Assembly (NCBI RefSeq): GCF_000311785.1 | Contig: NZ_HE978536.1 | Span: 116,287-180,286 of the forward strand | Origin: Brevibacillus massiliensis | Lineage (GTDB): Bacteria; Bacillota; Bacilli; Brevibacillales; Brevibacillaceae | Direction: 5' to 3' | DNA length: 64,000 nt | Shown here: positions 1 through 64,000 of the stretch, piece by piece | How the letters are laid out: every line of letters starts with the position of its first letter | Numbering within the stretch: the first letter of the stretch is position 1 | Made by a program: the position numbers and the translations under genes | The notes under the pieces: model-generated | The model's input: only the letters and a program-made list of their open reading frames with translations | What the model was told of the DNA's origin: nothing | Database searches by the model: none

Positions 1-34
1 AACCTAAGCGTATCTTTCTACAGGGAGGAAAGCC

Positions 35-292
35 ATGATACCTGAAGATGTCAAACAACTTTTGCACGATATCAGGCTGATCGGCGGCGGTATGAAGCAG
101 TACGAGCATCCCGATGACTGGCAGCTCATCCGCAACCTCATCGGAGATCAAATGGATGTCGATTTAATGGATGCCACCGCCGACTACTGGGAGCAGATGA
201 AAAGCTGCCTGGAAAGCGAAAAGGCAAAAGCCCTGGAAAAGGCGGAAAAACGCTACTACCACGGACTCTACTATTACAACCCTTTCGTTTAG
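35..292 (+). CDS. Small hypothetical protein (85 aa)
   Basis: I do not recognise this family. The ATG is preceded at normal spacing by GGGAGGAAAGCC, a good ribosome-binding site, and the frame ends just before a strong terminator, so this looks like a real single-gene unit. The product is soluble-looking, acidic in the middle (IGDQMDVDLMDATADYWEQ), then a charged helix rich in Glu and Lys, and a Tyr-rich tail (YYHGLYYYNPFV). There is no signal peptide or membrane segment. It may be a small Bacillales-specific protein; no function can be assigned. The upstream context lies outside the window. Confidence 0.7.
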   Translation: MIPEDVKQLLHDIRLIGGGMKQYEHPDDWQLIRNLIGDQMDVDLMDATADYWEQMKSCLESEKAKALEKAEKRYYHGLYYYNPFV

Positions 293-299
293 TTGAAGA

Positions 300-331
300 C
301 GGGCCGCGACTGTTTTTTCGTTCGCGGCCCG
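300..331 (+). terminator. Intrinsic terminator after the 85-aa gene
   Basis: A 10-bp perfect GC-rich stem, CGGGCCGCGA (300-309) with TCGCGGCCCG (322-331), has a 12-nt T-rich loop and is followed by TTTATCGTTT. It begins eight bases after the stop codon of the upstream gene. Confidence 0.8.
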
Positions 332-408
332 TTTATCGTTTATAACCAATACGGCTAGGTCCCGTCATCAGGAAAAATGCGACGAAAAGAGCCGTGGGTG
401 ACGGCGTT

Positions 409-434
409 TTGAGTTGCGCAGCGGCGCTTCTCAA
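409..434. repeat. Short symmetric hairpin in intergenic region
   Basis: TTGAG-TT-GCGC-AGCG-GCGC-TT-CTCAA folds into a 5-bp stem, a symmetric TT/TT internal loop and a 4-bp GCGC stem with an AGCG loop. There is no adjacent T-tract, so it is not an obvious terminator. The 293-500 interval otherwise holds only the preceding terminator. It could be one copy of a dispersed REP-like element, but no second copy is seen here. Confidence 0.35.
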
Positions 435-500
435 TCGTTACCTACGGTACGCCGCCCGCCGCCCAATCCATAACATCCTCCTCGATGGTGAGGGGTAAAC

Positions 501-1772
501 TCAAGCAAACAAGCTAGGAATGAAAAGTGTTAACTGCGGTACGAATAGAACCAGTAGATAGGCCAAAAGCATGATTCCTACGACATACAGGACATCCGGA
601 AACGTTTCTTCTATTCGGATTCCGATAATTTTGGCAGATGTGAACAAACCGACAGCCAATGGCGGGGTAACACCGCCAATCGCTAGATTAAGCATCATAA
701 TAACTCCGAAATGGATAGGGTCCAATCCAATACCCGTTGCAATGGGGAAAAGGATAGGAGTCATAATAATGATAATGGCGATGGTTTCCATAAATGTTCC
801 TAATATTAGTAGAAGAATGCTTATGAGGATCATAATGATAACCTTGCTGTCAGTCAATCCAGTGATGAAACCTGACAGCATGACGGGAATTTTCTCCATG
901 GTAAGGATCCAGCCAAAAGGAGCAGCGGTCGAGATAATAAACAAAATGATCGCACTAGTGATGGAGGAACGGGTTATGACCTCTATTAAATCCTTCCACT
1001 TCAATTCCCTGTAAACAAACATCGCCAAAATAAAGGCGTACACAACAGCAACAACGGCAGATTCGGTTGGAGTGAAAACACCCGACATGACTCCACCCAA
1101 GATAATGATGGGCAGCATGATCGGAAGAATCGCTGCGCGAACCGCTGCCGCGCATTCTTTCAAACTAAAGCTAACCCCCGTATCTCCATAGTTTCTTTTT
1201 CGAGAAACCCATATTCCGAAAAGAATAAGAAACAGAGAAGTGAGCAACCCAGGGATAATTCCGCCTAAAAACATGCCTCCGATCGATACACTTGCTGTAA
1301 CACCGAAAACCACCATGGGCATACTTGGCGGAATAATCATTCCAAGTACACCGCCACCCGCTGTAAGGGAAGCGGTAAAACCTTTTCCATAACCTTTTTT
1401 GACCATCTCCGGCTGAATCACTGATCCGATCGCAGCTACGGTTGCCACTCCGGAACCCGAGATAGCGCCGAAAAAGGCGGAAGAGGCAACATTTACCCCT
1501 GCTAGTCCGCCTCGTACAGTCCCGAGAAAGGCATTTGCCAATCGCATCAAGCGTGGTGTTGTTCCGTAGGCCATGAGATCCCCTGCCAAAATAAAGAAAG
1601 GAAGGGCCAGTAAAGGAAATGAATCAATGCCGAAAAACATTTTTTGCATTATAATATTGGGTGATACAGGTCCATTCGCGAACATGAGAAACAGGAAACA
1701 AGAAATTCCAATCGCAAAACCCACCGGAAGCCCCATGATCAGTAATAGAAAAAGCAATGAAAAGATTAACAT
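501..1772 (-). CDS. dctM: TRAP transporter large permease subunit (DctM family)
   Basis: This is the large membrane subunit of a tripartite ATP-independent periplasmic-type transporter, which drives uptake of an organic acid with an ion gradient. The 423-residue length and the run of about a dozen hydrophobic segments match the family. The N-terminal GLPVGFAIG and the following PLLALPFFILAGDLM segment are typical of DctM. The ATG overlaps the stop of dctQ by a few bases, indicating translational coupling. It is the last gene of the aldolase-dctP-dctQ-dctM operon. Substrate identity is not shown by the sequence; the neighbouring enzymes point to a hydroxy- or keto-acid. Confidence 0.95.
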   Translation of the reverse strand: MLIFSLLFLLLIMGLPVGFAIGISCFLFLMFANGPVSPNIIMQKMFFGIDSFPLLALPFFILAGDLMAYGTTPRLMRLANAFLGTVRGGLAGVNVASSAFFGAISGSGVATVAAIGSVIQPEMVKKGYGKGFTASLTAGGGVLGMIIPPSMPMVVFGVTASVSIGGMFLGGIIPGLLTSLFLILFGIWVSRKRNYGDTGVSFSLKECAAAVRAAILPIMLPIIILGGVMSGVFTPTESAVVAVVYAFILAMFVYRELKWKDLIEVITRSSITSAIILFIISTAAPFGWILTMEKIPVMLSGFITGLTDSKVIIMILISILLLILGTFMETIAIIIIMTPILFPIATGIGLDPIHFGVIMMLNLAIGGVTPPLAVGLFTSAKIIGIRIEETFPDVLYVVGIMLLAYLLVLFVPQLTLFIPSLFA

Positions 1773-2275
1773 GCGATCTCCCCTTCTTTCTCAACGTTTT
1801 CAGGGCTTTTCCGAATCATGGAATAGATTTCTGCCAGGTAATAAAGAATCATGATGACACCGGAAATCGGCAAAATTAATTGAATGGCTCCCATGGGAAT
1901 TTCAAGGGCAGTACTCTTCATGATCATGGCCCTCGGAAAGAAATCAATCGCATAATACGTCAAGAAGCCGAGAAAGACGATACACAGAAGGCAATTAAAA
2001 ACTTCCATCCATTTTTTGATATTCGGCTTCAATAGGTTGATAAAGAAATCGATTCTAGTGTGTTCTCCTCTCTTTACTCCCATCGCTGCACCTAAAAAGG
2101 CAATCCAAATCATGGCATATCGAGCATATTCCTCCGCCCAATCAATGGATTGATTCAGTACAAACCTTGCAAATACCTGGGAAAACACAATAATGGTCAT
2201 CGAACTGAATAAAATAATGGTTAAATTTTGAACGATACGGTCTAATAAATTAAGGAATGGATTTTGTGTTTTCAT
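1766..2275 (-). CDS. dctQ: TRAP transporter small permease subunit (DctQ family)
   Basis: This is the small membrane subunit of the TRAP transporter, 169 residues with four predicted transmembrane helices. The conserved DctQ signature is visible as EEYARYAMIWIAFLGAAMG followed by a basic-acidic loop (KRGEHTRIDFF). It lies 57 nt downstream of dctP and overlaps dctM by 7 nt, the usual P-Q-M order. In the family, this subunit pairs with DctM in the membrane and supports docking of the substrate-loaded DctP. Confidence 0.93.
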   Translation of the reverse strand: MKTQNPFLNLLDRIVQNLTIILFSSMTIIVFSQVFARFVLNQSIDWAEEYARYAMIWIAFLGAAMGVKRGEHTRIDFFINLLKPNIKKWMEVFNCLLCIVFLGFLTYYAIDFFPRAMIMKSTALEIPMGAIQLILPISGVIMILYYLAEIYSMIRKSPENVEKEGEIAC

Positions 2276-2332
2276 AACATTCTCCTTTATAATGACCCCC
2301 TAGAAAAAATTCCAGGGGGCAGTCTGATCATA

Positions 2333-3367
2333 TTATTGCTTCTCAGCTTCTTGGATCAATTTCAACAGCTCATCTCCATTTTTCGAAGTAAAGCCATTCC
2401 ATACCGGCTGTACAGCCTTTACAAAGGCTTCGCGGTCAATTTCATTTACTTCCATTCCCTTTTCCTTTAACACGGCAACGAGTTCCTCATCTTGCTTCTT
2501 GACCATTTCTCGTTCTTCTGCTTTTATCTTTTCGGCCACTTCCGCTACAATCTTTTGCTGTTCGGGAGACAATTTCTCCATACTTTGTGGGCTGGTTACA
2601 AGAACTGCGGAATTGTAAATATGTCCGGAAAGAGACAAGTATTTTTGCACCTCATAGAATTTATTCGTTTCGATAATGGAAAGAGGGTTTTCCTGACCAT
2701 CCACAGTTCCTTGTTGAAGGGCTGTAAACAATTCGGTAAAGGCCATTGGGATAGCGCTCGCATTTAGCTGTTTAAACATTTCTAGACGAATTGGGATTTC
2801 TGCACTTCTGAATTTAACTCCATTCATATCTTCCGGTGTGGTGATCGGAATTTTATTATTGGTAAAATGCCTGAATCCATTCTCCCAATACGATAGAGCT
2901 TGGAACCCTTTGGAGGCTAACTTCTCCGAAACCGCCTTTCCGAAAGCACCGTCCAACGCCCTATGGGCATGCTCCTTGTCCTTGAATACAAATGGAAGTT
3001 CTTCTACCCCAAGCTGTGGATCGATATTTTGGAAGTTAGAAATTCCATAGAGCAGGGCCATATCCAGATTCCCCGCTTGAATCTGCTGAATTTCGTCGGC
3101 TTCACTTCCCAAAACACCGGCGTGGTGAACTGTAATTTCCACCGCTCCATTTGTTTTCGCGCTCACTTCTTCCGCGAATTTTTTCAAATGGATACCACCC
3201 GGGTGATTCTCGGGAAAGATGTGAGCGACACTCAATTTAACGGTTCCATCTGTTCCGCCTGAAGCAGAATTTGAAGAACCGGCCTGTTCAGTAGACTGGG
3301 AGCAGCCAATCACGGCTAGAGCAGCTAAAGATAAAATAACTGAACTCTTTCTAAACCATTTTTTCAT
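2333..3367 (-). CDS. dctP: TRAP transporter substrate-binding lipoprotein (DctP family)
   Basis: This is the extracytoplasmic solute receptor of the TRAP transporter. The N-terminus is a lipoprotein signal with a lipobox ending AVIGC, so Cys22 should be lipidated, as expected in a Gram-positive cell. The DctP fold follows, including the GVKFRS motif; R187 is the position that in characterised family members salt-bridges the ligand carboxylate. Length (344 aa) is normal. Its ATG overlaps the stop of the upstream aldolase gene in an ATGA arrangement, so the aldolase and transporter are translationally coupled. The ligand is unknown but is probably a carboxylate that feeds the aldolase. Confidence 0.94.
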   Translation of the reverse strand: MKKWFRKSSVILSLAALAVIGCSQSTEQAGSSNSASGGTDGTVKLSVAHIFPENHPGGIHLKKFAEEVSAKTNGAVEITVHHAGVLGSEADEIQQIQAGNLDMALLYGISNFQNIDPQLGVEELPFVFKDKEHAHRALDGAFGKAVSEKLASKGFQALSYWENGFRHFTNNKIPITTPEDMNGVKFRSAEIPIRLEMFKQLNASAIPMAFTELFTALQQGTVDGQENPLSIIETNKFYEVQKYLSLSGHIYNSAVLVTSPQSMEKLSPEQQKIVAEVAEKIKAEEREMVKKQDEELVAVLKEKGMEVNEIDREAFVKAVQPVWNGFTSKNGDELLKLIQEAEKQ

Positions 3368-4155
3368 GCTTTGATCTCTCCCCTTAATTTGTTTATTACA
3401 GAAGAAGTTGTTTTGACCGCTTTGCTAAATATCCACTTATCAATACCGGTCATGAAAATGCGCGATCCTCTTTCCCTCCATTTCTGAAGATTATAAATGA
3501 TGTCGCTTTCATTTGCAGAAAAGTCAACTCCAATTAATTCTTTGTTATATTTCCTGATGATTTCACTAACTTCTTTGAATTTCTGCTCCACCAATGGGTG
3601 ACTCACTTCACCCGGAACTCCTAATGATACGGATAAATCAAAAGGACCGATCATATAGGCATCTACTCCCGGGATGGTTACAATTTCATGAAAATTCGCC
3701 ACCCCCTCTTCCCCTTCAATAAGTAGGATCACTTTGACTTCTTCATTACTTTTCCTTGAGAAAGAACTCCAATTTTCCACCATATGCCGGCCGGCTCGGA
3801 TACAAGGACAGGAGCCCCGTTCTCCTAAAGGAGAGTATTTCGCCGCTTTGACTGCTTTCTCAGCATCCTCCTTACTGGAAATATGAGGGACCAGAATTCC
3901 TTTTGCACCGAGGTCCAACACCTTTAAAATCAAAGAAGCATTATTTTCCGGTACCCGAACAATGGGATACAAATTTGAATTTTCAGCAGCACGTATTAAA
4001 TGCTCTACAGATTCCAACCAGATATTCCCGTGCTCCATATCAATGACAATGAAGTCAAAGTCGCTAGTGCCAATCATTTCAATTACTTCTGCATTGTTAA
4101 TCTGTACCCATGTACCTAAGTGAACAGAATTTTTATCCGCGAAAATAGGGATCAC
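3364..4155 (-). CDS. HpcH/HpaI-family aldolase (class II, pyruvate-type)
   Basis: This resembles the 4-hydroxy-2-oxovalerate/2-keto-3-deoxy sugar-acid aldolases, which retro-cleave a 4-hydroxy-2-keto acid into pyruvate and an aldehyde with a divalent metal. Visible motifs are VIDMEHG near residue 37, ILVPHISS, KYSPLGERG and IGPFDLS, with metal-binding Glu in LIEGEEG and Asp in the GPFDLS motif. Length (263 aa) fits. The start is a GTG with no well-spaced ribosome-binding site; instead a four-codon uORF (ATG AAA GGG TGA) with its own upstream GGAAGTGAGAG overlaps the GTG. It is the first gene of the operon with dctPQM. The exact substrate cannot be read from sequence. Confidence 0.9.
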   Translation of the reverse strand: MIPIFADKNSVHLGTWVQINNAEVIEMIGTSDFDFIVIDMEHGNIWLESVEHLIRAAENSNLYPIVRVPENNASLILKVLDLGAKGILVPHISSKEDAEKAVKAAKYSPLGERGSCPCIRAGRHMVENWSSFSRKSNEEVKVILLIEGEEGVANFHEIVTIPGVDAYMIGPFDLSVSLGVPGEVSHPLVEQKFKEVSEIIRKYNKELIGVDFSANESDIIYNLQKWRERGSRIFMTGIDKWIFSKAVKTTSSVINKLRGEIKA

Positions 4156-4163
4156 CCTTTCAT
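4152..4163 (-). other. Minimal four-codon uORF overlapping the aldolase start
   Basis: On the minus strand, ATG (4163-4161), AAA, GGG, TGA (4154-4152) form a three-residue reading frame. It is preceded by the purine-rich GGAAGTGAGAG at a usable distance. Its TGA overlaps the GTG start codon of the aldolase (GTGA), an arrangement that would allow termination-reinitiation. Whether it is translated is inference. Confidence 0.4.
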
Positions 4164-4207
4164 TATGTCTCTCACTTCCATTTATGGTTTACATGTATAA
4201 TCATTAG

Positions 4208-4220
4208 ATGGTCTGACCAT
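4208..4220. promoter_or_regulatory. FadR/GntR-type operator 1 (aldolase-TRAP operon)
   Basis: ATGGTC-T-GACCAT is a perfect 13-bp palindrome around a central base. It contains TGGT-NNN-ACCA, the recognition pattern known for FadR-subfamily GntR regulators. It sits 53 nt upstream of the aldolase start and just downstream of a candidate promoter, a position suited to repression. An identical copy lies at 7269-7281 and a near copy at 5081-5093, so it probably binds the GntR protein encoded at 4359-5048. Confidence 0.8.
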
Positions 4221-4239
4221 AATAATGTGATTTGATTGA

Positions 4240-4269
4240 ATAATATTATTATCCGATATATTTAGTCAA
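4240..4269 (-). promoter_or_regulatory. Candidate promoter of the aldolase-dctPQM operon
   Basis: On the minus strand TTGACT (4264-4269) is followed at about 18 nt by TATTAT, in a very AT-rich stretch. The FadR-type operator lies roughly 15-25 nt downstream of the predicted transcription start, as at the 7296-7325 promoter. Confidence 0.5.
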
Positions 4270-4358
4270 TATATATATGTTTAAGCTGAATCATGGTTTT
4301 CACCTTGCCAGTAATCCAGCCACCAACATAGACTTCGCTCTTCGCGAAAGTATCCCGC

Positions 4359-5048
4359 CTATTTGTTCTTTAAAAACCTCTGCACTTGCAGCATGTGATT
4401 TAACATAAGCATACTTGCTTCTTCCGGTTTCCGGTTTTTAATGGTGTCATAGATTTTCTTATGGAATTCTAATGATTCATTCATCACTCCCGGAACCATA
4501 ACCACTTTTTCTTGTACACGAAATACCAAATTTTTAATTGAATTATAGAGGTCATTCATGACAAGATTTTTAGAGGATTTTGCAATCCGCTCATGAAAGA
4601 GCATATCAGCTGAGACAAACCCCTTTTGATCATTCATTTCAATGGCTTTTTCCATTCCTTGAACCGCTATCAATATCCCATTTAGATCTTCCTCATCGGC
4701 ACGTTGGGCTGCCAAATAGGTTAATTCCTTTTCAATAATACGCCTAGTTTCAAAAATATCTTCCATCTCCGTATCTGCCAAATAGAGCTGGTACATAAGC
4801 GTATCCGAAAAAAAGTCATGATAGTTACTTGAAATAAATGTCCCTTTCTGTGACCTTTGAATTAAACCTTGTGATTCAAGTACTTTTAAAGCTTCCCTTA
4901 AAGAAGTTCTGCCAACTTGGAGGATTTCCATCAGTTCGCGCTCCGGCATCAGTTTGTCTCCGGGTTTTAGTTTTCCTTCCAGTATAAGCTCTTTGATTTG
5001 GTTTACGATCATATCCCCGATATTTGAACGTTTGACAGGTTCAATCAT
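4359..5048 (-). CDS. FadR-subfamily GntR transcriptional regulator
   Basis: This is a DNA-binding regulator of 229 residues. It has an N-terminal winged helix (IVNQIKELILEGKLKPGDKL, then PERELMEILQVGRTSLREAL) and an all-helical FCD ligand-binding domain. Upstream in-frame codons exist, but the ATG at 5048 has GAAAGGTG at 8 nt and starts right at the homology (MIEPVKRSNIG), so it was chosen. Its own upstream region carries one operator copy (5081-5093), implying autoregulation. The two other copies flank the start of both neighbouring transcription units, so it most likely represses the whole acid-catabolism locus until the substrate or an intermediate binds the FCD domain. Confidence 0.9.
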   Translation of the reverse strand: MIEPVKRSNIGDMIVNQIKELILEGKLKPGDKLMPERELMEILQVGRTSLREALKVLESQGLIQRSQKGTFISSNYHDFFSDTLMYQLYLADTEMEDIFETRRIIEKELTYLAAQRADEEDLNGILIAVQGMEKAIEMNDQKGFVSADMLFHERIAKSSKNLVMNDLYNSIKNLVFRVQEKVVMVPGVMNESLEFHKKIYDTIKNRKPEEASMLMLNHMLQVQRFLKNK

Positions 5049-5080
5049 TTTTTTCACCTTTCTATTGGTCAACATATTAC

Positions 5081-5093
5081 ATAGTCTGACCAT
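5081..5093. promoter_or_regulatory. FadR/GntR-type operator 2 (autoregulatory)
   Basis: ATAGTC-T-GACCAT differs from the perfect operator by one base in the left half-site. It lies 33-45 nt upstream of the regulator's start codon, which is consistent with weaker autorepression. Confidence 0.65.
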
Positions 5094-5195
5094 ACTACAA
5101 AAATATATAAAAATAAATCGTGAAATCAATTTCATGAACCTATATCCATTCAAATTATCCATTAAGGGAATTCTCTGAATATAAATCTCCTTATA

Positions 5196-6083
5196 TTAAG
5201 ACAGAATATTGGTCAGCGTTCCGATCTTCTCAATGGAAACCGAAATTTCATCACCAGACTTCAACCAGATCTGCTGTTCTTCAGGATAACCTAATATCAC
5301 TCCATCAGGAGTTCCGGATAAAATGATATCTCCCGGTTTTAGAGTCATGTATTGAGAAACATAGCTTACGATCGTTGCACAATCAAAGATCATATCTTTG
5401 GTGTTTGACGATTGGCGTAAAATCCCATTCACCTTGCACGTAATATCCAGTTCTTGCGGGTTAGGGATTTCATCAGTCGTTACGATGTAAGGTCCAATCG
5501 GAGCAAATTTGTCAAGAGCCTTGCCGAGAAGCCATTGACCTGTTCTAAATTGAAGGTCACGGGCAGACAGGTCATTCCCTACGGTATAGCCAAATACATA
5601 TGAAAGGGCTTCTTTCTTGCTGACTTCTTTAGCAGTTTTCCCAATGACAATCACCAATTCTGCTTCATAGTCAAATTTCTCCGCACCGGAAGGAAGCGGA
5701 ATAACCTCGTTGTGCGCTGCCAGGGAGTTGCTGAACTTACTGAATAAAATAGGGCTTGACGGAACTTGCATCTTAGATTCTTCAGCGTGATTCTTATAGT
5801 TCAACCCTACACAAATAATCTTTTCAGGGTTTGTTACAGACGGAGCATATTGAATCATTTCTTCTTGAATAAACAGTTCATCTTTTGTTAGATTGTCCTG
5901 AGCCATCTGAGTTAGTCTGTGTAATGAACCTAGATCCTCATCTCCACTATGGATGACCTCTTCCATCGAACCCGGGACGGGTACATTAAATACTTCACTC
6001 GCACGCTTAACGTTTAGAATACCTTGTTCCGTTTTCACACCTAAACCAACTTGATTATCCATATAGAAACTAACTAATTTCAT
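5196..6083 (-). CDS. Fumarylacetoacetate hydrolase (FAH) family protein
   Basis: This family contains hydrolases, decarboxylases and isomerases acting on 2-oxo or 2,4-dioxo acids with a bound Mg2+ or Mn2+. The C-terminal catalytic domain is clear: ICVGLNYKNHAEE, FDYEAELVIVIGK with the metal-binding Glu pair, YTVGNDLSARDLQ with the metal Asp, and SGTPDGV. It ends with GDEISVSIEKIGTLTN, the standard family C-terminus. A short N-terminal domain precedes. The ATG at 6083 has GAGG seven bases upstream; an earlier TTG lacks a site. The gene follows the Ldh_2 gene by 25 nt, so the pair is probably cotranscribed. The substrate is unknown; a 2,4-diketo acid formed by the oxidoreductase is one option. 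Confidence 0.9.
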   Translation of the reverse strand: MKLVSFYMDNQVGLGVKTEQGILNVKRASEVFNVPVPGSMEEVIHSGDEDLGSLHRLTQMAQDNLTKDELFIQEEMIQYAPSVTNPEKIICVGLNYKNHAEESKMQVPSSPILFSKFSNSLAAHNEVIPLPSGAEKFDYEAELVIVIGKTAKEVSKKEALSYVFGYTVGNDLSARDLQFRTGQWLLGKALDKFAPIGPYIVTTDEIPNPQELDITCKVNGILRQSSNTKDMIFDCATIVSYVSQYMTLKPGDIILSGTPDGVILGYPEEQQIWLKSGDEISVSIEKIGTLTNILS

Positions 6084-6108
6084 ATATATCCTCACTTTCA
6101 AATGTTAT

Positions 6109-7197
6109 CTATTCATCTAACGGTGATACTTTTAGTTTATTTATAAGGTCAGAAGACACGGATGCTTTTTTTGCATAGGATACAATCTCTTCCACTACGG
6201 CAGCTGGTAATGTAATGCCCTCTTTCAAATTTCTTTCTTTATTTAATATTTCGATTTCCCCAGGCAGGTAAACTTGATTCGTATTTGGCGCCAACGGAGT
6301 ATTTTTCATATATTGAATATAGCGATCGACTGATTCACGGAATACTCGCGGATCCATAAACGCGTCTATGCGAATAGCCATGAAGAAATGACTGATATCA
6401 TTCGGATTGTTGAAATCTTGATATAACGAATGAATGTCCGGTCCGATGGCACCACCGCTGAGCAATGCGGATAAAATGTCAATCATTACCGCGATTCCAT
6501 ATCCTTTCGGTCCGCCTACTGGGAAGAGATTTCCACCATTAATTACTTCATCAGGATCCGTCGTAGCCTGTCCTAACCGGTTTACCGCCCATCCTAACGG
6601 TATAGACTCACCTTTACTTTTCGCCGCTACAATTCTTCCCAACGGTACAACACTCGTTGCCATATCCAGAATAATCGGCTTTTCCTTTCCCGCAGGGACA
6701 GCCAAAGCTAATGGATTATTCCCTACTCTTGCAGCAGCTCCACCCGGAGGGGCCATGAGTGGTTCCACATTACTAACAGCAATTCCAATCATGTCATGTT
6801 CCTGTAATTGCATCGCCCAATAAGCCCCTGCCCCAAAATGGTTACTTCTGCGGACCGCAATGGCACCTAAATGGTTCTCCTTCATTTTTTGAATCAACCT
6901 GGAAATCGCCCGTTGAGAAACCACTTGTCCCAACCCGTAATCTCCATCTAAGACAGCTGTATTTTGTGTTTCCTTAACAAATTGGATGTTGGGATTGCTT
7001 TTCATAATTCCTTTCTCTATCCTTTTCAAATAAATGGATAGTCTAATCACACCGTGGCTGCTAACCCCTCTAAGATCTGCCTCTACTAAAGACTTGGAAA
7101 CGATCTCAGCATCCTCCTCTGGAACCTGATAGCTTTTTAGAATATCCGAACATATTTGGGATATAGATTGTGGATCGACCTGGTAGAATTTAGGCAT
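6109..7197 (-). CDS. Malate/L-lactate/sulfolactate dehydrogenase family (Ldh_2) oxidoreductase
   Basis: This is an NAD(P)H-dependent 2-hydroxy/2-keto acid oxidoreductase with the Ldh_2 fold, unrelated to classical LDH. Motifs seen are RGVSSHGVIRL with the catalytic His, RRSNHFGAGAYW, GNNPLALAVPAG, DMATSVVPLGRI and GPKGYGIAVMIDIL. Length (362 aa) is typical. Family members reduce or oxidise malate, lactate, sulfolactate, ureidoglycolate or dehydro-sugar acids, so the precise substrate cannot be set. It is the first gene of the operon with the FAH-family gene and stands behind a TTGACA promoter and a FadR-type operator. Confidence 0.92.
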   Translation of the reverse strand: MPKFYQVDPQSISQICSDILKSYQVPEEDAEIVSKSLVEADLRGVSSHGVIRLSIYLKRIEKGIMKSNPNIQFVKETQNTAVLDGDYGLGQVVSQRAISRLIQKMKENHLGAIAVRRSNHFGAGAYWAMQLQEHDMIGIAVSNVEPLMAPPGGAAARVGNNPLALAVPAGKEKPIILDMATSVVPLGRIVAAKSKGESIPLGWAVNRLGQATTDPDEVINGGNLFPVGGPKGYGIAVMIDILSALLSGGAIGPDIHSLYQDFNNPNDISHFFMAIRIDAFMDPRVFRESVDRYIQYMKNTPLAPNTNQVYLPGEIEILNKERNLKEGITLPAAVVEEIVSYAKKASVSSDLINKLKVSPLDE

Positions 7198-7268
7198 ATA
7201 CAGAGCGCTCCTTTTAAGTTTTTATCATTTATTAAATGTTAACAACCATCTTAATGTCTTATGGACTT

Positions 7269-7281
7269 ATGGTCTGACCAT
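7269..7281. promoter_or_regulatory. FadR/GntR-type operator 3 (Ldh_2-FAH operon)
   Basis: This is an identical copy of the perfect palindrome ATGGTC-T-GACCAT found at 4208-4220. It is centred about 78 nt upstream of the Ldh_2 start and lies just downstream of the -10 element of the promoter at 7296-7325, where bound repressor would block initiation or early elongation. Confidence 0.8.
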
Positions 7282-7295
7282 ACGACTATAATGTT

Positions 7296-7325
7296 ATGAT
7301 ATGGCACTCAACTGTGGTTTGTCAA
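7296..7325 (-). promoter_or_regulatory. SigA-type promoter of the Ldh_2-FAH operon
   Basis: On the minus strand a consensus TTGACA (7320-7325) is followed after 18 nt by TATCAT (7296-7301). The predicted start is near 7289, giving a leader of about 90 nt that contains the FadR-type operator. Between 7198 and 7556 nothing else is seen except this regulatory region, a 12-bp palindrome GATCGTACGATC at 7362-7373 and the tRNA terminator. Confidence 0.7.
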
Positions 7326-7462
7326 GATGAATATTTAGAAAAATCAATACTGATAGTCATTGATCGTACGATCCGTTGACCTTCTGCCTTCTTTGTCAAA
7401 ATAAACTCGTTCTTCTCTCTTTCATCATCCTTCTCATATCAATACAGACCTGCTGTAGAAAA

Positions 7463-7499
7463 CGCAAAAAAGCAGATGGTAATATACCATCTGCTTTTC
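7463..7499 (-). terminator. Terminator of the tRNA-Ser unit (bidirectional)
   Basis: A 10-bp stem AGCAGATGGT (7471-7480) with ACCATCTGCT (7486-7495) has a 5-nt AATAT loop. It is flanked by an A-run on the left (a T-run for minus-strand transcripts) and TTTT on the right. Confidence 0.8.
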
Positions 7500-7556
7500 T
7501 AACGGTCTGGTTTATAATCAATACGTTTTACCCTAAAAAACTTGATAATACGATTA

Positions 7557-7645
7557 TGGCGGAGGGAGAGGGATTCGAACCCCCGTGACGTTGCCGCCTA
7601 ACGGTTTTCAAGACCGCCCCGTTATGACCACTTCGGTATCCCTCC
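7557..7645 (-). tRNA. tRNA-Ser(UGA)
   Basis: The acceptor stem GGAGGGA pairs with TCCCTCC, followed by G73 and an encoded CCA. The anticodon loop CTTGAAA gives anticodon TGA. A long variable arm typical of serine tRNA is present. Confidence 0.95.
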
Positions 7646-7674
7646 GTGAGCCTTCCATCTGAAGGACAATTATT

Positions 7675-7704
7675 ACTATAGCATAATTCATCTAAATAAT
7701 GCAA
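7675..7704 (-). promoter_or_regulatory. Promoter of tRNA-Ser
   Basis: On the minus strand TTGCAT (7699-7704) and TATAGT (7675-7680) are separated by 18 nt, with a TGC extension directly before the -10 box. It lies about 30 nt upstream of the tRNA 5' end. Confidence 0.7.
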
Positions 7705-7764
7705 GACATTTTTGTAGCCAAAATTTCATTTTTTTATCTGCGCCCCTCGAACGAGAAGCATGGT

Positions 7765-7809
7765 CCACTTCTGCACAAAACGGATGCATACCGTTTCTCA
7801 CAGAAGTGG
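7765..7809. repeat. Nested inverted repeat downstream of the efflux gene
   Basis: The outer 9-bp stem is CCACTTCTG (7765-7773) with CAGAAGTGG (7801-7809); the inner stem is AAACGG (7778-7783) with CCGTTT (7791-7796). There is no T-tract on either side. It lies 20 nt past the end of the MFS gene and may act as a 3'-end stabiliser or weak terminator. Confidence 0.5.
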
Positions 7810-7828
7810 AGCGGCATCCAGGTCTGCC

Positions 7829-9040
7829 TCAGTGAAACGAATCCTGGTATGGCGCAGCAGGAAGCTTCCTCTTGGCCAGATACTTCCACACAATCAACCC
7901 TACGATCACCAGCATTGTGCCGGTACAGACAAATACGAAGCGGATTCCTGCCAGAGAACCGAGCAGTCCGCCAAGGATCGGTCCGACCATGGAGCCCAAT
8001 TGGTTGGCGCTCGTCGTCAGCCCAAACGCCCGGCCGCGAAAATCGGCATCTGTATGTTCTACCACAATCGTATTCACCGCCGGCAGCACGCCGGAGATAA
8101 ACAGCCCGAAGACGAACTGGACTCCGCCAAATGTCCAGAGATTATTTGACAGGAATTGCGCCGCATTCATGATCCCGGCACCGATCAGGGCGATGTAAAG
8201 AATGTTGAAGAAGCCCTTTTGCTGGCCGATCTTTCCCCAGTAGGGAGCCGCAATGATTCCGGCGATCCCGCTCAGCGAAAAGATAATGCCAGACGAGAGG
8301 ACGGCCCCTTCCACCTGTCCCTGAAGCTGGGTGACGTACAGCGTCAGCAGAGGCTGCAACACCATGTAGACCAGTTGGACGATGAAGAGCAGCGCCAGCA
8401 TTTTCATCAGTATCCGATTGTGCCAAGCGGCCCTGATATCCTCGATCACCCGATGCTTGACCTGGCTCGGGACGATCTTTTCTTCCTTGACAAACAGCCA
8501 GACTGCGACCGTCGCCAGCAAAATCACAACAGAAGAGACGACAAAGGCAAGCCGCATCCCGAAAAACTCAGAGAGGAGCCCCCCGAACAGCGGCCCCAAT
8601 ATTCCCCCGGTTGCCCCTGCCGTTTGCATGATCCCGAGGCTCCAGCCCATTTTGTTCTGCGGTACGGACGAAGCGACGATCGCCATCGAGGCGGGAACGA
8701 ACCCGCTGACAAAGCCCTGCAGCATGCGGACCGCCAATAATTCCCAAGGATTCCTTACAAATGAAGCCAATAAATATACAACCGTCAAGCTGATCCCGGC
8801 GCGGATCACCATTCTGCGTTTGCCTGTCTGATCCGCTCGTGCCCCCCAGTAGGGAGCCATTATCGCACCAACGAAAAAAGCGGCCGAAAAAATAATGCCC
8901 GACCACAAATTCACTGTCTGTTTACCGACTCCTAAATCAAAGAGATATAAGGAAAGAAAGGGGACGACCATCGTGTAGCTGGCATTTGACAAGAATACCC
9001 CCAGCCACAGCACAATCAAATTTCGCTTCCAAGACTCCAA
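7829..9040 (-). CDS. mdtG: MFS multidrug efflux transporter, MdtG-like
   Basis: This is a 403-residue, twelve-helix major facilitator. The N-terminal WKRNLIVLWLGVFLSNASY, the LWSGIIFSAAF stretch, the helix 2-3 loop APYWGARADQTGKRRMVIR and SGFVPASMAIVASSVPQNK closely recall E. coli MdtG (YceE), a proton-coupled drug exporter. The second half repeats the A-loop as APYWGKIGQQKG. It is monocistronic, with no regulator beside it. The substrate is not predictable. The name is by resemblance, not by search. Confidence 0.85.
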   Translation of the reverse strand: MESWKRNLIVLWLGVFLSNASYTMVVPFLSLYLFDLGVGKQTVNLWSGIIFSAAFFVGAIMAPYWGARADQTGKRRMVIRAGISLTVVYLLASFVRNPWELLAVRMLQGFVSGFVPASMAIVASSVPQNKMGWSLGIMQTAGATGGILGPLFGGLLSEFFGMRLAFVVSSVVILLATVAVWLFVKEEKIVPSQVKHRVIEDIRAAWHNRILMKMLALLFIVQLVYMVLQPLLTLYVTQLQGQVEGAVLSSGIIFSLSGIAGIIAAPYWGKIGQQKGFFNILYIALIGAGIMNAAQFLSNNLWTFGGVQFVFGLFISGVLPAVNTIVVEHTDADFRGRAFGLTTSANQLGSMVGPILGGLLGSLAGIRFVFVCTGTMLVIVGLIVWKYLAKRKLPAAPYQDSFH

Positions 9041-9122
9041 CCTTTACACCCCCGAAGATGCATTATACCACATCGGATTTTCATGTGGGGGAAACCGGGT
9101 AAATATTTCTTTACGAGCAATG

Positions 9123-9147
9123 AAAAAGGCGGATGCCTCCCATCCGC
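9123..9147 (-). terminator. Terminator of the aldehyde dehydrogenase operon
   Basis: GCGGATG (9129-9135) pairs with CATCCGC (9141-9147) around a CCTCC loop, with five A on the left that give a T-run on the minus strand. A second perfect 9-bp hairpin, GAGTGCAGC (9161-9169) with GCTGCACTC (9187-9195), lies between it and the gene. Confidence 0.65.
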
Positions 9148-9210
9148 TTCGGCACAAAGCGAGTGCAGCGAAAGGATTTCTCCCTTGCTGCACTCCGTAA
9201 AACCTGCCTA

Positions 9211-10629
9211 TCATCGCTTGAACATGACCAGCTTCATTTCGGTCATCTCTTCAATCGCGTACTTGAGCCCTTCGCGTCCCATGCCGCTCTCCTTCACTCC
9301 ACCGTATGGCATGTGGTCGACGCGGAAGGTAGGGATGTCATTGATGATGACTCCCCCCACGTGCAGCCGCTCGGCAGCATCAAGCGCCGTGTGCAGATCG
9401 TTGGTGTAGACACCTGCCTGCAAGCCGTACCGGGAGTCGTTGACGCAGCCAATCGCTTCCTTCACAGACCCGACGCGGTTGATGAGGACTACAGGGCCGA
9501 AGACCTCCTGGCAGGAGACTTTGGCGTCCACAGGTACGTCTGTGAGCACCGTCGGCAGAAGAACGCGGCCCTCCACCTCTCCGCCTGTCAGTACATGAGC
9601 CCCTTGCTGCTGGGCCTCGCGAATCCAGGAGAGAGCCCGCTCCGTCTCTTTGGGGTGAATCATCGCGGAGAAGTCGGTGTCTTCCAGCAGCGGATCACCG
9701 CCGCGCAGCTTGCGCGTCTCCGCTAGAAACGCCTCCACGAACGCTTCGTAGATTTCATCCACAACGTAAATCCGCTGGACGGAGATGCAAACCTGCCCGG
9801 AATAGCTGAAGGCGCCGAAGACACAGCGGGGTACGACTTCTGCCAAATTGACGTCCCGATCGACGATGACGGCGGAGTTCGATCCCAATTCCAGGGTGAC
9901 CCGTTTTAAACCGGCGCGGTTGCGGATGCCGATCCCGACTTGCGGGCTGCCGGTAAAGGTAATCGCCTTGATGCGCGGATCGGTAACCAGGATGTCGCCC
10001 ACCAGTCCTCCGCTTCCCGTGATGACGTTCAGCGCGCCGGCCGGAAGTCCTGCCTCCTCGGCAAGTTGGGCTAGAAACAGGGACGACAAAGGCGTTTGCG
10101 ATGCCGGTTTGAGCACGACGGTATTGCCTGCCGCCAGTGCGGGACCCACTTTGTGGGCGACGAGATTCATCGGAAAGTTGAACGGGGTGATCGCCCCGAT
10201 GGTTCCCAGCGGCTCCCGGACCGTATAGGCGATGCGCCCTTCTCCGCCCGGCGCGGCATCGATCGGCAGGGTTTCGCCGTGGATCCGCTTCGCCTCTTCA
10301 GCGGCAAATCTGTAGGTCTGGATTGTCCGGGCGATTTCGCCCCGAGCCGTTTTCAACGGTTTGCCCGCCTCCTCGGCAACGATCCGCGCCGCTTCCTCGC
10401 TTCGTTCGGCGAACAGGTCGGCGATTTTGGCCAGCATGCTTGCCCGCTGGTGGGCCGGCATCTGCCGCATGACCGGATTTGCCTGCTCTGCCGCCTGGAT
10501 CGCTTGTTCGACTATAGACTGATCAGCAAGCGGGATTTCCGCCAACTGTTCTCCGCTATGCGGGGCGTACAACGGACTGTACTCGCTGCCTTCGACCCAC
10601 TGGCCGCCGATGTAAAACGCTTTTCTCAT
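9211..10629 (-). CDS. NAD(P)-dependent aldehyde dehydrogenase
   Basis: This is a 472-residue ALDH-superfamily enzyme that oxidises an aldehyde to the acid. Seen are TPFNFP with N151, the coenzyme Lys174 in VLKPAS, FTGSPQVG for NAD binding, the general base E247 in LELGS, and the nucleophile C281 in YSGQVCISVQR. The SGQVCISVQR form recalls lactaldehyde/phosphonoacetaldehyde-type ALDHs rather than betaine ALDH. It is the last gene of the yodT-S-R-Q-like operon, about 110 nt after the deacetylase. A plausible role is succinic-semialdehyde or other semialdehyde oxidation at the end of beta-lysine breakdown, but that is inference. Confidence 0.9.
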   Translation of the reverse strand: MRKAFYIGGQWVEGSEYSPLYAPHSGEQLAEIPLADQSIVEQAIQAAEQANPVMRQMPAHQRASMLAKIADLFAERSEEAARIVAEEAGKPLKTARGEIARTIQTYRFAAEEAKRIHGETLPIDAAPGGEGRIAYTVREPLGTIGAITPFNFPMNLVAHKVGPALAAGNTVVLKPASQTPLSSLFLAQLAEEAGLPAGALNVITGSGGLVGDILVTDPRIKAITFTGSPQVGIGIRNRAGLKRVTLELGSNSAVIVDRDVNLAEVVPRCVFGAFSYSGQVCISVQRIYVVDEIYEAFVEAFLAETRKLRGGDPLLEDTDFSAMIHPKETERALSWIREAQQQGAHVLTGGEVEGRVLLPTVLTDVPVDAKVSCQEVFGPVVLINRVGSVKEAIGCVNDSRYGLQAGVYTNDLHTALDAAERLHVGGVIINDIPTFRVDHMPYGGVKESGMGREGLKYAIEEMTEMKLVMFKR

Positions 10630-10737
10630 TCACATTCTCCTCCATCTGAAAAGGGGTTCTTGTATAACATTCTCCGCGAAAGCGAACCTTCCTTCCCGAA
10701 TCTTCTGAAATATCTGTGCAGAAGAATGCGCCTCCGC

Positions 10738-12018
10738 TTACAGGGCGGCTGCTTCCTCGTCGATTCCGCACCACTCCAGCAATGTCAGCGCGAAGATTTC
10801 GGCACACTGAAAGACGTTCTCGAGCGGAATGTACTCATTGGGATAATGGGCCACCTTGGTCACGCCCGGGCCGATGACAATCGCCGGAGTGTCTGCCAGC
10901 TTGGTCAACAGGCCTCCGTCCGTCCCCCACGGCGAAGCCTCAATGACCGGCGGCTCGCCCATGACAGCGGCATAGGTTTGCTTCAGCAAGGTCACCAATG
11001 GATGGTCTTCCTCCACAGCTCCCGGGACCCAGCGGGCGCCAAACCATTCCAGCCCGACAGGATTTTCGGCAAACCACGGATCTTCCTCGGCCAGCCGCTT
11101 CAACGCCTGTTCCATCTCTTGTTTCGCCTGCTCCATCTCTTCTCCGGGAGCGACGCCCATCCTGCCTTCCAGCTTTACCAGGTCGGCGACCATCGAAGGC
11201 CACTTTCCGCCTTCTATGACCCCGATATTGATCGGGACGGGGATCGGCAATTTCTCATAGAGCGGATCCGTGATGCGGCCGTTGCGCTCCTTCTCCAAGC
11301 GGCCGACCGCCTGCACCACCTGCAGACTTTTTTCAATGGCGCTGACCCCTTCGTAGCGGGTGCCCCCGTGGGCTGCACGCCCCTTTACAGTCAGGCGAAA
11401 CCACATCGAGCCTTGCTGTTTGGGGAAAATTTTCATGTTGCTCGGCTCGGGAACGATCGCGGCGTCTGCCTTGTACCCGCGAAGGATGGCAGCCAGCGTC
11501 CCTGCTCCGCCGCTCTCTTCTTCTACCACGCTCTGGAAGATGACATCTCCCTTAAGCCGGACGCCCAGCCCCTGCAAGACCTTGATCGCCAGCAGGGCAG
11601 CGAGGCTGCCGCCTTTCATGTCTGTCGCGCCGCGGCCGTACAGTTTGCCGTCGATGATTTCCCCGCTGAACGGATCGTGATCCCACTGCGTCCGGTCGCC
11701 GGCGGGCACCACATCGACGTGCCCGTTGAGTATCATGGAACGGCCGCCGCCGCTCCCCCTCCAGACCCCCACTACATTGGGACTCTCCTCAAACGTGCTG
11801 CGCGGCGAGACAAAATACGGATGGCGGGTCAGCTCTTCTCCCTCCATGATCCACAGGTCAACCTCCAGCCCCATGTCCGCCAGATAGGAGGCGATTTTCT
11901 CCTGGATGGAGCGTTCCGCTCCTTGCACGCTAGCCTCTCTGACCCACTCCTGCAGCAGGGCGGTCGCCTCTGCCTGCTCCTTTTTGATTCTCTCCTTGAT
12001 CTTCTCCTGCCAGCTCAT
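10738..12018 (-). CDS. yodQ: M20 (ArgE/DapE) family deacylase, YodQ-like
   Basis: This is a zinc-dependent amidohydrolase of 426 residues related to acetylornithine deacetylase. The catalytic metal centre is intact: H100 and D102 in NGHVDVVPAG, D133 in GRGATDMKGG, and E166/E167 in VEEESGG, with a dimerisation domain inserted after. In B. subtilis the homologue YodQ is encoded with YodT, YodS, YodR and the beta-lysine acetyltransferase. In that proposed scheme a deacetylase removes the acetyl group from 4-acetamidobutyrate. It is separated from the CoA-transferase beta gene by 17 nt, clearly the same operon. Confidence 0.85.
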   Translation of the reverse strand: MSWQEKIKERIKKEQAEATALLQEWVREASVQGAERSIQEKIASYLADMGLEVDLWIMEGEELTRHPYFVSPRSTFEESPNVVGVWRGSGGGRSMILNGHVDVVPAGDRTQWDHDPFSGEIIDGKLYGRGATDMKGGSLAALLAIKVLQGLGVRLKGDVIFQSVVEEESGGAGTLAAILRGYKADAAIVPEPSNMKIFPKQQGSMWFRLTVKGRAAHGGTRYEGVSAIEKSLQVVQAVGRLEKERNGRITDPLYEKLPIPVPINIGVIEGGKWPSMVADLVKLEGRMGVAPGEEMEQAKQEMEQALKRLAEEDPWFAENPVGLEWFGARWVPGAVEEDHPLVTLLKQTYAAVMGEPPVIEASPWGTDGGLLTKLADTPAIVIGPGVTKVAHYPNEYIPLENVFQCAEIFALTLLEWCGIDEEAAAL

Positions 12019-12035
12019 CGCTATCCCTCCTTTGT

Positions 12036-12713
12036 TCAGCGGTATACGCCAACTTCGCCGTCTAGCTTTAGTTCCGCTTCGGTAGCCCCGATCACGTCTC
12101 CGACCGTGTAGGGGTGCATCACTTCCAGCAGGTAGAGGCCGTCAGAACGCACCTGCATGACCGCCATATCGGTGATGATCAGGTTTGCGCAGGCTTTCGC
12201 GGTAAGCGGGAGACTGCACTCGCGGACGATCTTGGATCGGCCGTTCTTGTCGAGATGTGTGGTCAACACCATCACCTTCTTTGCCTTCTGGGCCAGTTCC
12301 ATCGCTCCGCCCATGCCCGGCACCCGCTTGCCGGGGACGATCCAGTTGGCGATGTCTCCCCGCTCGCTGACCTCCAGCGCGCCCAGGATCGTCATATCCA
12401 GCTTGCCGCGGCGAATGATCCCAAAGGCGGTGGTGCTGTCAAAGAACGAAGCGCCGCGGACGAGCGTCACGGGGAACCCCCCGGCATTGCACAGATTGGG
12501 ATTTTCTTCGCCGGGGGCGGGACTTGGTCCCGTGCCGAGAATGCCGTTTTCCGCGTGGAACAAGACGTGCTTTTCTTTTGGTATATAGTCCGCGACCAGG
12601 GTGGGAATGCCGATCCCCAGGTTGATGATCATTCCGTCGGCAATTTCCTGTGCTGCCCGCCGCGCAATGCGCTCGCGGTAGCTCTCCGCCTGTTTTACTT
12701 CTCCCATGCCCAT
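12036..12713 (-). CDS. yodR: CoA-transferase subunit B (YodR-like)
   Basis: This is the beta subunit of a class I 3-oxoacid-type CoA-transferase, 225 residues. It contains NLGIGIPTLVADY near the N-terminus and the ENG motif (FHAENGILG) whose Glu forms the thioester intermediate in the family. The GGAMELAQKAKKVMVLT segment is also characteristic. Its start overlaps the alpha-subunit gene by 19 nt. Together they should activate a beta-keto acid with CoA from another acyl-CoA; with the neighbours, an acetamido-3-oxohexanoate is the expected acceptor (inference). Confidence 0.9.
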   Translation of the reverse strand: MGMGEVKQAESYRERIARRAAQEIADGMIINLGIGIPTLVADYIPKEKHVLFHAENGILGTGPSPAPGEENPNLCNAGGFPVTLVRGASFFDSTTAFGIIRRGKLDMTILGALEVSERGDIANWIVPGKRVPGMGGAMELAQKAKKVMVLTTHLDKNGRSKIVRECSLPLTAKACANLIITDMAVMQVRSDGLYLLEVMHPYTVGDVIGATEAELKLDGEVGVYR

Positions 12714-13393
12714 CGCCAGTTCACCCCTTCGCTTTGCACGATCATATCGACGAATACACCCGGCGTCACGATCTCCTCCGGATCAAGCTCGCCCGTCTCG
12801 ACGATCTCGTCCGCTTCCACAATGGTCAAATCCCCGGCCATCGCCACCAGCGGATTAAAGTTGCGGGCGCTCGTATCGTAGATGAGATTGCCCAGCCTGT
12901 CTGCACGCTTCGCGTGGACAATCGCCACCTCGGCTGTGAGCGGCGTCTCCAACAGATAGGTTTTGCCGCCTACCGTCACCTTTTGTTTTCCCTCTTCGGC
13001 GATCGTGCCGATGCCGATGTCGGAGAGGATCCCGCCCAGGCCCACACCGCCTGCCCTGATGCGCTCTGCCAGGATCCCCTGCGGACAAAATTCCACTTCC
13101 AGTTCCCCGGCGGTCATCTGCGCCCCGGCATTGGGATTGGAGCCGATATGGGAAGCGATGACCCGCTTTACCCTGCGCTCCGTCACCAATTTGCCCACCC
13201 CGATCTGCGGGAACGCCGTATCGTTGCTGATCAGGGTGAGGTCCTTCACGTTTTTGTCCAAGATCCCCTGGATTAGCGACGGGGGATTGCCTACACCGCC
13301 AAACCCGCCTACCATCAGCACCATCCCATCGTGAAAATGGCGGAGTGCTTCTTCGATCGGTACCACCTTGTCGAATGGATTCTGGTTACGCAT
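12695..13393 (-). CDS. yodS: CoA-transferase subunit A (YodS-like)
   Basis: This is the alpha subunit of the class I CoA-transferase, 232 residues. The Gly-rich VGGFGGVGNPPSLIQGI segment near residue 28 binds CoA in the family, and GGVGLGGILSDIGIGT is the second conserved segment. It lies 15 nt after the aminotransferase gene and overlaps subunit B, as expected for a heteromeric enzyme. Confidence 0.9.
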   Translation of the reverse strand: MRNQNPFDKVVPIEEALRHFHDGMVLMVGGFGGVGNPPSLIQGILDKNVKDLTLISNDTAFPQIGVGKLVTERRVKRVIASHIGSNPNAGAQMTAGELEVEFCPQGILAERIRAGGVGLGGILSDIGIGTIAEEGKQKVTVGGKTYLLETPLTAEVAIVHAKRADRLGNLIYDTSARNFNPLVAMAGDLTIVEADEIVETGELDPEEIVTPGVFVDMIVQSEGVNWRWAWEK

Positions 13394-13408
13394 GTTTGTG
13401 CCCTCCTG

Positions 13409-14770
13409 TCACAGCGATAACAGCCCTTCATGTTTCAATTCCGTCTGGACATCTTCGATCGCCATTCGCAATATGGCCAGCAATTCGTCAATCTGTTCCC
13501 GGTTGATCGTAAGCGGCGGGGAGATGATAACCGCGTCTCCGGCTCCGCCTTCCACCGCGCCGGAAGCCGGATAGATCATCAGCCCGCGCTCAAACGCCCG
13601 CCCGATGACGCGACCCGCAACGCCGAGCGAAGGAGCGAACATCTCCTTCGTCCGCCTGTCCCGGACGAACTCCAGACCGCACAAGAGTCCCAGGCCGCGG
13701 GCGTCGCCGATGAACGGGTACTCCTCTGCCAGCTTGTGAAGTTCGGCCAAGAGATAGGCTCCTTGTTCTGCCGCGTTGTCGACCAGGTTGTGCTGCTCCA
13801 GGTAGCGGAAGACAGCAAGGGAAACAGCGGCAGATTGAGGGTTGGCGCTGTAGGTATGTCCGGCCATGATCGAGGCGGAGCCGCGCTGGATCGTCTCGAT
13901 GATTTCATCCGAGACCATCGCTGCCGCCATCGGCGTGTAGCCTGCGCTCATGCCTTTGCCGAGCGCCATCAGATCGGGCACGACTCCCCAGTGGTCGATC
14001 CCGAAGTTCCTGCCCGTCCGGCCCATGCCCGTCATCACCTCGTCGGCGATGAAGAGCACCTGGTACCTGTCGCAGATCTCCCGGATTCGCTGGAAGTACC
14101 CCGCCGGAGGAACGATCGCGCCGCCAGCCGCGCCAATCACCGGCTCTGCGATAAAGGCGGCGACATGCTCCGGGCCGATCCGCCGAATCGCCTGCTCCAG
14201 CTCATCGGCGCAGCGAAGCCCGTACTCCTCCGGCGTCAGCTCCCCACCGTAGCGGTAGTAGTACGGTGTCGGCACGCTGGGATAGTCCTGCAGCAGCGGG
14301 ACGAACCGCTTGCGGCGCAGCACGTGGCCGGACATCGACAGGGCCCCCATGGTAATGCCGTGGTAGCTCATGAAGCGGGATATAATCCGGTTCTTCCGCT
14401 CAAGGCCCTTTTCCTGCCAGTATTGAATCGCAATTTTTTGGGCAGTCTCCGTCGCCTCCGAACCGCTGCTGACAAAAAAGCTCCAATTGAGACTGCCGGG
14501 TGCCCAGGCAGCCAATTTTGCCGCCAGCGCTTCCACAGGTTCACTGCTGAAATGCGAGCGATAGGCGAAGGAAACCAGTTCGGCCTGCCGCTTCATCGCC
14601 TCCGCTACTTCCGGAACGGCATGGCCGATGCTTGCCGTCACCGCCCCGGAGCACCCGTCGAGATAGCGCTTTCCGGCAGCATCGTACAAATAGATCCCCT
14701 CTCCGTGCGAGACGGTCGGGTACACCTTGCCCAAATCCGGTTTGATCACATAGCTTTTTCTCTCTCCCAT
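13409..14770 (-). CDS. yodT: Class III PLP-dependent aminotransferase (YodT-like)
   Basis: This is an omega/beta-aminotransferase of 453 residues. The PLP Lys272 is in LGKGMSAGYTP, the PLP-ring Asp243 in FIADEVMTGMGRTG, and the phosphate site in SSGSEATE. An upstream GTG adds three codons, but GAGGTG lies six bases before the ATG at 14770, so that start is used. It is the first gene of the operon with the CoA-transferase, deacetylase and aldehyde dehydrogenase, transcribed divergently from the PucR regulator. In the yod cluster the likely substrate is N6-acetyl-beta-lysine, giving a 3-oxo acid (established only as a proposal). Confidence 0.9.
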   Translation of the reverse strand: MGERKSYVIKPDLGKVYPTVSHGEGIYLYDAAGKRYLDGCSGAVTASIGHAVPEVAEAMKRQAELVSFAYRSHFSSEPVEALAAKLAAWAPGSLNWSFFVSSGSEATETAQKIAIQYWQEKGLERKNRIISRFMSYHGITMGALSMSGHVLRRKRFVPLLQDYPSVPTPYYYRYGGELTPEEYGLRCADELEQAIRRIGPEHVAAFIAEPVIGAAGGAIVPPAGYFQRIREICDRYQVLFIADEVMTGMGRTGRNFGIDHWGVVPDLMALGKGMSAGYTPMAAAMVSDEIIETIQRGSASIMAGHTYSANPQSAAVSLAVFRYLEQHNLVDNAAEQGAYLLAELHKLAEEYPFIGDARGLGLLCGLEFVRDRRTKEMFAPSLGVAGRVIGRAFERGLMIYPASGAVEGGAGDAVIISPPLTINREQIDELLAILRMAIEDVQTELKHEGLLSL

Positions 14771-14863
14771 AACCAGCACCTCGAAAGTTAAGTCGTTTTA
14801 CCCTCATGGTAGCGCAATGCATCTGGATTGCCATTCGACCGGGTGGAAAAAAAAGCGTCTCAA

Positions 14864-14894
14864 CAGACAAAATCTTTTATACATTTTGTATAAT
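14864..14894 (+). promoter_or_regulatory. Candidate promoter of the PucR-type regulator gene
   Basis: A perfect TATAAT (14889-14894) lies 25 nt upstream of the start codon. The -35 region is weak (CAGACA at 14864-14869 or GACAAA at 14866-14871). The 149-nt divergent interval presumably also holds the activator site for yodT, which I could not identify. Confidence 0.4.
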
Positions 14895-14919
14895 GAATGG
14901 GAGAAGGAGGCGGGTGCCG

Positions 14920-16452
14920 ATGAGCATTACCATTCGTGAAGCACTGCAGCTGCCGGACATGGTGCAGACGCGGCTCGTTGCCGGAGAAGCGGGATTGGAC
15001 AATCACATTCGCTGGGTGACCATCGTCGAAATCCTGGACGATACGACGCGCCTGCAAGCGGGCGAGTTTTTGATCACGACAGGTTTTGGCCTCGAGGAGG
15101 ATCGCCAGAAGCTGGAGCAGTTCATCCCCCGCCTGGCCAGTCGCGGTCTGAGCGGGGTGGCGATCCACACCGGTTTCTACCTGCGGGAGATCCCCCAGGC
15201 GCTGATCGAGATGGCCAACCGGCACGGCCTGCCGCTGATCGAAATCCCCGTGGAGTTAAACTTTTCCCATGTGACCAAGGCGATCCTGCAGCCGATCGTC
15301 AATCGGCAATTTGAGACCCTGGCCTATTCGCAGGCGATTCACGAACAGATGATTCGCATCTCGCTTTCCGGCGGAGGACTGGCGGCAATCGCCGGCGAAC
15401 TGGCCCGGCTGACCAAGGGAAACGTCACCATCCGTGACGCCTTTGGCAATCAGCTCGCCGCCACGCCATCCAAAGCAGAAAACGCTGAGCCGGCTGTCGA
15501 GGTCTCGCTGCCGATCCAAACGACGCGGGAGACGTACGGTAGCGTCACCCTGTCCAAGCCCCGCCGCAAGTGGCAGGAGCTGGACCAGATCGCGCTGCAG
15601 CACGCCAGTACGCTGTGCGCGCTGGAATTCGTCAAAGAGCGGGCTGTGATTGAGGCCGAGTGGCGGATGCAGGGGGATTTTGCCGAAGAGATGCTCAACG
15701 GCCGCTTTTCCCTCAACCGCGACACAGAGACGCGCAGCCGGATGCTGGGGTACCCGCTGACCGGCAGCCACCTGGTCGCCGCGCTGCAGATCGGCGCAGC
15801 GGATCAGCTTGCCGAGACGGCAGAGCAGCACCACAATTTGATTCGGCTCATCAAGCGGCTCGCCGAGAAGTACGGCGTCCCCTGCCTGCTGAGGGAGCGC
15901 AGCGCCCATCTGCTGATGATCCTGCCGAGCGGCACGGAAAGCGACCGTCTGCTTGCGCAACTTCCGGCCCAATGGGCAAAATCCGCTCCTGGTTCTCCCT
16001 TGGCCGCAGCCGTCAGCAGCCCGCGCAGCGAGCTGGCCGAACTGGCAGAAGCCGCGCAGGAAGCTGTCTTCGCCCTACAGGTATATCCGCTCATCAAGCC
16101 CCAGAGTCCGGTGCTCCGCTATGCAGACATGGAAGGCTATCAGTTTTTGTTTCCGTTTCATCAGCAGAAGGAGGCGCTGCGCAAACTGTGGAGCCCGCTG
16201 CTGGATCAGCTGCTGGCGTATGACAAACAGTACGGGCACCGCCTGCTCGATACCCTGCAGGTGTACCTGGAGGCCAACTTGAACGGTCTGCAGGCTGCGC
16301 AAACCCTCTACATTCACCGCCACACACTGAAGTATCGGCTGCAGCAGATTGAAGCGAAAACCGGCAAATCACTGGCGAATGCCGCCCAGCGCTGGCAGCT
16401 GCAGCTGGCATTGATGGCTTACCGCCTGCAGGGCATCCTGTTCAAAAGCTAG
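14920..16452 (+). CDS. PucR-family transcriptional regulator
   Basis: This is a 510-residue regulator with an N-terminal PucR sensory domain (ITIREALQLPDMVQTRLVAG, then WVTIVEILDD and LITTGFGL). A GGDEF-like middle region follows, and the C-terminal helix-turn-helix reads DTLQVYLEANLNGLQAAQTL then YIHRHTLKYRLQQIEAKTG. Upstream in-frame codons are discarded because AGGAGG lies nine bases before the ATG at 14920, where the homology starts. Divergent to the yodT operon, it is the obvious candidate activator of it. PucR proteins usually sense small nitrogenous metabolites. Its stop codon overlaps the ablB stop on the other strand (CTAG). Confidence 0.92.
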   Translation: MSITIREALQLPDMVQTRLVAGEAGLDNHIRWVTIVEILDDTTRLQAGEFLITTGFGLEEDRQKLEQFIPRLASRGLSGVAIHTGFYLREIPQALIEMANRHGLPLIEIPVELNFSHVTKAILQPIVNRQFETLAYSQAIHEQMIRISLSGGGLAAIAGELARLTKGNVTIRDAFGNQLAATPSKAENAEPAVEVSLPIQTTRETYGSVTLSKPRRKWQELDQIALQHASTLCALEFVKERAVIEAEWRMQGDFAEEMLNGRFSLNRDTETRSRMLGYPLTGSHLVAALQIGAADQLAETAEQHHNLIRLIKRLAEKYGVPCLLRERSAHLLMILPSGTESDRLLAQLPAQWAKSAPGSPLAAAVSSPRSELAELAEAAQEAVFALQVYPLIKPQSPVLRYADMEGYQFLFPFHQQKEALRKLWSPLLDQLLAYDKQYGHRLLDTLQVYLEANLNGLQAAQTLYIHRHTLKYRLQQIEAKTGKSLANAAQRWQLQLALMAYRLQGILFKS

Positions 16453-17282
16453 TCATGCGAAGGCCTCAGCGGTTTTACCCAAATATTCATATCCTCGAAC
16501 CCGGAATAGATCGTACAGTTGTTGATCAGCCTTCCACGGTAGGTAAAGCCGTGTTTGGCCGCCGTGATGTTCATGCCGTGCGACTGGGCGCGGGTCAAGG
16601 TGTAGAGGTAGTAAATCCCCATCTGCTCCATTTTTGCTTCCAGGGTGTAAAACAGCGGCTGCAGCAGGCCGCGTCCCAGGTGATCCGGATGGGTAGCGCA
16701 ATCCGTAAACTCGACAGACCCGTATTCCGGGCTCACCTCGGCGGAGGCCGCGCAGACGATCTTTCCGCCGCATTCGACGACAGTGTAGTAGGTGTTCTCC
16801 TGCATGGTCTTGCGGACGTACGCGGGATCGTCCATCGGCGTCGGGTAAGTGGCAAACACAATCCCGTACAGCCGGGCCAGCTCTTCCGCGTCCGCCTCCA
16901 CAGCGTCCCGCTGCCGGTACCCGTCAGGAAGTCCGCTTGCTGCCGGAGTGCCAGCCTTTGCCTTGGCCAGGCTTGCCTGCAGCACTTCCTCAGCCAATTC
17001 GGCGGCAGCCGAGGCCGCCCGCTCCTCACTGAGAAAGCGCGCCATCATGTACGCGTTTCTGCCCAAATAGAATCCGTCGATCCTCCCTTCCAGCGTGTAT
17101 CCGAGCGACTGCAGCTTCTCCACATCTGCCCTGGCGGCGTAGACGATGCATTTGGTCAGGCGGTCCGCCAAGGCAATCCGCTCCATCTCGGCGTGAAGCG
17201 CGTCCAGGTCTTCAGGCCGGTAGCGCAGCAATTTGACCCGTTTATTCGGCTTGTCGACAATCAAGTGATATTGATCCGGCAT
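16449..17282 (-). CDS. ablB: Beta-lysine N6-acetyltransferase (AblB/YodP)
   Basis: This 277-residue GNAT protein matches AblB, which acetylates beta-lysine made by lysine 2,3-aminomutase. Family landmarks include the N-terminal domain ending AYMMARFLSEER, the acceptor-side QRDAVEADAEELARLYGIVF, and the acetyl-CoA loop CATHPDHLGRGLLQPLF. The C-terminal TLTRAQSHGMNITAAKHGF and GFEDMNIWVK also fit. In archaea the product is an osmolyte; in bacilli it is part of a catabolic cluster. It lies tail-to-tail with pucR and is transcribed separately from yodT. The partner aminomutase AblA/KamA is not in this window. Confidence 0.88.
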   Translation of the reverse strand: MPDQYHLIVDKPNKRVKLLRYRPEDLDALHAEMERIALADRLTKCIVYAARADVEKLQSLGYTLEGRIDGFYLGRNAYMMARFLSEERAASAAAELAEEVLQASLAKAKAGTPAASGLPDGYRQRDAVEADAEELARLYGIVFATYPTPMDDPAYVRKTMQENTYYTVVECGGKIVCAASAEVSPEYGSVEFTDCATHPDHLGRGLLQPLFYTLEAKMEQMGIYYLYTLTRAQSHGMNITAAKHGFTYRGRLINNCTIYSGFEDMNIWVKPLRPSHD

Positions 17283-17443
17283 GCCTCTTCCCCCCTCTTT
17301 GCGGTTATTGTTTTACCTCCCATTGTAGCGCTTTTTTCCGGGACGTCATTCTCCACAGTGTACAAAACCCTGCCGATGGGCATTCGCCTTTTTTGGCCCC
17401 GCTGCATACAAATAAACAAACGCCCAAAGGAGGTTGACGGGAC

Positions 17444-17536
17444 GTGGAGCAGGATCGTTTCGACGACCATTTTCTCACCGTACTTGTCCTGTTTGTGCTA
17501 CTGATCATCGTGCTGAAACTGCAAAAACAGCAGTAG
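17444..17536 (+). CDS. 30-residue single-pass membrane peptide
   Basis: A GTG-initiated frame of 30 codons lies ten bases after the strong site AAAGGAGGT (17425-17433). The product has an acidic N-terminus (MEQDRFDDHF), one hydrophobic stretch (LTVLVLFVLLIIVL) and a basic tail (KLQKQQ). The central segment recalls the tiny YjcZ-type sporulation peptides of bacilli, but the Gly/Tyr-rich head of that family is missing, so this is only a resemblance. Start strength and membrane-peptide composition make it a probable real gene. Confidence 0.6.
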   Translation: MEQDRFDDHFLTVLVLFVLLIIVLKLQKQQ

Positions 17537-17622
17537 CCGCTTCATCCTTCCTACCAAGCTGTTCAGTTGGGGATGCCGGGCGCATATCTATGGGAATAAC
17601 GGGAAAAAAGGAGGAAGCTCAC

Positions 17623-18360
17623 GTGAAGCCTCTTATCTACGCCCACCGGGGTGCCTCCGGACGCTATCCAGAAAATACATTTGACGCCTTTCACGCCGCG
17701 CTGCGGCACGGTGCAGACGGCATCGAGCTGGACGTGCAGCTCAGCTCCGATCACGAGGTCGTCGTCATCCACGATGTAAAAGTAAACAGGACCACCAACG
17801 GTACGGGACTGGTTCAAAATCATACCTGGAAGGAACTGCGGCAGTTGAGTGCCGGCGGGTGGTTTCATCCCCGCTTTCAGGCGGCCCGCATTCCCAGCCT
17901 GCATGAGGTGTTTGCCTTTGCCAAGCCGACAAGCCTGCGGTTGATTCTGGAAATGAAAAACCTGCTCGTACCCCAGCCCGGCTTGGAGGACAAAGTACTG
18001 GAGCTGATCGACCTGTACAAGCTGGAGAAGCGCGTGACGATCTCTTCCTTTAATTACAGCAGCCTCGCCGAGATCAAGCGGAAGAACCGGAAGATCCAAA
18101 CGGCCCTGCTCTACATCGGGAAGCTGAGCGACCCCTGGGAAGTAGCCGAACAATACCAAGCTGAACAGCTTCATGCGCCCGTCGGCGGGATCGACCGGAC
18201 TTTGCTGGATCAGGCCCACCGGCGCAAACTGTCGGTCGTCGCCTGGACCGTTAACGATCCTTCGGCAATCAGGCGTCTTGCCTCCTGGGATATCGACGGT
18301 CTCATCACCAACTACCCCCGACGGGCACGAAGGCTGGTGGACACAAAAAAAGAACCCTAG
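17623..18360 (+). CDS. Glycerophosphodiester phosphodiesterase (cytosolic GDPD)
   Basis: This 245-residue TIM-barrel enzyme hydrolyses glycerophosphodiesters to glycerol 3-phosphate and an alcohol. Catalytic motifs are visible: YAHRGASGRYPENT with the general acid/base His, ELDVQLSSDHEVVVIHD with metal ligands, and LEMKN. There is no signal peptide, so it resembles UgpQ-type cytosolic forms. The start is the GTG at 17623 with AGGAGG eight bases before it; a longer in-frame extension would cover the upstream peptide gene and lacks homology. The stop codon lies inside the loop of the following terminator. Confidence 0.9.
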   Translation: MKPLIYAHRGASGRYPENTFDAFHAALRHGADGIELDVQLSSDHEVVVIHDVKVNRTTNGTGLVQNHTWKELRQLSAGGWFHPRFQAARIPSLHEVFAFAKPTSLRLILEMKNLLVPQPGLEDKVLELIDLYKLEKRVTISSFNYSSLAEIKRKNRKIQTALLYIGKLSDPWEVAEQYQAEQLHAPVGGIDRTLLDQAHRRKLSVVAWTVNDPSAIRRLASWDIDGLITNYPRRARRLVDTKKEP

Positions 18361-18376
18361 GCGGGTTCTCTATTTT
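18351..18376. terminator. Bidirectional terminator between GDPD and ytqA
   Basis: AGAACCC (18351-18357) pairs with GGGTTCT (18363-18369) around a 5-nt loop. ATTTTT follows on the right and seven A precede on the left, so it can stop transcripts from both convergent genes. Confidence 0.75.
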
Positions 18377-19341
18377 TCATAAAATTTTCCTTGCCAGGTA
18401 TTCCGCTTGGCCATTTCTGCATTGATTCCGTTCAGGACCTCCCACTTTTTCCGACTCCACATCGGACCGATCAGCAAGTCCGCGGGACCGTCACCTGTGA
18501 TGCGGTGAACGATCATCTCGGGCGGCAGGATTTCCAGGGTGTCGACGACCAGCTTCGTATACTCCTCCTGCGTCAGAAATTGCAGCAAGCCCTGTTCGTA
18601 CTGCTTAACCATCGGCGTGTGGCGAAGCAGGTGCAGCAGGTGAATTTTGATTCCCTGGACGTCCAGGTGGGCGACCGCCCGTGCCGTCTCCATCATCTCT
18701 TCCTGCGTTTCGCCGGGCAAACCATAAATAATATGAGAGCAGACCCGGATATTGTGCTTCCGCAGCTTCTCCACTCCATCGAGGTAGCACTGGTAATCAT
18801 GCCCCCTGTTGATCAGCTGTTGGGTATGTTCATGAATTGTCTGCAAGCCCAACTCCACCCATAGATACGTGCGTTCGTTCAACTCTGCAAGGTACTCGAC
18901 TACATCGTCAGGCAAGCAGTCGGGACGGGTCGCGATAGACAGTCCGACCACGCCCTCCTGCCGTAAAATCAGTTCGTACATGTCGCGCAGTTCCCGGACA
19001 GGCGCGTAGGTGTTGCTGAAAGCCTGAAAGTAGCCGATGTATTTTGCCGAGGGCCACTTTGCATGCATCCGCTCTTTCACCTCTGCGAACTGCTTCTCCA
19101 AAGCCATCCGCCGCTCTCCGGCAAAATCACCCGAACCGCGGGCACTGCAAAAGGTGCAGCCGCCGACCGCCGCTTTTCCGTCGCGGTTGGGACAGGTAAG
19201 GCCGCCGTCAAGCGGGACTTTGAACACCTTCTCGCAAAAGAGCTGGCGAAGGTGGTAATTCCATGTATGATACCGCTTATCCCCCCACCAGAGAGGCTCG
19301 CTGTTGTCTCGCTCGGCAAGCCTGGCTGCTTGCTGCATCAC
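18370..19341 (-). CDS. ytqA: Radical SAM protein of the YtqA/YhcC (TIGR01212) family
   Basis: This is a 323-residue radical SAM enzyme of unknown reaction. The cluster ligands fall in LTCPNRDGKAAVGGCTFC, the extended first-Cys spacing that typifies this family instead of the usual CX3CX2C. YFQAFSNTYAPV, ATRPDCLPDDV, ELGLQTIHEHT and KIHLLHLL also fit. B. subtilis YtqA is the expected orthologue. It is monocistronic and faces the GDPD gene. Proposed RNA-modification roles in the literature are not settled, so no substrate is given. Confidence 0.9.
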   Translation of the reverse strand: MMQQAARLAERDNSEPLWWGDKRYHTWNYHLRQLFCEKVFKVPLDGGLTCPNRDGKAAVGGCTFCSARGSGDFAGERRMALEKQFAEVKERMHAKWPSAKYIGYFQAFSNTYAPVRELRDMYELILRQEGVVGLSIATRPDCLPDDVVEYLAELNERTYLWVELGLQTIHEHTQQLINRGHDYQCYLDGVEKLRKHNIRVCSHIIYGLPGETQEEMMETARAVAHLDVQGIKIHLLHLLRHTPMVKQYEQGLLQFLTQEEYTKLVVDTLEILPPEMIVHRITGDGPADLLIGPMWSRKKWEVLNGINAEMAKRNTWQGKFYEK

Positions 19342-19401
19342 TGTTTCCCCCTTCCAGCATGACGCCGATCCATTTACTATAACAGATCAGAAATCCCCAA
19401 G

Positions 19402-19430
19402 AAAAGGGACCACGGTCAATCCGTGGTCCC
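19402..19430 (-). terminator. Terminator of the GT2 glycosyltransferase gene
   Basis: A perfect 10-bp stem GGGACCACGG (19406-19415) with CCGTGGTCCC (19421-19430) has a TCAAT loop, and an A-run on the left gives a short T-run for minus-strand transcripts. Confidence 0.75.
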
Positions 19431-19451
19431 GGCAAAATATATGGAGTCTCG

Positions 19452-20687
19452 TCACTGCATTTCTTCGATTCGTATCGCCCGTGTATGACTGGTATGGCTC
19501 CATACCTGATTCTTCTTTGTAAAGAAGGCGTAAAAGAAGATCGGCAGCCATGTCAGGAAAAAGAACGGCAGCAGCAGCAGTCCCAGGTAGCCTTTTAACG
19601 GGACCTTATCCAAGTACAGCGCCACGAATGGCAGCAAGTAAATGAGCGCGGTCGTTCCGTAAAGCAGCCATGACGGCAACAGTTGGGTAAAGCTGAACAT
19701 TCCCCCCGTATCGAAAAAACGGGCTAAAAACAGGACAGACATCATCGTCATGATCAAGACGTACATCGGCTGGAACAGGTAAAAGGCTGCATCCAGCATG
19801 CCGAGCCGTCCCGCCTTGATGGCGTTCTTTAACATCGAACCGATGTAGCGGCCCGCCACGTCGTAATGACCCTGCATCCAGCGCAGCCGTTGGCGCATGG
19901 ATGAACGCAGGTCGATCGGCTTTTCGTCATACACCTTCGTATCGTGGGCCCAAGTCGGGTAAATGCCCCGTTCGATGCAGCGGGTGGCAAACTCCAGGTC
20001 CTCGGTCAGGCTGGTTGCGCCCCACCCCATCTCCTTCAACAACTTGCTTTCGATACACAACCCCGTGCCGCCTAGCGTATTGGGCAGACCGAGATTGTGG
20101 CGGGCCAACTGCCACATTCTGTTGGTAAACCAGTATGTAACAGCGTAAGAAAGCGTAATCCAGGAGTCGAACGGATTTTTTGAATCCAGGTACGCCTGGA
20201 TGACACGCGCCCCTTTGCAAAGTCGATCGTTCATTACCATCAGAAAGTTTTTCTCAACCAGGTTGTCAGCATCAAACATGACGACTGCATCGTATTGCTT
20301 TGGCATCGACCAGAGGTTTTCCAGCATCCATTCGATGCCAAACCCCTTGCCGCGCTTTGAACTGTCAAAGCGCTCACATGCAATCGCCCCGTGTTCCCTG
20401 GCCAGCTCCGCCGTATTGTCGGTGCAGTTGTCGCAAATCACAAAGATGTCGTACATGTCGCGCGGGTAATCGAGCTTTTTCAGGTTCTCGATCAACGGCG
20501 CAATGACAGCACTTTCATTGTGTGCGGCAATCAGCACGGCGAAGGTTTTTTGTGGTTTGTGTGTAACAGCCTCTTTTTTTCTAAACAAACCACCACAGGA
20601 GACTAGTGTCTGATAGGTGCTGATCACCCCTACTGCCGAAGTAAATCCGATGAATAACCCCTCAATTGATTCCTTCCATGCACTCAT
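19452..20687 (-). CDS. Membrane glycosyltransferase, GT2 family
   Basis: This 411-residue integral-membrane glycosyltransferase resembles processive N-acetylglucosaminyl or glucosyl transferases. It has an N-terminal membrane helix, the GT-A core with VLIAAHNESAVI, the metal-binding MFDADN, GGTGLCIE, the TEDLEFATRC acceptor motif and QRLRWMQGH (the QxxRW motif). Four C-terminal hydrophobic segments follow. The gene stands alone with its own terminator, so the polymer or lipid acceptor cannot be inferred. Confidence 0.88.
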   Translation of the reverse strand: MSAWKESIEGLFIGFTSAVGVISTYQTLVSCGGLFRKKEAVTHKPQKTFAVLIAAHNESAVIAPLIENLKKLDYPRDMYDIFVICDNCTDNTAELAREHGAIACERFDSSKRGKGFGIEWMLENLWSMPKQYDAVVMFDADNLVEKNFLMVMNDRLCKGARVIQAYLDSKNPFDSWITLSYAVTYWFTNRMWQLARHNLGLPNTLGGTGLCIESKLLKEMGWGATSLTEDLEFATRCIERGIYPTWAHDTKVYDEKPIDLRSSMRQRLRWMQGHYDVAGRYIGSMLKNAIKAGRLGMLDAAFYLFQPMYVLIMTMMSVLFLARFFDTGGMFSFTQLLPSWLLYGTTALIYLLPFVALYLDKVPLKGYLGLLLLPFFFLTWLPIFFYAFFTKKNQVWSHTSHTRAIRIEEMQ

Positions 20688-20998
20688 CGTTTCTTCTCCT
20701 CGACCTACCCGATTTGTACCTGGGATAGGTTAATGGTTTTTTTATTTTTTTCTCTCTCTCTGCTACACGGGCTCTCAAGTGCGAGTGTACTTCATACCCC
20801 TTTCTTTCGCAATCGTACTAAAGTGGCAAAAACTTTATTTTTTTGCAGTTTTCTCCTATAGGATATGAACTTCTCGCAAAAGCATGCCTGTTTTCTTTTT
20901 TTCTCGTCCCTATCACCTTTCCCACGTTCTGACGGTTCTATACGGCATACATGAGACAAAAAAAAGCCTTCTGTTAAGAAAGGCTGCTCCATGCTGAT
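20688..20998. other. 311-nt intergenic region without a recognised gene
   Basis: Read on both strands, this interval shows only the AGAAGAAACG-type ribosome-binding region of the glycosyltransferase gene, long pyrimidine tracts (TTTTTTTATTTTTTTCTCTCTCTC), and the tRNA terminator at its right edge. No known riboswitch core or ORF with a ribosome-binding site was recognised. As a leader of about 300 nt it is longer than usual. Confidence 0.5.
20957..20985 (-). terminator. Terminator of the Arg-Leu-Gly tRNA operon
   Basis: AGCCTT (20965-20970) pairs with AAGGCT (20980-20985), extended by a partly paired inner segment. Eight A to the left provide the minus-strand T-run. Confidence 0.7.
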
Positions 20999-21072
20999 TG
21001 GAGCGGGTGATGGGAATCGAACCCACGCTGTCGGCTTGGGAAGCCGAAGTTCTACCATTGAACTACACCCGC
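20999..21072 (-). tRNA. tRNA-Gly(CCC)
   Basis: The acceptor GCGGGTG pairs with CACCCGC; position 73 is U and CCA is encoded. The anticodon loop TTCCCAA, closed by TCGGC/GCCGA, gives anticodon CCC. U73 is the base expected to pair with the UGGA bulge of a glycine T-box such as the one at 47756-47980. Confidence 0.93.
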
Positions 21073-21156
21073 ACTTTCATTCTAGTAGGCATTTGCATCG
21101 TACAACGACTGCAACGACATTGTCAATCAGACTATCTATTCATGCCAAAAGTACCA

Positions 21157-21241
21157 TGGTGCGGTCGGCGAGACTCGAACTCGCACGGGTCGCCCCGCCA
21201 CCCCCTCAAGATGGTGTGTCTGCCAATTCCACCACGACCGC
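21157..21241 (-). tRNA. tRNA-Leu(GAG)
   Basis: The acceptor GCGGTCG pairs with CGACCGC, with A73 and encoded CCA. A long variable arm is present. The loop TTGAGGG within CCATC/GGTGG gives anticodon GAG. Confidence 0.93.
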
Positions 21242-21286
21242 ATATGAAACCCCGAAATGCTTCCGGACTAAACTTCGGGGAAAAAA

Positions 21287-21361
21287 TGGCGAGCCTACCA
21301 GGACTCGAACCTGGGCACCTGGCTCCGGAGGCCAGTGCTCTATCCGCTGAGCTATAGGCCC
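21287..21361 (-). tRNA. tRNA-Arg(CCG)
   Basis: The acceptor GGGCCTA pairs with TAGGCTC (one G-U), with G73 and encoded CCA. The loop CTCCGGA within CTGGC/GCCAG gives anticodon CCG. It is the first gene of the three-tRNA operon. Confidence 0.93.
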
Positions 21362-21395
21362 ATGCTTGTCTGTCTTAGCACTTTGACAGTAATGA

Positions 21396-21424
21396 AGTAT
21401 ACACCGTTGTGACATCAGAGTCAA
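21396..21424 (-). promoter_or_regulatory. Promoter of the Arg-Leu-Gly tRNA operon
   Basis: On the minus strand TTGACT (21419-21424) and TATACT (21396-21401) are separated by exactly 17 nt, about 35 nt upstream of tRNA-Arg. The divergent merR-methyltransferase promoter begins about 45 nt to the right. Confidence 0.8.
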
Positions 21425-21466
21425 TAGGAATTTTAGAGAAAAAAACAGGAAAAAAGGATCCCAATC

Positions 21467-21497
21467 TTTACCTTGACGCATGGGAAAGGTTTACACT
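21467..21497 (+). promoter_or_regulatory. MerR-type operator/promoter with 19-nt spacer
   Basis: TTTACC (21467-21472) and TACACT (21492-21497) are separated by 19 nt instead of 17. The spacer carries the inverted repeat ACCTT (21470-21474) N11 AAGGT (21486-21490). A long spacer with an internal dyad is the hallmark of promoters untwisted by MerR-family activators. It lies 23 nt upstream of the merR-methyltransferase start, so the fusion protein probably controls itself. Confidence 0.7.
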
Positions 21498-21519
21498 ACA
21501 AAAGGAGGGGTTGTCTCAT

Positions 21520-22560
21520 ATGAAGCTCATGAAAATCAAAGAAGTCTCAGAGAGATTAGGGATTTCCTCACGTGCAATTCGCTTTTACGAAGAAAATGGG
21601 CTGATCGTACCAATCAAACAGGAGAACAACTATCGCGTCTACACGGAAAAAGACATCTGGCGCCTGCAGACGATCATTTCCCTTCGCGAAGTGGGCATGG
21701 GCATCAAGGAAATACGCAACGTGCTGCAGCAGATTGACAAAGGAGACGACAACGAGCTTCGTCACTATCTCGAGCTGCAGCGGGCCGCCGTCTTTTCCCA
21801 ATGGCTTGAATTAAAGCAAATCATTGAAACGACTGACCGCATGATCGAGCTGTTAAAGCAAAGTCAATCGCTCGTGTTGGATGACGTTTTCCGGCTTGCC
21901 GAAGGGTCGAAAAGACTGCGTGAACTTCGCAAAAATTGGTACGATCGATGGAATTTTGACTGCCAGGCGAGTATGTATGACGATTTGGTGAAAGAAGATT
22001 ACGACCAGGCTCTCGATTTGACGGTAGAGTGGATCTCACCTGAAGCAGGAGAACAAGGTCTGGACATCGGAATCGGCACAGGCAATCTCGCCGGAAAATT
22101 CCAGGAACGGGGGATCAAAATGGCCGGCCTTGACCAGTCAAGGGAAATGTTGAAACAATGTCAGCGCAAGTATCCAGCTATTCCGACCAAAATCGGGAAC
22201 TTCCTCGCCATTCCCTATATGGACGGAACGTTTGATTTTATCGTCACCAGTTTTGCCTTCCACCATCTTACAGACGAACAAAAACCGCTTGCCCTGGAAG
22301 AGATGCGCCGGGTGCTAAAACCTCACGGCCGCATCTGTATCACCGATCTGATGTTTGCGGACATGCAGAAACGAACCGATTTTTTGCGGAAGCTGGAAAA
22401 CGAAAAAAAAGCGGCGGAAATCCGCCAGATCGAAGACAAGTATTATTCCGACCGCTCACAGTTGCTCTGTTGGTTTGATGCGCACGGATACATCACGAAA
22501 CACATGCAAATCAACGACTTGCTCCACATCGTCCTTGCGGTGCCGATTCGAAAAACATAG
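21520..22560 (+). CDS. MerR-type regulator fused to a SAM-dependent methyltransferase
   Basis: This 346-residue protein joins two domains. Residues 1-70 are a MerR winged helix (IKEVSERLGISSRAIRFYEE, then NNYRVYTEKDIWRLQTI). A coiled dimerisation region of about 60 residues with ELKQIIETTDRMIELLKQ follows. From about residue 150 there is a class I methyltransferase with motif I LDIGIGTG (181-188), acidic LDQSREML, and TSFAFHHLTDEQ. The start at 21520 has AAAGGAGG upstream; the longer in-frame extension has none and runs through the operator. It is followed after 78 nt by another methyltransferase gene. The methyl acceptor and inducer are unknown. Confidence 0.9.
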   Translation: MKLMKIKEVSERLGISSRAIRFYEENGLIVPIKQENNYRVYTEKDIWRLQTIISLREVGMGIKEIRNVLQQIDKGDDNELRHYLELQRAAVFSQWLELKQIIETTDRMIELLKQSQSLVLDDVFRLAEGSKRLRELRKNWYDRWNFDCQASMYDDLVKEDYDQALDLTVEWISPEAGEQGLDIGIGTGNLAGKFQERGIKMAGLDQSREMLKQCQRKYPAIPTKIGNFLAIPYMDGTFDFIVTSFAFHHLTDEQKPLALEEMRRVLKPHGRICITDLMFADMQKRTDFLRKLENEKKAAEIRQIEDKYYSDRSQLLCWFDAHGYITKHMQINDLLHIVLAVPIRKT

Positions 22561-22638
22561 AAAAATCGCTTGACCTTGCCGCTGCGTGCCGCCTTACGAT
22601 ACAGCTGTCAAATCGAACTCGCATGGGAGGAATCTTCA

Positions 22639-23265
22639 ATGGACAAAGAGCAGCTGCAAAAGCTTTACCTGCAGGAGGAGTATTACTGGGGAATGGAACC
22701 CAGCCGTTTGGCGGAAAAAATCCTGGATTACATCCCCGAAGACCGGCGAAAAAGCATGAAAATCGTCGACCTGGGTGCCGGCGAAGGGCGTGACAGCGTA
22801 TTTCTTGCCCGCGCCGGATTCGAGCTGATTGCCGTTGATATCGCGCCGGCAGGATTGGCCAAAGCAGAGAGGCTGGCGGCCAAACGAAATGCCGTAATCA
22901 AAACAGTTGAAGCGGACATCAATGACTTCGCATGGCAGGATCCTGTTGACCTTGTCTATTCCATCGGTGCCCTCCAGTACATCGAGCCGCAAAACAGAAA
23001 CCGCCAATTTTCCCGCTTTAAGGAGAGGACGCTGCCCGGGGGACTGCACGTGCTGTTCGCATTTGTCGAGCATCCCGACGTTGAACTTGCCCCGGATTGG
23101 GGAGAAAACGAGTATCTCTACAAAAGAACAGAACTGCAGGGCTATTACGCTGACTGGGACGTCATCGAGGCGGAAGAAGTCATCTTTGATTGCAGCTCCA
23201 GCAACATCCCCCACAGACACGCAGCCAGCACAGTCATCGCCCGCAAGCCTGTCCCAGGGCCATAA
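22639..23265 (+). CDS. Class I SAM-dependent methyltransferase
   Basis: This 208-residue enzyme resembles TehB/Methyltransf_25-type small-molecule methyltransferases. Motif I is VDLGAGEGRDSVFLARAG and motif II VDIAPAGLAKAERLA; VYSIGALQYIEPQNR is the post-motif segment. The start at 22639 has GGGAGGAATC at good spacing; an upstream in-frame extension does not. It is probably cotranscribed with the MerR-methyltransferase gene. The substrate is not evident. Confidence 0.85.
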   Translation: MDKEQLQKLYLQEEYYWGMEPSRLAEKILDYIPEDRRKSMKIVDLGAGEGRDSVFLARAGFELIAVDIAPAGLAKAERLAAKRNAVIKTVEADINDFAWQDPVDLVYSIGALQYIEPQNRNRQFSRFKERTLPGGLHVLFAFVEHPDVELAPDWGENEYLYKRTELQGYYADWDVIEAEEVIFDCSSSNIPHRHAASTVIARKPVPGP

Positions 23266-23304
23266 CTCGCATGCCGCCCCGCTCGATGATGAGGCGGCTG
23301 CTTT

Positions 23305-24708
23305 TCACCGAACCAGCGGCACGACGTCCAAAAACCATCGGCTTGACTGCCGACTGGTGACGACCCGCGCATCCTTCAGATCAACTACGTTCCACACCTC
23401 TTTGTCCGACTCTGTCCGCTGGGTTGTGTAAGCGTACCTGCTGTCCGCCGTAAAGCCCGCCACATGTACGACGCTGTCTGGCTCCAACCGGGCGAGCTGC
23501 TTTAGATGTTCTGCTTTTGCTTCGTACACATATAAACCGGCTCCGCGGGGCTGTTGGTACGGACGGCCCAGCTCCTGCCGGCGAATCGCCCCGGTGAGCA
23601 GCAGATATTTGCCATCCGGCGTCAGATGGACATCGTCGACCGGAATCGGCAGACGCTCCACCTCGCTTGCATCAGAGGTGGCGATTACCCTAAGGCCAAG
23701 CGGCGACTCGCTTATTACCACATCGCTCGCCTGATTGTGAAGCTCCCTTCGTACCCCTGTTACATAGAGGAAAGCACCGTCGGCACTCAGTTCCGCTCGC
23801 ATCTGCGTTCCTGCGGCCAACTTTGCCTGCGCGGCAGGAACCAACCAGCCGAACAGCTTGCCGAAAACAGAACGCGCCGGGCGAATCTCTGCCTGTTTTT
23901 CAATTGCAAACGTATCCAAATTGACGACGGTCAACTTCTCTTCGTCGGCGTGCGCGATGTACAGCCTCTTTCTTTGCAGATCCCAGGCCAGGCCCGGACT
24001 CAGCGTATGGAAGATCGAATCGCTCCCCTCCTGGATGTCCATTCCGTCCAGGCTGAGCCTGGCCCTTACCTGGTTTGTCTCCAGATCGACAGAAAAGAGT
24101 TCAGGAGCTTCAAGCATCTGCTCCCGGCGGCTGTCCCACTCTCCGTATACAGCCATTTCTCTTCCTCCGGGCATCAAGCGCAACTGGGTCGGGATAAACG
24201 ACTCCGGAAAGTCGACGATCGAAGACGCCCGCTTTTTTTCGAGGTCGTACCGGGTGAGCCGGAAAGCCGCCGGGTAGCTTCGACTGGCAGGCTCCACCCA
24301 GAAAAGCTGGCTGCCGTCGTGATGAAAGCACAACTGGCTTGCATCCGTGAGGGAGATCCCGTCCATTTTTGCATCCAGCCACGTTGTCGTGTCGATCAGA
24401 TGCAGCTCTCCGTTTTCCTGCCCTTCTCCGGTCGGCCAAATGACGAATGCCAGCCGCTTGCTGTCCGGACTTGCCGCATAACTGTAATGATGGCCCAAAC
24501 GAAGTGCGGTATCCCCCGGCAGATTCTGCAATGTAACCGGGTCGATCGGACTGGCCTGCAGCTGTTCTCCGGTATCTTCAACGAGCAGCACCGAAGCGGA
24601 TTGAAATGCATTGCTGCCTTCAGGCTTCGGCAGGACTGCAGCTTGCTGCGAACACCCGCCGATCAGCACCAGCAGTGACAGTGACAAAAAAACGCTCCTT
24701 TTCAACAT
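23305..24708 (-). CDS. Lipoprotein with WD40/beta-propeller-like repeats
   Basis: This 467-residue surface protein of unknown function has an N-terminal lipoprotein signal (LSLSLLVLIGGC) with the lipobox Cys at residue 19. The rest is a series of Asp/Gly-rich blades, for example YAASPDSKRLAFVIW, LYIAHADEEKLTVVNLD, FLYVTGVR and VHLTPDGKYLLLTG, resembling YncE/TolB-type propellers. A small insert LFGWLVPAAQAKLAAG interrupts the repeats. It is transcribed alone, facing the methyltransferase gene. No enzyme motif was seen. Confidence 0.75.
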   Translation of the reverse strand: MLKRSVFLSLSLLVLIGGCSQQAAVLPKPEGSNAFQSASVLLVEDTGEQLQASPIDPVTLQNLPGDTALRLGHHYSYAASPDSKRLAFVIWPTGEGQENGELHLIDTTTWLDAKMDGISLTDASQLCFHHDGSQLFWVEPASRSYPAAFRLTRYDLEKKRASSIVDFPESFIPTQLRLMPGGREMAVYGEWDSRREQMLEAPELFSVDLETNQVRARLSLDGMDIQEGSDSIFHTLSPGLAWDLQRKRLYIAHADEEKLTVVNLDTFAIEKQAEIRPARSVFGKLFGWLVPAAQAKLAAGTQMRAELSADGAFLYVTGVRRELHNQASDVVISESPLGLRVIATSDASEVERLPIPVDDVHLTPDGKYLLLTGAIRRQELGRPYQQPRGAGLYVYEAKAEHLKQLARLEPDSVVHVAGFTADSRYAYTTQRTESDKEVWNVVDLKDARVVTSRQSSRWFLDVVPLVR

Positions 24709-24796
24709 GTGACCACATTTCCTCCTCCCGCGTCAGTACAGAGTGTTCAGACTATAGATGCAGAAGGAAACGAAAACGTTACGGCCTAATAAATGC

Positions 24797-24826
24797 TTGG
24801 AGAATCTTCGGGCGATATGTTATAGT
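24797..24826 (+). promoter_or_regulatory. Promoter of trpEG
   Basis: TTGGAG (24797-24802) is separated by 18 nt from TATAGT (24821-24826), with a TGT extension directly upstream of the -10 box. The predicted start near 24833 places the NAG repeat array at the very 5' end of the mRNA. Confidence 0.65.
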
Positions 24827-24832
24827 TTTGGG

Positions 24833-24884
24833 TAGCACAGAAGAGATGAGTCAGGTTGGTTGAGTTGAGTAGAGCAAAGTAGAG
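24833..24884 (+). promoter_or_regulatory. TRAP (trp RNA-binding attenuation protein) binding site in trpEG leader
   Basis: NAG triplets recur every 5 nt: TAG 24833, CAG 24838, GAG 24843, GAG 24848, CAG 24852, GAG 24862, GAG 24867, GAG 24872, AAG 24877 and GAG 24882. The slot at 24857 has TGG. That makes eleven registers, matching the eleven subunits of the TRAP ring, which binds (G/U)AG repeats spaced by two or three bases when tryptophan is present. Six registers are GAG or TAG; the others are weaker. In bacilli such sites attenuate trp transcription or block translation. The TRAP gene mtrB is not in the window. Confidence 0.75.
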
Positions 24885-24907
24885 AAAAAAGAATATGATT
24901 TTACATG

Positions 24908-24951
24908 CTTTTCTCAATTTTTCCCCCTGTTCTCCTCTGAGAAAAGGAGGA
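24908..24951 (+). promoter_or_regulatory. Mutually exclusive hairpins involving the trpEG Shine-Dalgarno sequence
   Basis: CTTTTCTC (24908-24915) is perfectly complementary to GAGAAAAG (24939-24946). TTCTCCT (24930-24936) can instead pair with AGGAGGA (24945-24951), burying the ribosome-binding site. The upstream end of the TRAP array, GAGAAAA (24882-24888), can pair with TTTTCTC (24909-24915). TRAP binding would free that segment and favour a structure that captures part of the Shine-Dalgarno sequence. No GC-rich hairpin followed by a T-run is present, so control appears translational, unlike the classical B. subtilis trp attenuator. Confidence 0.55.
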
Positions 24952-24960
24952 ATGAAAAAG

Positions 24961-27141
24961 ATGAGTATTTTAGCTTCGTTAAAAATCAGCCCCGAAACCA
25001 TCCACCTTAGCACCCCTTCCGGAATCCAGGTTACGAGAACGATCGCCCCTGTAGATGGAAGCGCGTCAATCGACACACTGTTGCAAAAAATCGACACAAA
25101 CAAGGGGGCCGTTTTCTCCAGTAAAATGGATTTCCCCGGCCGCTACTCCCGTTGGGATATCGGTTTTGTCAACCCGCTGCTGGAATTGAAATCTTTTGGT
25201 AAAAAATTCCAATTACATGCGCTGCAGGAACGCGGCTGCGTCGTGCTGACAGCGATCGCCAACCATTTGGCCGAACACGAGTTGGTTACGATTGAGCACA
25301 AAGACAGCCGTTCCCTATCGGGTACCATCAATTCCGGTCCGACGCAGGCGTTTCACGAGGACGAAAGAACCCTGCAGCCTTCGATCTTTTCGCTCATTCG
25401 CACGATAAAAGAGCTGTTCTCTACAGATACGGACCCATTTCTCGGGTTGTACGGCGCTTTTGGCTACGACCTGGTTTTTCAATTTGAGCCAATGGAACTG
25501 CGGCACAAGCGCGATCCGGAGCTTTCCGATCTCATCCTGTATTTCCCTGACCAATTGACCATCATTGACCATCAGCTCTCATGTTCGTACCGATTGTCCT
25601 ACGATTTTTCCTACAGGGGCCGGTCCACGGCTGAAATTCCCCATCAGGAAGTGCTCTCCGAGGCCGCAGCAAGGCCGGCTTCGGCCCATGACCGTTACCA
25701 AAAGGGCAGATACGCCAAGCTGGTGGAAACGGCAATCGAATCCTTTAAGGTCGGCGATTTGTTTGAGGTGGTGCCGTCGCATACCTTCGTGAGAGACTGT
25801 ACCGGCACGCCATCCGACCTGTTTACCAGGCTGATGCAGATCAATCCCAGCCCCTACGGCTTTTTCATCAACCTGGGCAGCGAATACCTCGTGGGATCGT
25901 CTCCGGAAATGTACGTCCGGGTGACGGGAAACAAGGTGGAAACCTGTCCGATTTCCGGGACGATCAGGAGGGGGGCTGACCCGATCGAAGATGCCGACCG
26001 CATCAAGGAATTGCTCAACTCTGCCAAGGATGAATCAGAGCTGACCATGTGTACGGACGTCGACCGCAATGACAAGTCCCGGATTTGCATTCCCGGCTCG
26101 GTGAAGGTAATCGGCAGAAGGCAGATCGAGCTCTATTCCCATCTGATCCATACCGTTGACCACATCGAGGGAACGTTGGACCCCAAATTTGACGCCCTCG
26201 ACGCTTTCATGACCCACATGTGGGCGGTGACCGTCACCGGTGCCCCGAAAAGATCGGCGATCAAATGGATCGAGCAGCACGAGGATTCCCCGCGGAGATG
26301 GTACGGCGGCGCTGTCGGCTTTTACAGCTTTGACGGCAATTTGAATACCGGTCTGACCTTGCGGACGATCCGCATCAAAAATGGCATCGCGGAAATCCGC
26401 GTAGGAGCCACCCTGCTGTACGACTCGGTCCCGGAAGCCGAGGAAGAAGAAACCTTGACCAAGGCCAGGGCGCTGTTTAAAGCTCTGGAACCAGGGCAAG
26501 CCGCAATCGAAGCCGATCCGCAGCAGCCAAAAGACGCCGGAGAAGGGCTTAACATCCTGTTCGTTGACCACGAAGATTCTTTCGTTCACACCCTGGCCAA
26601 CTACTTTAAACAGTTCAGCGCGAAGGTATCCATTCTGCGCTCTGAATTTGCCAGAGAGCGGCTGCGCTCTGATGCAGACTTCGACCTGGTGCTGCTGTCG
26701 CCCGGTCCCGGCCGCCCCAGCGACTTTAAGCTCAGCGAGACGATACAGCTGTGCCTGGAAAAAAACATCCCCATTTTTGGCGTCTGTCTGGGGCTGCAGG
26801 GGATGATAGAGTATTTTGGTGGCAAACTTGATGTTCTGCCTTACCCCTATCACGGAAAAGTTTCGGTGATCGAGGTCACAGAACAAAGCTTCCTGTGGGA
26901 AGGGATTGCCGGTCCGATCGCGGTCGGCAGATACCATTCCTTGCACGCGCAGCAAGTGCCGGCTTGTTTTGCCGTCACAGCCAAGACATCGGACGACGTC
27001 GTGATGGCCATCGAGCACAAATCGCTCCCAGTATGGGCCGTACAATTTCATCCGGAATCGATCATGAGCGCCCGCAATGAAGCGGGAATGACGATGATCC
27101 GGAATGTGCTGAACAAAATCAGGACAAAACCACAGCCATAA
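24961..27141 (+). CDS. trpEG: Fused anthranilate synthase TrpE-TrpG
   Basis: This single 726-residue chain makes anthranilate from chorismate and glutamine, the first step of tryptophan synthesis. Residues 1 to about 515 are the TrpE component (INPSPYGFFINLG, then PISGTIRRGADPIEDADRIK, SELTMCTDVDRNDKSR and GAPKRSAIKWIEQHE). About 530-726 is the TrpG glutaminase with nucleophile C609 in FGVCLGLQG and the HPES motif. Its sequence and fusion order resemble the alphaproteobacterial one-chain TrpE(G) (TIGR01815 type), not the split bacillus enzyme. The ATG at 24961 is ten bases after AAAGGAGG; the ATG at 24952 is too close. No other trp genes follow. Confidence 0.93.
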   Translation: MSILASLKISPETIHLSTPSGIQVTRTIAPVDGSASIDTLLQKIDTNKGAVFSSKMDFPGRYSRWDIGFVNPLLELKSFGKKFQLHALQERGCVVLTAIANHLAEHELVTIEHKDSRSLSGTINSGPTQAFHEDERTLQPSIFSLIRTIKELFSTDTDPFLGLYGAFGYDLVFQFEPMELRHKRDPELSDLILYFPDQLTIIDHQLSCSYRLSYDFSYRGRSTAEIPHQEVLSEAAARPASAHDRYQKGRYAKLVETAIESFKVGDLFEVVPSHTFVRDCTGTPSDLFTRLMQINPSPYGFFINLGSEYLVGSSPEMYVRVTGNKVETCPISGTIRRGADPIEDADRIKELLNSAKDESELTMCTDVDRNDKSRICIPGSVKVIGRRQIELYSHLIHTVDHIEGTLDPKFDALDAFMTHMWAVTVTGAPKRSAIKWIEQHEDSPRRWYGGAVGFYSFDGNLNTGLTLRTIRIKNGIAEIRVGATLLYDSVPEAEEEETLTKARALFKALEPGQAAIEADPQQPKDAGEGLNILFVDHEDSFVHTLANYFKQFSAKVSILRSEFARERLRSDADFDLVLLSPGPGRPSDFKLSETIQLCLEKNIPIFGVCLGLQGMIEYFGGKLDVLPYPYHGKVSVIEVTEQSFLWEGIAGPIAVGRYHSLHAQQVPACFAVTAKTSDDVVMAIEHKSLPVWAVQFHPESIMSARNEAGMTMIRNVLNKIRTKPQP

Positions 27142-27148
27142 CGTATAA

Positions 27149-27184
27149 AACGCGGGGGCACTTTACTTCAAGTGTCCCCGCGTT
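27149..27184. terminator. Bidirectional terminator between trpEG and the EamA gene
   Basis: A 14-bp stem AACGCGGGGGCACT (27149-27162) with AGTGTCCCCGCGTT (27171-27184), containing one G-T, has an 8-nt loop. AT-rich tails lie on both sides. Confidence 0.8.
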
Positions 27185-27185
27185 A

Positions 27186-27620
27186 TTATTTGCCTGCAAC
27201 CAAAATCGTTCCCGCAACGATCAGCACGACGCCGGCTGCATTCACCCAGGATATCTTCTCTCCGAGAAAGAGCAGTGCCAGCACGACCGCGATCACGACG
27301 CTCAATTTGTCGACCGGGCCAACCTGTGAGACATTTCCGTACTTTAACGCTAAAAAGTAAAACAGCCACGACAACGCTCCGGCAACGCCGCTGAGCAGAA
27401 CAAACGAAAGTGCTTTCGTCTGGGAGAAAAGTTCCGCCATTTGTGCAAATTTTCCTTGAACGGCAACGACACCTACCAGAAAGAGGGCCATGATAATGGA
27501 CCGCACTGCCGTTGCAGAGTTTGCGTCGATGTCTTTCAAGCCGATTTTTCCAAACACGGCGACCAAGGCTGCCATGACCGCGGAAAGCAAAGCGTAAACC
27601 AACCATAAAGGCAATGCCAT
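27186..27620 (-). CDS. EamA/DMT-family membrane protein (single EamA domain)
   Basis: This 144-residue protein has five predicted transmembrane helices and a single EamA repeat of the drug/metabolite transporter superfamily; most relatives carry two repeats, and single-repeat forms work as dimers. The C-terminal signature is VGPVDKLSVVIAVVLALLFL, GEKISWVNAAGVVLIVAGTI. The ATG at 27620 has GGGAGG only two bases away; TTG two codons on has better spacing, so the first residues are uncertain. The exported solute is unknown. Confidence 0.85.
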   Translation of the reverse strand: MALPLWLVYALLSAVMAALVAVFGKIGLKDIDANSATAVRSIIMALFLVGVVAVQGKFAQMAELFSQTKALSFVLLSGVAGALSWLFYFLALKYGNVSQVGPVDKLSVVIAVVLALLFLGEKISWVNAAGVVLIVAGTILVAGK

Positions 27621-27741
27621 TACCTCCCTATGCTGAATTTTCATACAGGAAAAAGCACCCGCTCTCCCTGATATGACTCTATGCGCCGGGGCAAGCAGGC
27701 CAGGACTCCATAAGTATACAACTTTTTGGCCCAATCACGAA

Positions 27742-27784
27742 AAGCTCCTGCGACTCAAAATGGTCACTGAGTCCACAGGAGCTT
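27742..27784 (-). terminator. Terminator of the six-tRNA cluster
   Basis: AAGCTCCTG (27742-27750) pairs with CAGGAGCTT (27776-27784), and GACTCA (27752-27757) with TGAGTC (27768-27773) inside it. AAAA on the left gives a short minus-strand T-run. Confidence 0.6.
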
Positions 27785-27827
27785 ACCGGTCCACGTATGT
27801 ATTGATGTTTCCTTATGCAAAGCAAAA

Positions 27828-27904
27828 TGGCGTCCCAGGAGGGATTCGAACCCCCGGCACACGGCTTAGAAGGCCGTTGCTCTATCCAGCTGAGCTACTG
27901 GGAC
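27828..27904 (-). tRNA. tRNA-Arg(UCU)
   Basis: The acceptor GTCCCAG pairs with CTGGGAC, with G73 and encoded CCA. The loop CTTCTAA in ACGGC/GCCGT gives anticodon TCT. It is the last tRNA of the cluster. Confidence 0.94.
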
Positions 27905-27913
27905 TTGAATGTT

Positions 27914-27987
27914 TGGAGGGAGTACCCGGATTTGAACCGGGGATGAGGGTTTTGCAGACCCGTGCCTTACCACTTGGCTATACTCCC
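27914..27987 (-). tRNA. tRNA-Cys(GCA)
   Basis: The acceptor GGGAGTA pairs with TACTCCC, with U73 and encoded CCA. The loop CTGCAAA gives anticodon GCA. Confidence 0.94.
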
Positions 27988-27991
27988 AAGA

Positions 27992-28068
27992 TGGGGCGAT
28001 CGATGGGACTCGAACCCACGAATGCCGGAGCCACAATCCGGTGCGTTAACCACTTCGCCACGACCGCC
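27992..28068 (-). tRNA. tRNA-His(GUG)
   Basis: The extended acceptor GGCGGTCG pairs with CGATCGCC, consistent with the extra G at -1 opposite C73 in histidine tRNA, and CCA is encoded. The loop contains TTGTG, anticodon GTG. Confidence 0.94.
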
Positions 28069-28095
28069 GCAATGATAGAATGTGGTGAAATATTC

Positions 28096-28169
28096 TGGCA
28101 GGGGCAGTAGGAATCGAACCCACACCAAAGGTTTTGGAGACCTTCGTTCTACCTTTAAACTATGCCCCT
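28096..28169 (-). tRNA. tRNA-Trp(CCA)
   Basis: The acceptor AGGGGCA pairs with TGCCCCT, with G73 and encoded CCA. The loop CTCCAAA in AAGGT/ACCTT gives anticodon CCA. Confidence 0.94.
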
Positions 28170-28170
28170 A

Positions 28171-28247
28171 TGGTAGCGGCGGAGGGGATCGAACCCCCGA
28201 CCTTTCGGGTATGAACCGAACGCTCTAGCCAGCTGAGCTACACCGCC
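28171..28247 (-). tRNA. tRNA-Met(CAU), elongator type
   Basis: The acceptor GGCGGTG pairs with CGCCGCT, with A73 and encoded CCA. The loop TTCATAC gives anticodon CAT. A normal first acceptor pair rather than the initiator mismatch suggests the elongator form. Confidence 0.9.
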
Positions 28248-28251
28248 GTAA

Positions 28252-28342
28252 TGGCGGAGAGTGAGGGATTCGAACCCTCGCTACGCTTACGCATACTAAC
28301 GGTTTAGCAAACCGTCCCCTTCGGCCTCTTGGGTAACTCTCC
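28252..28342 (-). tRNA. tRNA-Ser(GCU)
   Basis: The acceptor GGAGAGT pairs with ACTCTCC, with G73 and encoded CCA, and a long variable arm is present. The loop TTGCTAA in ACGGT/ACCGT gives anticodon GCT. It is the first tRNA of the cluster. Confidence 0.94.
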
Positions 28343-28366
28343 GCAATGTACACCTTCAAAACCAGA

Positions 28367-28406
28367 TGGAATTCGCCGACAGCAAAACCATATCTGCCGA
28401 ATTCCA
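28367..28406. repeat. Inverted repeat in the leader of the tRNA cluster
   Basis: TGGAATTCG (28367-28375) pairs perfectly with CGAATTCCA (28398-28406). It lies between the promoter at 28469-28497 and tRNA-Ser and would form a stem in the primary transcript, perhaps a processing site. Confidence 0.5.
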
Positions 28407-28468
28407 CCTCTTTTTCAAGGCGCATCTGTGATGTCGATATTTCCTTATTCGCCGGAGCGACATTTACT

Positions 28469-28497
28469 AATATAGCATAGCCTATGAAGTATTGCAA
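28469..28497 (-). promoter_or_regulatory. Promoter of the six-tRNA cluster
   Basis: On the minus strand TTGCAA (28492-28497) and TATATT (28469-28474) are 17 nt apart, with a TGC extension before the -10 box. About 120 nt separate it from the first tRNA. The 28343-28627 interval contains only this promoter, the inverted repeat and the ribosome-binding site of the next gene. Confidence 0.75.
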
Positions 28498-28627
28498 GAG
28501 GTAATTCGTGAAAATTTGCCTTGCAATTCTACTAAATATACGGGGTGCGGGCTGGCGCATACTAACAGGCAAGAAGCCGGCGCGGACGATGCGGACTTGT
28601 CCGGGCCAAAGGAAGGAGGACGTTCTC

Positions 28628-29314
28628 ATGCTGCGCATCGTCAGCTACAATATCCACAGCGGCAAGGACCTGTTCTGGCGGAATCGGCTCACAGAAATGG
28701 CGCGTCTCCTCGCCTCCCTGAACGCCGATGTCATCGCTTTGCAGGAAGTGCACCAAAACCCCCGCTTCGGCTACCAGGCGGAGTACCTGGCCGAACAGTT
28801 GTCCCTGGACTACGCCTTCGGACCCGCCCTGCAAATTGCCGGCGGCTCCTACGGGAATGCCCTGCTGACCAGGCTGCCGCTGCTTCAGGCTGCTACCCTG
28901 CAACTCCCTGCCCTCAGGGAACCGCGCAGTTTATTGAAGACAACGCTCCTCTGGCAGGACACGGAACTGTCGTTTTGGGTGGTCCACTCCAGCTTGCGGC
29001 GAAAATGCCGGCACCTTCAGGCCGGCATTATCCGACGGGAAATTCACCGCGAAGCGAGTCAGCACCCCTTGATCATCTCCGGTGACTTCAATACCCAAAC
29101 CCCCTCGATCCCCTCCGCTCTACAGGACTGCGCCAGAGAAAAAGCGCTTCACACGCTTCCCACCCTGCCGACGATTCGGCGCAGATACGATTTTGTCTTT
29201 GCTTCCTCCGCCTGGCGGGTATGCGACTACGAAGTGCTGCGGGTTCACCTCTCCGACCATTACCCAATCCTGGTCACACTACAGTTGCATGCAGCGCCAG
29301 TTCCTGAAGGATAA
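28628..29314 (+). CDS. Endonuclease/exonuclease/phosphatase (EEP) family protein
   Basis: This 228-residue metal-dependent hydrolase has the DNase I-like fold. Catalytic landmarks are RIVSYNIHSG with the metal Asn, IALQEVH with the metal Glu, FWVVHSSL, ISGDFNTQTPS with the Asp-Asn pair, and HLSDHYPIL with the Asp-His dyad. Substrates in this fold range from DNA to phosphoinositides, so the target is open. The start is the ATG at 28628 with AGGAGG upstream. Its 3' end overlaps the convergent phosphodiesterase gene by 41 nt. Confidence 0.88.
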   Translation: MLRIVSYNIHSGKDLFWRNRLTEMARLLASLNADVIALQEVHQNPRFGYQAEYLAEQLSLDYAFGPALQIAGGSYGNALLTRLPLLQAATLQLPALREPRSLLKTTLLWQDTELSFWVVHSSLRRKCRHLQAGIIRREIHREASQHPLIISGDFNTQTPSIPSALQDCAREKALHTLPTLPTIRRRYDFVFASSAWRVCDYEVLRVHLSDHYPILVTLQLHAAPVPEG

Positions 29315-30755
29315 ACCCCTTTACATCAACGATACGGGCGGGATACGGCATGGGGCGGGATGCGCCGGCGATCAGCAGCGGGACGAGCGAATCCCGTTTA
29401 TGCAAGGAGCCGTGACTGCCTCCGCCCAAATGGGTAGGCGAACATGCGGAGAGAAACTCGAATCCGGGTGCAGCCGTCACCACAACAACCTGGATAGCTT
29501 GGGAAAAAAGCGCGCCGTACAGGCGTGACAGCGCATCCGGGTAATCGCCGTAATCAACGCCTCCTCCTTCGCTCTCCTTCAGGTCGAGCACCCGCCAATC
29601 CCCTTTGATGGTCCACTCGTTGCGGTAACAATCCCGCCTGTCTCCCCCTTTGCGAAAAGAGAGCGTCCGCTCTGTTCCCCCTTGCTTTACCCTTACCCAC
29701 TCCGCTTCTTTCCAGGCGATCAGGTCGATCCGCTCGTCTCCCTCCACAGCTTTGACCAGCTTCGGCAGGACGCCGTCCGCGACGGGATACAGGTAGCTCA
29801 TTCGCTCGTTGTTGCAGATGACTACTTCAACGTCCTCCTGCACGGTATCGCCCAGTTTGAGAATGGTAAAACCGCTCAGCAATTCTTCAAGCGGAATGTT
29901 GTGTTCCGGCCCGGGGCCAATTACCGTCTGCCCGTGGTCGCTGATAAAGAGAAAGATGTTTTGTTCCAACGCCTGTTCCCAGGAATCGAAGGTGCGAAGG
30001 AAGCGGACGATCTGCGCATCTACTTGCGACAGGTGCTCGACAGCCAAATGTGGTGTCTTATGCAGCTTGTGATCATTATCGGGCAGGTAGATCAGCGTAA
30101 AATCGGGCTGCTTTCCCGACTTTACCACCTCGATCAGGACGTCAATCGCGTACGGGTCGTTCAGGCCGTAGGAGGCTAAAGGCGATTGCGACCAGTTCCA
30201 TGTGACCGGCCGAAAGATCGCGGGCTTCACCAAAGTGCCAAGGCTGAAAATGGTCGGCCCGCTCACCTTCTCACTCATGCGAAAGCCCATCACTGCATCC
30301 AGCAAGAAGGGCAGCTCCACTCGATGCTCTTTGTGTCCGCGGTGAGCGATCACGTTGATCGATCCGGAAGTGCGTCCCCTCTCCTCGATCTCTTCGTGAA
30401 TGGTCTTCACGTCCTTGCTCAAATGACGCTCGTTCAAGTCGAACAACACGTTCCTCGCACAGTGCTCAATCCCGGTCTGAAGAACCGGCAGTGCCCCGTT
30501 CAAATAGTTGATGATCTTTTTTTCCACCGGATCGTACCAGATTAACCCTGGCACCTTGTGTTCATCCGGATATACGCCGGTGATCAGCGAGCAGTCAATC
30601 GAAGCTGTCATCGTCGGAAAGACGGTTACGCAGTCATTTATGTACTGCCCCCGTTCCATAAAAAAACGAAAGGCCCGCGCTTTTTCTTCGGCCACACTTT
30701 GTTCCAAGACATCTGGCATCATCGAATCGATCAGGAAAAGGAGTACTTTTTTCAT
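29274..30755 (-). CDS. Alkaline phosphatase/nucleotide pyrophosphatase superfamily protein
   Basis: This 493-residue protein belongs to the type I phosphodiesterase/alkaline phosphatase superfamily. The metal Asp is in LLFLIDSMMPD, the nucleophile Thr in FPTMTASIDCSLITGVYP, PDNDHKLHK holds a metal site, FISDHGQT is the Asp-His pair, and GGGSHGSLHKRDSLVPLL is the last His motif. No signal peptide is seen, so it is probably cytosolic. It lies downstream of a TetR gene but is separated from it by a terminator, and its end overlaps the EEP gene in opposite orientation. Confidence 0.88.
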   Translation of the reverse strand: MKKVLLFLIDSMMPDVLEQSVAEEKARAFRFFMERGQYINDCVTVFPTMTASIDCSLITGVYPDEHKVPGLIWYDPVEKKIINYLNGALPVLQTGIEHCARNVLFDLNERHLSKDVKTIHEEIEERGRTSGSINVIAHRGHKEHRVELPFLLDAVMGFRMSEKVSGPTIFSLGTLVKPAIFRPVTWNWSQSPLASYGLNDPYAIDVLIEVVKSGKQPDFTLIYLPDNDHKLHKTPHLAVEHLSQVDAQIVRFLRTFDSWEQALEQNIFLFISDHGQTVIGPGPEHNIPLEELLSGFTILKLGDTVQEDVEVVICNNERMSYLYPVADGVLPKLVKAVEGDERIDLIAWKEAEWVRVKQGGTERTLSFRKGGDRRDCYRNEWTIKGDWRVLDLKESEGGGVDYGDYPDALSRLYGALFSQAIQVVVVTAAPGFEFLSACSPTHLGGGSHGSLHKRDSLVPLLIAGASRPMPYPARIVDVKGFILQELALHATVV

Positions 30756-30819
30756 GGCCTGCCTTCCTTTTTACGTTTTTTCCGGTTCGATTAGTTTTGG
30801 CAATCTGGTGACTTCTATA

Positions 30820-30855
30820 CAAAAACACTCGCTTCCGCCAAGCGGAGAGCGAGTG
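30820..30855 (-). terminator. Terminator of the tetR gene
   Basis: CACTCGCT (30826-30833) and TCCGC (30834-30838) pair with GCGGA (30842-30846) and AGCGAGTG (30848-30855), with one bulged G. AAAAA on the left supplies the minus-strand T-run. Confidence 0.8.
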
Positions 30856-30871
30856 CAAACGAAAACCCTGT

Positions 30872-31459
30872 TCACCTTTCCAGATTGTTGACGTAGATAT
30901 CCGTGAAGTAGCCGGCAGCCGCTTCAAACTGGGCAGTAGGCTGCTTTGACGGTTCAAGCGCCCAGCGAAGGATCAGCCCGGAGAAAGTGGAAACCAGCAG
31001 TTGGCTGTGCAGCCATAGACAGGTTCCCGGTTTTAGCCGCCCGGCCTCCTCGGCAAGCAGAAACTGCTTGTGGATGTATTCCACCCGCTCCTTGTCCACC
31101 TGTTGCATGTGAGCCTGCAATTCGGGATACACAAACGTAAGCGACCAGATCTCCCGGTGAATCCGGTCCGTGATCAGCATTTCAAAACTGTCTTTGATGA
31201 TCTGCCGGATGCGCTCCAGGGGATCGGGAATGGTCTCGATAGCCTTGATCATATCGATCGTCGTCTCTTGGTGAAAGCGAATGGCGACGCGGACGAGAAG
31301 CTCTTCCTTGTTTTTGAAATACCAGTAAAAAGAGCCCTTGCTAACTCCCAATTGTTCGCAGATTTTCTCGATGTGGACGCCGAATACTCCTTGCTCGTTG
31401 ATCAATCTGGCGGTTGCTGCAATGAAGGCATCAAACAATTCGGGTCTCGCTTTCGGCAT
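30872..31459 (-). CDS. TetR/AcrR-family transcriptional regulator
   Basis: This 195-residue repressor has an N-terminal helix-turn-helix (FDAFIAATARLINEQGVFGV, then ICEQLGVSKGSFYWYFKNKE) and an all-helical ligand domain. It starts 20 nt after the S41 protease stop, so it may be the last gene of the trmK-to-protease operon. No clear palindrome was found beside it, and its target is not known. Confidence 0.9.
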   Translation of the reverse strand: MPKARPELFDAFIAATARLINEQGVFGVHIEKICEQLGVSKGSFYWYFKNKEELLVRVAIRFHQETTIDMIKAIETIPDPLERIRQIIKDSFEMLITDRIHREIWSLTFVYPELQAHMQQVDKERVEYIHKQFLLAEEAGRLKPGTCLWLHSQLLVSTFSGLILRWALEPSKQPTAQFEAAAGYFTDIYVNNLER

Positions 31460-31479
31460 ATTCTTGCTGCTCCTCCTGT

Positions 31480-32976
31480 CTAGTTGTTAACCCATGTGAG
31501 TGTCGTCCCTTTTTCCTGCTTGGTTACCGTCCATTTGCCGCCGGTCTGCTTCGCTTGTTCAAGAGGCACGTATTCTTCGCCTGCCTGCCGCCAGGGGCGA
31601 TTGGCCAGGCTGTCGGCTACAGCTCTGCGGATGGCATCTCCTTTAAACAGCGGTGCTGTCGTATAAAAAGTGATCCCGTTTATCTTCACCTCGCCGACGT
31701 TCTCTTCGGCGATCACAAAGCGCTCGACGTTTAGCGAACGCAGCGCCCTGATGACTTGTGCCAGGTCGTCCGCCTCTTCGATGTCGGGCTCAAGCCCCTT
31801 GTGATTGACCACCTCGTGATTCGGCGTAAAGTACTCATGCAAGGTAATTTTCAGCGCGTCCCCGCCCGGCAGCGGCACAACCTGTTGGGCGCTGCCTTTG
31901 CCAAAAGTCCTCGTTCCGACCAGTTTGGCAACCTTGTGATCTCTCAGCGCTCCGGAAAGCATTTCGGAGGCGGAAGCGGTTTGGCCGTTGACCAGGATGC
32001 GGACGGGAAAGGAGACCTTCTCGCCGTTGCGAACCCAATTGGCTATTTCAATTCCGTTGCGATTGGTCGTGTACATCAGAATGCCGTCATCGATAAAGAG
32101 GCTGGCGACATCACGCGCCGAACTGATAAGTCCGCCGCCGTTGTCCCGCAAATCGACGATCAACCCTTTCAGTTCGCGGCCGCCTGACGTCAAGCTGGCC
32201 AATTCGTCGCGAAATTCCAGGCCCGCCTCTGAGCCGAACGTAGACAGTCCGACGAAACCGATATCCCCGTCAAAACGGGCACTGACTGCTTCCTGCACGG
32301 AGAGGAAAGTGCGCGAGAGGGAAAAGGAAATGGTCTTCTTCAGCGACGGTCGGTAAACGGTCAAAATCGACGTACTGCCTTCTTCACCGCCAAGCATCCA
32401 GTTGATCTCTTCCAGATTTTTACCCTTTACGGGCGCACCGTCGACCGCAAACAGATAATCCCCGGGCAGGACACCTGCCGCTTCTGCCGGGGAGCCTTCC
32501 AGCACCTGTGTGATCAACGTAACGTCGTTTTGCGTGCGAAGATAGATGCCAAAACCTACCGACTCATTCTCGACAGCCCCTAGAAACCGCCGCAATTCGG
32601 CTTCCGTAAAGAGGACTGTATGCGGATCCTGAAGGGTATCGATCATCCCCTGCGCGGCCCAGCGATTCAACGGCTTCCAGTTGAGATTCTGCTGCTCCTG
32701 CCACTGCTTGAGGCGACTGGTCAACTCCTCCAGCGTGTCATCGGCAGGATTGACCGGGTACTCCCGCTGACCGAGCCGCTTGATCTCGCTGCTTACCTTT
32801 TTCAAGGCTCCTTGAGCCAATTGTTTGGCAGTAGGCCGCTGCACATGGTTATCCAATAAATATTGAAATACCTCTTCCGTCTCCAGCAAAGGGGAAACTT
32901 TTTCACCGGCGGCATAGGCCCCGGAACTGAGCAGAACAAATACGAGGATGGATGCCAAAAGGGTTTTCAGTCTCAT
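31480..32976 (-). CDS. S41 (CtpA-type) carboxy-terminal processing protease
   Basis: This 498-residue secreted or membrane-anchored serine protease has an N-terminal signal sequence (TLLASILVFVLLSSGAYA). A PDZ domain (VGFGIYLRTQNDVTLI, then SPAEAAGVLPGDYLFAVDGA) and the S41 catalytic domain follow. The catalytic Ser is in GQTASASEMLSGAL and the Lys in GTRTFGKGSAQ; LIVDLRDNGGG is also present. Its ATG overlaps the stop of the SLH-protein gene (ATGA), tying the protease to that surface protein. A C-terminal Cu-amine-oxidase-like segment (GEVKINGITFYT) is present. CtpB-type signalling roles in sporulation are a known alternative. Confidence 0.9.
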   Translation of the reverse strand: MRLKTLLASILVFVLLSSGAYAAGEKVSPLLETEEVFQYLLDNHVQRPTAKQLAQGALKKVSSEIKRLGQREYPVNPADDTLEELTSRLKQWQEQQNLNWKPLNRWAAQGMIDTLQDPHTVLFTEAELRRFLGAVENESVGFGIYLRTQNDVTLITQVLEGSPAEAAGVLPGDYLFAVDGAPVKGKNLEEINWMLGGEEGSTSILTVYRPSLKKTISFSLSRTFLSVQEAVSARFDGDIGFVGLSTFGSEAGLEFRDELASLTSGGRELKGLIVDLRDNGGGLISSARDVASLFIDDGILMYTTNRNGIEIANWVRNGEKVSFPVRILVNGQTASASEMLSGALRDHKVAKLVGTRTFGKGSAQQVVPLPGGDALKITLHEYFTPNHEVVNHKGLEPDIEEADDLAQVIRALRSLNVERFVIAEENVGEVKINGITFYTTAPLFKGDAIRRAVADSLANRPWRQAGEEYVPLEQAKQTGGKWTVTKQEKGTTLTWVNN

Positions 32977-34994
32977 TTTGCTTCAGAACCCCCTTTCACC
33001 ACATCAGCCGGGATCACAACGGAGGCAGCTTCCGTCGGCTCATACCGCTCGCTGCCCACATAGGGGACAAACTGATCTTCATCATAGATCTCCTCTACGT
33101 GCCAGACACGCTGAACCAGCATTCCCGAGTCATGATCGATATAGTATTTTGCTGCAAAATAGGGAATATTTGTTACCTCACCGCTGTTGCTGGTCACCTC
33201 TTTTGCCTTTGCGAGCAGCGCATCCGCTTCGATCCACTCCGTTATCACGTCGTAATCGCCGATTGACTGCACAAAGTACCGTGCCTTGAGGCGGGACAGC
33301 CGCTCCGTCGGTTTGATGTCCTCCACCCATTCATGCAGATAGTCGAAAGAATTTTGTTCCTGTTTGACCCATTGCTCCGAGTCAAAATCGCGGGAGTACA
33401 CCGTATGTTGCGCATTGTCTGCATACGTCTCCAGCTTTTGCAGCACCAGTTTGTCGGGGGCGTGGTAATAACCCGTCGCGTGTGCCGTCTTGTTTTTTTG
33501 GTCGACTTCTTGGGCGTATTTGAACAGGTATCCGCCTACAAGCGCCTCTCCTTCTACCTTGTAGCCATCCCGTCCGTTCAGCAGTTCGTACGCCTGCTCC
33601 AACTTCTCCGCGGCGTTTTTTTGTGCATCCAGTGAGGCGAATTCCGCTTCGTAAAGCCGCTGCCATTTCCTCATGTCCTCATTATCTGAGCGCTTTGCCG
33701 CCGCCCGCAGCAGCTCCTTGGCTTCCTCTGTCCGGCCGCTGTCTACCAGGTAATACAGCGCGTTCTGCAAGGCGGTCCTGTCATCGGCCGCCGCTTCCTT
33801 ATATTTGTCAATCGCCTTGTCCACATCCCCGGCCTTGACATCAAATGCAGCCAGGTACAGCGAGAGCACCCCTGCCTCCATCCCTTCCTTGGGCAGGCGG
33901 CTCTGATAAGTCAGCAGGCGTTCGCGAACCCGTTCAAACACCCCTGGATCGTCGTGCGCCATCATCAAGGAAATATCGTAGACGTTGACGACCAGCAGGT
34001 TAAACAATTCCTTGTCGGACATCTTATCCGCAAGATAGGCGTTCAACGCGGAAAACGCATGTTCCAGGTTTTCTTCATAGGAGGAATAGTAATCCCAGCT
34101 GAGATAGTAGTAAACGCCGGCCCTGTTGCTGTACCCGGACTGGGCCAATTTACGCAGCTTGTCGAAGGTGGTCTCGTCGTCATACCCCTCGCTGATCGCA
34201 TCGACCGCCTCCAGATAGGCCTCATCGTCGGCCGAGCGGGCCTGCTCGTCATAGGTGCGAAACAGCGGAAACGGGTCGGTAATCTCCGCGATCTGCGGGA
34301 ACCTCGTACCGTCAAGATCGAGCAGCGGCAAGACCGATTGGGATGTCATAAAGATTTTTACTTGTTCGGCAAGCTGGGCCGCCTCTCCCCGTTTTAGCGG
34401 GGCGCCAGCCTCCCCTTTCAGCCATCCCTTCGATTCCATCTCCTGCAAAGCGTCGGTCCGCCTTCCTGCCGAACTGCCTGCTGCAAAGATCTGCAGCAAT
34501 TCGGCTGCCTCCCGATGCGTGATCACAGCCTGCGGTTGAAACTGTTCGCCGGCAAACAGCTGCTGAAAACTGCCCGGCCCGTACAAACGATCGTAGACGA
34601 GGGAAATTTCCAGCACCGGGTTGTACAGCCAGGTCAAACGACTTACATCCCGATAGGGCAGGTACGGCTCGTCAAAGCCTTCTCCCCACCCGTTCAATTC
34701 ATCTCCGCTCATCAACGTGAGCGGGAACAGCAGCTGTTCCGAACGGACGTAAAGGCGGTCGAGCAGGGCCATAAATTCACCGCGGGTCATTCCCCGATCC
34801 GGTTCAAACGTCTTGCCTTCGCCTACTCCTGTCAGCAGCCCGTCCTCGTAGCTTTGCATAATCGCTTCTTTTGCCCAGTGCCGTTCAATATCGTTAAAGG
34901 GAAGTGACTCATCTGTGTTTTGTGCGGCTGCAAATTGGGGAACAGCCAACAGGCCGGCTAAAAACAAAGCCGATAATTTCCAGGGTTTCACCAT
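32973..34994 (-). CDS. S-layer-homology (SLH) domain protein
   Basis: This 673-residue exported protein has a signal peptide cleaved near AQFAAAQ, with one clear SLH repeat just after it: FNDIERHWAKEAIMQSYEDG, TGVGEGKTFEPDRGMTRGEF. A second, degenerate SLH-like unit appears around VITHREAAELLQIF. SLH modules bind pyruvylated secondary cell-wall polymer. The middle is helical, TPR-like (AGDVDKAIDKYKEAAADDRT), and the C-terminus is a lipocalin/LolA-like beta region. The function is not known. It is cotranscribed with the S41 protease gene and may be its substrate or partner. Confidence 0.88.
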   Translation of the reverse strand: MVKPWKLSALFLAGLLAVPQFAAAQNTDESLPFNDIERHWAKEAIMQSYEDGLLTGVGEGKTFEPDRGMTRGEFMALLDRLYVRSEQLLFPLTLMSGDELNGWGEGFDEPYLPYRDVSRLTWLYNPVLEISLVYDRLYGPGSFQQLFAGEQFQPQAVITHREAAELLQIFAAGSSAGRRTDALQEMESKGWLKGEAGAPLKRGEAAQLAEQVKIFMTSQSVLPLLDLDGTRFPQIAEITDPFPLFRTYDEQARSADDEAYLEAVDAISEGYDDETTFDKLRKLAQSGYSNRAGVYYYLSWDYYSSYEENLEHAFSALNAYLADKMSDKELFNLLVVNVYDISLMMAHDDPGVFERVRERLLTYQSRLPKEGMEAGVLSLYLAAFDVKAGDVDKAIDKYKEAAADDRTALQNALYYLVDSGRTEEAKELLRAAAKRSDNEDMRKWQRLYEAEFASLDAQKNAAEKLEQAYELLNGRDGYKVEGEALVGGYLFKYAQEVDQKNKTAHATGYYHAPDKLVLQKLETYADNAQHTVYSRDFDSEQWVKQEQNSFDYLHEWVEDIKPTERLSRLKARYFVQSIGDYDVITEWIEADALLAKAKEVTSNSGEVTNIPYFAAKYYIDHDSGMLVQRVWHVEEIYDEDQFVPYVGSERYEPTEAASVVIPADVVKGGSEAK

Positions 34995-35012
34995 ATACTC
35001 TCATTCCTTTTT

Positions 35013-35516
35013 TCAGACAAGTATCCGGCCGCATTCGTCACACAAGACAACCTTCCCGTCCCCACCCTTGCGCCATCTGGCCAGATTGGACAGGGAAAGG
35101 GGCAAAAAACACCCCATGCACGTGTTGTTTTTCACTTCCACGATCGGGCGTTCCTTGGTTTCCCGCACTCGGTCATATTCCGCAAGCAGCGCCTGATCCA
35201 GGTGCTGCTCCCATTCCCACACGCGAAACTGCTGTTCCCGGACCGCAAGCTCCAGCTCTTGCCGCCGCTGCTCTTCTGAGGCCGAGAACCGCTCCGCTTC
35301 CTGCCGGGCCAGCCACAACTCCTGTTCCAGCAGCAGTCTGGCGATTTGCCGGTCCGGTTCGGCAGTCTCGGGCAGCGCATCCAGCTTCCGTGAAATCTCC
35401 CGGATCCGTTCGCGAAGCTCATGCCCTTCCTGACCGAGCCATTCCATTTCACGCTGGGACGCGGCTAACGCCTGGCTGGCCTGATGCCACATGTATAACT
35501 GTTTGGCTGTCGACAT
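35013..35516 (-). CDS. Coiled-coil protein with C-terminal C4 zinc ribbon
   Basis: This 167-residue protein has a long coiled-coil (about residues 10-120, rich in Glu, Arg and Leu) and a zinc ribbon at the end: CMGCFLPLS and LCDECGRIL supply the four cysteines. This layout matches the zf-RING_7/DUF164 proteins commonly encoded next to the Nif3-like gene in Firmicutes. It lies 10 nt downstream of yqfO and 18 nt upstream of the SLH gene. The role is unknown, perhaps nucleic-acid binding. Confidence 0.85.
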   Translation of the reverse strand: MSTAKQLYMWHQASQALAASQREMEWLGQEGHELRERIREISRKLDALPETAEPDRQIARLLLEQELWLARQEAERFSASEEQRRQELELAVREQQFRVWEWEQHLDQALLAEYDRVRETKERPIVEVKNNTCMGCFLPLSLSNLARWRKGGDGKVVLCDECGRILV

Positions 35517-35526
35517 CTCACACCTC

Positions 35527-36642
35527 TTACACGAACTGGAAGGGGTCAGTATGTACCCGTGAGGCTACCACTTCGGTCTCATAACCCGCCGCCCTGCAGC
35601 GCTCTTGCAGAATGTCAGCCAACTTCTGCTTCATGATCTTCTCGATGTTGTGGCCGGCGTCAATCAGATGCAGCCCGTCGGCCTGTGCATCGTGTGCCGT
35701 ATGGTAGTAGATATCGCCTGTAAGCAGCACGTCAGCCCCGCGAAAGGCTGCCTTGCCGACAAAGGAATTGCCGTCCCCGCCGACGACCGCCACTTTTTGT
35801 ACCACAGCGTCAAGCTTGCCGACCACCCGGACCCCCTGCAGGCCAAAGCGTTCCTTTACGAGTCCGGCCAGCTCCCGCAGCGTCATCGGCTGCGGCAGTT
35901 TTCCCAACCGGCCGATGCCGAGCGCCTCTGCGGGCAGATCCAGCGGGTAGATATCATAGGCCACCTCTTCGTAGGGATGGGCCGCTTTCATCGCCTGGAC
36001 GACCGCCGACTGCCTGGACGCGGGCAGGATCGTCTCGATGCGCACTTCCGCCGCTCTTTCCAGCCTGCCCTGTTCGCCGATAAACGGATTGGTCCCGCTG
36101 AGCGGCAAAAACGTGCCGGTCCCTTCGACTTGAAACGAACAGTGGCTGTACTGTCCGATCCAGCCGGCGCCAGCTTCCGAGATGGCCTGAAAAACGGGTT
36201 CCTGATGGGAGACAGGTACAAAGACAACCAGTTTTTTCAAGACATCCCGGGAAGTTTCAGCCAGCACCTCAAGCTCTGTCAGTCCGATCGCTTCCGCCAG
36301 CCAGTCGTTCATCCCGCCTCGGGCGACGTCAAGATTGGTATGGGCCGTGTAGACGGCGATGTCGTGCTTCAACAATTTTTCGTACAGCCTGCCGGCAGCC
36401 AGATCGGTGCGCAGCGTTTTGAGCGGCCGGTAGATGACAGCGTGATGGGCGACGATCAAATCCACCCCCAGCGCGATCGCTTCGTCTACGACTTCTTCGA
36501 GCACATCGAGTGCGACCAGCACCTTTTTCACCGATTTCTGCAGCGTGCCGACGTGCAGGCCGATCTTATCCCCTTCCATTGCCAAGGATTTTGGCGCCAA
36601 TTGCTCCACGTATTGAATTACGGTTTGTCCGTTTGCAAACAT
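35527..36642 (-). CDS. yqfO: Nif3-like dinuclear-metal hexameric protein (YqfO)
   Basis: This 371-residue Nif3-family protein has two metal-binding halves separated by a PII-like insert. Ligand motifs are [29 protein letters not shown], and near the end [11 protein letters not shown] and DAGHNIEK. Length including the insert matches B. subtilis YqfO. It is translationally coupled to trmK (25-nt overlap), the conserved bacillus arrangement. GTP cyclohydrolase-like or regulatory roles have been suggested for homologues but are unsettled. Confidence 0.93.
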
Positions 36643-37352
36643 TGGATCACCTCTTCTATCCAGTCCAATTCTTTCGCGACTTGTTCATAGCGCTTCCTCG
36701 TCTCGGGCCGCCTGGATTTGGCCAGCTGATCGAGAATCGACTTCCGCTTCTCCCGCTCGCGCTCCCACTTTTGCCGCAGGATCGGGGATTTTTTCTCCCA
36801 CAGCCAGGGACCAAGCCGGAGCAGCTCTTCCGTCGAACGCGCTTTTTCCCGGTACGGGGCAAGCGGATCGCCCGGCTGGGCCACGAGAATCTCGTATATC
36901 ACGCCGTCTTCCTCCAAGACGTCTTCAGCGGTCAACTGCCAGCCGTTGTCCAGCAGCCAGCGCCGGACCACTTCCTCGCCGACATTGGGCTGCAGGATCA
37001 AGCGCTTCACACCGGGAAGCTTCGCTTTGCCCCGCTCCAGGATGGAGGCGATTAACTGCCCGCCCATTCCGGCGATGCAAATCACGTCTGTCTCCCCCGG
37101 CGCAAGCACCGCCAGGCCATCCCCCTTGCGCACGGACGCGCGATCGGCAGCCGCCAGCTTGGCGACCTGCTCTCTCGCCGCCTGATACGGCCCGTCATTC
37201 AGCTCACCGGCGATGACAAAGGAGGCAAGCCCATTTGCCAGCAAGTACGAAGCCAAGAGGGCGTGATCAGAGCCGATGTCCGCCACTCGCGAACCGGCCG
37301 GGCAGTAATCGGCAATTGTTTTCAGCCGTTTTGAAAGCACAATGGATGTCAT
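36618..37352 (-). CDS. trmK: tRNA (adenine22-N1)-methyltransferase TrmK
   Basis: This 244-residue SAM-dependent enzyme makes m1A at position 22 of bacterial tRNAs, mainly serine and tyrosine tRNAs. Motif I is [16 protein letters not shown], with [17 protein letters not shown] and [16 protein letters not shown] following, as in B. subtilis YqfN. The ATG at 37352 has AAGGTG seven bases upstream; a TTG six codons earlier is less likely. It heads the yqfO-containing operon. Confidence 0.93.
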
Positions 37353-37420
37353 CTGCAAGTCACCTTCCAATGTGTCTATTCTACCCTATTTGCCCATAAA
37401 TGCCCATGAGCAAAAAAACA

Positions 37421-37443
37421 CAAAAAGCCCCCATAGGGGGGGC
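37421..37443 (-). terminator. Terminator of the acyl-CoA dehydrogenase gene
   Basis: GCCCCC (37427-37432) pairs with GGGGGC (37438-37443). The A-run at 37422-37426 gives the minus-strand T-run just beyond the stem. Confidence 0.65.
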
Positions 37444-37536
37444 AATACCGGCTTGCTTCGAGCAAATTCGACGCTCGTCTGGGCGATCAGCCGCCCTGGT
37501 TTGTCAAAACCGGATCCGGGAGGCTTTCGCGGACGA

Positions 37537-38676
37537 TCAGCAGCCAATCTCGCGGGCGATAACCGTGCGCAGGATCTCCGACGTGCCTTCGCCGATCTCC
37601 AGCAGCCTGGCATCGCGAAACAGGCGCTCCACCTGGTACTCCCGCATGTAGCCGTAACCGCCGTGAATTTGAATCGCCTGATGGGTGGCCGCCATCGCGA
37701 TCTCGGAGGCGTAGAGCTTAGCCATCGCCGCTTCTTTCGTAAATTTGCGGCCGTTGTCCTTCATCCAGGCCGCCTTGTAGACCATGTTGCGGGCCAGTTC
37801 GATCTGCATGGCCATGTCAGCCAATTTAAACTGTATCGCCTGGAACTTTGAGATCGATTGCCCAAATGCCCGCCGGTCCCGGGCGTAGCGGAGGGCGCGA
37901 TCGTACGCGGCCTGGGCGATTCCCACCGCCATCGCGGCAATGCCGATCCGGCCGCCGTCCAGGGTCACCATGAACTGTTTAAAGCCTTCTCCGCGCTTTC
38001 CCAAGATATTTTCATCGGGCACACGCACGTTGTCGATGATCAATTCTGTCGTATTGGAGCTGTGCAGTCCCAGTTTCTCGTAGTTGTCCAAAACGGTCAA
38101 CCCAGGTGCATCGGTCGGGACGATAAAGGCAGTGATGCCGCGCGTTCCCTTCTGTTTGTCCGTCACGGCAGTCAAGGCGAGAAACCTGGCGTACGAGGCA
38201 TTCGTAATAAAGCACTTGGAGCCGTTAAGCACCCACTCGCCGCCTTCGAACACGGCCGTCGTCTGGGTGCCTCCGGCATCTGAACCGGCGCCCGGTTCGG
38301 TCAGCCCAAAAGCCCCCATGCTCTCTCCCGTACAGATGCGGGTCAAGTACCGCTGCTTTTGCTCCTCCGTGCCAAACAGCGCAAGCGGCGCTCCGCCTAA
38401 TGAGATGTGGGCCGAATAAGTGATGCCGGTCGAAGCGCAAGCGCGGCTCAGTTCCTCGACGACAATCGCAAAACTGATGTAGTCGGCGCCCGCCCCGCCG
38501 TACGCTTCGGGAAACGGCAGGCCAAGCAAATTCAGCTCCGCCATCTGGCGAAAAATTTCGACAGGAAACTGTTTGGTCCGATCCCGCTCGTCCGCCCCGG
38601 GAGCGACCACTTCGTCGGCAAATTCGCGCATCATCTTGTGCAGCATTCGCTGTTCTTCCGTCCACTCAAAATGCAT
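37537..38676 (-). CDS. Acyl-CoA dehydrogenase
   Basis: This 379-residue FAD enzyme catalyses alpha,beta-dehydrogenation of acyl-CoA. Signatures are CTGESMGAFGLTEPGAGSDA, the FAD/acyl-CoA motif, then GGRIGIAAMAVGIAQAAYD, the C-terminal QIHGGYGYMREYQVERLFRD and the catalytic Glu region EIGEGTSEI. It resembles short/branched-chain dehydrogenases (MmgC, AcdA, BCD). It is monocistronic behind a -10 box overlapped by a palindrome that looks like a fatty-acid-type TetR operator (38701-38722), so control by acyl-CoA is likely. Chain length is not predictable. Confidence 0.93.
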   Translation of the reverse strand: MHFEWTEEQRMLHKMMREFADEVVAPGADERDRTKQFPVEIFRQMAELNLLGLPFPEAYGGAGADYISFAIVVEELSRACASTGITYSAHISLGGAPLALFGTEEQKQRYLTRICTGESMGAFGLTEPGAGSDAGGTQTTAVFEGGEWVLNGSKCFITNASYARFLALTAVTDKQKGTRGITAFIVPTDAPGLTVLDNYEKLGLHSSNTTELIIDNVRVPDENILGKRGEGFKQFMVTLDGGRIGIAAMAVGIAQAAYDRALRYARDRRAFGQSISKFQAIQFKLADMAMQIELARNMVYKAAWMKDNGRKFTKEAAMAKLYASEIAMAATHQAIQIHGGYGYMREYQVERLFRDARLLEIGEGTSEILRTVIAREIGC

Positions 38677-38700
38677 GACTGATCCCCCTTCACACCATAC

Positions 38701-38722
38701 TGACTGAGCGTTTGTTCAGTCA
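38701..38722. promoter_or_regulatory. Palindromic operator upstream of the acyl-CoA dehydrogenase
   Basis: TGACTGA (38701-38707) and TCAGTCA (38716-38722) are perfect inverted arms around GCGTTTGT, whose outer bases also partly pair. The site lies 25-46 nt upstream of the ATG and abuts TATAAT on the minus strand (38726-38731). TGA-x-TGA palindromes of this kind are bound by TetR-type fatty-acid regulators in Bacillales (FadR/YsiA-like). Confidence 0.7.
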
Positions 38723-38798
38723 TTTATTATACAACAGCGCTCGGTGGCTGGATACAACATTTTCGAAATAATCGGGCGATCGTCACTCAGAAGATGCA

Positions 38799-38838
38799 AA
38801 AGACGTCCCGAACGGGGAATGCCGCACGGGACGTCTTT
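38799..38838 (-). terminator. Strong hairpin ending the membrane-protein gene
   Basis: A perfect 12-bp stem AAAGACGTCCCG (38799-38810) with CGGGACGTCTTT (38827-38838) has a 16-nt loop. It lies five bases past the stop codon, with only a short T-run on the minus strand. Confidence 0.65.
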
Positions 38839-38842
38839 GGAG

Positions 38843-39751
38843 TTACAGCCGCAGCGATCCGAGCCAGGTGCGGCGCGTCACAAAAAACACAGCCGAGCCG
38901 AGGAGTATTTTGATGAACAGCAGCAACTGGATCATATCGCGGGCCATTCCCGGGATGAAGAGCATGCACACCTCTGAGCCGAACAGAAAGAGCAAGCCGC
39001 AGACCGCCAGCACCCCCGCTGCCTGCGCGCGGCGGCGCCGCAAAAAGAAGCCGAGTCCGATCATCACCGCGGCCAGCGGTACCCAGTACAGCTGCGCCCG
39101 CAGGTAACTGGGGTCTGCAGCGATCAGCCCGAGGATTTCATACCCGTAGATAAGCCCCAGTCCGACCAGACCGCAGTACTGCAGATAAGCCAAGCGAAAG
39201 AGAAGGCCGGTGACATACCACAAGAGGCAGGCAGCAGCCAGGAACAGCAGCATCACAGGCAGGGATGCACCCGTTCTTTGCAGCAGGAAGAGCCCGCCTG
39301 CCGCCATTGCAAAAAAGGCAAGCGCCAACGCTATATTGGTGCCCGCGATCGTCCTCTTTCGCAGGATGAAGGCCAGTACATAAAAAAACAGGGAAAATAT
39401 GGCGACAAATGCGATTTGCATTGCTGTGGGAAAATCGCTAAAATGAAAAGCAAGCAAGATACTGATAGCGGTTACAAACGTACCGATCAGCCAAACGAAC
39501 GCCTTTGCCCGGGTAGTGGGGCTGTTGCCGGTCTGACCGTTTCCCTTCCCCGGCGCAAAACTGCCTGCCAGCTTCGCAAACAAACCGTTGCCTCTTTTGT
39601 CGCTTGCATTCTCACTGCCATCCTGCTGTATTCCTGTATGTTCGCCGCCAGAATACAATTTCAACAGAAAGATGCAGTAATGTTCTGGAAGCAGTTGCGT
39701 TCTTTGCCATTTTTCTATTTCGGCGATGATCACTTTCGTTTTTGCGTCCAA
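38843..39751 (-). CDS. Multi-pass membrane protein, DUF2157-like
   Basis: This 302-residue protein has an N-terminal cytosolic helix (KTKVIIAEIEKWQRTQLLPE), a polar linker rich in Gly, Asn and Ser, and about eight hydrophobic helices. It resembles DUF2157 membrane proteins, which lack an assigned function. The start is a TTG with AAAGGAGGG seven bases upstream; the longer in-frame extension has a Cys/Phe-rich, improbable N-terminus and no ribosome-binding site. It lies downstream of sigA but behind a terminator-like hairpin. Confidence 0.7.
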   Translation of the reverse strand: MDAKTKVIIAEIEKWQRTQLLPEHYCIFLLKLYSGGEHTGIQQDGSENASDKRGNGLFAKLAGSFAPGKGNGQTGNSPTTRAKAFVWLIGTFVTAISILLAFHFSDFPTAMQIAFVAIFSLFFYVLAFILRKRTIAGTNIALALAFFAMAAGGLFLLQRTGASLPVMLLFLAAACLLWYVTGLLFRLAYLQYCGLVGLGLIYGYEILGLIAADPSYLRAQLYWVPLAAVMIGLGFFLRRRRAQAAGVLAVCGLLFLFGSEVCMLFIPGMARDMIQLLLFIKILLGSAVFFVTRRTWLGSLRL

Positions 39752-39842
39752 GCTGCACCCTCCTTTATCTACAAAACAATCGAAGTTTATACATTTCTCG
39801 TGTATAATGTTAGGTAAGATATGCCGCAGCGAAAAGCAGAAA

Positions 39843-39885
39843 GGCCTACGCAGCGGCAGCGACAGCAATACGTAGGCCGTTTTCT
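39843..39885. terminator. Terminator downstream of sigA
   Basis: GGCCTACG (39843-39850) pairs with CGTAGGCC (39871-39878) around a 20-nt loop. GTTTTCTTTTCT follows on the right, and only a short A-run (GCAGAAA) lies on the left for minus-strand transcripts, so efficiency for sigA is uncertain. Confidence 0.5.
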
Positions 39886-39899
39886 TTTCTATATATCGG

Positions 39900-41018
39900 T
39901 TATTCGAGGAAATCTTTTAAGCGTTTGCTGCGGCTCGGATGGCGCAATTTACGTAGTGCTTTCGCTTCAATTTGGCGAATTCGCTCGCGCGTGACGCCAA
40001 ATACCTTGCCCACTTCTTCCAGCGTCCGGGTGCGTCCGTCATCCAGACCGAAACGCAGGCGCAGCACGTTCTCTTCCCGGTCGGTTAACGTGTCCAGCAC
40101 GTCTTCCAACTGTTCTTTCAACAGTTCGTAAGCGGCTGCATCGGATGGAGCCAACGCCTCCTGATCTTCGATAAAGTCGCCGAGATGCGAGTCGTCTTCT
40201 TCACCGATCGGCGTCTCCAGCGAGACAGGTTCCTGGGCAATCTTCATAATTTCCCGGACTTTTTCCGGGGTAAGGTCCATCTTTTCGGCGATTTCTTCCG
40301 GCAGCGGTTCACGTCCCAGTTCCTGCAGGAGCTGGCGGGAAACGCGGATCAACTTGTTGATCGTTTCCACCATGTGTACCGGAATCCGGATGGTACGGGC
40401 CTGGTCGGCGATTGCGCGGGTGATCGCTTGGCGAATCCACCAGGTGGCGTAGGTGCTGAACTTAAACCCTTTGCGGTAATCAAATTTTTCTACGGCTTTG
40501 ATCAAGCCCATGTTGCCTTCTTGAATCAAATCGAGAAAGAGCATGCCGCGACCGACATACCGCTTGGCGATGCTGACAACCAGGCGAAGGTTGGCCTCGG
40601 CCAGGCGCCGCTTGGCTTCCTCATCCCCCTGTTCGATGCGGTTCGCCAACTTGATCTCCTCTTCTGCAGAAAGCAGAGGAACGCGGCCAATTTCCTTTAG
40701 GTACATTCGAACCGGGTCATTGATCTTTATCCCTGGAGGTACGGAGAGGTCGTCAAACTCATACTCTTCCACATCCTCGTCTTTCAGCATCATCTCATCA
40801 ACTTCTTCTTCGCTCTCATTGGTTACATCGACGCCTTGATCGCCGAGAAACTCAAAAAACTCATCGATTTGATCGGAATCCTGGTCAAATCCGGAGAGGC
40901 GCTCCATGATCTCCTTGTAGGTGAGCGATCCCCGCTTTTTGCCCAATTCGATCAGTTGTTCTTTCACCTGCTCGATGGATGCAGCTTCCATGTCAGGGCT
41001 GATGTGTTGCTTGTTCAT
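39900..41018 (-). CDS. sigA: RNA polymerase primary sigma factor SigA (RpoD)
   Basis: This 372-residue housekeeping sigma-70 factor has region 1.1 at the N-terminus, region 1.2-2 with [20 protein letters not shown] and [20 protein letters not shown], and region 2.4 [20 protein letters not shown]. Region 3 holds [20 protein letters not shown] and region 4.2 [20 protein letters not shown]. Length equals that of other bacilli. AAGGAGG precedes the ATG. It follows dnaG by 35 nt, the classical macromolecular synthesis operon order. The promoters found in this window with TTGACA/TATAAT fit its specificity. Confidence 0.97.
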
Positions 41019-41053
41019 CTACTTTCCCTCCTTCCCCGGGAATGTTAATGGGC

Positions 41054-42913
41054 CTACCCTTCTTTTAAAGCATTTTCCAATTCTAGAATCTTCATCCCTA
41101 CAATGGCTGCTTGATTCTGAAGTTGTTTTTGCACATCCGCATCTCCTTCGCCGGCAGCGAGAAGTTCAAGTTTTTTCAACTCCTCCTGCAGGCGTTCTAA
41201 CTCGGCGCGCTGCGGGTAGTTATTTACTTGTCTGATGTAGTCGCCGATCTCAATGTCAGATACGTCTTCCTTGCACTCCATCATGGCCAATCCCGAGGCT
41301 AATTGCTTAAGCTTTTCATCTTCTACATAATGAATAAAAAGTCCTGGATCTGCTGGGTGTCCCTCAGCATAGTACGCATATAAATAAGCGGCGAGTGCAT
41401 CGTGTTCGTCGACTTGCAAGTGGATCTTGACCTCTGCTTGCACCCGTTCGGCAATGTCCTGATTTCGCATCATGTAATGCAGCAGCATGCGTTCAGCATT
41501 GTAATACGCGGGAGCCAACTGTTTTGCGAGCGTAAATTTGCCATTATTTATACTATTATTCCATGCTGGCGTCACTTTATCCCTTTGTTGATTTATTTTT
41601 TGCTGCTTGTACACTTTTTTCGCTTCTGCTTTCACAGCGTCAAGGGACAGGGAGAATTCCTCCGCCAGGTCTCGCTCGTACATATCACGCTCTACTGAAC
41701 TGTTTAATTCGCTGATAATGGACAGCGCTTCTTGAATAAATTTGGCCTGATCGCTTTTATCTTGTAGTACGCGATTGGCGCGCAAATGTTTCAGGCGAAA
41801 AGCAGTTACAGGCATGGCTTGCAGCAGAACGTGCTGGGAAAAGGCTTCTGCTCCGTGTTTTTGGATGTAGTCATCCGGATCGAGCCCTGGCGGCAGCGGT
41901 GCGATCCGTACCGTGCAGCCAGTCTGCTGCAAAATGTCGACAGCTTTTGCCGTCGCCTCTTGTCCAGCCCGATCTCCGTCGTAACAGAGCAGCACCTGCT
42001 CGGCATTGCGGCGAATCACCCGGGCCTGCTGACCGGTCAGGGCCGTCCCCAAAGTGGCGATTCCCTGCTGGATTCCCGCTTGCCAGGCGGCGACTACATC
42101 GACATAGCCTTCAAACAAAATCGCCTCGTTGCGCTTGCGTATCGGTGAACGGGCGCGGTGAAGGTTGAAGATGGTGCGGCTTTTGTTAAACAGCGGCGTC
42201 TCTGGACTATTGAGGTATTTCGGCTGTCCGCCGTCCAGCGACCGTCCGCCGAAGCCGATGACCCTTCCCTGCGAATCGTGGATCGGAAAGATCACCCGTC
42301 CGCGAAATCTGTCGTAAAATCGCTGTCCCTTTTCGTTCTCGGATACGGATAACAGTCCCGCTTCCACCATTAACGGAAGGGAAAAGCCGCGCTTCTCCAA
42401 AAACTGCATGGTAAAATCCCACGAATCCGGAGCAAAGCCGATTTCAAACTGGGCAATTGTCGCTTCTGTCAGGCCGCGCTTTTGCAGGTACCGCATCGCT
42501 TCCATGCCGTACGGCGTTGAGGTTAGTACATAATGGTATAGTTTCGCCACAAGTTGATGCGCTTCATACATAGCCTGCTTTTCCGGATTTTCAGCCGCAG
42601 CATGCAGATTGTGAGTGACGGGAACCGGAATGCCCGCCCGCTCTGCGAGCTTGTGCAGGGCTTCCGCAAACGTCAATTGCTCGATTTGCATCACGAAGTC
42701 GAACACGCTGCCGCCTGCCCCGCAGCCAAAGCAGTGAAAAAATTGTCGATCTGCATTTACGTTGAAAGAAGGCGTTTTCTCGGAATGAAAGGGACACAAC
42801 CCGACGAGTGCCCGCCCGCTCTTCCTTAGTTGAACGTATTCCCCAACGACATCAACAATATCGACTGCCGCCCGAACCCGGGTAACAAGGTCGTCCGACG
42901 AGGGACTAGACAT
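41054..42913 (-). CDS. dnaG: DNA primase DnaG
   Basis: This 619-residue replication primase has an N-terminal zinc finger CPFHSEKTPSFNVNADRQFF followed by HCFGCGAGG. The catalytic core contains RGRVIFPIHDSQGRVIGFGG and the TOPRIM motifs ILFEGYVDVVAAWQAG and LLCYDGDRAGQEA. A C-terminal helicase-interaction region ends the protein. The ATG at 42913 is eight bases after AGGTG; one two codons upstream is only two bases away. It lies between the PPDK regulatory-protein gene and sigA. Confidence 0.97.
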   Translation of the reverse strand: MSSPSSDDLVTRVRAAVDIVDVVGEYVQLRKSGRALVGLCPFHSEKTPSFNVNADRQFFHCFGCGAGGSVFDFVMQIEQLTFAEALHKLAERAGIPVPVTHNLHAAAENPEKQAMYEAHQLVAKLYHYVLTSTPYGMEAMRYLQKRGLTEATIAQFEIGFAPDSWDFTMQFLEKRGFSLPLMVEAGLLSVSENEKGQRFYDRFRGRVIFPIHDSQGRVIGFGGRSLDGGQPKYLNSPETPLFNKSRTIFNLHRARSPIRKRNEAILFEGYVDVVAAWQAGIQQGIATLGTALTGQQARVIRRNAEQVLLCYDGDRAGQEATAKAVDILQQTGCTVRIAPLPPGLDPDDYIQKHGAEAFSQHVLLQAMPVTAFRLKHLRANRVLQDKSDQAKFIQEALSIISELNSSVERDMYERDLAEEFSLSLDAVKAEAKKVYKQQKINQQRDKVTPAWNNSINNGKFTLAKQLAPAYYNAERMLLHYMMRNQDIAERVQAEVKIHLQVDEHDALAAYLYAYYAEGHPADPGLFIHYVEDEKLKQLASGLAMMECKEDVSDIEIGDYIRQVNNYPQRAELERLQEELKKLELLAAGEGDADVQKQLQNQAAIVGMKILELENALKEG

Positions 42914-42977
42914 CTGCATTTCACCTTTTTTTTAAGAGTGAGGATATTTATTTCGTCAGGATTCGATAAATTCCTCC

Positions 42978-43079
42978 CTATTTCGCAGCTTCTTTTTTTT
43001 CCATTTGGTGGCGAATGTAAGCGGCGATATGATCCCATTCGCCGCCTCGCGCAATTTGATTCTGTAAGTAATTCGACAA
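42978..43079 (-). CDS. Possible 33-residue protein upstream of dnaG
   Basis: A TTG-initiated frame of 33 codons sits between ppsR and dnaG, where B. subtilis has the unrelated yqxD. The product begins SNYLQNQIARGGEWDHIAAY and ends in a charged helix (QMEKKEAAK). AGGAG abuts the TTG and GAGGAG lies ten bases before it, so initiation is plausible but not ideal. Codon use is compatible with coding. I do not recognise the family. Confidence 0.4.
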   Translation of the reverse strand: MSNYLQNQIARGGEWDHIAAYIRHQMEKKEAAK

Positions 43080-43103
43080 CTCCTTACAAACTCCTCTTTT
43101 TGT

Positions 43104-43940
43104 TCAAGACTGTCCTTGCTTTAGCTTGTTGCGGCGGATGATCTCCAAAATGATGTTGGCCGTTTCTTCGACGGCTTTATTTGACACGTCGATCACCGGA
43201 CAGCCGATGCGATCCAGCACCTTTTTGGAGTAGGCCAGCTCTTCGTTGATGCGGTCAATCGTCGCGTAGTTGGCCTGTGATGTGAGCCCGAGGGCCTTTA
43301 ACCGCTCCGTGCGGATGGAGTTTAACTGTGCAGCATCTATCGTAAGCCCGATACACCGCTCCGGCGGAAGCTGGAACAACTCTTCCGGCGGCTCCACCTC
43401 CGGTACCAGCGGGACGTTGGCTACCTTGAAACGCTTGTTGGCCAAATACATCGAAAGCGGCGTCTTGGATGTACGGGAAACGCCGATCAGCACGACATCG
43501 GCGCGCAGCAGCCCGCGCGGGTCCCGCCCGTCGTCGTACTTGACGGCAAATTCAATCGCGTCTACTTTGCGGAAGTACTCTTCGTCGAGTCTGCGTACGA
43601 GACCAGGCTTGTATTTGGGCTGTGTGTGCAGAATCTCCTGCAGCGTGTTCATCAGCGGTCCCATGACATCTACGATCGGCACGCCTGCCTTGTCAGCCTT
43701 TTCCATGATGTACGCTTTCAATTCGGGAATCACCAGGGTAAACACGATCATCGCGCCGGATTCCTTGGCCGAGCTGACGATCTCGTCAATCGAACCCGTA
43801 TCCTCGATGTACGGGTACTTGATGACGTCAATGAGATGGTTGTCAAACTGGCTTGCGACCGCGCGAACGACAAATTCGGCTGTTTCGCCAATCGAGTCCG
43901 AGACGACGTAGATCACTTGTCCTTGACGGTTTGCCTGCAT
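43104..43940 (-). CDS. yqfL: Pyruvate phosphate dikinase regulatory protein (PPSR/YqfL, DUF299)
   Basis: This 278-residue bifunctional Ser/Thr kinase and phosphorylase controls PPDK or PEP synthetase by ADP-dependent phosphorylation. Signatures are [33 protein letters not shown], and the nucleotide-binding [20 protein letters not shown]. The ATG at 43940 is nine bases after AGGAGG; an ATG two codons upstream is too close. It follows ccpN directly, the conserved pair in bacilli that couples gluconeogenic gene control with PEP-cycle control. Confidence 0.93.
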
Positions 43941-43953
43941 TTCCATTCTCCTC

Positions 43954-44595
43954 CTAAACCATCGGCTCTTGGCCCAGTTCGACAAACGCTTTGGCTATTG
44001 TCGTTTTCGTCACTCTTCCCAGCAGTTCAAAATTGCGTCCATCCCCTTCCTCCGCTCTGACGACGGGAAGGGAATCGATCTGGAAGTCAATCAGCTTCTT
44101 TGCCGCGGCAAACAAACTCTCTTCAGGAAAAATCGTCACGATGTTGGGCATGCGGGTCATGATGATGCTGACCGGCATATCCTCCAACGTTTTGTTGCCG
44201 AGGGAAGCGCGCAGCAGGTCCTTGCGGGAGACCACACCGGCGAGGTATCCTTTTTGGTTGACGATAAACAGCGTACCGACGTCCTCAAGGAACAGCGTGA
44301 CGATCGCATCATAGACGGACGCCGACTCCTGTACCACGATGGGCATCGCCTTGTAATCGTTCACCAAGAGTTTGTGCAGCCGCTCGCTGATGACGTTGGA
44401 AGCCTTGCGACCGGCATAAAAATAACCCACGCGCGGCCTTGCTTCCAGGTAACCCGACATGGTCAAAATAGAGAGATCTGGACGCAGCGTAGCACGGGTG
44501 AGATGAAGCCTCTCGGCAATATGCTCACCCGTGATCGGACCTTCGTCCTTTACAATTTGCAGGATCTGCTCTTGTCGCTTGGTAAGTTCGATGAT
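43954..44595 (-). CDS. ccpN: Gluconeogenesis repressor CcpN (HTH plus CBS domains), AUC start
   Basis: This 213-residue regulator is homologous to B. subtilis CcpN (YqzB), which represses gapB and pckA on glycolytic carbon. The HTH reads [20 protein letters not shown] followed by [19 protein letters not shown]; two CBS domains follow ([20 protein letters not shown] and [20 protein letters not shown]). The frame has no ATG, GTG or TTG at its N-terminus: an in-frame TGA (44601-44599) is followed by TCC, ATC, ATC, GAA. The ATC codons at 44595 or 44592 lie just after GGTGATCC, an exact complement of the 16S rRNA 3' end, so AUC initiation is the simplest reading. Taking the internal ATG at 44466 would delete the HTH. 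Confidence 0.85.
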
Positions 44596-44683
44596 GGATC
44601 ACCACCGGTTCATTTGCTTGTCTATCCTAGTATTACTCTATTTAGCCGCACTTTTCCTGCTTTCGGGATGAAAAATGAAAAGA

Positions 44684-44712
44684 CAAACGCCTCCGCAATG
44701 TATTCCGGAGGC
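44684..44712 (-). terminator. Terminator after glyS
   Basis: GCCTCCG (44689-44695) pairs with CGGAGGC (44706-44712); the A-rich left flank supplies the minus-strand T-rich tail. It closes the glyQ-glyS unit ahead of ccpN. Confidence 0.7.
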
Positions 44713-44729
44713 ATTGGTTCACGTGTAAT

Positions 44730-46808
44730 TTAAGCAAAGACGAGTTTGGTGAAGTCGGCAAAACGCTGGATCTCCGCCGATACGTTGGCGAGCAGAGCCA
44801 GGCGGTTGCGGCGGACCCGCTCGTCCTCGGCCATGACCATCACGCTGTCAAAAAAGCCGCGAATCGGTTCGGAGAGGGAAGCGAGCACGGAGAGCACCCG
44901 CTGCAGTTCGCCGCTCCGGTACAAGTCGGAGACTTCGCGATGCACGGATTGATACGCCTGATGCAAGACGCTCTCCGCTTCCTCCTGGAAGCAGGCAGTG
45001 TCCACCTCGAATGAATCCGCCTTCTGTGACAGGTTGTAGGCGCGGTTAAACTGCTCGACCGTCGCCTTGAAGTCATCTGCCGCGACCGCTTCCATCAGCG
45101 CCTTGGCCTTGGCCAGAAGCTGTGTCACATCGGAGATGTCCGCAGCCAATACGGCGTCGATCACGTCGTAGCGAACGTGTTCTTCCTGCAGCACATTCTT
45201 CAGCCGCAGCGCGAAGAAATCAAACAAGTCGCGCTCCACTTCCGCCCCCGGACGATTCGCGATGCCCTGCTCCCGATAAGCCTTGAGGGCGAAGCCAAAC
45301 AGTTCGGACAGCGGCAGGGGCCAGCCGCGGTCGGCGATGATTTGCACGATCCCGGCAGCCTGGCGGCGCAGCGCGTACGGGTCGGCTGAACCGGTCGGAA
45401 TGATCCCGATGGAGAAGCAGCCGACGATCGTATCCAGTTTGTCCGCGATGCTGACGACGGCTCCCTCGTCAGAGCCCGGCAATTCGTCGCCGGCGTGGCG
45501 CGGCAGGTAATGTTCGAAGACCCCCTTGGCGACTGCCGGCTCTTCTCCGGCTTTTCGGGCGTAGTCTTCCCCCATAATTCCCTGCAATTCCGGGAACTCG
45601 CCGACCATATTGGTCACTAGGTCAAACTTGGCGATTTGGGCAATCCGTTCGGCTCGTCTTACCGCCTCTGCAGGCAAGGACAAGGCAGCGGCGATCTGTT
45701 TCACGACCTTTTGCACGCGTCGTACTTTGTCGCCAATCGTCCCCAACTCCTCGTGGAAGACGATCGACTCCAGCCGCTTGAGACAATCTTCTATCGACAG
45801 TTTTTGATCTTCCTCATAAAAGAAACGAGCGTCAGACAGACGGGCGCGCAATACCTTCTCGTTGCCGCGAGCCACGTTGTCGAGCGAGCGGGAATCTCCG
45901 TTGCGGACCGTCACAAAGTGCGGCAGCAGCTGTCCCGCCTTGTCTTCCACCGGGAAGTAGCGCTGATGTTCGCGCATCGAGGTGACCAGCACTTCCCTCG
46001 GAATCTGCAAAAAGTCCGGATGAAAACTGCCGGACAGCGCAGTCGGATACTCCACCAGATGCACCACTTCGTCGAGCAAATCCTGATCGATCGGAATGCG
46101 CCAGCCGTTTTCTTTCTCGAAATGCTCCAGCTGCTCCCGAATCAGCTTGCGCCGCTCCTCTGAGTCGACCATGACGTACTGCTCCGCCAATTTTGCGGCG
46201 TATTCCTGCGGAGTCGATATCTCGACGTCGCCTCCCAGAAACCGATGGCCGCGGCTGATGCGCCCCGACCGGACGTCGGCAATCTCCATCGGAATGACAT
46301 CCTCGCCAAACAGTGCGACCAACCAGCGAATCGGCCGGACGTACTTCAGCTTGTGAGCCCCCCAGCGCATGTTTTTCGGAAAGCTCATCCCGGTGATGAC
46401 CTCGGCGAGCGCCGGCAGCAGACCAGCCGTTTCCACACCGACCTCGTTTTTCCGGGCGTACACGTACTCGGTGCCGTTTACCTCTTTGAAGAAAAGCTGA
46501 TCCGGTTCCACGCCGTTGCTGCGGGCGAAGCCGAGCGCCGCCTTCGTCCAGTTGCCCGCTTCGTCTACCGCGATCTTGCGGGAGGGGCCTTTTGCCTCTT
46601 CGCTCTGGTCTGCCTGCTTTTCGCTCACGCCGCTGACGAGCACCGCCAGCCGCCGCGGAGAGTCGTACGCTTTCACCCTGTCATAGGAAATCCGCTGTGC
46701 CTGCAGCCATTTTTCTGTTTTCTCCGTCAGTTGCTGGACAGCTCCGGCGACAAAACGGGCCGGCATTTCTTCCGTTCCAATCTCCAACAGCAGGTCTCGT
46801 TTACTCAC
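44730..46808 (-). CDS. glyS: Glycyl-tRNA synthetase beta subunit
   Basis: This 692-residue beta chain of the bacterial alpha2beta2 glycyl-tRNA synthetase begins [19 protein letters not shown], has [20 protein letters not shown] and [20 protein letters not shown], and ends with the anticodon-binding DALR-like domain ([20 protein letters not shown]). The start is the GTG at 46808 with GGGGAGAG upstream; it overlaps the end of glyQ by 8 nt. Both subunits are needed for activity. Expression is set by the T-box upstream of glyQ. Confidence 0.96.
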
Positions 46809-47694
46809 TTTTGCTCTCCCCTTTCGCCAATAGCGGGAAGCCGAGCCGCTCCCGTTCGTTGTAATAGGTCTGCGCCACTTCGCGGGCGAGGTTGCGGACG
46901 CGGGCAATGTATCCGGTGCGCTCCGTCACGCTGATCGCCCCGCGGGCATCCAGCAGGTTAAACGTATGCGAGCACTTCAGGACGTAATCGTAGGCCGGAA
47001 AAACGAGATGCTGCTCCATCGCCCGCTTGGCTTCCGCTTCATAGGTGCCAAACAGCGAAAACAGCATGGAGGCGTCCGCCACTTCAAACGAGTACTTCGA
47101 ATGTTCGTACTCAGGCTGGTGGAACACGTCCCCATAGGTAAAGCCGTCTACCCAGACGAGGTCGAATACGTTCTCCTTGTCTTGCAGATAAGATGCCAGC
47201 CGCTCCAGCCCGTAGGTAATCTCCACGGCGACCGGGTCGCAGTCGATGCCGCCCACCTGCTGGAAGTACGTGAACTGGGTGACTTCCATCCCGTCAAGCC
47301 ACACTTCCCAGCCGAGTCCCCAGGCGCCCAAGGTCGGAGCTTCCCAGTTGTCTTCGACAAAGCGGATATCGTGGTCAAGCGGCTCGATGCCGAGCTGCCG
47401 CAGACTGTCCAGATACAGTTCCTGGATATTGTCCGGCGACGGCTTCATGATCACCTGGAATTGATGGTGCTGGTACAGGCGGTTGGGATTTTCTCCGTAG
47501 CGTCCGTCTGCCGGGCGCCGCGACGGCTCCACATAGGCTACGTTCCACGGCTCCGGGCCGATCGTGCGCAGATACGTCATCGGGTTCATCGTCCCCGCCC
47601 CTTTTTCCACATCGTAGGGTTGGACGATCAGGCAGTTTTGCTTGGCCCAAAAATTCTGCAGAGTCAGGATCATCTCTTGAAAGGTCATACTCAT
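46801..47694 (-). CDS. glyQ: Glycyl-tRNA synthetase alpha subunit
   Basis: This 297-residue alpha subunit carries the class II catalytic core: [60 protein letters not shown] and [18 protein letters not shown]. The ATG at 47694 is eleven bases after GGAGG; a much longer open frame upstream runs through the T-box and is not coding. It is followed by glyS in the same T-box-controlled operon. Confidence 0.97.
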
Positions 47695-47749
47695 AAAAAC
47701 TTCCACCTCCTGAATGTAACGCGGCTGCTCGCCGGAATCGCCGCACGTC

Positions 47750-47980
47750 AAAAAACCTCTCGTCCCTGCACTGACATGACAGTGCAGGGACGAGAGGTAC
47801 TCCCGCGGTTCCACCCTACTTGACAGCCGTAATGCAAGCTGTCCGCTTTTGCTAATCACATGCTCCAGAACGCCCTTCGTCGGCATGGCTACCGGGCTTT
47901 CACCATCCCCGGTTCGCTTCACAAGCCAGCGGCCCACTACTCTTTTCTTTCGTCGCATCGCATCGTTATAAAGATTTATT
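47750..47980 (-). promoter_or_regulatory. Glycine T-box riboswitch controlling glyQS
   Basis: The T-box sequence AGGGTGGAACCGCG is present on the minus strand (47804-47817). It is followed by an 18-bp perfect terminator stem, 47756-47773 with 47780-47797, and a T-run. The stem I region lies upstream to about 47980. The UGGA in the T-box bulge fits U73 of glycine tRNA, which is seen in tRNA-Gly at 20999. Uncharged tRNA-Gly should stabilise the antiterminator. I did not fix the specifier codon with certainty; GGC is expected. Confidence 0.93.
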
Positions 47981-47985
47981 GATTT

Positions 47986-48014
47986 ATGATAGCGAAAAAC
48001 CAAAATCATGTCAA
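47986..48014 (-). promoter_or_regulatory. Promoter of the T-box-glyQS operon
   Basis: On the minus strand a consensus TTGACA (48009-48014) and TATCAT (47986-47991) are 17 nt apart, placing the transcript start near 47979 at the beginning of the T-box leader. Confidence 0.8.
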
Positions 48015-48025
48015 CTGCAAGCCGG

Positions 48026-48781
48026 TCAGGTCGGAAACAGTTTTTCCACCTGATCGAGAAAATGGCGGCTTTTCAGACGAATATCCAGATGCTCATCGAT
48101 GAAACGGCGCATGACATGGCGCAGTTGGCTCCTCGTCGCGTCCCTCAGTTCAATCTCGCCGAGCCGCTCCAGGTCGAACAGTTGAAACAGGCGCAGCAGT
48201 TTCCACACAACCTCACTGACCGCGATCGCATGCGGATCGCTGGTGCGGCAATCCGGACAGAGCAGTCCCCCCTGGGTCACGCTGAACACGTACGGCTCCT
48301 GCTCCGCCCCGCAGCGGACACACCCTTGCAGATGAGGGCGGATTCCCGCTACAACCAGCATTTTGCTTTCAAAAATGCGGGAAAGCACTTCCGGGTCCTT
48401 CCCCTCGTCGAGATAGCGGTAGGTCAAAAGCAGCAGTTGAAACAGATAAGGATTGGCTTCGTTTTCCGGGGTGAGACGGTCAAGCAATTCGGCGATGTAA
48501 GCGGCATAGGCGGTGCGGAACAAGTCCTGCCGCAGGTCGGGGTAGGCATCGGCAATTTCCCCTTGCGACAAGTCAGGCATCCCGGGGCCGGGGCTTTTTT
48601 TGCAGAGAAAAAAACCGTGCGTAAACAATTGGGACACGGCGGCCAGGCGGCTTTTCGGCTTCTTTGCGCCGCGAGCCATCAGCCCAACCTTGCCGTGTTC
48701 TCTGGTGTAAACGGTAATTACTTTACTGGACTCGCCATAATCGGTACTGCGGATGACGATTCCTTCCCACTTTACAAGCAT
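48026..48781 (-). CDS. recO: DNA repair protein RecO
   Basis: This 251-residue recombination mediator anneals ssDNA and works with RecR to load RecA. The N-terminal OB-fold begins [20 protein letters not shown] and [12 protein letters not shown] follows; the zinc-binding region is [15 protein letters not shown] with LLCPDC. Length and the position between yqzL and the glyQS leader are as in other bacilli. Its start overlaps yqzL by 10 nt. Confidence 0.95.
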
Positions 48782-48927
48782 ACCTGTGTTTCACCCGGTT
48801 CCGACTGGGTGGAATCCGCCGCTTCATCGATGACTGCCGCTGCTTCGAGGCAGTTCTCCCGATAAAGCAGATAGGCGTGGATGTCGCCGGTTGAAGCGAA
48901 ATAGCGCCAAGAAAAGTCGCGAAGCAT
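48772..48927 (-). CDS. yqzL: YqzL family small protein
   Basis: This 51-residue protein begins [20 protein letters not shown], matching the short YqzL family of bacilli that always sits between era and recO. The ATG at 48927 is nine bases after AGGAAGGG; two earlier ATGs abut that site and are excluded. The conserved head is followed by a variable acidic tail. The function is unknown. Confidence 0.85.
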
Positions 48928-49035
48928 AAGCATCATCCCTTCCTGTTTCCGCTGTATCCACTGCTGTTTATAGATTCCACACCAGCATGTAGTTCTATGC
49001 CTTGGAAAACTTACCACGTATACTCCCAATCCGCG

Positions 49036-51036
<2,001 letters not shown>

Positions 51037-51069
51037 GGATGAACCTCTACTCCTTTCCATTCGCCGAAC

Positions 51070-51453
51070 TCAACCCATGAGGATTGTGGTTATTTTGTCC
51101 CAGAGCGGCGGACCAAACACACAGCAAGCGATCACGATGGCGACAACCGCTGCCAACAGGACGGCGCCGGCAGCCGTGTCTTTCGCCGCCTTCGCCTTTG
51201 CGTGCCATTCTTCGGTGACCAGGTCTACTGCCGACTCGATGGCCGTGTTGACCAACTCCAGCGACAAGACCAACCCGATAGAAAAAAAGACCAGCAAAAC
51301 ATCGCCGCGCGGAATGTGCAGCCACCACGCAGAGAGCAGGACGAGAACCGCTGCTGTCGCGTGAATTTGCATGTTTCGCTGTGTCTTCAAGGCAAAGACA
51401 ATACCGGCGCAGGCCCAGCAGGCGCTGCGCCAAAAACGGCGCAACTCTTTCAC
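51070..51453 (-). CDS. dgkA: Diacylglycerol/undecaprenol kinase
   Basis: This 127-residue three-helix membrane kinase carries the family motifs RNMQIHATAAVLVL, LVLSLELVNTAIESAVDLVT and HAKAKAAKDTAAGAVLLAAV, with the catalytic Glu in the first part of ELVNTAIE. In Gram-positive bacteria this protein recycles undecaprenol for cell-wall synthesis. It lies 10 nt downstream of ybeY, its conserved neighbour. Confidence 0.94.
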   Translation of the reverse strand: MKELRRFWRSACWACAGIVFALKTQRNMQIHATAAVLVLLSAWWLHIPRGDVLLVFFSIGLVLSLELVNTAIESAVDLVTEEWHAKAKAAKDTAAGAVLLAAVVAIVIACCVFGPPLWDKITTILMG

Positions 51454-51463
51454 GGGATAACCC

Positions 51464-51943
51464 CTACCTCGTCAAGCCCATTTTTTGCAAGACCTCTTCC
51501 TGACGGCCAAACATCTCTTTCTCCTCTTCCTCGGTCCCATGGTCGTAGCCCAGCAGGTGCAGAAAGCCGTGAACGGCTAAAAATCCGATCTCCCGCTCAA
51601 AGGAGTGCCCGTAATCCTCTGCCTGCGCCCGAGTGCGGGGAATGGAGATCACGATGTCGCCGAGCGCGTTGGGAAACAAATCCTGCTCCGCTTCGTCCAC
51701 GAAAATCTCCGGCTCGTCTTCGCCCATTTCATTTAACGCGAAAGAGATCACGTCGGTCGGTCGGTCGACTCCCCTGTACTCGCGGTTCAGCTCGTGTATG
51801 CGCTCGTCATCCACCAGCGATACGACCACTTCACCCGAGACCTCTTCCAGCTCTGCGGCGGTCTGCAGGCACTGCTCGATCAATTGATACACCGCGGCGG
51901 AGATCTCTTCATCCTGTTCGTTGATTATCTCGATGGTCAACAT
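51464..51943 (-). CDS. ybeY: Endoribonuclease YbeY
   Basis: This 159-residue metalloprotein acts in rRNA maturation and ribosome quality control. The zinc motif HGFLHLLGYDHGTEEE (H3 pattern) is intact, and LNREYRGVDRPTDVISFAL precedes it. An in-frame extension upstream lacks a ribosome-binding site; the ATG at 51943 has CGGAG. It follows phoH by 22 nt. Confidence 0.95.
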   Translation of the reverse strand: MLTIEIINEQDEEISAAVYQLIEQCLQTAAELEEVSGEVVVSLVDDERIHELNREYRGVDRPTDVISFALNEMGEDEPEIFVDEAEQDLFPNALGDIVISIPRTRAQAEDYGHSFEREIGFLAVHGFLHLLGYDHGTEEEEKEMFGRQEEVLQKMGLTR

Positions 51944-51965
51944 GTTCACTCCGGCCCCTCTTCGT

Positions 51966-52937
51966 TTATGGATTGCCTGCCGCTTCCGAGGCAGCATAGG
52001 CCTGTATCATCTTCTGGACAAGACTGTGCCGCACGACGTCAGCTTCCTGAAAATGGATAAAGGAAATCTCCGGAATGTCGCGCAGGATTCGTTCGGCCGC
52101 CTGCAATCCAGACTTTTTCCCTTTGGGCAAATCGATCTGCGTCACATCCCCGGTGACGACCATTTTGGAGCCGAAGCCGAGCCGGGTAAGGAACATTTTC
52201 ATCTGTTCGTAAGTGGTATTCTGCGCTTCGTCCAAAATGACAAAGCAGTCCTCCAGCGTTCGTCCGCGCATATAGGCAAGCGGCGCCACTTCAATCAGGC
52301 CGCGTTCCATCATTTTCAACACCTGCTCATTGCCGAGCATGTCGTAGAGAGCATCGTACAGCGGGCGCAGGTAGGGATCCACCTTTTCCTGCAAATCCCC
52401 CGGTAAAAATCCCAGGCTTTCCCCTGCTTCTACGGCGGGACGGGTCAATACGATCCGTTTTACCCGGCCGCTCTTCAAGGCGCTTACGGCCATAACAACC
52501 GCCAAATAGGTCTTGCCAGTCCCTGCCGGACCAATGCCAAAGACGATATCATGCCGCTTGATCGCAGACAAGTAATGCCGCTGTCCCAGCGTCTTGGCAC
52601 GAATCGGTTTACCGCGCTGCGTTCTCGCCACTTCCTCGTCGAACAGGCAGAGCAACTGCTTCGCCTCCCCTCTGTCCGCAAGTTTGAGCGCGTACGCTAC
52701 ATCTCTCTCCGATAGCGTCATCCCGCGCCGCACGAGCTGGATCAGGACGTCAAACAGCGAGGCAAGCTTGTCTACTTCCTCCTTGTCGCCGCTGATCGCC
52801 AGCTCTTCACTGCGGATGATGATTTTGGCAGTTGTATGATCCTCTATCTGCTTCAGATAAACGTCGTGCGGACCGAATAGCATCAACGCTTCGGCTGCAT
52901 CAGTAAACCGGATGCTGACCTCTTCTTTGACCGGCAA
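51966..52937 (-). CDS. phoH: PhoH family ATPase
   Basis: This 323-residue PhoH-like protein is an ATP-binding, RNA-associated member of the family. The Walker A motif is GIGPAGTGKTYLAV and the Walker B region DCFVILDEAQNTTYEQ; TRPAVEAGESLGFLPGDLQE is the PhoH signature. It starts with TTG. Its place between yqfD and ybeY is the standard bacillus order, and a link with YbeY in RNA metabolism is commonly inferred. Confidence 0.95.
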   Translation of the reverse strand: MPVKEEVSIRFTDAAEALMLFGPHDVYLKQIEDHTTAKIIIRSEELAISGDKEEVDKLASLFDVLIQLVRRGMTLSERDVAYALKLADRGEAKQLLCLFDEEVARTQRGKPIRAKTLGQRHYLSAIKRHDIVFGIGPAGTGKTYLAVVMAVSALKSGRVKRIVLTRPAVEAGESLGFLPGDLQEKVDPYLRPLYDALYDMLGNEQVLKMMERGLIEVAPLAYMRGRTLEDCFVILDEAQNTTYEQMKMFLTRLGFGSKMVVTGDVTQIDLPKGKKSGLQAAERILRDIPEISFIHFQEADVVRHSLVQKMIQAYAASEAAGNP

Positions 52938-52970
52938 AGACTTCCATCTCCTTATCTGTAACGTAGTAAC

Positions 52971-54185
52971 TTATTGATCCGTCTCGTTTAACGGTGCAGG
53001 CGGCAGAGCGACAAGCGGCTGCTCCGCCGTGATGTCCTCGATTACGGAGTAATGAATACTCAAGTAAACTTTACCATTCTCTCGTTTTACGTGCAAAACT
53101 TTTTCGTCTTTGATCGTCGCATCCGCTCCCGCCCGCTTCAGCACGTCGTTGCGGGCGAAGCGTTTGGCCGCTTCGATCGCCTCCGCCTCGCTCAGGGTTC
53201 TTGTTATGCCAGCCGCTTTCTGTTGGATCTGCCTTTTGAATCCGATCGGGAAGGTGAACCGATCATAGCTGAACTGGTAGCGCTGCTCGCTTTGCTCGTA
53301 GCGCTCGTACGGGTCCTGGCGAAGGGGCCAAAGCCGAAGGGCGTACTGGCCAACGGTTAAATAGTACGCATCCTGCTTGTCCCCGGTCAGCTCGTACACC
53401 GTCTGGGCAAGCGGCACGGAGACGTTGGAGACGTACCAGACCTCTCCCTCCACCTTCCCCTTGGCGGAGACGAGCTGTTGGCTGGTTTCGCTCCCGATCA
53501 GTCCGGAGATGAGCACCTGGCCTTTGTCGACGTACTGGTTGACCTTGACCATGCTCTTCCCGGCCTCGGGAAGAACGCTGTGAATCACAGCCTTTTTCTT
53601 CGCGATCAGATTGCGGGGACCGGCCTCGGGCTTTACCTCCGGCTTCTCTTTTTCCACGACCTCAATCACGACTCTCGTCCCCTCGATGTCAACCCCTACT
53701 CGCGAGACATCCGGCAAAACTCCTTGTATCTCTTGCTGCAAGACCAGCGGTTCTTTTAGTTTGAACTTCCACGCCCCCACTTTAATCCCGAACTTTTCAG
53801 CGGCTCGGCTCACCTCTTCGGTGGGAATCCGGTGATTTCCCACGATCTCCACATTCCAGACCACGCCGGAGAGCATGTACAACCCGATGATAAAAAGAAC
53901 CACCCCGATGGTAAAGCCGAAACGCAGCCGCATCCGGATGAGCCAAAAAGGCAGCCCGTCACGCCGCAGCACATGGCAGCGACAGCCTGTCTCACGCAGA
54001 AGCGGGCGCAGGCGGAAATAATCGCGGATCAGCATGTCCATCTGTCCATGCTCACCGCTTATCCGCTTGATATTCCAAATGTGCAAACCTTCGCGTAACG
54101 CCAGGTTAATCAACCGCTCAAACCGCTTTCCGCGAACCGTAACTGTAATATGCCCTTCCACCCATTCCCGTATCGCATTTCGCAT
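52971..54185 (-). CDS. yqfD: Sporulation protein YqfD
   Basis: This 404-residue protein has a cytosolic N-terminus (GHITVTVRGKRFERLINLAL), one transmembrane helix (FGFTIGVVLFIIGLYMLSGV) and a long extracytosolic part with a POTRA-like domain (VEIVGNHRIPTEEVSRAAEK). It is the stage IV sporulation protein YqfD, related to SpoIV-type membrane factors and normally expressed with YqfC in the mother cell. The ATG at 54185 has GGAGGGGG upstream. It follows yqfC by 25 nt. Confidence 0.94.
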   Translation of the reverse strand: MRNAIREWVEGHITVTVRGKRFERLINLALREGLHIWNIKRISGEHGQMDMLIRDYFRLRPLLRETGCRCHVLRRDGLPFWLIRMRLRFGFTIGVVLFIIGLYMLSGVVWNVEIVGNHRIPTEEVSRAAEKFGIKVGAWKFKLKEPLVLQQEIQGVLPDVSRVGVDIEGTRVVIEVVEKEKPEVKPEAGPRNLIAKKKAVIHSVLPEAGKSMVKVNQYVDKGQVLISGLIGSETSQQLVSAKGKVEGEVWYVSNVSVPLAQTVYELTGDKQDAYYLTVGQYALRLWPLRQDPYERYEQSEQRYQFSYDRFTFPIGFKRQIQQKAAGITRTLSEAEAIEAAKRFARNDVLKRAGADATIKDEKVLHVKRENGKVYLSIHYSVIEDITAEQPLVALPPAPLNETDQ

Positions 54186-54210
54186 CAATATCCCCCTCCC
54201 TGCCGCCTTG

Positions 54211-54495
54211 CTACGTCTTCTCCAGAAACGTCACACTGGCTATCCTGCCCTCCAGCAGCACCTCTTCCGGCAAAATAGCGCGGATGACAAGCTGTTCACC
54301 TGTGACGAGCAGCTGCCCGTTCGTCAAAAGCAAGCGGAGCTCTTTGTCGCTGAAATGGAGAACCCCGCGATGGTTTTCTATGTACATTTGCAGGTGACCG
54401 ATCATTGTGATGCGCGGGACTTCGAGCACCACATCTTGGGGCAGATCCAATACACCTGCGGCCAGGTGGCGCAATCGGCGGCTCCAACGCTTCAT
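54211..54495 (-). CDS. yqfC: Sporulation protein YqfC
   Basis: This 94-residue small protein of the YabP/YqfC family has the stretch LDLPQDVVLEVPRITMIGHL, typical of the beta-rich YabP fold, and YIENHRGVLHFSDKELRL. In B. subtilis yqfC-yqfD are transcribed by SigE during sporulation. I could not identify a confident SigE promoter here. Confidence 0.93.
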   Translation of the reverse strand: MKRWSRRLRHLAAGVLDLPQDVVLEVPRITMIGHLQMYIENHRGVLHFSDKELRLLLTNGQLLVTGEQLVIRAILPEEVLLEGRIASVTFLEKT

Positions 54496-54575
54496 ATGGT
54501 AAGCCTCCCCTCTTTAATAACCCTATGCAGTATGGGGCGGGTATCATGCGTAGAAAACTTGGCTTCGCCAGATGC

Positions 54576-54616
54576 AAAAACAGCCCTGCTTCCCCGGGTT
54601 CGGGAAACAGGGCTGT
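54576..54616 (-). terminator. Terminator after the floA operon
   Basis: ACAGCCCTG (54580-54588) pairs with CAGGGCTGT (54608-54616), with TTCCC/GGGAA paired inside. AAAAA on the left supplies the minus-strand T-run. It separates the nfeD-floA unit from yqfC. Confidence 0.8.
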
Positions 54617-54625
54617 CTGGTATCG

Positions 54626-55147
54626 CTAGCGTCTGTTATAAGGCATTTTGGCACGGGGCGGCGAGAAGATCAAGGCCCACTTCATCCCTTCCCGCGCCCT
54701 GGCTGCTGCCAGCTGTTCACTTTTCTCGTCCGGCAGGGTGGCGAGCGGTGCCAAGTCTGTCTTCACCTCTGCCTGCTGGTACTCCGTACGGGGCTGCACT
54801 TCAGGCAGATAGTAAGAGGAGCCGTCGGCCAATTCGGCGGTTGACTCCGGTGCCGGCGCAAGCGGAGGGGCAGTCCAGTCGGGATCGCCCTCCGTCCCCG
54901 TCCCTTCCGCCTCTGCCCACTGTTTTTTCTCTACAACAGGCGGGATGGTAACCGTCGGCACAGGGGCGGCCCTTCCGCCTCCCTCTACCGGTGTCAGCAC
55001 CCTCCTTGGGTGCTGGCGCTGTCTCTGCCCTTTTGGTTTGCCGCCGAACACCGTATATCCCAACAGCACAAGCAGGAGGGGCCAAAACTTGCCGATCAGG
55101 GCGAAAACGATGCTGGTCAGGGACAAGATAAGATCTAGCAGTTCCAT
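54626..55147 (-). CDS. Hypothetical membrane-anchored protein (173 aa)
   Basis: This small protein is encoded directly after floA. It has one N-terminal helix (LTSIVFALIGKFWPLLLVLL) and then a long, low-complexity region rich in Pro, Glu and Ala with basic KPKGQRQRQHPRR near the membrane. The arrangement suggests a single-pass protein with a disordered cytosolic tail. Chosen start: ATG at 55147, with AGGTG six bases upstream. I do not recognise the family. Its position in the floA operon suggests a role in membrane microdomains, but this is inference. Confidence 0.7.
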   Translation of the reverse strand: MELLDLILSLTSIVFALIGKFWPLLLVLLGYTVFGGKPKGQRQRQHPRRVLTPVEGGGRAAPVPTVTIPPVVEKKQWAEAEGTGTEGDPDWTAPPLAPAPESTAELADGSSYYLPEVQPRTEYQQAEVKTDLAPLATLPDEKSEQLAAARAREGMKWALIFSPPRAKMPYNRR

Positions 55148-55156
55148 ACCTTGCAC

Positions 55157-56170
55157 CTACATCTTCTTCTCGTCGTCGATGCCCTTGCTCTTCTCGGGAG
55201 AGTGGCCGAACGACTGGCGCATATTGGTGTCGGCCATGATGTTTTGCATGTTGTAGTAGTCCATGACGCCCAGTTTGCCGGAGCGCAAAGCTTCCGCCAT
55301 GGCAAGCGGCACTTCCGCCTCCGCTTCCACTACCTTGGCCTTCATTTCCTGAACGCGCGCCTTCATCTCCTGCTCCAGCGCTACAGCCATCGCGCGCCGC
55401 TCCTCCGCTTTGGCCTGGGCGATGCGCTTGTCTGCTTCAGCCTGATCCGTCTGCAGCTGGGCCCCGATGTTTTTGCCTACATCCACATCAGCGATGTCAA
55501 TCGACAAGATTTCAAATGCTGTTCCTGCGTCCAGTCCCTTGTTCAGTACCGTTTGCGAGATACGGTCCGGGTTTTCCAGCACGTCTTTATGCAGCTTGGA
55601 CGAACCGATCGTGGTGACGATGCCTTCGCCGACGCGGGCGATGATCGTCTCTTCTCCGGCCCCCCCGACAAGGCGGTCAATATTGGCGCGGACCGTCACT
55701 TTCGCCTTTGCCTTCAGCTCAATTCCGTCCATGGCGACAGCAGCTACCACCGGCGTTTCGATGATTTTCGGGTTGACGCTCATCTGCACGGCCTGCAGTA
55801 CGTCGCGGCCGGCCAGGTCAATCGCCGCCGCCCGCTCGAAACCGAGCGGAATATTGGCCCGCTGCGCCGCTACCAGCGCGTCGACGACACGGTCCACATT
55901 CCCTCCGGAGAGGAAGTGGCTCTCCAACTGATTGGTGTTCAAATCAAGTCCGGCTTTGCGGGCTTTAATCAGCGGATTGACGATTCTCGCCGGAATGACC
56001 CTCCGCAGCCGCATCGCAACCAGTGTGATGATCCCGATCCTCACTCCGGACGCCAGTGCCGAAATCCACAGCATGATCGGCACAAATGACAGGAATACCG
56101 ATAGTACGATAAAGACCAAAATGACAATCAAGACAATGGGGAGGAATCCTCCAGCCACCAAACTACCCAT
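55157..56170 (-). CDS. floA: Flotillin-like protein FloA (YqfA)
   Basis: This 337-residue membrane scaffold organises functional membrane microdomains. It has an N-terminal membrane hairpin ([20 protein letters not shown]), a PHB/SPFH domain ([20 protein letters not shown], then [20 protein letters not shown]) and a C-terminal Glu/Ala-rich coiled-coil ([20 protein letters not shown]). It follows nfeD by only 7 nt, the conserved pair. Confidence 0.95.
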
Positions 56171-56177
56171 TTGTGAT

Positions 56178-57524
56178 CTACTCCTTTACCTCTTTTTCTG
56201 CCACAACGACGCGGGCACCCTCTACTTCGACGACGACGAGCGGCGTCCCCGCAGCGATGAAGCCGCCAACGCTGACCGCATCGACGCGTTTCCCATCGAT
56301 CTTGACGATTCCCGCAGGGCGCAGCGGGGTGACGGCAACGCCTTCTTCCCCGATCAGTGCGCTCTGGTCTTTGGGAGCGACATAACCTTGTTCATTGCGT
56401 TGTTCGTCCTTCAAGACAAACCGGCTCCACACCCCTCTCACCCCTAAAAACTTCGCCAAAATCACGCTGACAATCAAGGCGATCAAAGCGGCAATGGCCA
56501 GCGATGTCAGACCCTGGGCCGTATCGTACGCGGCCAGCACCAAACCGCTGCCCATGCTGATAAATCCCAGCGCGCCGACAATTCCGCCCGGCAGGAAGAT
56601 CTCCAGCACGATTAATATCGCGCCGAGCACAAACAGGGCGATGTCCATCCAGCTCGCGAATCCGGCGACGAAATGGCCGAAGAAGTACAGGATAAAGGCC
56701 AAAACGCCGATCGTTCCGGCGATGCCAAAGCCGGGGACGATCAATTCGATCGCAATCCCGAGCAGACCGATGAGCAAGAGGAGACTCATGACGACCGGAT
56801 CGGTGACAAAGCGGGCCACTTTTTCACTCATCGTCGGCTCGATTGTCTGTACCTGGCTCTCATTTACCCCCAAGTAGCGGTACAACTCCGCCTGATTCGC
56901 AACGATCTGATCGGCATAACCCAAATTTTTCGCTTTTTCCGCCCCCAGCGACAGGACGGTTCCCCGTTTTTTCAACCCGGTGATTTCCGAGTCTACTTCT
57001 ACCATCGCCCGGGCGATCGCAGGATCGCGCCCGCGAAGTTTGGCTGCTGTCTCCATCTGCTCTGCCCATGCGGAGACGAGTTTGAGTCCCGCCGCATTGC
57101 CCCGCTGATCGATCGGCGTAGCCGCCCCGATGCTGCTGCCCGGAGTCATGACGATCTCATCTGCATTCAAAGCGATGTACGTTCCAGCGGAAAACGCCTG
57201 GCTGCTGATGTAGGCAACGACGTGCATCGGAGCTTCCCGAACGAGTTGGCCGATATCCAAAGCAGCGCCAACCTCGCCCCCCGGCGTATTGATGTCCAGG
57301 ACGACGAGATCGGCTCCCTCTGCCTTTGCGTCCATGAAAGCCCGCTGTAAAAAGCTTTCCAGCCCCCTTTCAATTCCCTGCTGCACCGGGATCAGAAACG
57401 GTTTGTGGTATTCCGTTTTTGCTTCGGCCACGCCGCCGCCGGCTGTGGAAAGCAAACCAATGGAAATCAGGAGGAAGTAACACAGAAGCCGATAAGGCAG
57501 GAATCTTCTTACAGTCGTAACCAA
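56178..57524 (-). CDS. yqeZ: Long-form NfeD protein (YqeZ), ClpP-like protease plus membrane and OB domains
   Basis: This 448-residue protein begins with a signal sequence, followed by a ClpP/S49-like serine protease domain ([40 protein letters not shown] with the candidate Ser). Four to five membrane helices and a C-terminal NfeD OB domain ([20 protein letters not shown], ending [11 protein letters not shown]) come next. Long NfeD proteins process or assist SPFH partners such as FloA, encoded immediately downstream. Confidence 0.94.
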
Positions 57525-57660
57525 AATCTCTTCCCTCCCTTCAGTGGGGATGCTGCGCTTGCTAGCCTACTATGGTATACGAAAGAAGAGAGGTATTGTT
57601 TCACAAATCTGGAGATGAATCTCTTGGCGATACGAGCGGGGAAACAAGTGCGGTCAGTAA

Positions 57661-57688
57661 AAGAACCCAGTCTCTTCAGACCGGGTTC
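57661..57688 (-). terminator. Terminator of the rpsU-yqeY operon
   Basis: AGAACCC-A-GTCT (57661-57672) pairs with AGAC-C-GGGTTCT (57677-57688) around CTTC, with one A-C mismatch. TAAAAG on the left and CGTTTT on the right give short T-runs in both directions. Confidence 0.65.
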
Positions 57689-57693
57689 TCGTT

Positions 57694-58140
57694 TTATGAA
57701 GGCAACTCTTCACTTACAATCTTTTGAACGAGGGTACCATCGGCTTTTCCCTTCACCTTTGGGATGATCGCCCCCATCACTTTTCCCATCTCTTTCTTGG
57801 TGGTTGCGCCTACCTGTGAGATGGTTTCACGAACGATTTGACGAATCTCGTCTTCGCTCAACTGAGCCGGCAGATAGGAAGTCAAAATCTCCATTTCCTC
57901 CCGCGTCTTTCCGGCTAAATCTTCACGTCCTGCTTTTTCAAACTCATGGAGGGAATCACGGCGTTGTTTTAACTCACGGCCTAAGATAGTCAGCACGTCG
58001 TCTTCGGACAACTGACTGCCTTTGGTAATCTCTTCGTTTTTGATAGCGGCTTTTACCATGCGGATAACGGAGAGTTTTACAGTAGCTTTGTCCTTCATCG
58101 CTTGCTTTAGATCTTGGTCGAGACGCTCCATTACACTCAT
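57694..58140 (-). CDS. yqeY: GatB/YqeY domain protein YqeY
   Basis: This 148-residue protein is homologous to the C-terminal tRNA-binding domain of GatB. It shows LDQDLKQAMKDKATVKLSVI at the start, EMEILTSYLPAQLSEDEIRQ, and the end GKVMGAIIPKVKGKADGTLV. The role of YqeY is not established. It follows rpsU by 19 nt, as in B. subtilis. Confidence 0.94.
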   Translation of the reverse strand: MSVMERLDQDLKQAMKDKATVKLSVIRMVKAAIKNEEITKGSQLSEDDVLTILGRELKQRRDSLHEFEKAGREDLAGKTREEMEILTSYLPAQLSEDEIRQIVRETISQVGATTKKEMGKVMGAIIPKVKGKADGTLVQKIVSEELPS

Positions 58141-58159
58141 GCTAAGCCCTCCTCAGCTC

Positions 58160-58333
58160 CTAGTATTTACGCTTGCGAGCAGCCTCCGATTTCTTCTTCC
58201 GAGCTACACTGGGCTTCTCGAAGTGGCGGCGTTTACGGAGCTCAGCCATTACACCGGCTTTTGCACTCTCTCGCTTGAAACGTCGAAGCGCACTTTCTAG
58301 GGATTCGTTTTTTCGAACACGAACTTCTGCCAT
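58160..58333 (-). CDS. rpsU: 30S ribosomal protein S21
   Basis: This 57-residue basic protein has the S21 sequence: [20 protein letters not shown] then [20 protein letters not shown] and the Lys/Arg tail [15 protein letters not shown]21 helps 30S subunits select mRNA. The start is the ATG at 58333 behind GGAGGGAGG; the longer in-frame form is not plausible. Confidence 0.97.
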
Positions 58334-58396
58334 CTGTCTTCCCTCCCTCCGCTTGAAACAGTGGGACAACTGTTCGAGCACAGACTGTCACACTAC

Positions 58397-58426
58397 ATTA
58401 TAGGGTAGCTGACTACCTCTGGTCAA
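58397..58426 (-). promoter_or_regulatory. Promoter of rpsU-yqeY
   Basis: On the minus strand TTGACC (58421-58426) and a perfect TATAAT (58397-58402) are 18 nt apart, giving a leader of about 57 nt before rpsU. Confidence 0.8.
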
Positions 58427-58563
58427 CCTTCTCGAGCGGCAAGTAGGCGCACATAATGAAATTTTTTTATCTGAAGCCGGATTTTCACCTTGCAGTCGGA
58501 AATTGTGCGTGATAGCATCAGGTCACTGATACTTCTATACTGATCACAAAGGGGAAGACGGCA

Positions 58564-59940
58564 ATGCATCCTATCAGTTTTCAACAAGTTGCCCGAATGG
58601 CGGAAGGATTGCTGCTGCAGGGAGACCCGGCACAGACGATCCGTTCCGTTCACTTCGACAGCCGTTCACTCACGGAAGGCAGCCTGTTCGTCGCCGTTCA
58701 AGGCGGCAATCGCGACGGCCATGACTTTCTGCTGCAGGCGGCCGATCAAGGCGCGTGCGGCGCCCTGATCACCGACGAAAGCAAAATCCCGGCTGGGCTT
58801 CCCGCCTCGTTTGGGCTTATTCTGGTCAATGACAGCTTGCGCGGATTCCAAAAATTATCAGGCAGCTATCGCAGGCAATTCTCTTTCCCGTTCGTCGCCG
58901 TCACCGGCAGCAACGGCAAGACTACGACAAAAGACGTCATTGCCCACGTTCTCAGTCAGCAGCTCGCTACTTATAAAACGTACAAAAACTATAATAACCA
59001 CCTGGGAGTGCCTTATTCACTGCTTCAGCTTCAGCGGGAGCTGGAGGTGGCTGTTTTGGAGCTCGGCATGAACCACGCCGGCGAAATCGACCTGTTGGCC
59101 TCACTGGTCAAACCCCAAATCAGCGTCATCACCAATATCAGCGATGCCCATATCGAGCATTTCGGGACGAAGGAAAAAATCGCCCTGGCAAAAGCCGAGC
59201 TGCTTTCCCATACCGATCCTGACGGCATGGTGCTGCTCAACGGCGACAACGAGTACCTGCGGAAGATCAGCCACCTCTACGACGGAAAGCTGCTGTTTTA
59301 TTCCGTAGAAGGACCTGCCGACATCTGGGCGGACGAGATTGAGCCGACCGAATCAGGTACCCGCTTTACCGTCCATTTCCGCACGGGGGAACACTTTCCC
59401 GTCTTTTTGTCGCTGCATGGGAGACACAACGTCTCCAACGCGCTCGCGGCGATCGCGATCGGACGGCACTTTGGGCTCGCCCCAGAGACAATCTGCGAAG
59501 CGCTGAAGAGCGTCAGCATCTCCGGGATGCGCTTCGAAGTATCGCCTACCGCTGCGGGCGGGGTGCTGATCAACGACGCTTACAACGCCAGCCCTACTTC
59601 GATGAAGGCATCGATCGAAACCTTCGCCGGTCTCTTTCCCGAGCGAAAGCGAATTCTGGTATTGGGCGACATGTTCGAGCTGGGTGAAGACAGCCTGAAA
59701 ATGCACAGCGAAGTAGGCCAATTCATCGACAAATACAAGGCGGACTTTCACCTGCTCATCGCCATCGGCGAGGCAAGCCGCCATCTGCACGACGCCTACA
59801 CGGGCGAAAAACGCTATTTTCCGACCAAAGAGGAAGCGCTCGAAAGCATCAAGGCTTTAAACCAGCCGGGCAATGCCATTCTATTCAAAGCGTCCCGCGG
59901 CATGAAATTCGAGACGCTGGTCGAGGCGTTGAAGGGGTAG
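58564..59940 (+). CDS. murF: UDP-MurNAc-tripeptide:D-Ala-D-Ala ligase MurF
   Basis: This 458-residue ATP-dependent Mur ligase adds D-Ala-D-Ala to the UDP-muramyl tripeptide, the last cytosolic step of the peptidoglycan precursor. The P-loop is VTGSNGKTTTKDVI, with HLGVPYSLL, NHAGEIDLLASLVKP, LHGRHNVSNALAAIAI and NDAYNASPTSMKASIETFAG as further signatures. AAAGGGGAAG precedes the ATG. It is transcribed opposite to ddl, which supplies the D-Ala-D-Ala, with bcrC and glpK between them instead of the frequent ddl-murF pair. Confidence 0.96.
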   Translation: MHPISFQQVARMAEGLLLQGDPAQTIRSVHFDSRSLTEGSLFVAVQGGNRDGHDFLLQAADQGACGALITDESKIPAGLPASFGLILVNDSLRGFQKLSGSYRRQFSFPFVAVTGSNGKTTTKDVIAHVLSQQLATYKTYKNYNNHLGVPYSLLQLQRELEVAVLELGMNHAGEIDLLASLVKPQISVITNISDAHIEHFGTKEKIALAKAELLSHTDPDGMVLLNGDNEYLRKISHLYDGKLLFYSVEGPADIWADEIEPTESGTRFTVHFRTGEHFPVFLSLHGRHNVSNALAAIAIGRHFGLAPETICEALKSVSISGMRFEVSPTAAGGVLINDAYNASPTSMKASIETFAGLFPERKRILVLGDMFELGEDSLKMHSEVGQFIDKYKADFHLLIAIGEASRHLHDAYTGEKRYFPTKEEALESIKALNQPGNAILFKASRGMKFETLVEALKG

Positions 59941-60019
59941 ATCTAAGGAATTGAAAGGGCTGCTTGGTATGAATGCAAACTCCTTGGCGTTCTTTCTTAA
60001 CTAAAGAGCAAAAGCTCGA

Positions 60020-60227
60020 GAGACAGAGAAAAATGGAGCGAGCGCAGGCCTTGGCAACGCCCACCCAGTCGGAACAGAAAAAAGCGGCACACGCTTGTCG
60101 ACCAAATTCTACGTTGAGATGCTTACAGTCATTTTTGGTCGACGTGCCGCTTTTTGGAGTGGAGACGGCCAGTCCCGCTTCCCTGTTGGCGTGCCACGAA
60201 CGGAGCAAGCCCATTTTTCTCTGTCTC
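60020..60227. repeat. 208-nt nested imperfect inverted repeat after murF
   Basis: The outer 17-bp arms (60020-60036 with 60211-60227) are perfect complements, reading GAGACAGAGAAAAATGG on the left. The middle parts share TTGGC and GCC segments imperfectly. The inner arms are 12 bp (AAAAAGCGGCAC, 60079-60090 with 60144-60155) and 10 bp (GTCGACCAAA, 60097-60106 with 60134-60143), separated on the left by a 6-nt bulge. The inner hairpin ends in TTTTT and can terminate murF transcripts. The whole could be a MITE-like insertion or a structured RNA. No ORF was seen in 59941-60310. Confidence 0.6.
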
Positions 60228-60247
60228 CATAGCCAGTGTTCTCAAAC

Positions 60248-60285
60248 CAAAAAAGAACGCAGGGCGCTTTTTCCCTGCGTTTTTC
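60248..60285. terminator. Bidirectional terminator between murF and bcrC
   Basis: AACGCAGGG (60256-60264) pairs with CCCTGCGTT (60273-60281). TTTTC lies on the right and AAAAAAG on the left, so transcripts from either direction are stopped. Confidence 0.8.
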
Positions 60286-60310
60286 TTGACTAGCATGGAT
60301 ATGACCTCGT

Positions 60311-60913
60311 TCAGTTGCGCCCTGACCCAATCGATCTCGATTTTCTGCCAAACAGGATTTGCAGCACTTTTTCGTAGACGGCAATGATGAGATCGGCAAG
60401 CGGTGCCAGGAACCTTTCGCCCGCCAGAAACAAAATCCCGATCACGCCTGCGACGACAATAGAACCGATCACGTCTCCGGGGTAGTGATGCCCCACGTAA
60501 ACGCGGGAGAGCCCCGTCAACACAGCCAAAGCCAGCATGCTGATCCCCCAGCTGCCAGTCAGGCGCTTGCGCAGCAAAATGGCGATCGCCAATGCAAATG
60601 CTCCGGTGGAGTGGTCGCTCGGGAACGATGCGTCGGGATCGTGAGGATACAACAGATTGACAGGGTGGCTGACAAATGGTCGCGGCTCAAAGTAAATGTG
60701 GCCGATTACATTATTTACGATCAGAGCTGCTATCCCGGTAAATCCCGCAAACAGGACCGCACGCTTCACCTGCTTGCTGCCGCCGAGCCACAACACGACA
60801 AGACAGATGGCAAACAGCAGCAAAGCGTATTTACTGATGAAGACCATCGCGGAATCCAGCCAGGAAAAATGGCCAGACCAGCCATGGATGAGTTGAAACA
60901 CTTCGTAGTTCAT
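60311..60913 (-). CDS. bcrC: Undecaprenyl-diphosphatase BcrC (PAP2 family)
   Basis: This 200-residue PAP2-fold membrane phosphatase resembles B. subtilis BcrC, which recycles undecaprenyl pyrophosphate and gives bacitracin resistance. It starts NYEVFQLIHGWSGHFSWLDS and has the three phosphatase motifs: YFEPRPFVSH (a KX6RP-like variant), PSDHSTGAFA and SRVYVGHHYPGDVIGS, with catalytic His residues intact. About six membrane helices fit. The gene is alone, and no bacitracin-sensing system is adjacent. Confidence 0.92.
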   Translation of the reverse strand: MNYEVFQLIHGWSGHFSWLDSAMVFISKYALLLFAICLVVLWLGGSKQVKRAVLFAGFTGIAALIVNNVIGHIYFEPRPFVSHPVNLLYPHDPDASFPSDHSTGAFALAIAILLRKRLTGSWGISMLALAVLTGLSRVYVGHHYPGDVIGSIVVAGVIGILFLAGERFLAPLADLIIAVYEKVLQILFGRKSRSIGSGRN

Positions 60914-61083
60914 CGGTCAGCTCCCCTCATTTTCGTGCTTGCCCCAAACATTATAGTGCTTAATCGGGAAACTTTCCACGTTTTTTCCTGAACCTGCCTC
61001 TGGTTTTTACAAAGCGCACATGACCCTTTGCAAACGGGAAGCTGGGTTCCCCCGCGGATCAGCCGGCGAGTCTTCCGGCGGTT

Positions 61084-63782
<2,699 letters not shown>

Positions 63783-63957
63783 GACTCCAAAAACTCCCTT
63801 CTCCCCGCTGCCTTTTTTTGTAAAAAACCGTTGACGTCTTTCATACATCATGGATGTGAACGCTTGCGATCAACAGGTCATGACCGTTTTCTTTCCATCC
63901 TATTCAAAACCGTTCGTCTCTGCGCCCATCCGCAACCAGGCTTTTGTACACGTAGCA

Positions 63958-63986
63958 AGAATACTAGATGACCCCGCGAATGACAA
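63958..63986 (-). promoter_or_regulatory. Candidate promoter of ddl
   Basis: On the minus strand TTGTCA (63981-63986) and TATTCT (63958-63963) are 17 nt apart, about 180 nt upstream of ddl. The remaining interval to the window edge contains no recognised gene; a plus-strand frame from about 63877 to the edge stays open but has no convincing ribosome-binding site. Confidence 0.4.
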
Positions 63987-64000
63987 GAGCCGGATGAAGC

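What the first reader, a model, noticed from the sequence alone, without database searches (positions are those of the whole stretch)
24797..24961. TRAP-protein binding site and Shine-Dalgarno switch before a stand-alone trpEG
NAG-type triplets occupy ten of eleven registers at a strict 5-nt pitch from 24833 to 24884, starting at the predicted transcript 5' end. Eleven matches the subunit number of the TRAP ring. Downstream, CTTTTCTC/GAGAAAAG and TTCTCCT/AGGAGGA are mutually exclusive pairings around the ribosome-binding site, and no intrinsic terminator is visible. This suggests TRAP controls translation of an isolated fused anthranilate synthase, unlike the transcription attenuator in front of the B. 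subtilis trp operon.
Basis: partly seen in the sequence, partly recalled or inferred. Interest (0 to 1): 0.75.

Follow-up and report, generated by a model that had tools for sequence, protein, structure and literature searches.

The report
TRAP translation switch before fused trpEG
The start of this tryptophan-synthesis mRNA carries a docking site for the tryptophan-sensing protein TRAP that doubles as an RNA latch, so that binding should hide the ribosome site and shut the gene off; the same device sits before this fused gene in many Bacillota, where it appears to be an undescribed variant of a known control.

Summary
Window 24833-24884 carries ten NAG triplets in eleven registers, next to a predicted promoter. 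One pitch is 4 nt, so it is not strictly 5. The genome encodes TRAP (mtrB beside folE). Its supraoperon has lost trpE, keeping a TRAP site plus an intrinsic terminator before trpD. The only anthranilate synthase found is the stand-alone fused trpEG.

Of 67 other trpEG loci, 54, all Bacillota, carry 8-14-triplet arrays; all 34 of those genomes searched have mtrB. Three TRAP-less Bacillota have a T-box instead. Each leader places the Shine-Dalgarno sequence in a hairpin without a U-run. Blocking the array raises the cost of freeing it in 55/55 leaders (window 2.0 to 10.6 kcal/mol), largely a generic effect but with a specific excess. The antisequester lies inside the array (GAGxCAGG with CCUGUUCUC), explaining the 4-nt pitch. 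pabA has lost its TRAP site in this genome and mostly in fused-gene genomes. Verdict: new variant of a known TRAP mechanism; TRAP binding itself is untested.

The parts
24798..24826 (+). sigma-A-like promoter: TGGAGA (24798-24803), 17 nt, TATAGT (24821-24826), TG before the second hexamer
   Evidence: consensus match only
24833..24884 (+). TRAP-site array: ten NAG triplets in eleven registers, pitch 5 except one of 4 (24848 to 24852), sixth register TGG
   Evidence: conserved in 54 other trpEG leaders
24848..24883 (+). antisequester strand inside the array; core GAGTCAGG 24848-24855 (GAGAACAGG or GAGACAGG in most relatives with the same arm)
24900..24932 (+). strand that pairs with the array in the free state (TTTAC, TGCTTT, CTCAATTT, CC, CCTG, TTC)
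   Evidence: helix probabilities 0.73-0.99
24926..24938 (+). conserved element CCTGTTCTCCTCT, the anti-Shine-Dalgarno arm shared with antisequester pairing
   Evidence: alignment; co-occurrence with GAGxCAGG
24921..24952 (+). SD-sequestering hairpin predicted when the array is occupied: 24921-24934 with 24939-24952
   Evidence: probability 0.94-0.98; SD opening cost 10.6 kcal/mol
24946..24950 (+). Shine-Dalgarno GGAGG
   Evidence: 10 nt from ATG 24961
24961..27141 (+). trpEG, fused anthranilate synthase components I and II, 726 aa, monocistronic
   Evidence: (NF010081 and TIGR01815 over cut-off)
27149..27184 (+). GC-rich inverted repeat after the stop codon, likely transcript end (between convergent genes)
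   Evidence: sequence read; inference

Best explanation
The trpEG leader is a self-contained TRAP translation switch. Without tryptophan-bound TRAP, part of the NAG array (core GAGUCAGG, extended over 24848-24883) pairs with 24900-24932, including CCUG of the conserved CCUGUUCUCCUCU element, so the Shine-Dalgarno sequence is only weakly held and trpEG is translated. When tryptophan is plentiful, TRAP wraps the array, frees the downstream strand, and 24921-24934 folds onto 24939-24952, hiding GGAGG and repressing translation. Shown by sequence and comparison: the array, its conservation, mtrB, the predicted SD hairpin, the complementarity, the stand-alone gene, the T-box in TRAP-less relatives. 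Inferred: TRAP binding, tryptophan dependence, direction and size of the effect, translational rather than transcriptional action.
For: mtrB in the genome beside folE, with the RNA-contact residues F32, E36, K37, D39, K56, R58 listed in PMC3184956 present. Arrays in 54 other trpEG leaders, all Bacillota, and in none of the proteobacterial trpEG loci scanned. 34/34 array-bearing genomes searched have mtrB; 10 of 13 array-less ones lack it, and three mtrB-less Bacillota carry a T-box before trpEG. SD predicted paired in all 55 leaders; SD-opening cost without the array median 9.8 versus 2.8 kcal/mol for GGAGG-like starts in the window, 27 sites including trpEG itself. Array blocked: SD costlier to open in 55/55, window 2.0 to 10.6. 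GAG[AT]1-2CAGG in the array and CCTGTTCTC in the arm co-occur: 20 both, 2 array only, 0 arm only, 33 neither. Own array:arm pairing beats clade-swapped pairing: mean -16.1 versus -14.0 kcal/mol, 1 of 20,000 permutations. Rewiring: trpE gone from the supraoperon and the pabA TRAP site lost here, present in 17 of 18 relatives with unfused genes.
Against: No binding or expression data. The free/bound energy shift is largely generic: shuffled or swapped GA-rich arrays also lower the SD cost, and the native array is better than swapped in only 15/20 leaders (Wilcoxon p about 0.05; better than shuffled in 12/20). Some leaders (e.g. L036, L047, L048) show almost no predicted shift. Only seven of the window's triplets fall in the preferred G/UAG class. 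By mean per-base unpaired probability the window's SD was 0.05 free and 0.20 bound, the opposite direction to the opening-cost measure (run with the array drawn too long, from 24823). Three mtrB-bearing genomes (L054, L068, L086) have trpEG without an array. Related species are not independent events.
Confidence: 0.85

Rival explanations
1. TRAP binds the array but acts mainly on transcription: bound TRAP pushes RNA polymerase off at the A+U-rich stretch after the site, without an intrinsic terminator.
For: TRAP can terminate transcription without the trp attenuator if an A+U-rich region follows its site (PMC3913778). The window stretch 24885-24922 is A+U-rich.
Against: It does not explain the conserved SD hairpin at the start codon or the array:arm complementarity that differs by clade. 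It could act in addition.
Confidence: 0.15
2. TRAP represses simply by occupying the mRNA 5' end, with no refolding; the SD hairpin is constitutive.
For: The SD hairpin is predicted even in the free state in many Paenibacillus-type leaders, and most of the array effect is reproduced by shuffled arrays.
Against: The array ends 36-104 nt upstream of the SD (61 nt in the window), too far for direct occlusion. SD-opening cost roughly doubles when the array is blocked. Array:arm co-variation between clades.
Confidence: 0.12
3. The array is a purine-rich stretch without regulatory meaning.
For: Window triplet quality is modest; a few dinucleotide shuffles of the 64-nt array segment alone reach its score (21 of 10,000).
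Against: Conservation of arrays in 54 loci, near-complete co-occurrence with mtrB, and T-box replacement in mtrB-less Bacillota.
Confidence: 0.02

Closest known systems
B. subtilis trpEDCFBA leader (TRAP attenuator plus trpE SD-sequestering hairpin)
   Same: NAG array bound by TRAP; mutually exclusive RNA structures; a TRAP-dependent hairpin hides the Shine-Dalgarno of the first gene (PMC12288461).
   Different: There the array precedes an intrinsic terminator and a polycistronic operon. Here there is no terminator, one gene (a fused trpEG), the array lies at the predicted transcript 5' end, and the antisequester core GAGxCAGG lies inside the array and imposes a 4-nt pitch.
TRAP sites overlapping the SD of pabA/trpG (folate operon), the B. 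subtilis trpG type
   Same: TRAP controls translation of anthranilate synthase component II (own knowledge of B. subtilis trpG); relatives of this genome with unfused genes have such arrays over the pabA start.
   Different: Those work by direct overlap with the ribosome site; the trpEG leader works at a distance through a hairpin. This genome has lost the pabA site.
T-box leader
   Same: Tryptophan-pathway control in front of the same trpEG gene in TRAP-less Bacillota (L061, L076, L091).
   Different: T-boxes sense uncharged tRNA, not TRAP; none was found in this window by the Rfam gathering-threshold scan.

Membership tests
TRAP-controlled leader | about 11 (G/U)AG repeats separated by 2-3 nt | tested here: met
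   Ten NAG in eleven registers; seven are G/UAG, one spacer is 1 nt. Met with deviations.
TRAP-controlled leader | mtrB in the same genome with RNA-contact residues | tested here: met
   residue list from PMC3184956
TRAP-controlled leader | array conserved in front of orthologues | tested here: met
   54 other loci
TRAP-controlled leader | mutually exclusive structures, one overlapping the array | tested here: met
   predicted; largely generic energy effect
TRAP-controlled leader | tryptophan-dependent TRAP binding | not testable with these tools
   needs purified TRAP and RNA
trp attenuator (TRAP-controlled intrinsic terminator) | intrinsic terminator between array and gene | tested here: not met
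   none in the trpEG leader; present in the same genome's trpD leader
TRAP-dependent SD-sequestering translational control | hairpin burying the SD when TRAP is bound | tested here: met
   predicted; not shown by experiment
anti-TRAP circuit | rtpA (PF15777) in the genome | tested here: not met
   no match at E <= 0.001; the assembly is 98.7% complete

The most novel reading that the evidence does not exclude
A portable, terminator-free TRAP translation switch travels with the fused trpEG gene across Bacillota. Its antisequester is written into the protein-binding array itself, and gaining it goes with rewiring of the TRAP regulon: pabA is freed from TRAP, in some lineages trpE is lost from the operon, and TRAP-less relatives use a T-box at the same gene. 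In this genome it may be read by a 12-subunit ring.
Probability: 0.55. Interest if true: 0.65.

Novelty: new variant of a known kind. Interest (0 to 1): 0.56.

Why it matters
TRAP is a textbook RNA-binding regulator studied mostly in B. subtilis, where termination and SD sequestration act in one leader. Here the translational half appears to stand alone, in many genera, in front of one gene, giving a clean system to measure it. The loss of the pabA site in genomes with the fused gene is a natural experiment: regulation seems to follow the amidotransferase that serves tryptophan, freeing folate synthesis. The T-box replacement in TRAP-less relatives shows two unrelated tryptophan sensors at the same gene.

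Tried and rejected
Mean per-base SD accessibility was misleading for the window: the array had been extended to 24823 by the scanner and one SD base is bulged in the bound hairpin. I then corrected the array to 24833-24884 and changed the measure to the energy needed to open the SD; both results are reported. My first antisequester reading, GAG with the CTC of CCUGUUCUC, has probability 0 in the window; there GAG pairs with TTC 24930-32 while CAGG:CCUG holds. A claim that folding energy alone proves the switch was rejected after swapped- and shuffled-array controls. Anti-TRAP was sought and not found. Seven literature searches in the open-access library showed no report of a TRAP-controlled fused trpEG; subscription journals are not covered, so novelty is provisional. 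The tree places the window's trpEG basal to the Paenibacillus-type group on a long branch; horizontal gain versus ancestral retention was not decided.

Full report
Check of the observation. The leader reads GGGTAGCACAGAAGAGATGAGTCAGGTTGGTTGAGTTGAGTAGAGCAAAGTAGAGAAA from 24830. A chain scorer that rewards NAG triplets at 5-6 nt pitch gives 24833-24884 as by far the best chain in 64 kb on both strands (19.5; the next separate chain 12.0), and 1 of 3000 dinucleotide shuffles of 24797-24961 reaches it. Shuffling only the purine-rich 64 nt reaches it 21 times in 10,000. Ten of eleven registers are NAG; one step is 4 nt. The promoter-like site ends at 24826, so the array begins near the transcript start, as in many relatives.

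The regulator. One mtrB gene, E 2.3e-39, lies next to folE as in B. subtilis; all 39 genomes searched in the order, this one included, have mtrB. Residues listed as RNA contacts in PMC3184956 are present, and Lys15, Asp71 and Thr72 match the 12-subunit B. halodurans form. No anti-TRAP was found.

The gene and its history. trpEG encodes a 726-aa fused anthranilate synthase (NF010081, TIGR01815), with minus-strand ORFs on both sides. In the order it is the only fused copy among 39 genomes. The supraoperon on contig C9 runs aroF-aroB-[TRAP array, terminator AAAATCCAGGACTCTTCCTGGATTTTTT]-trpD-trpC-trpF-trpB-trpA-hisC-tyrA-aroA without trpE (gene names read from translations, trpD confirmed). Two relatives keep array, terminator, hairpin and trpE in that place. 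Besides trpEG the trpE model finds in this genome only the pabB-like gene next to pabA, under its cut-off. So one genome shows both arrangements: a TRAP site with terminator on trpDCFBA, and a TRAP site without terminator on trpEG.

Conservation. Of 67 trpEG loci scanned, 54 carry arrays, all from Bacillota: Paenibacillus, Saccharibacillus, Tumebacillus, Cohnella, Fictibacillus, Sporolactobacillus, Pullulanibacillus, Shouchella, Terrilactibacillus, Caenibacillus, Hydrogenibacillus, Anaerobacterium and one unnamed MAG. The proteobacterial loci have none. Of 531 pitches, 430 are 5 nt and leaders hold 8-14 triplets. mtrB is found in 34/34 array-bearing genomes searched and missing in 10 of 13 without an array; in Terrilactibacillus sp. 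S3-3 it is split by a frameshift. The three mtrB-less Bacillota have a T-box. The contrast is partly phylogenetic, since many mtrB-less cases are proteobacteria.

Structure. In all 55 leaders the SD is predicted paired in a hairpin at the start codon. Without the array its opening cost has a median of 9.8 kcal/mol, against 2.8 for 27 GGAGG-like starts in the window, a set that includes trpEG itself at 9.2. In the Paenibacillus-type group the arm CCTGTTCTCCTC is present in all 20 aligned leaders including the window. The array of every leader with CCTGTTCTC holds GAG[AT]1-2CAGG (20 both, 2 array only, 0 arm only, 33 neither). In Sporolactobacillus-type leaders AGAAGAGC pairs with GCUCUUCU instead (12 both, 6 array only, 0 arm only, 37 neither). 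Across 15 clades, own array:arm duplexes average -16.1 kcal/mol; permuting clades gives -14.0, sd 0.45, with 1 of 20,000 as low. The motif definitions were chosen after looking at the sequences, so the Fisher p-values are descriptive.

Window fold. Free: 24848-24883 pairs with 24900-24932 and the SD keeps only TCCTCT:GGAGGA (p 0.61), cost 2.0 kcal/mol. Array blocked: TTCC:GGAA, CCT:AGG and TTCTC:GAGAA (p 0.94-0.98), cost 10.6. Blocking the array makes the SD costlier to open in 55/55 leaders, median 4.5 to 9.6. Controls: shuffled or swapped arrays also lower the cost; the native one is better than swapped in 15/20 (mean 0.92 kcal/mol, p 0.048) and than shuffled in 12/20 (0.93, p 0.044). The direction is therefore partly built in, because GAG repeats resemble a Shine-Dalgarno and compete for its complement; the specific excess is modest. 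One search, with another measure and a mis-extended array, gave the opposite direction for the window.

Rewiring. pabA in 17 of 18 readable relatives with unfused genes has an array scoring 16.5-21.5 over its start; this genome scores under 6. In 22 fused-gene genomes 19 score 8 or less, with 9.5, 12 and 15.5 in P. caui, Hydrogenibacillus and P. eucommiae. Ten of the genomes with fused trpEG also keep a canonical trpE over the model cut-off (an eleventh hit, in Fictibacillus, lies beside pabA and is read as pabB), so the fused gene replaces trpE in some lineages and adds to it in others. These are counts of species, not of independent losses.

Judgement. What it works like: B. subtilis TRAP control of trpE translation (PMC12288461). 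Membership: it meets the testable features of a TRAP leader and fails that of the trp attenuator (no terminator). Binding, tryptophan dependence and repression are inferred.

Noticed in passing
G000:C3:329715-329764 (L191, minus strand): A nine-triplet NAG chain overlaps the SD and start of a second trpB (TIGR00263 over cut-off) away from the trp operon: a candidate further TRAP target. The reversed control pattern also gave 7 hits in the genome, so single hits are weak.
   Followed up: partly
G000:C6:262800-262837 (L195, minus strand): Eight NAG triplets overlap the start of a branched-chain-type ABC substrate-binding lipoprotein; possible TRAP target or chance.
   Followed up: partly
L124 about 10213-10031, minus strand: Between the trp terminator and trpD lie an SD-like hairpin (CCTCTTCTCCATTACAGGAGAGG) and a short ORF beginning ATGTTGTATTTTCC, perhaps a remnant of trpE.
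   Followed up: partly
L068 upstream of 6001 (same region read in L130): Syntrophomonadaceae MAG has mtrB but no array before trpEG; its leader contains GTGGCACCGCGGC, resembling a T-box fragment, with no Rfam match at the gathering score.
   Followed up: partly
L088, L096, L098: trpEG reads as a short ORF (premature stop or frameshift) in the Cohnella cholangitidis, Paenibacillus sp. RC67 and Terrilactibacillus sp. S3-3 records; the last also has a split mtrB. Sequencing error or decay, not decided.
   Followed up: no
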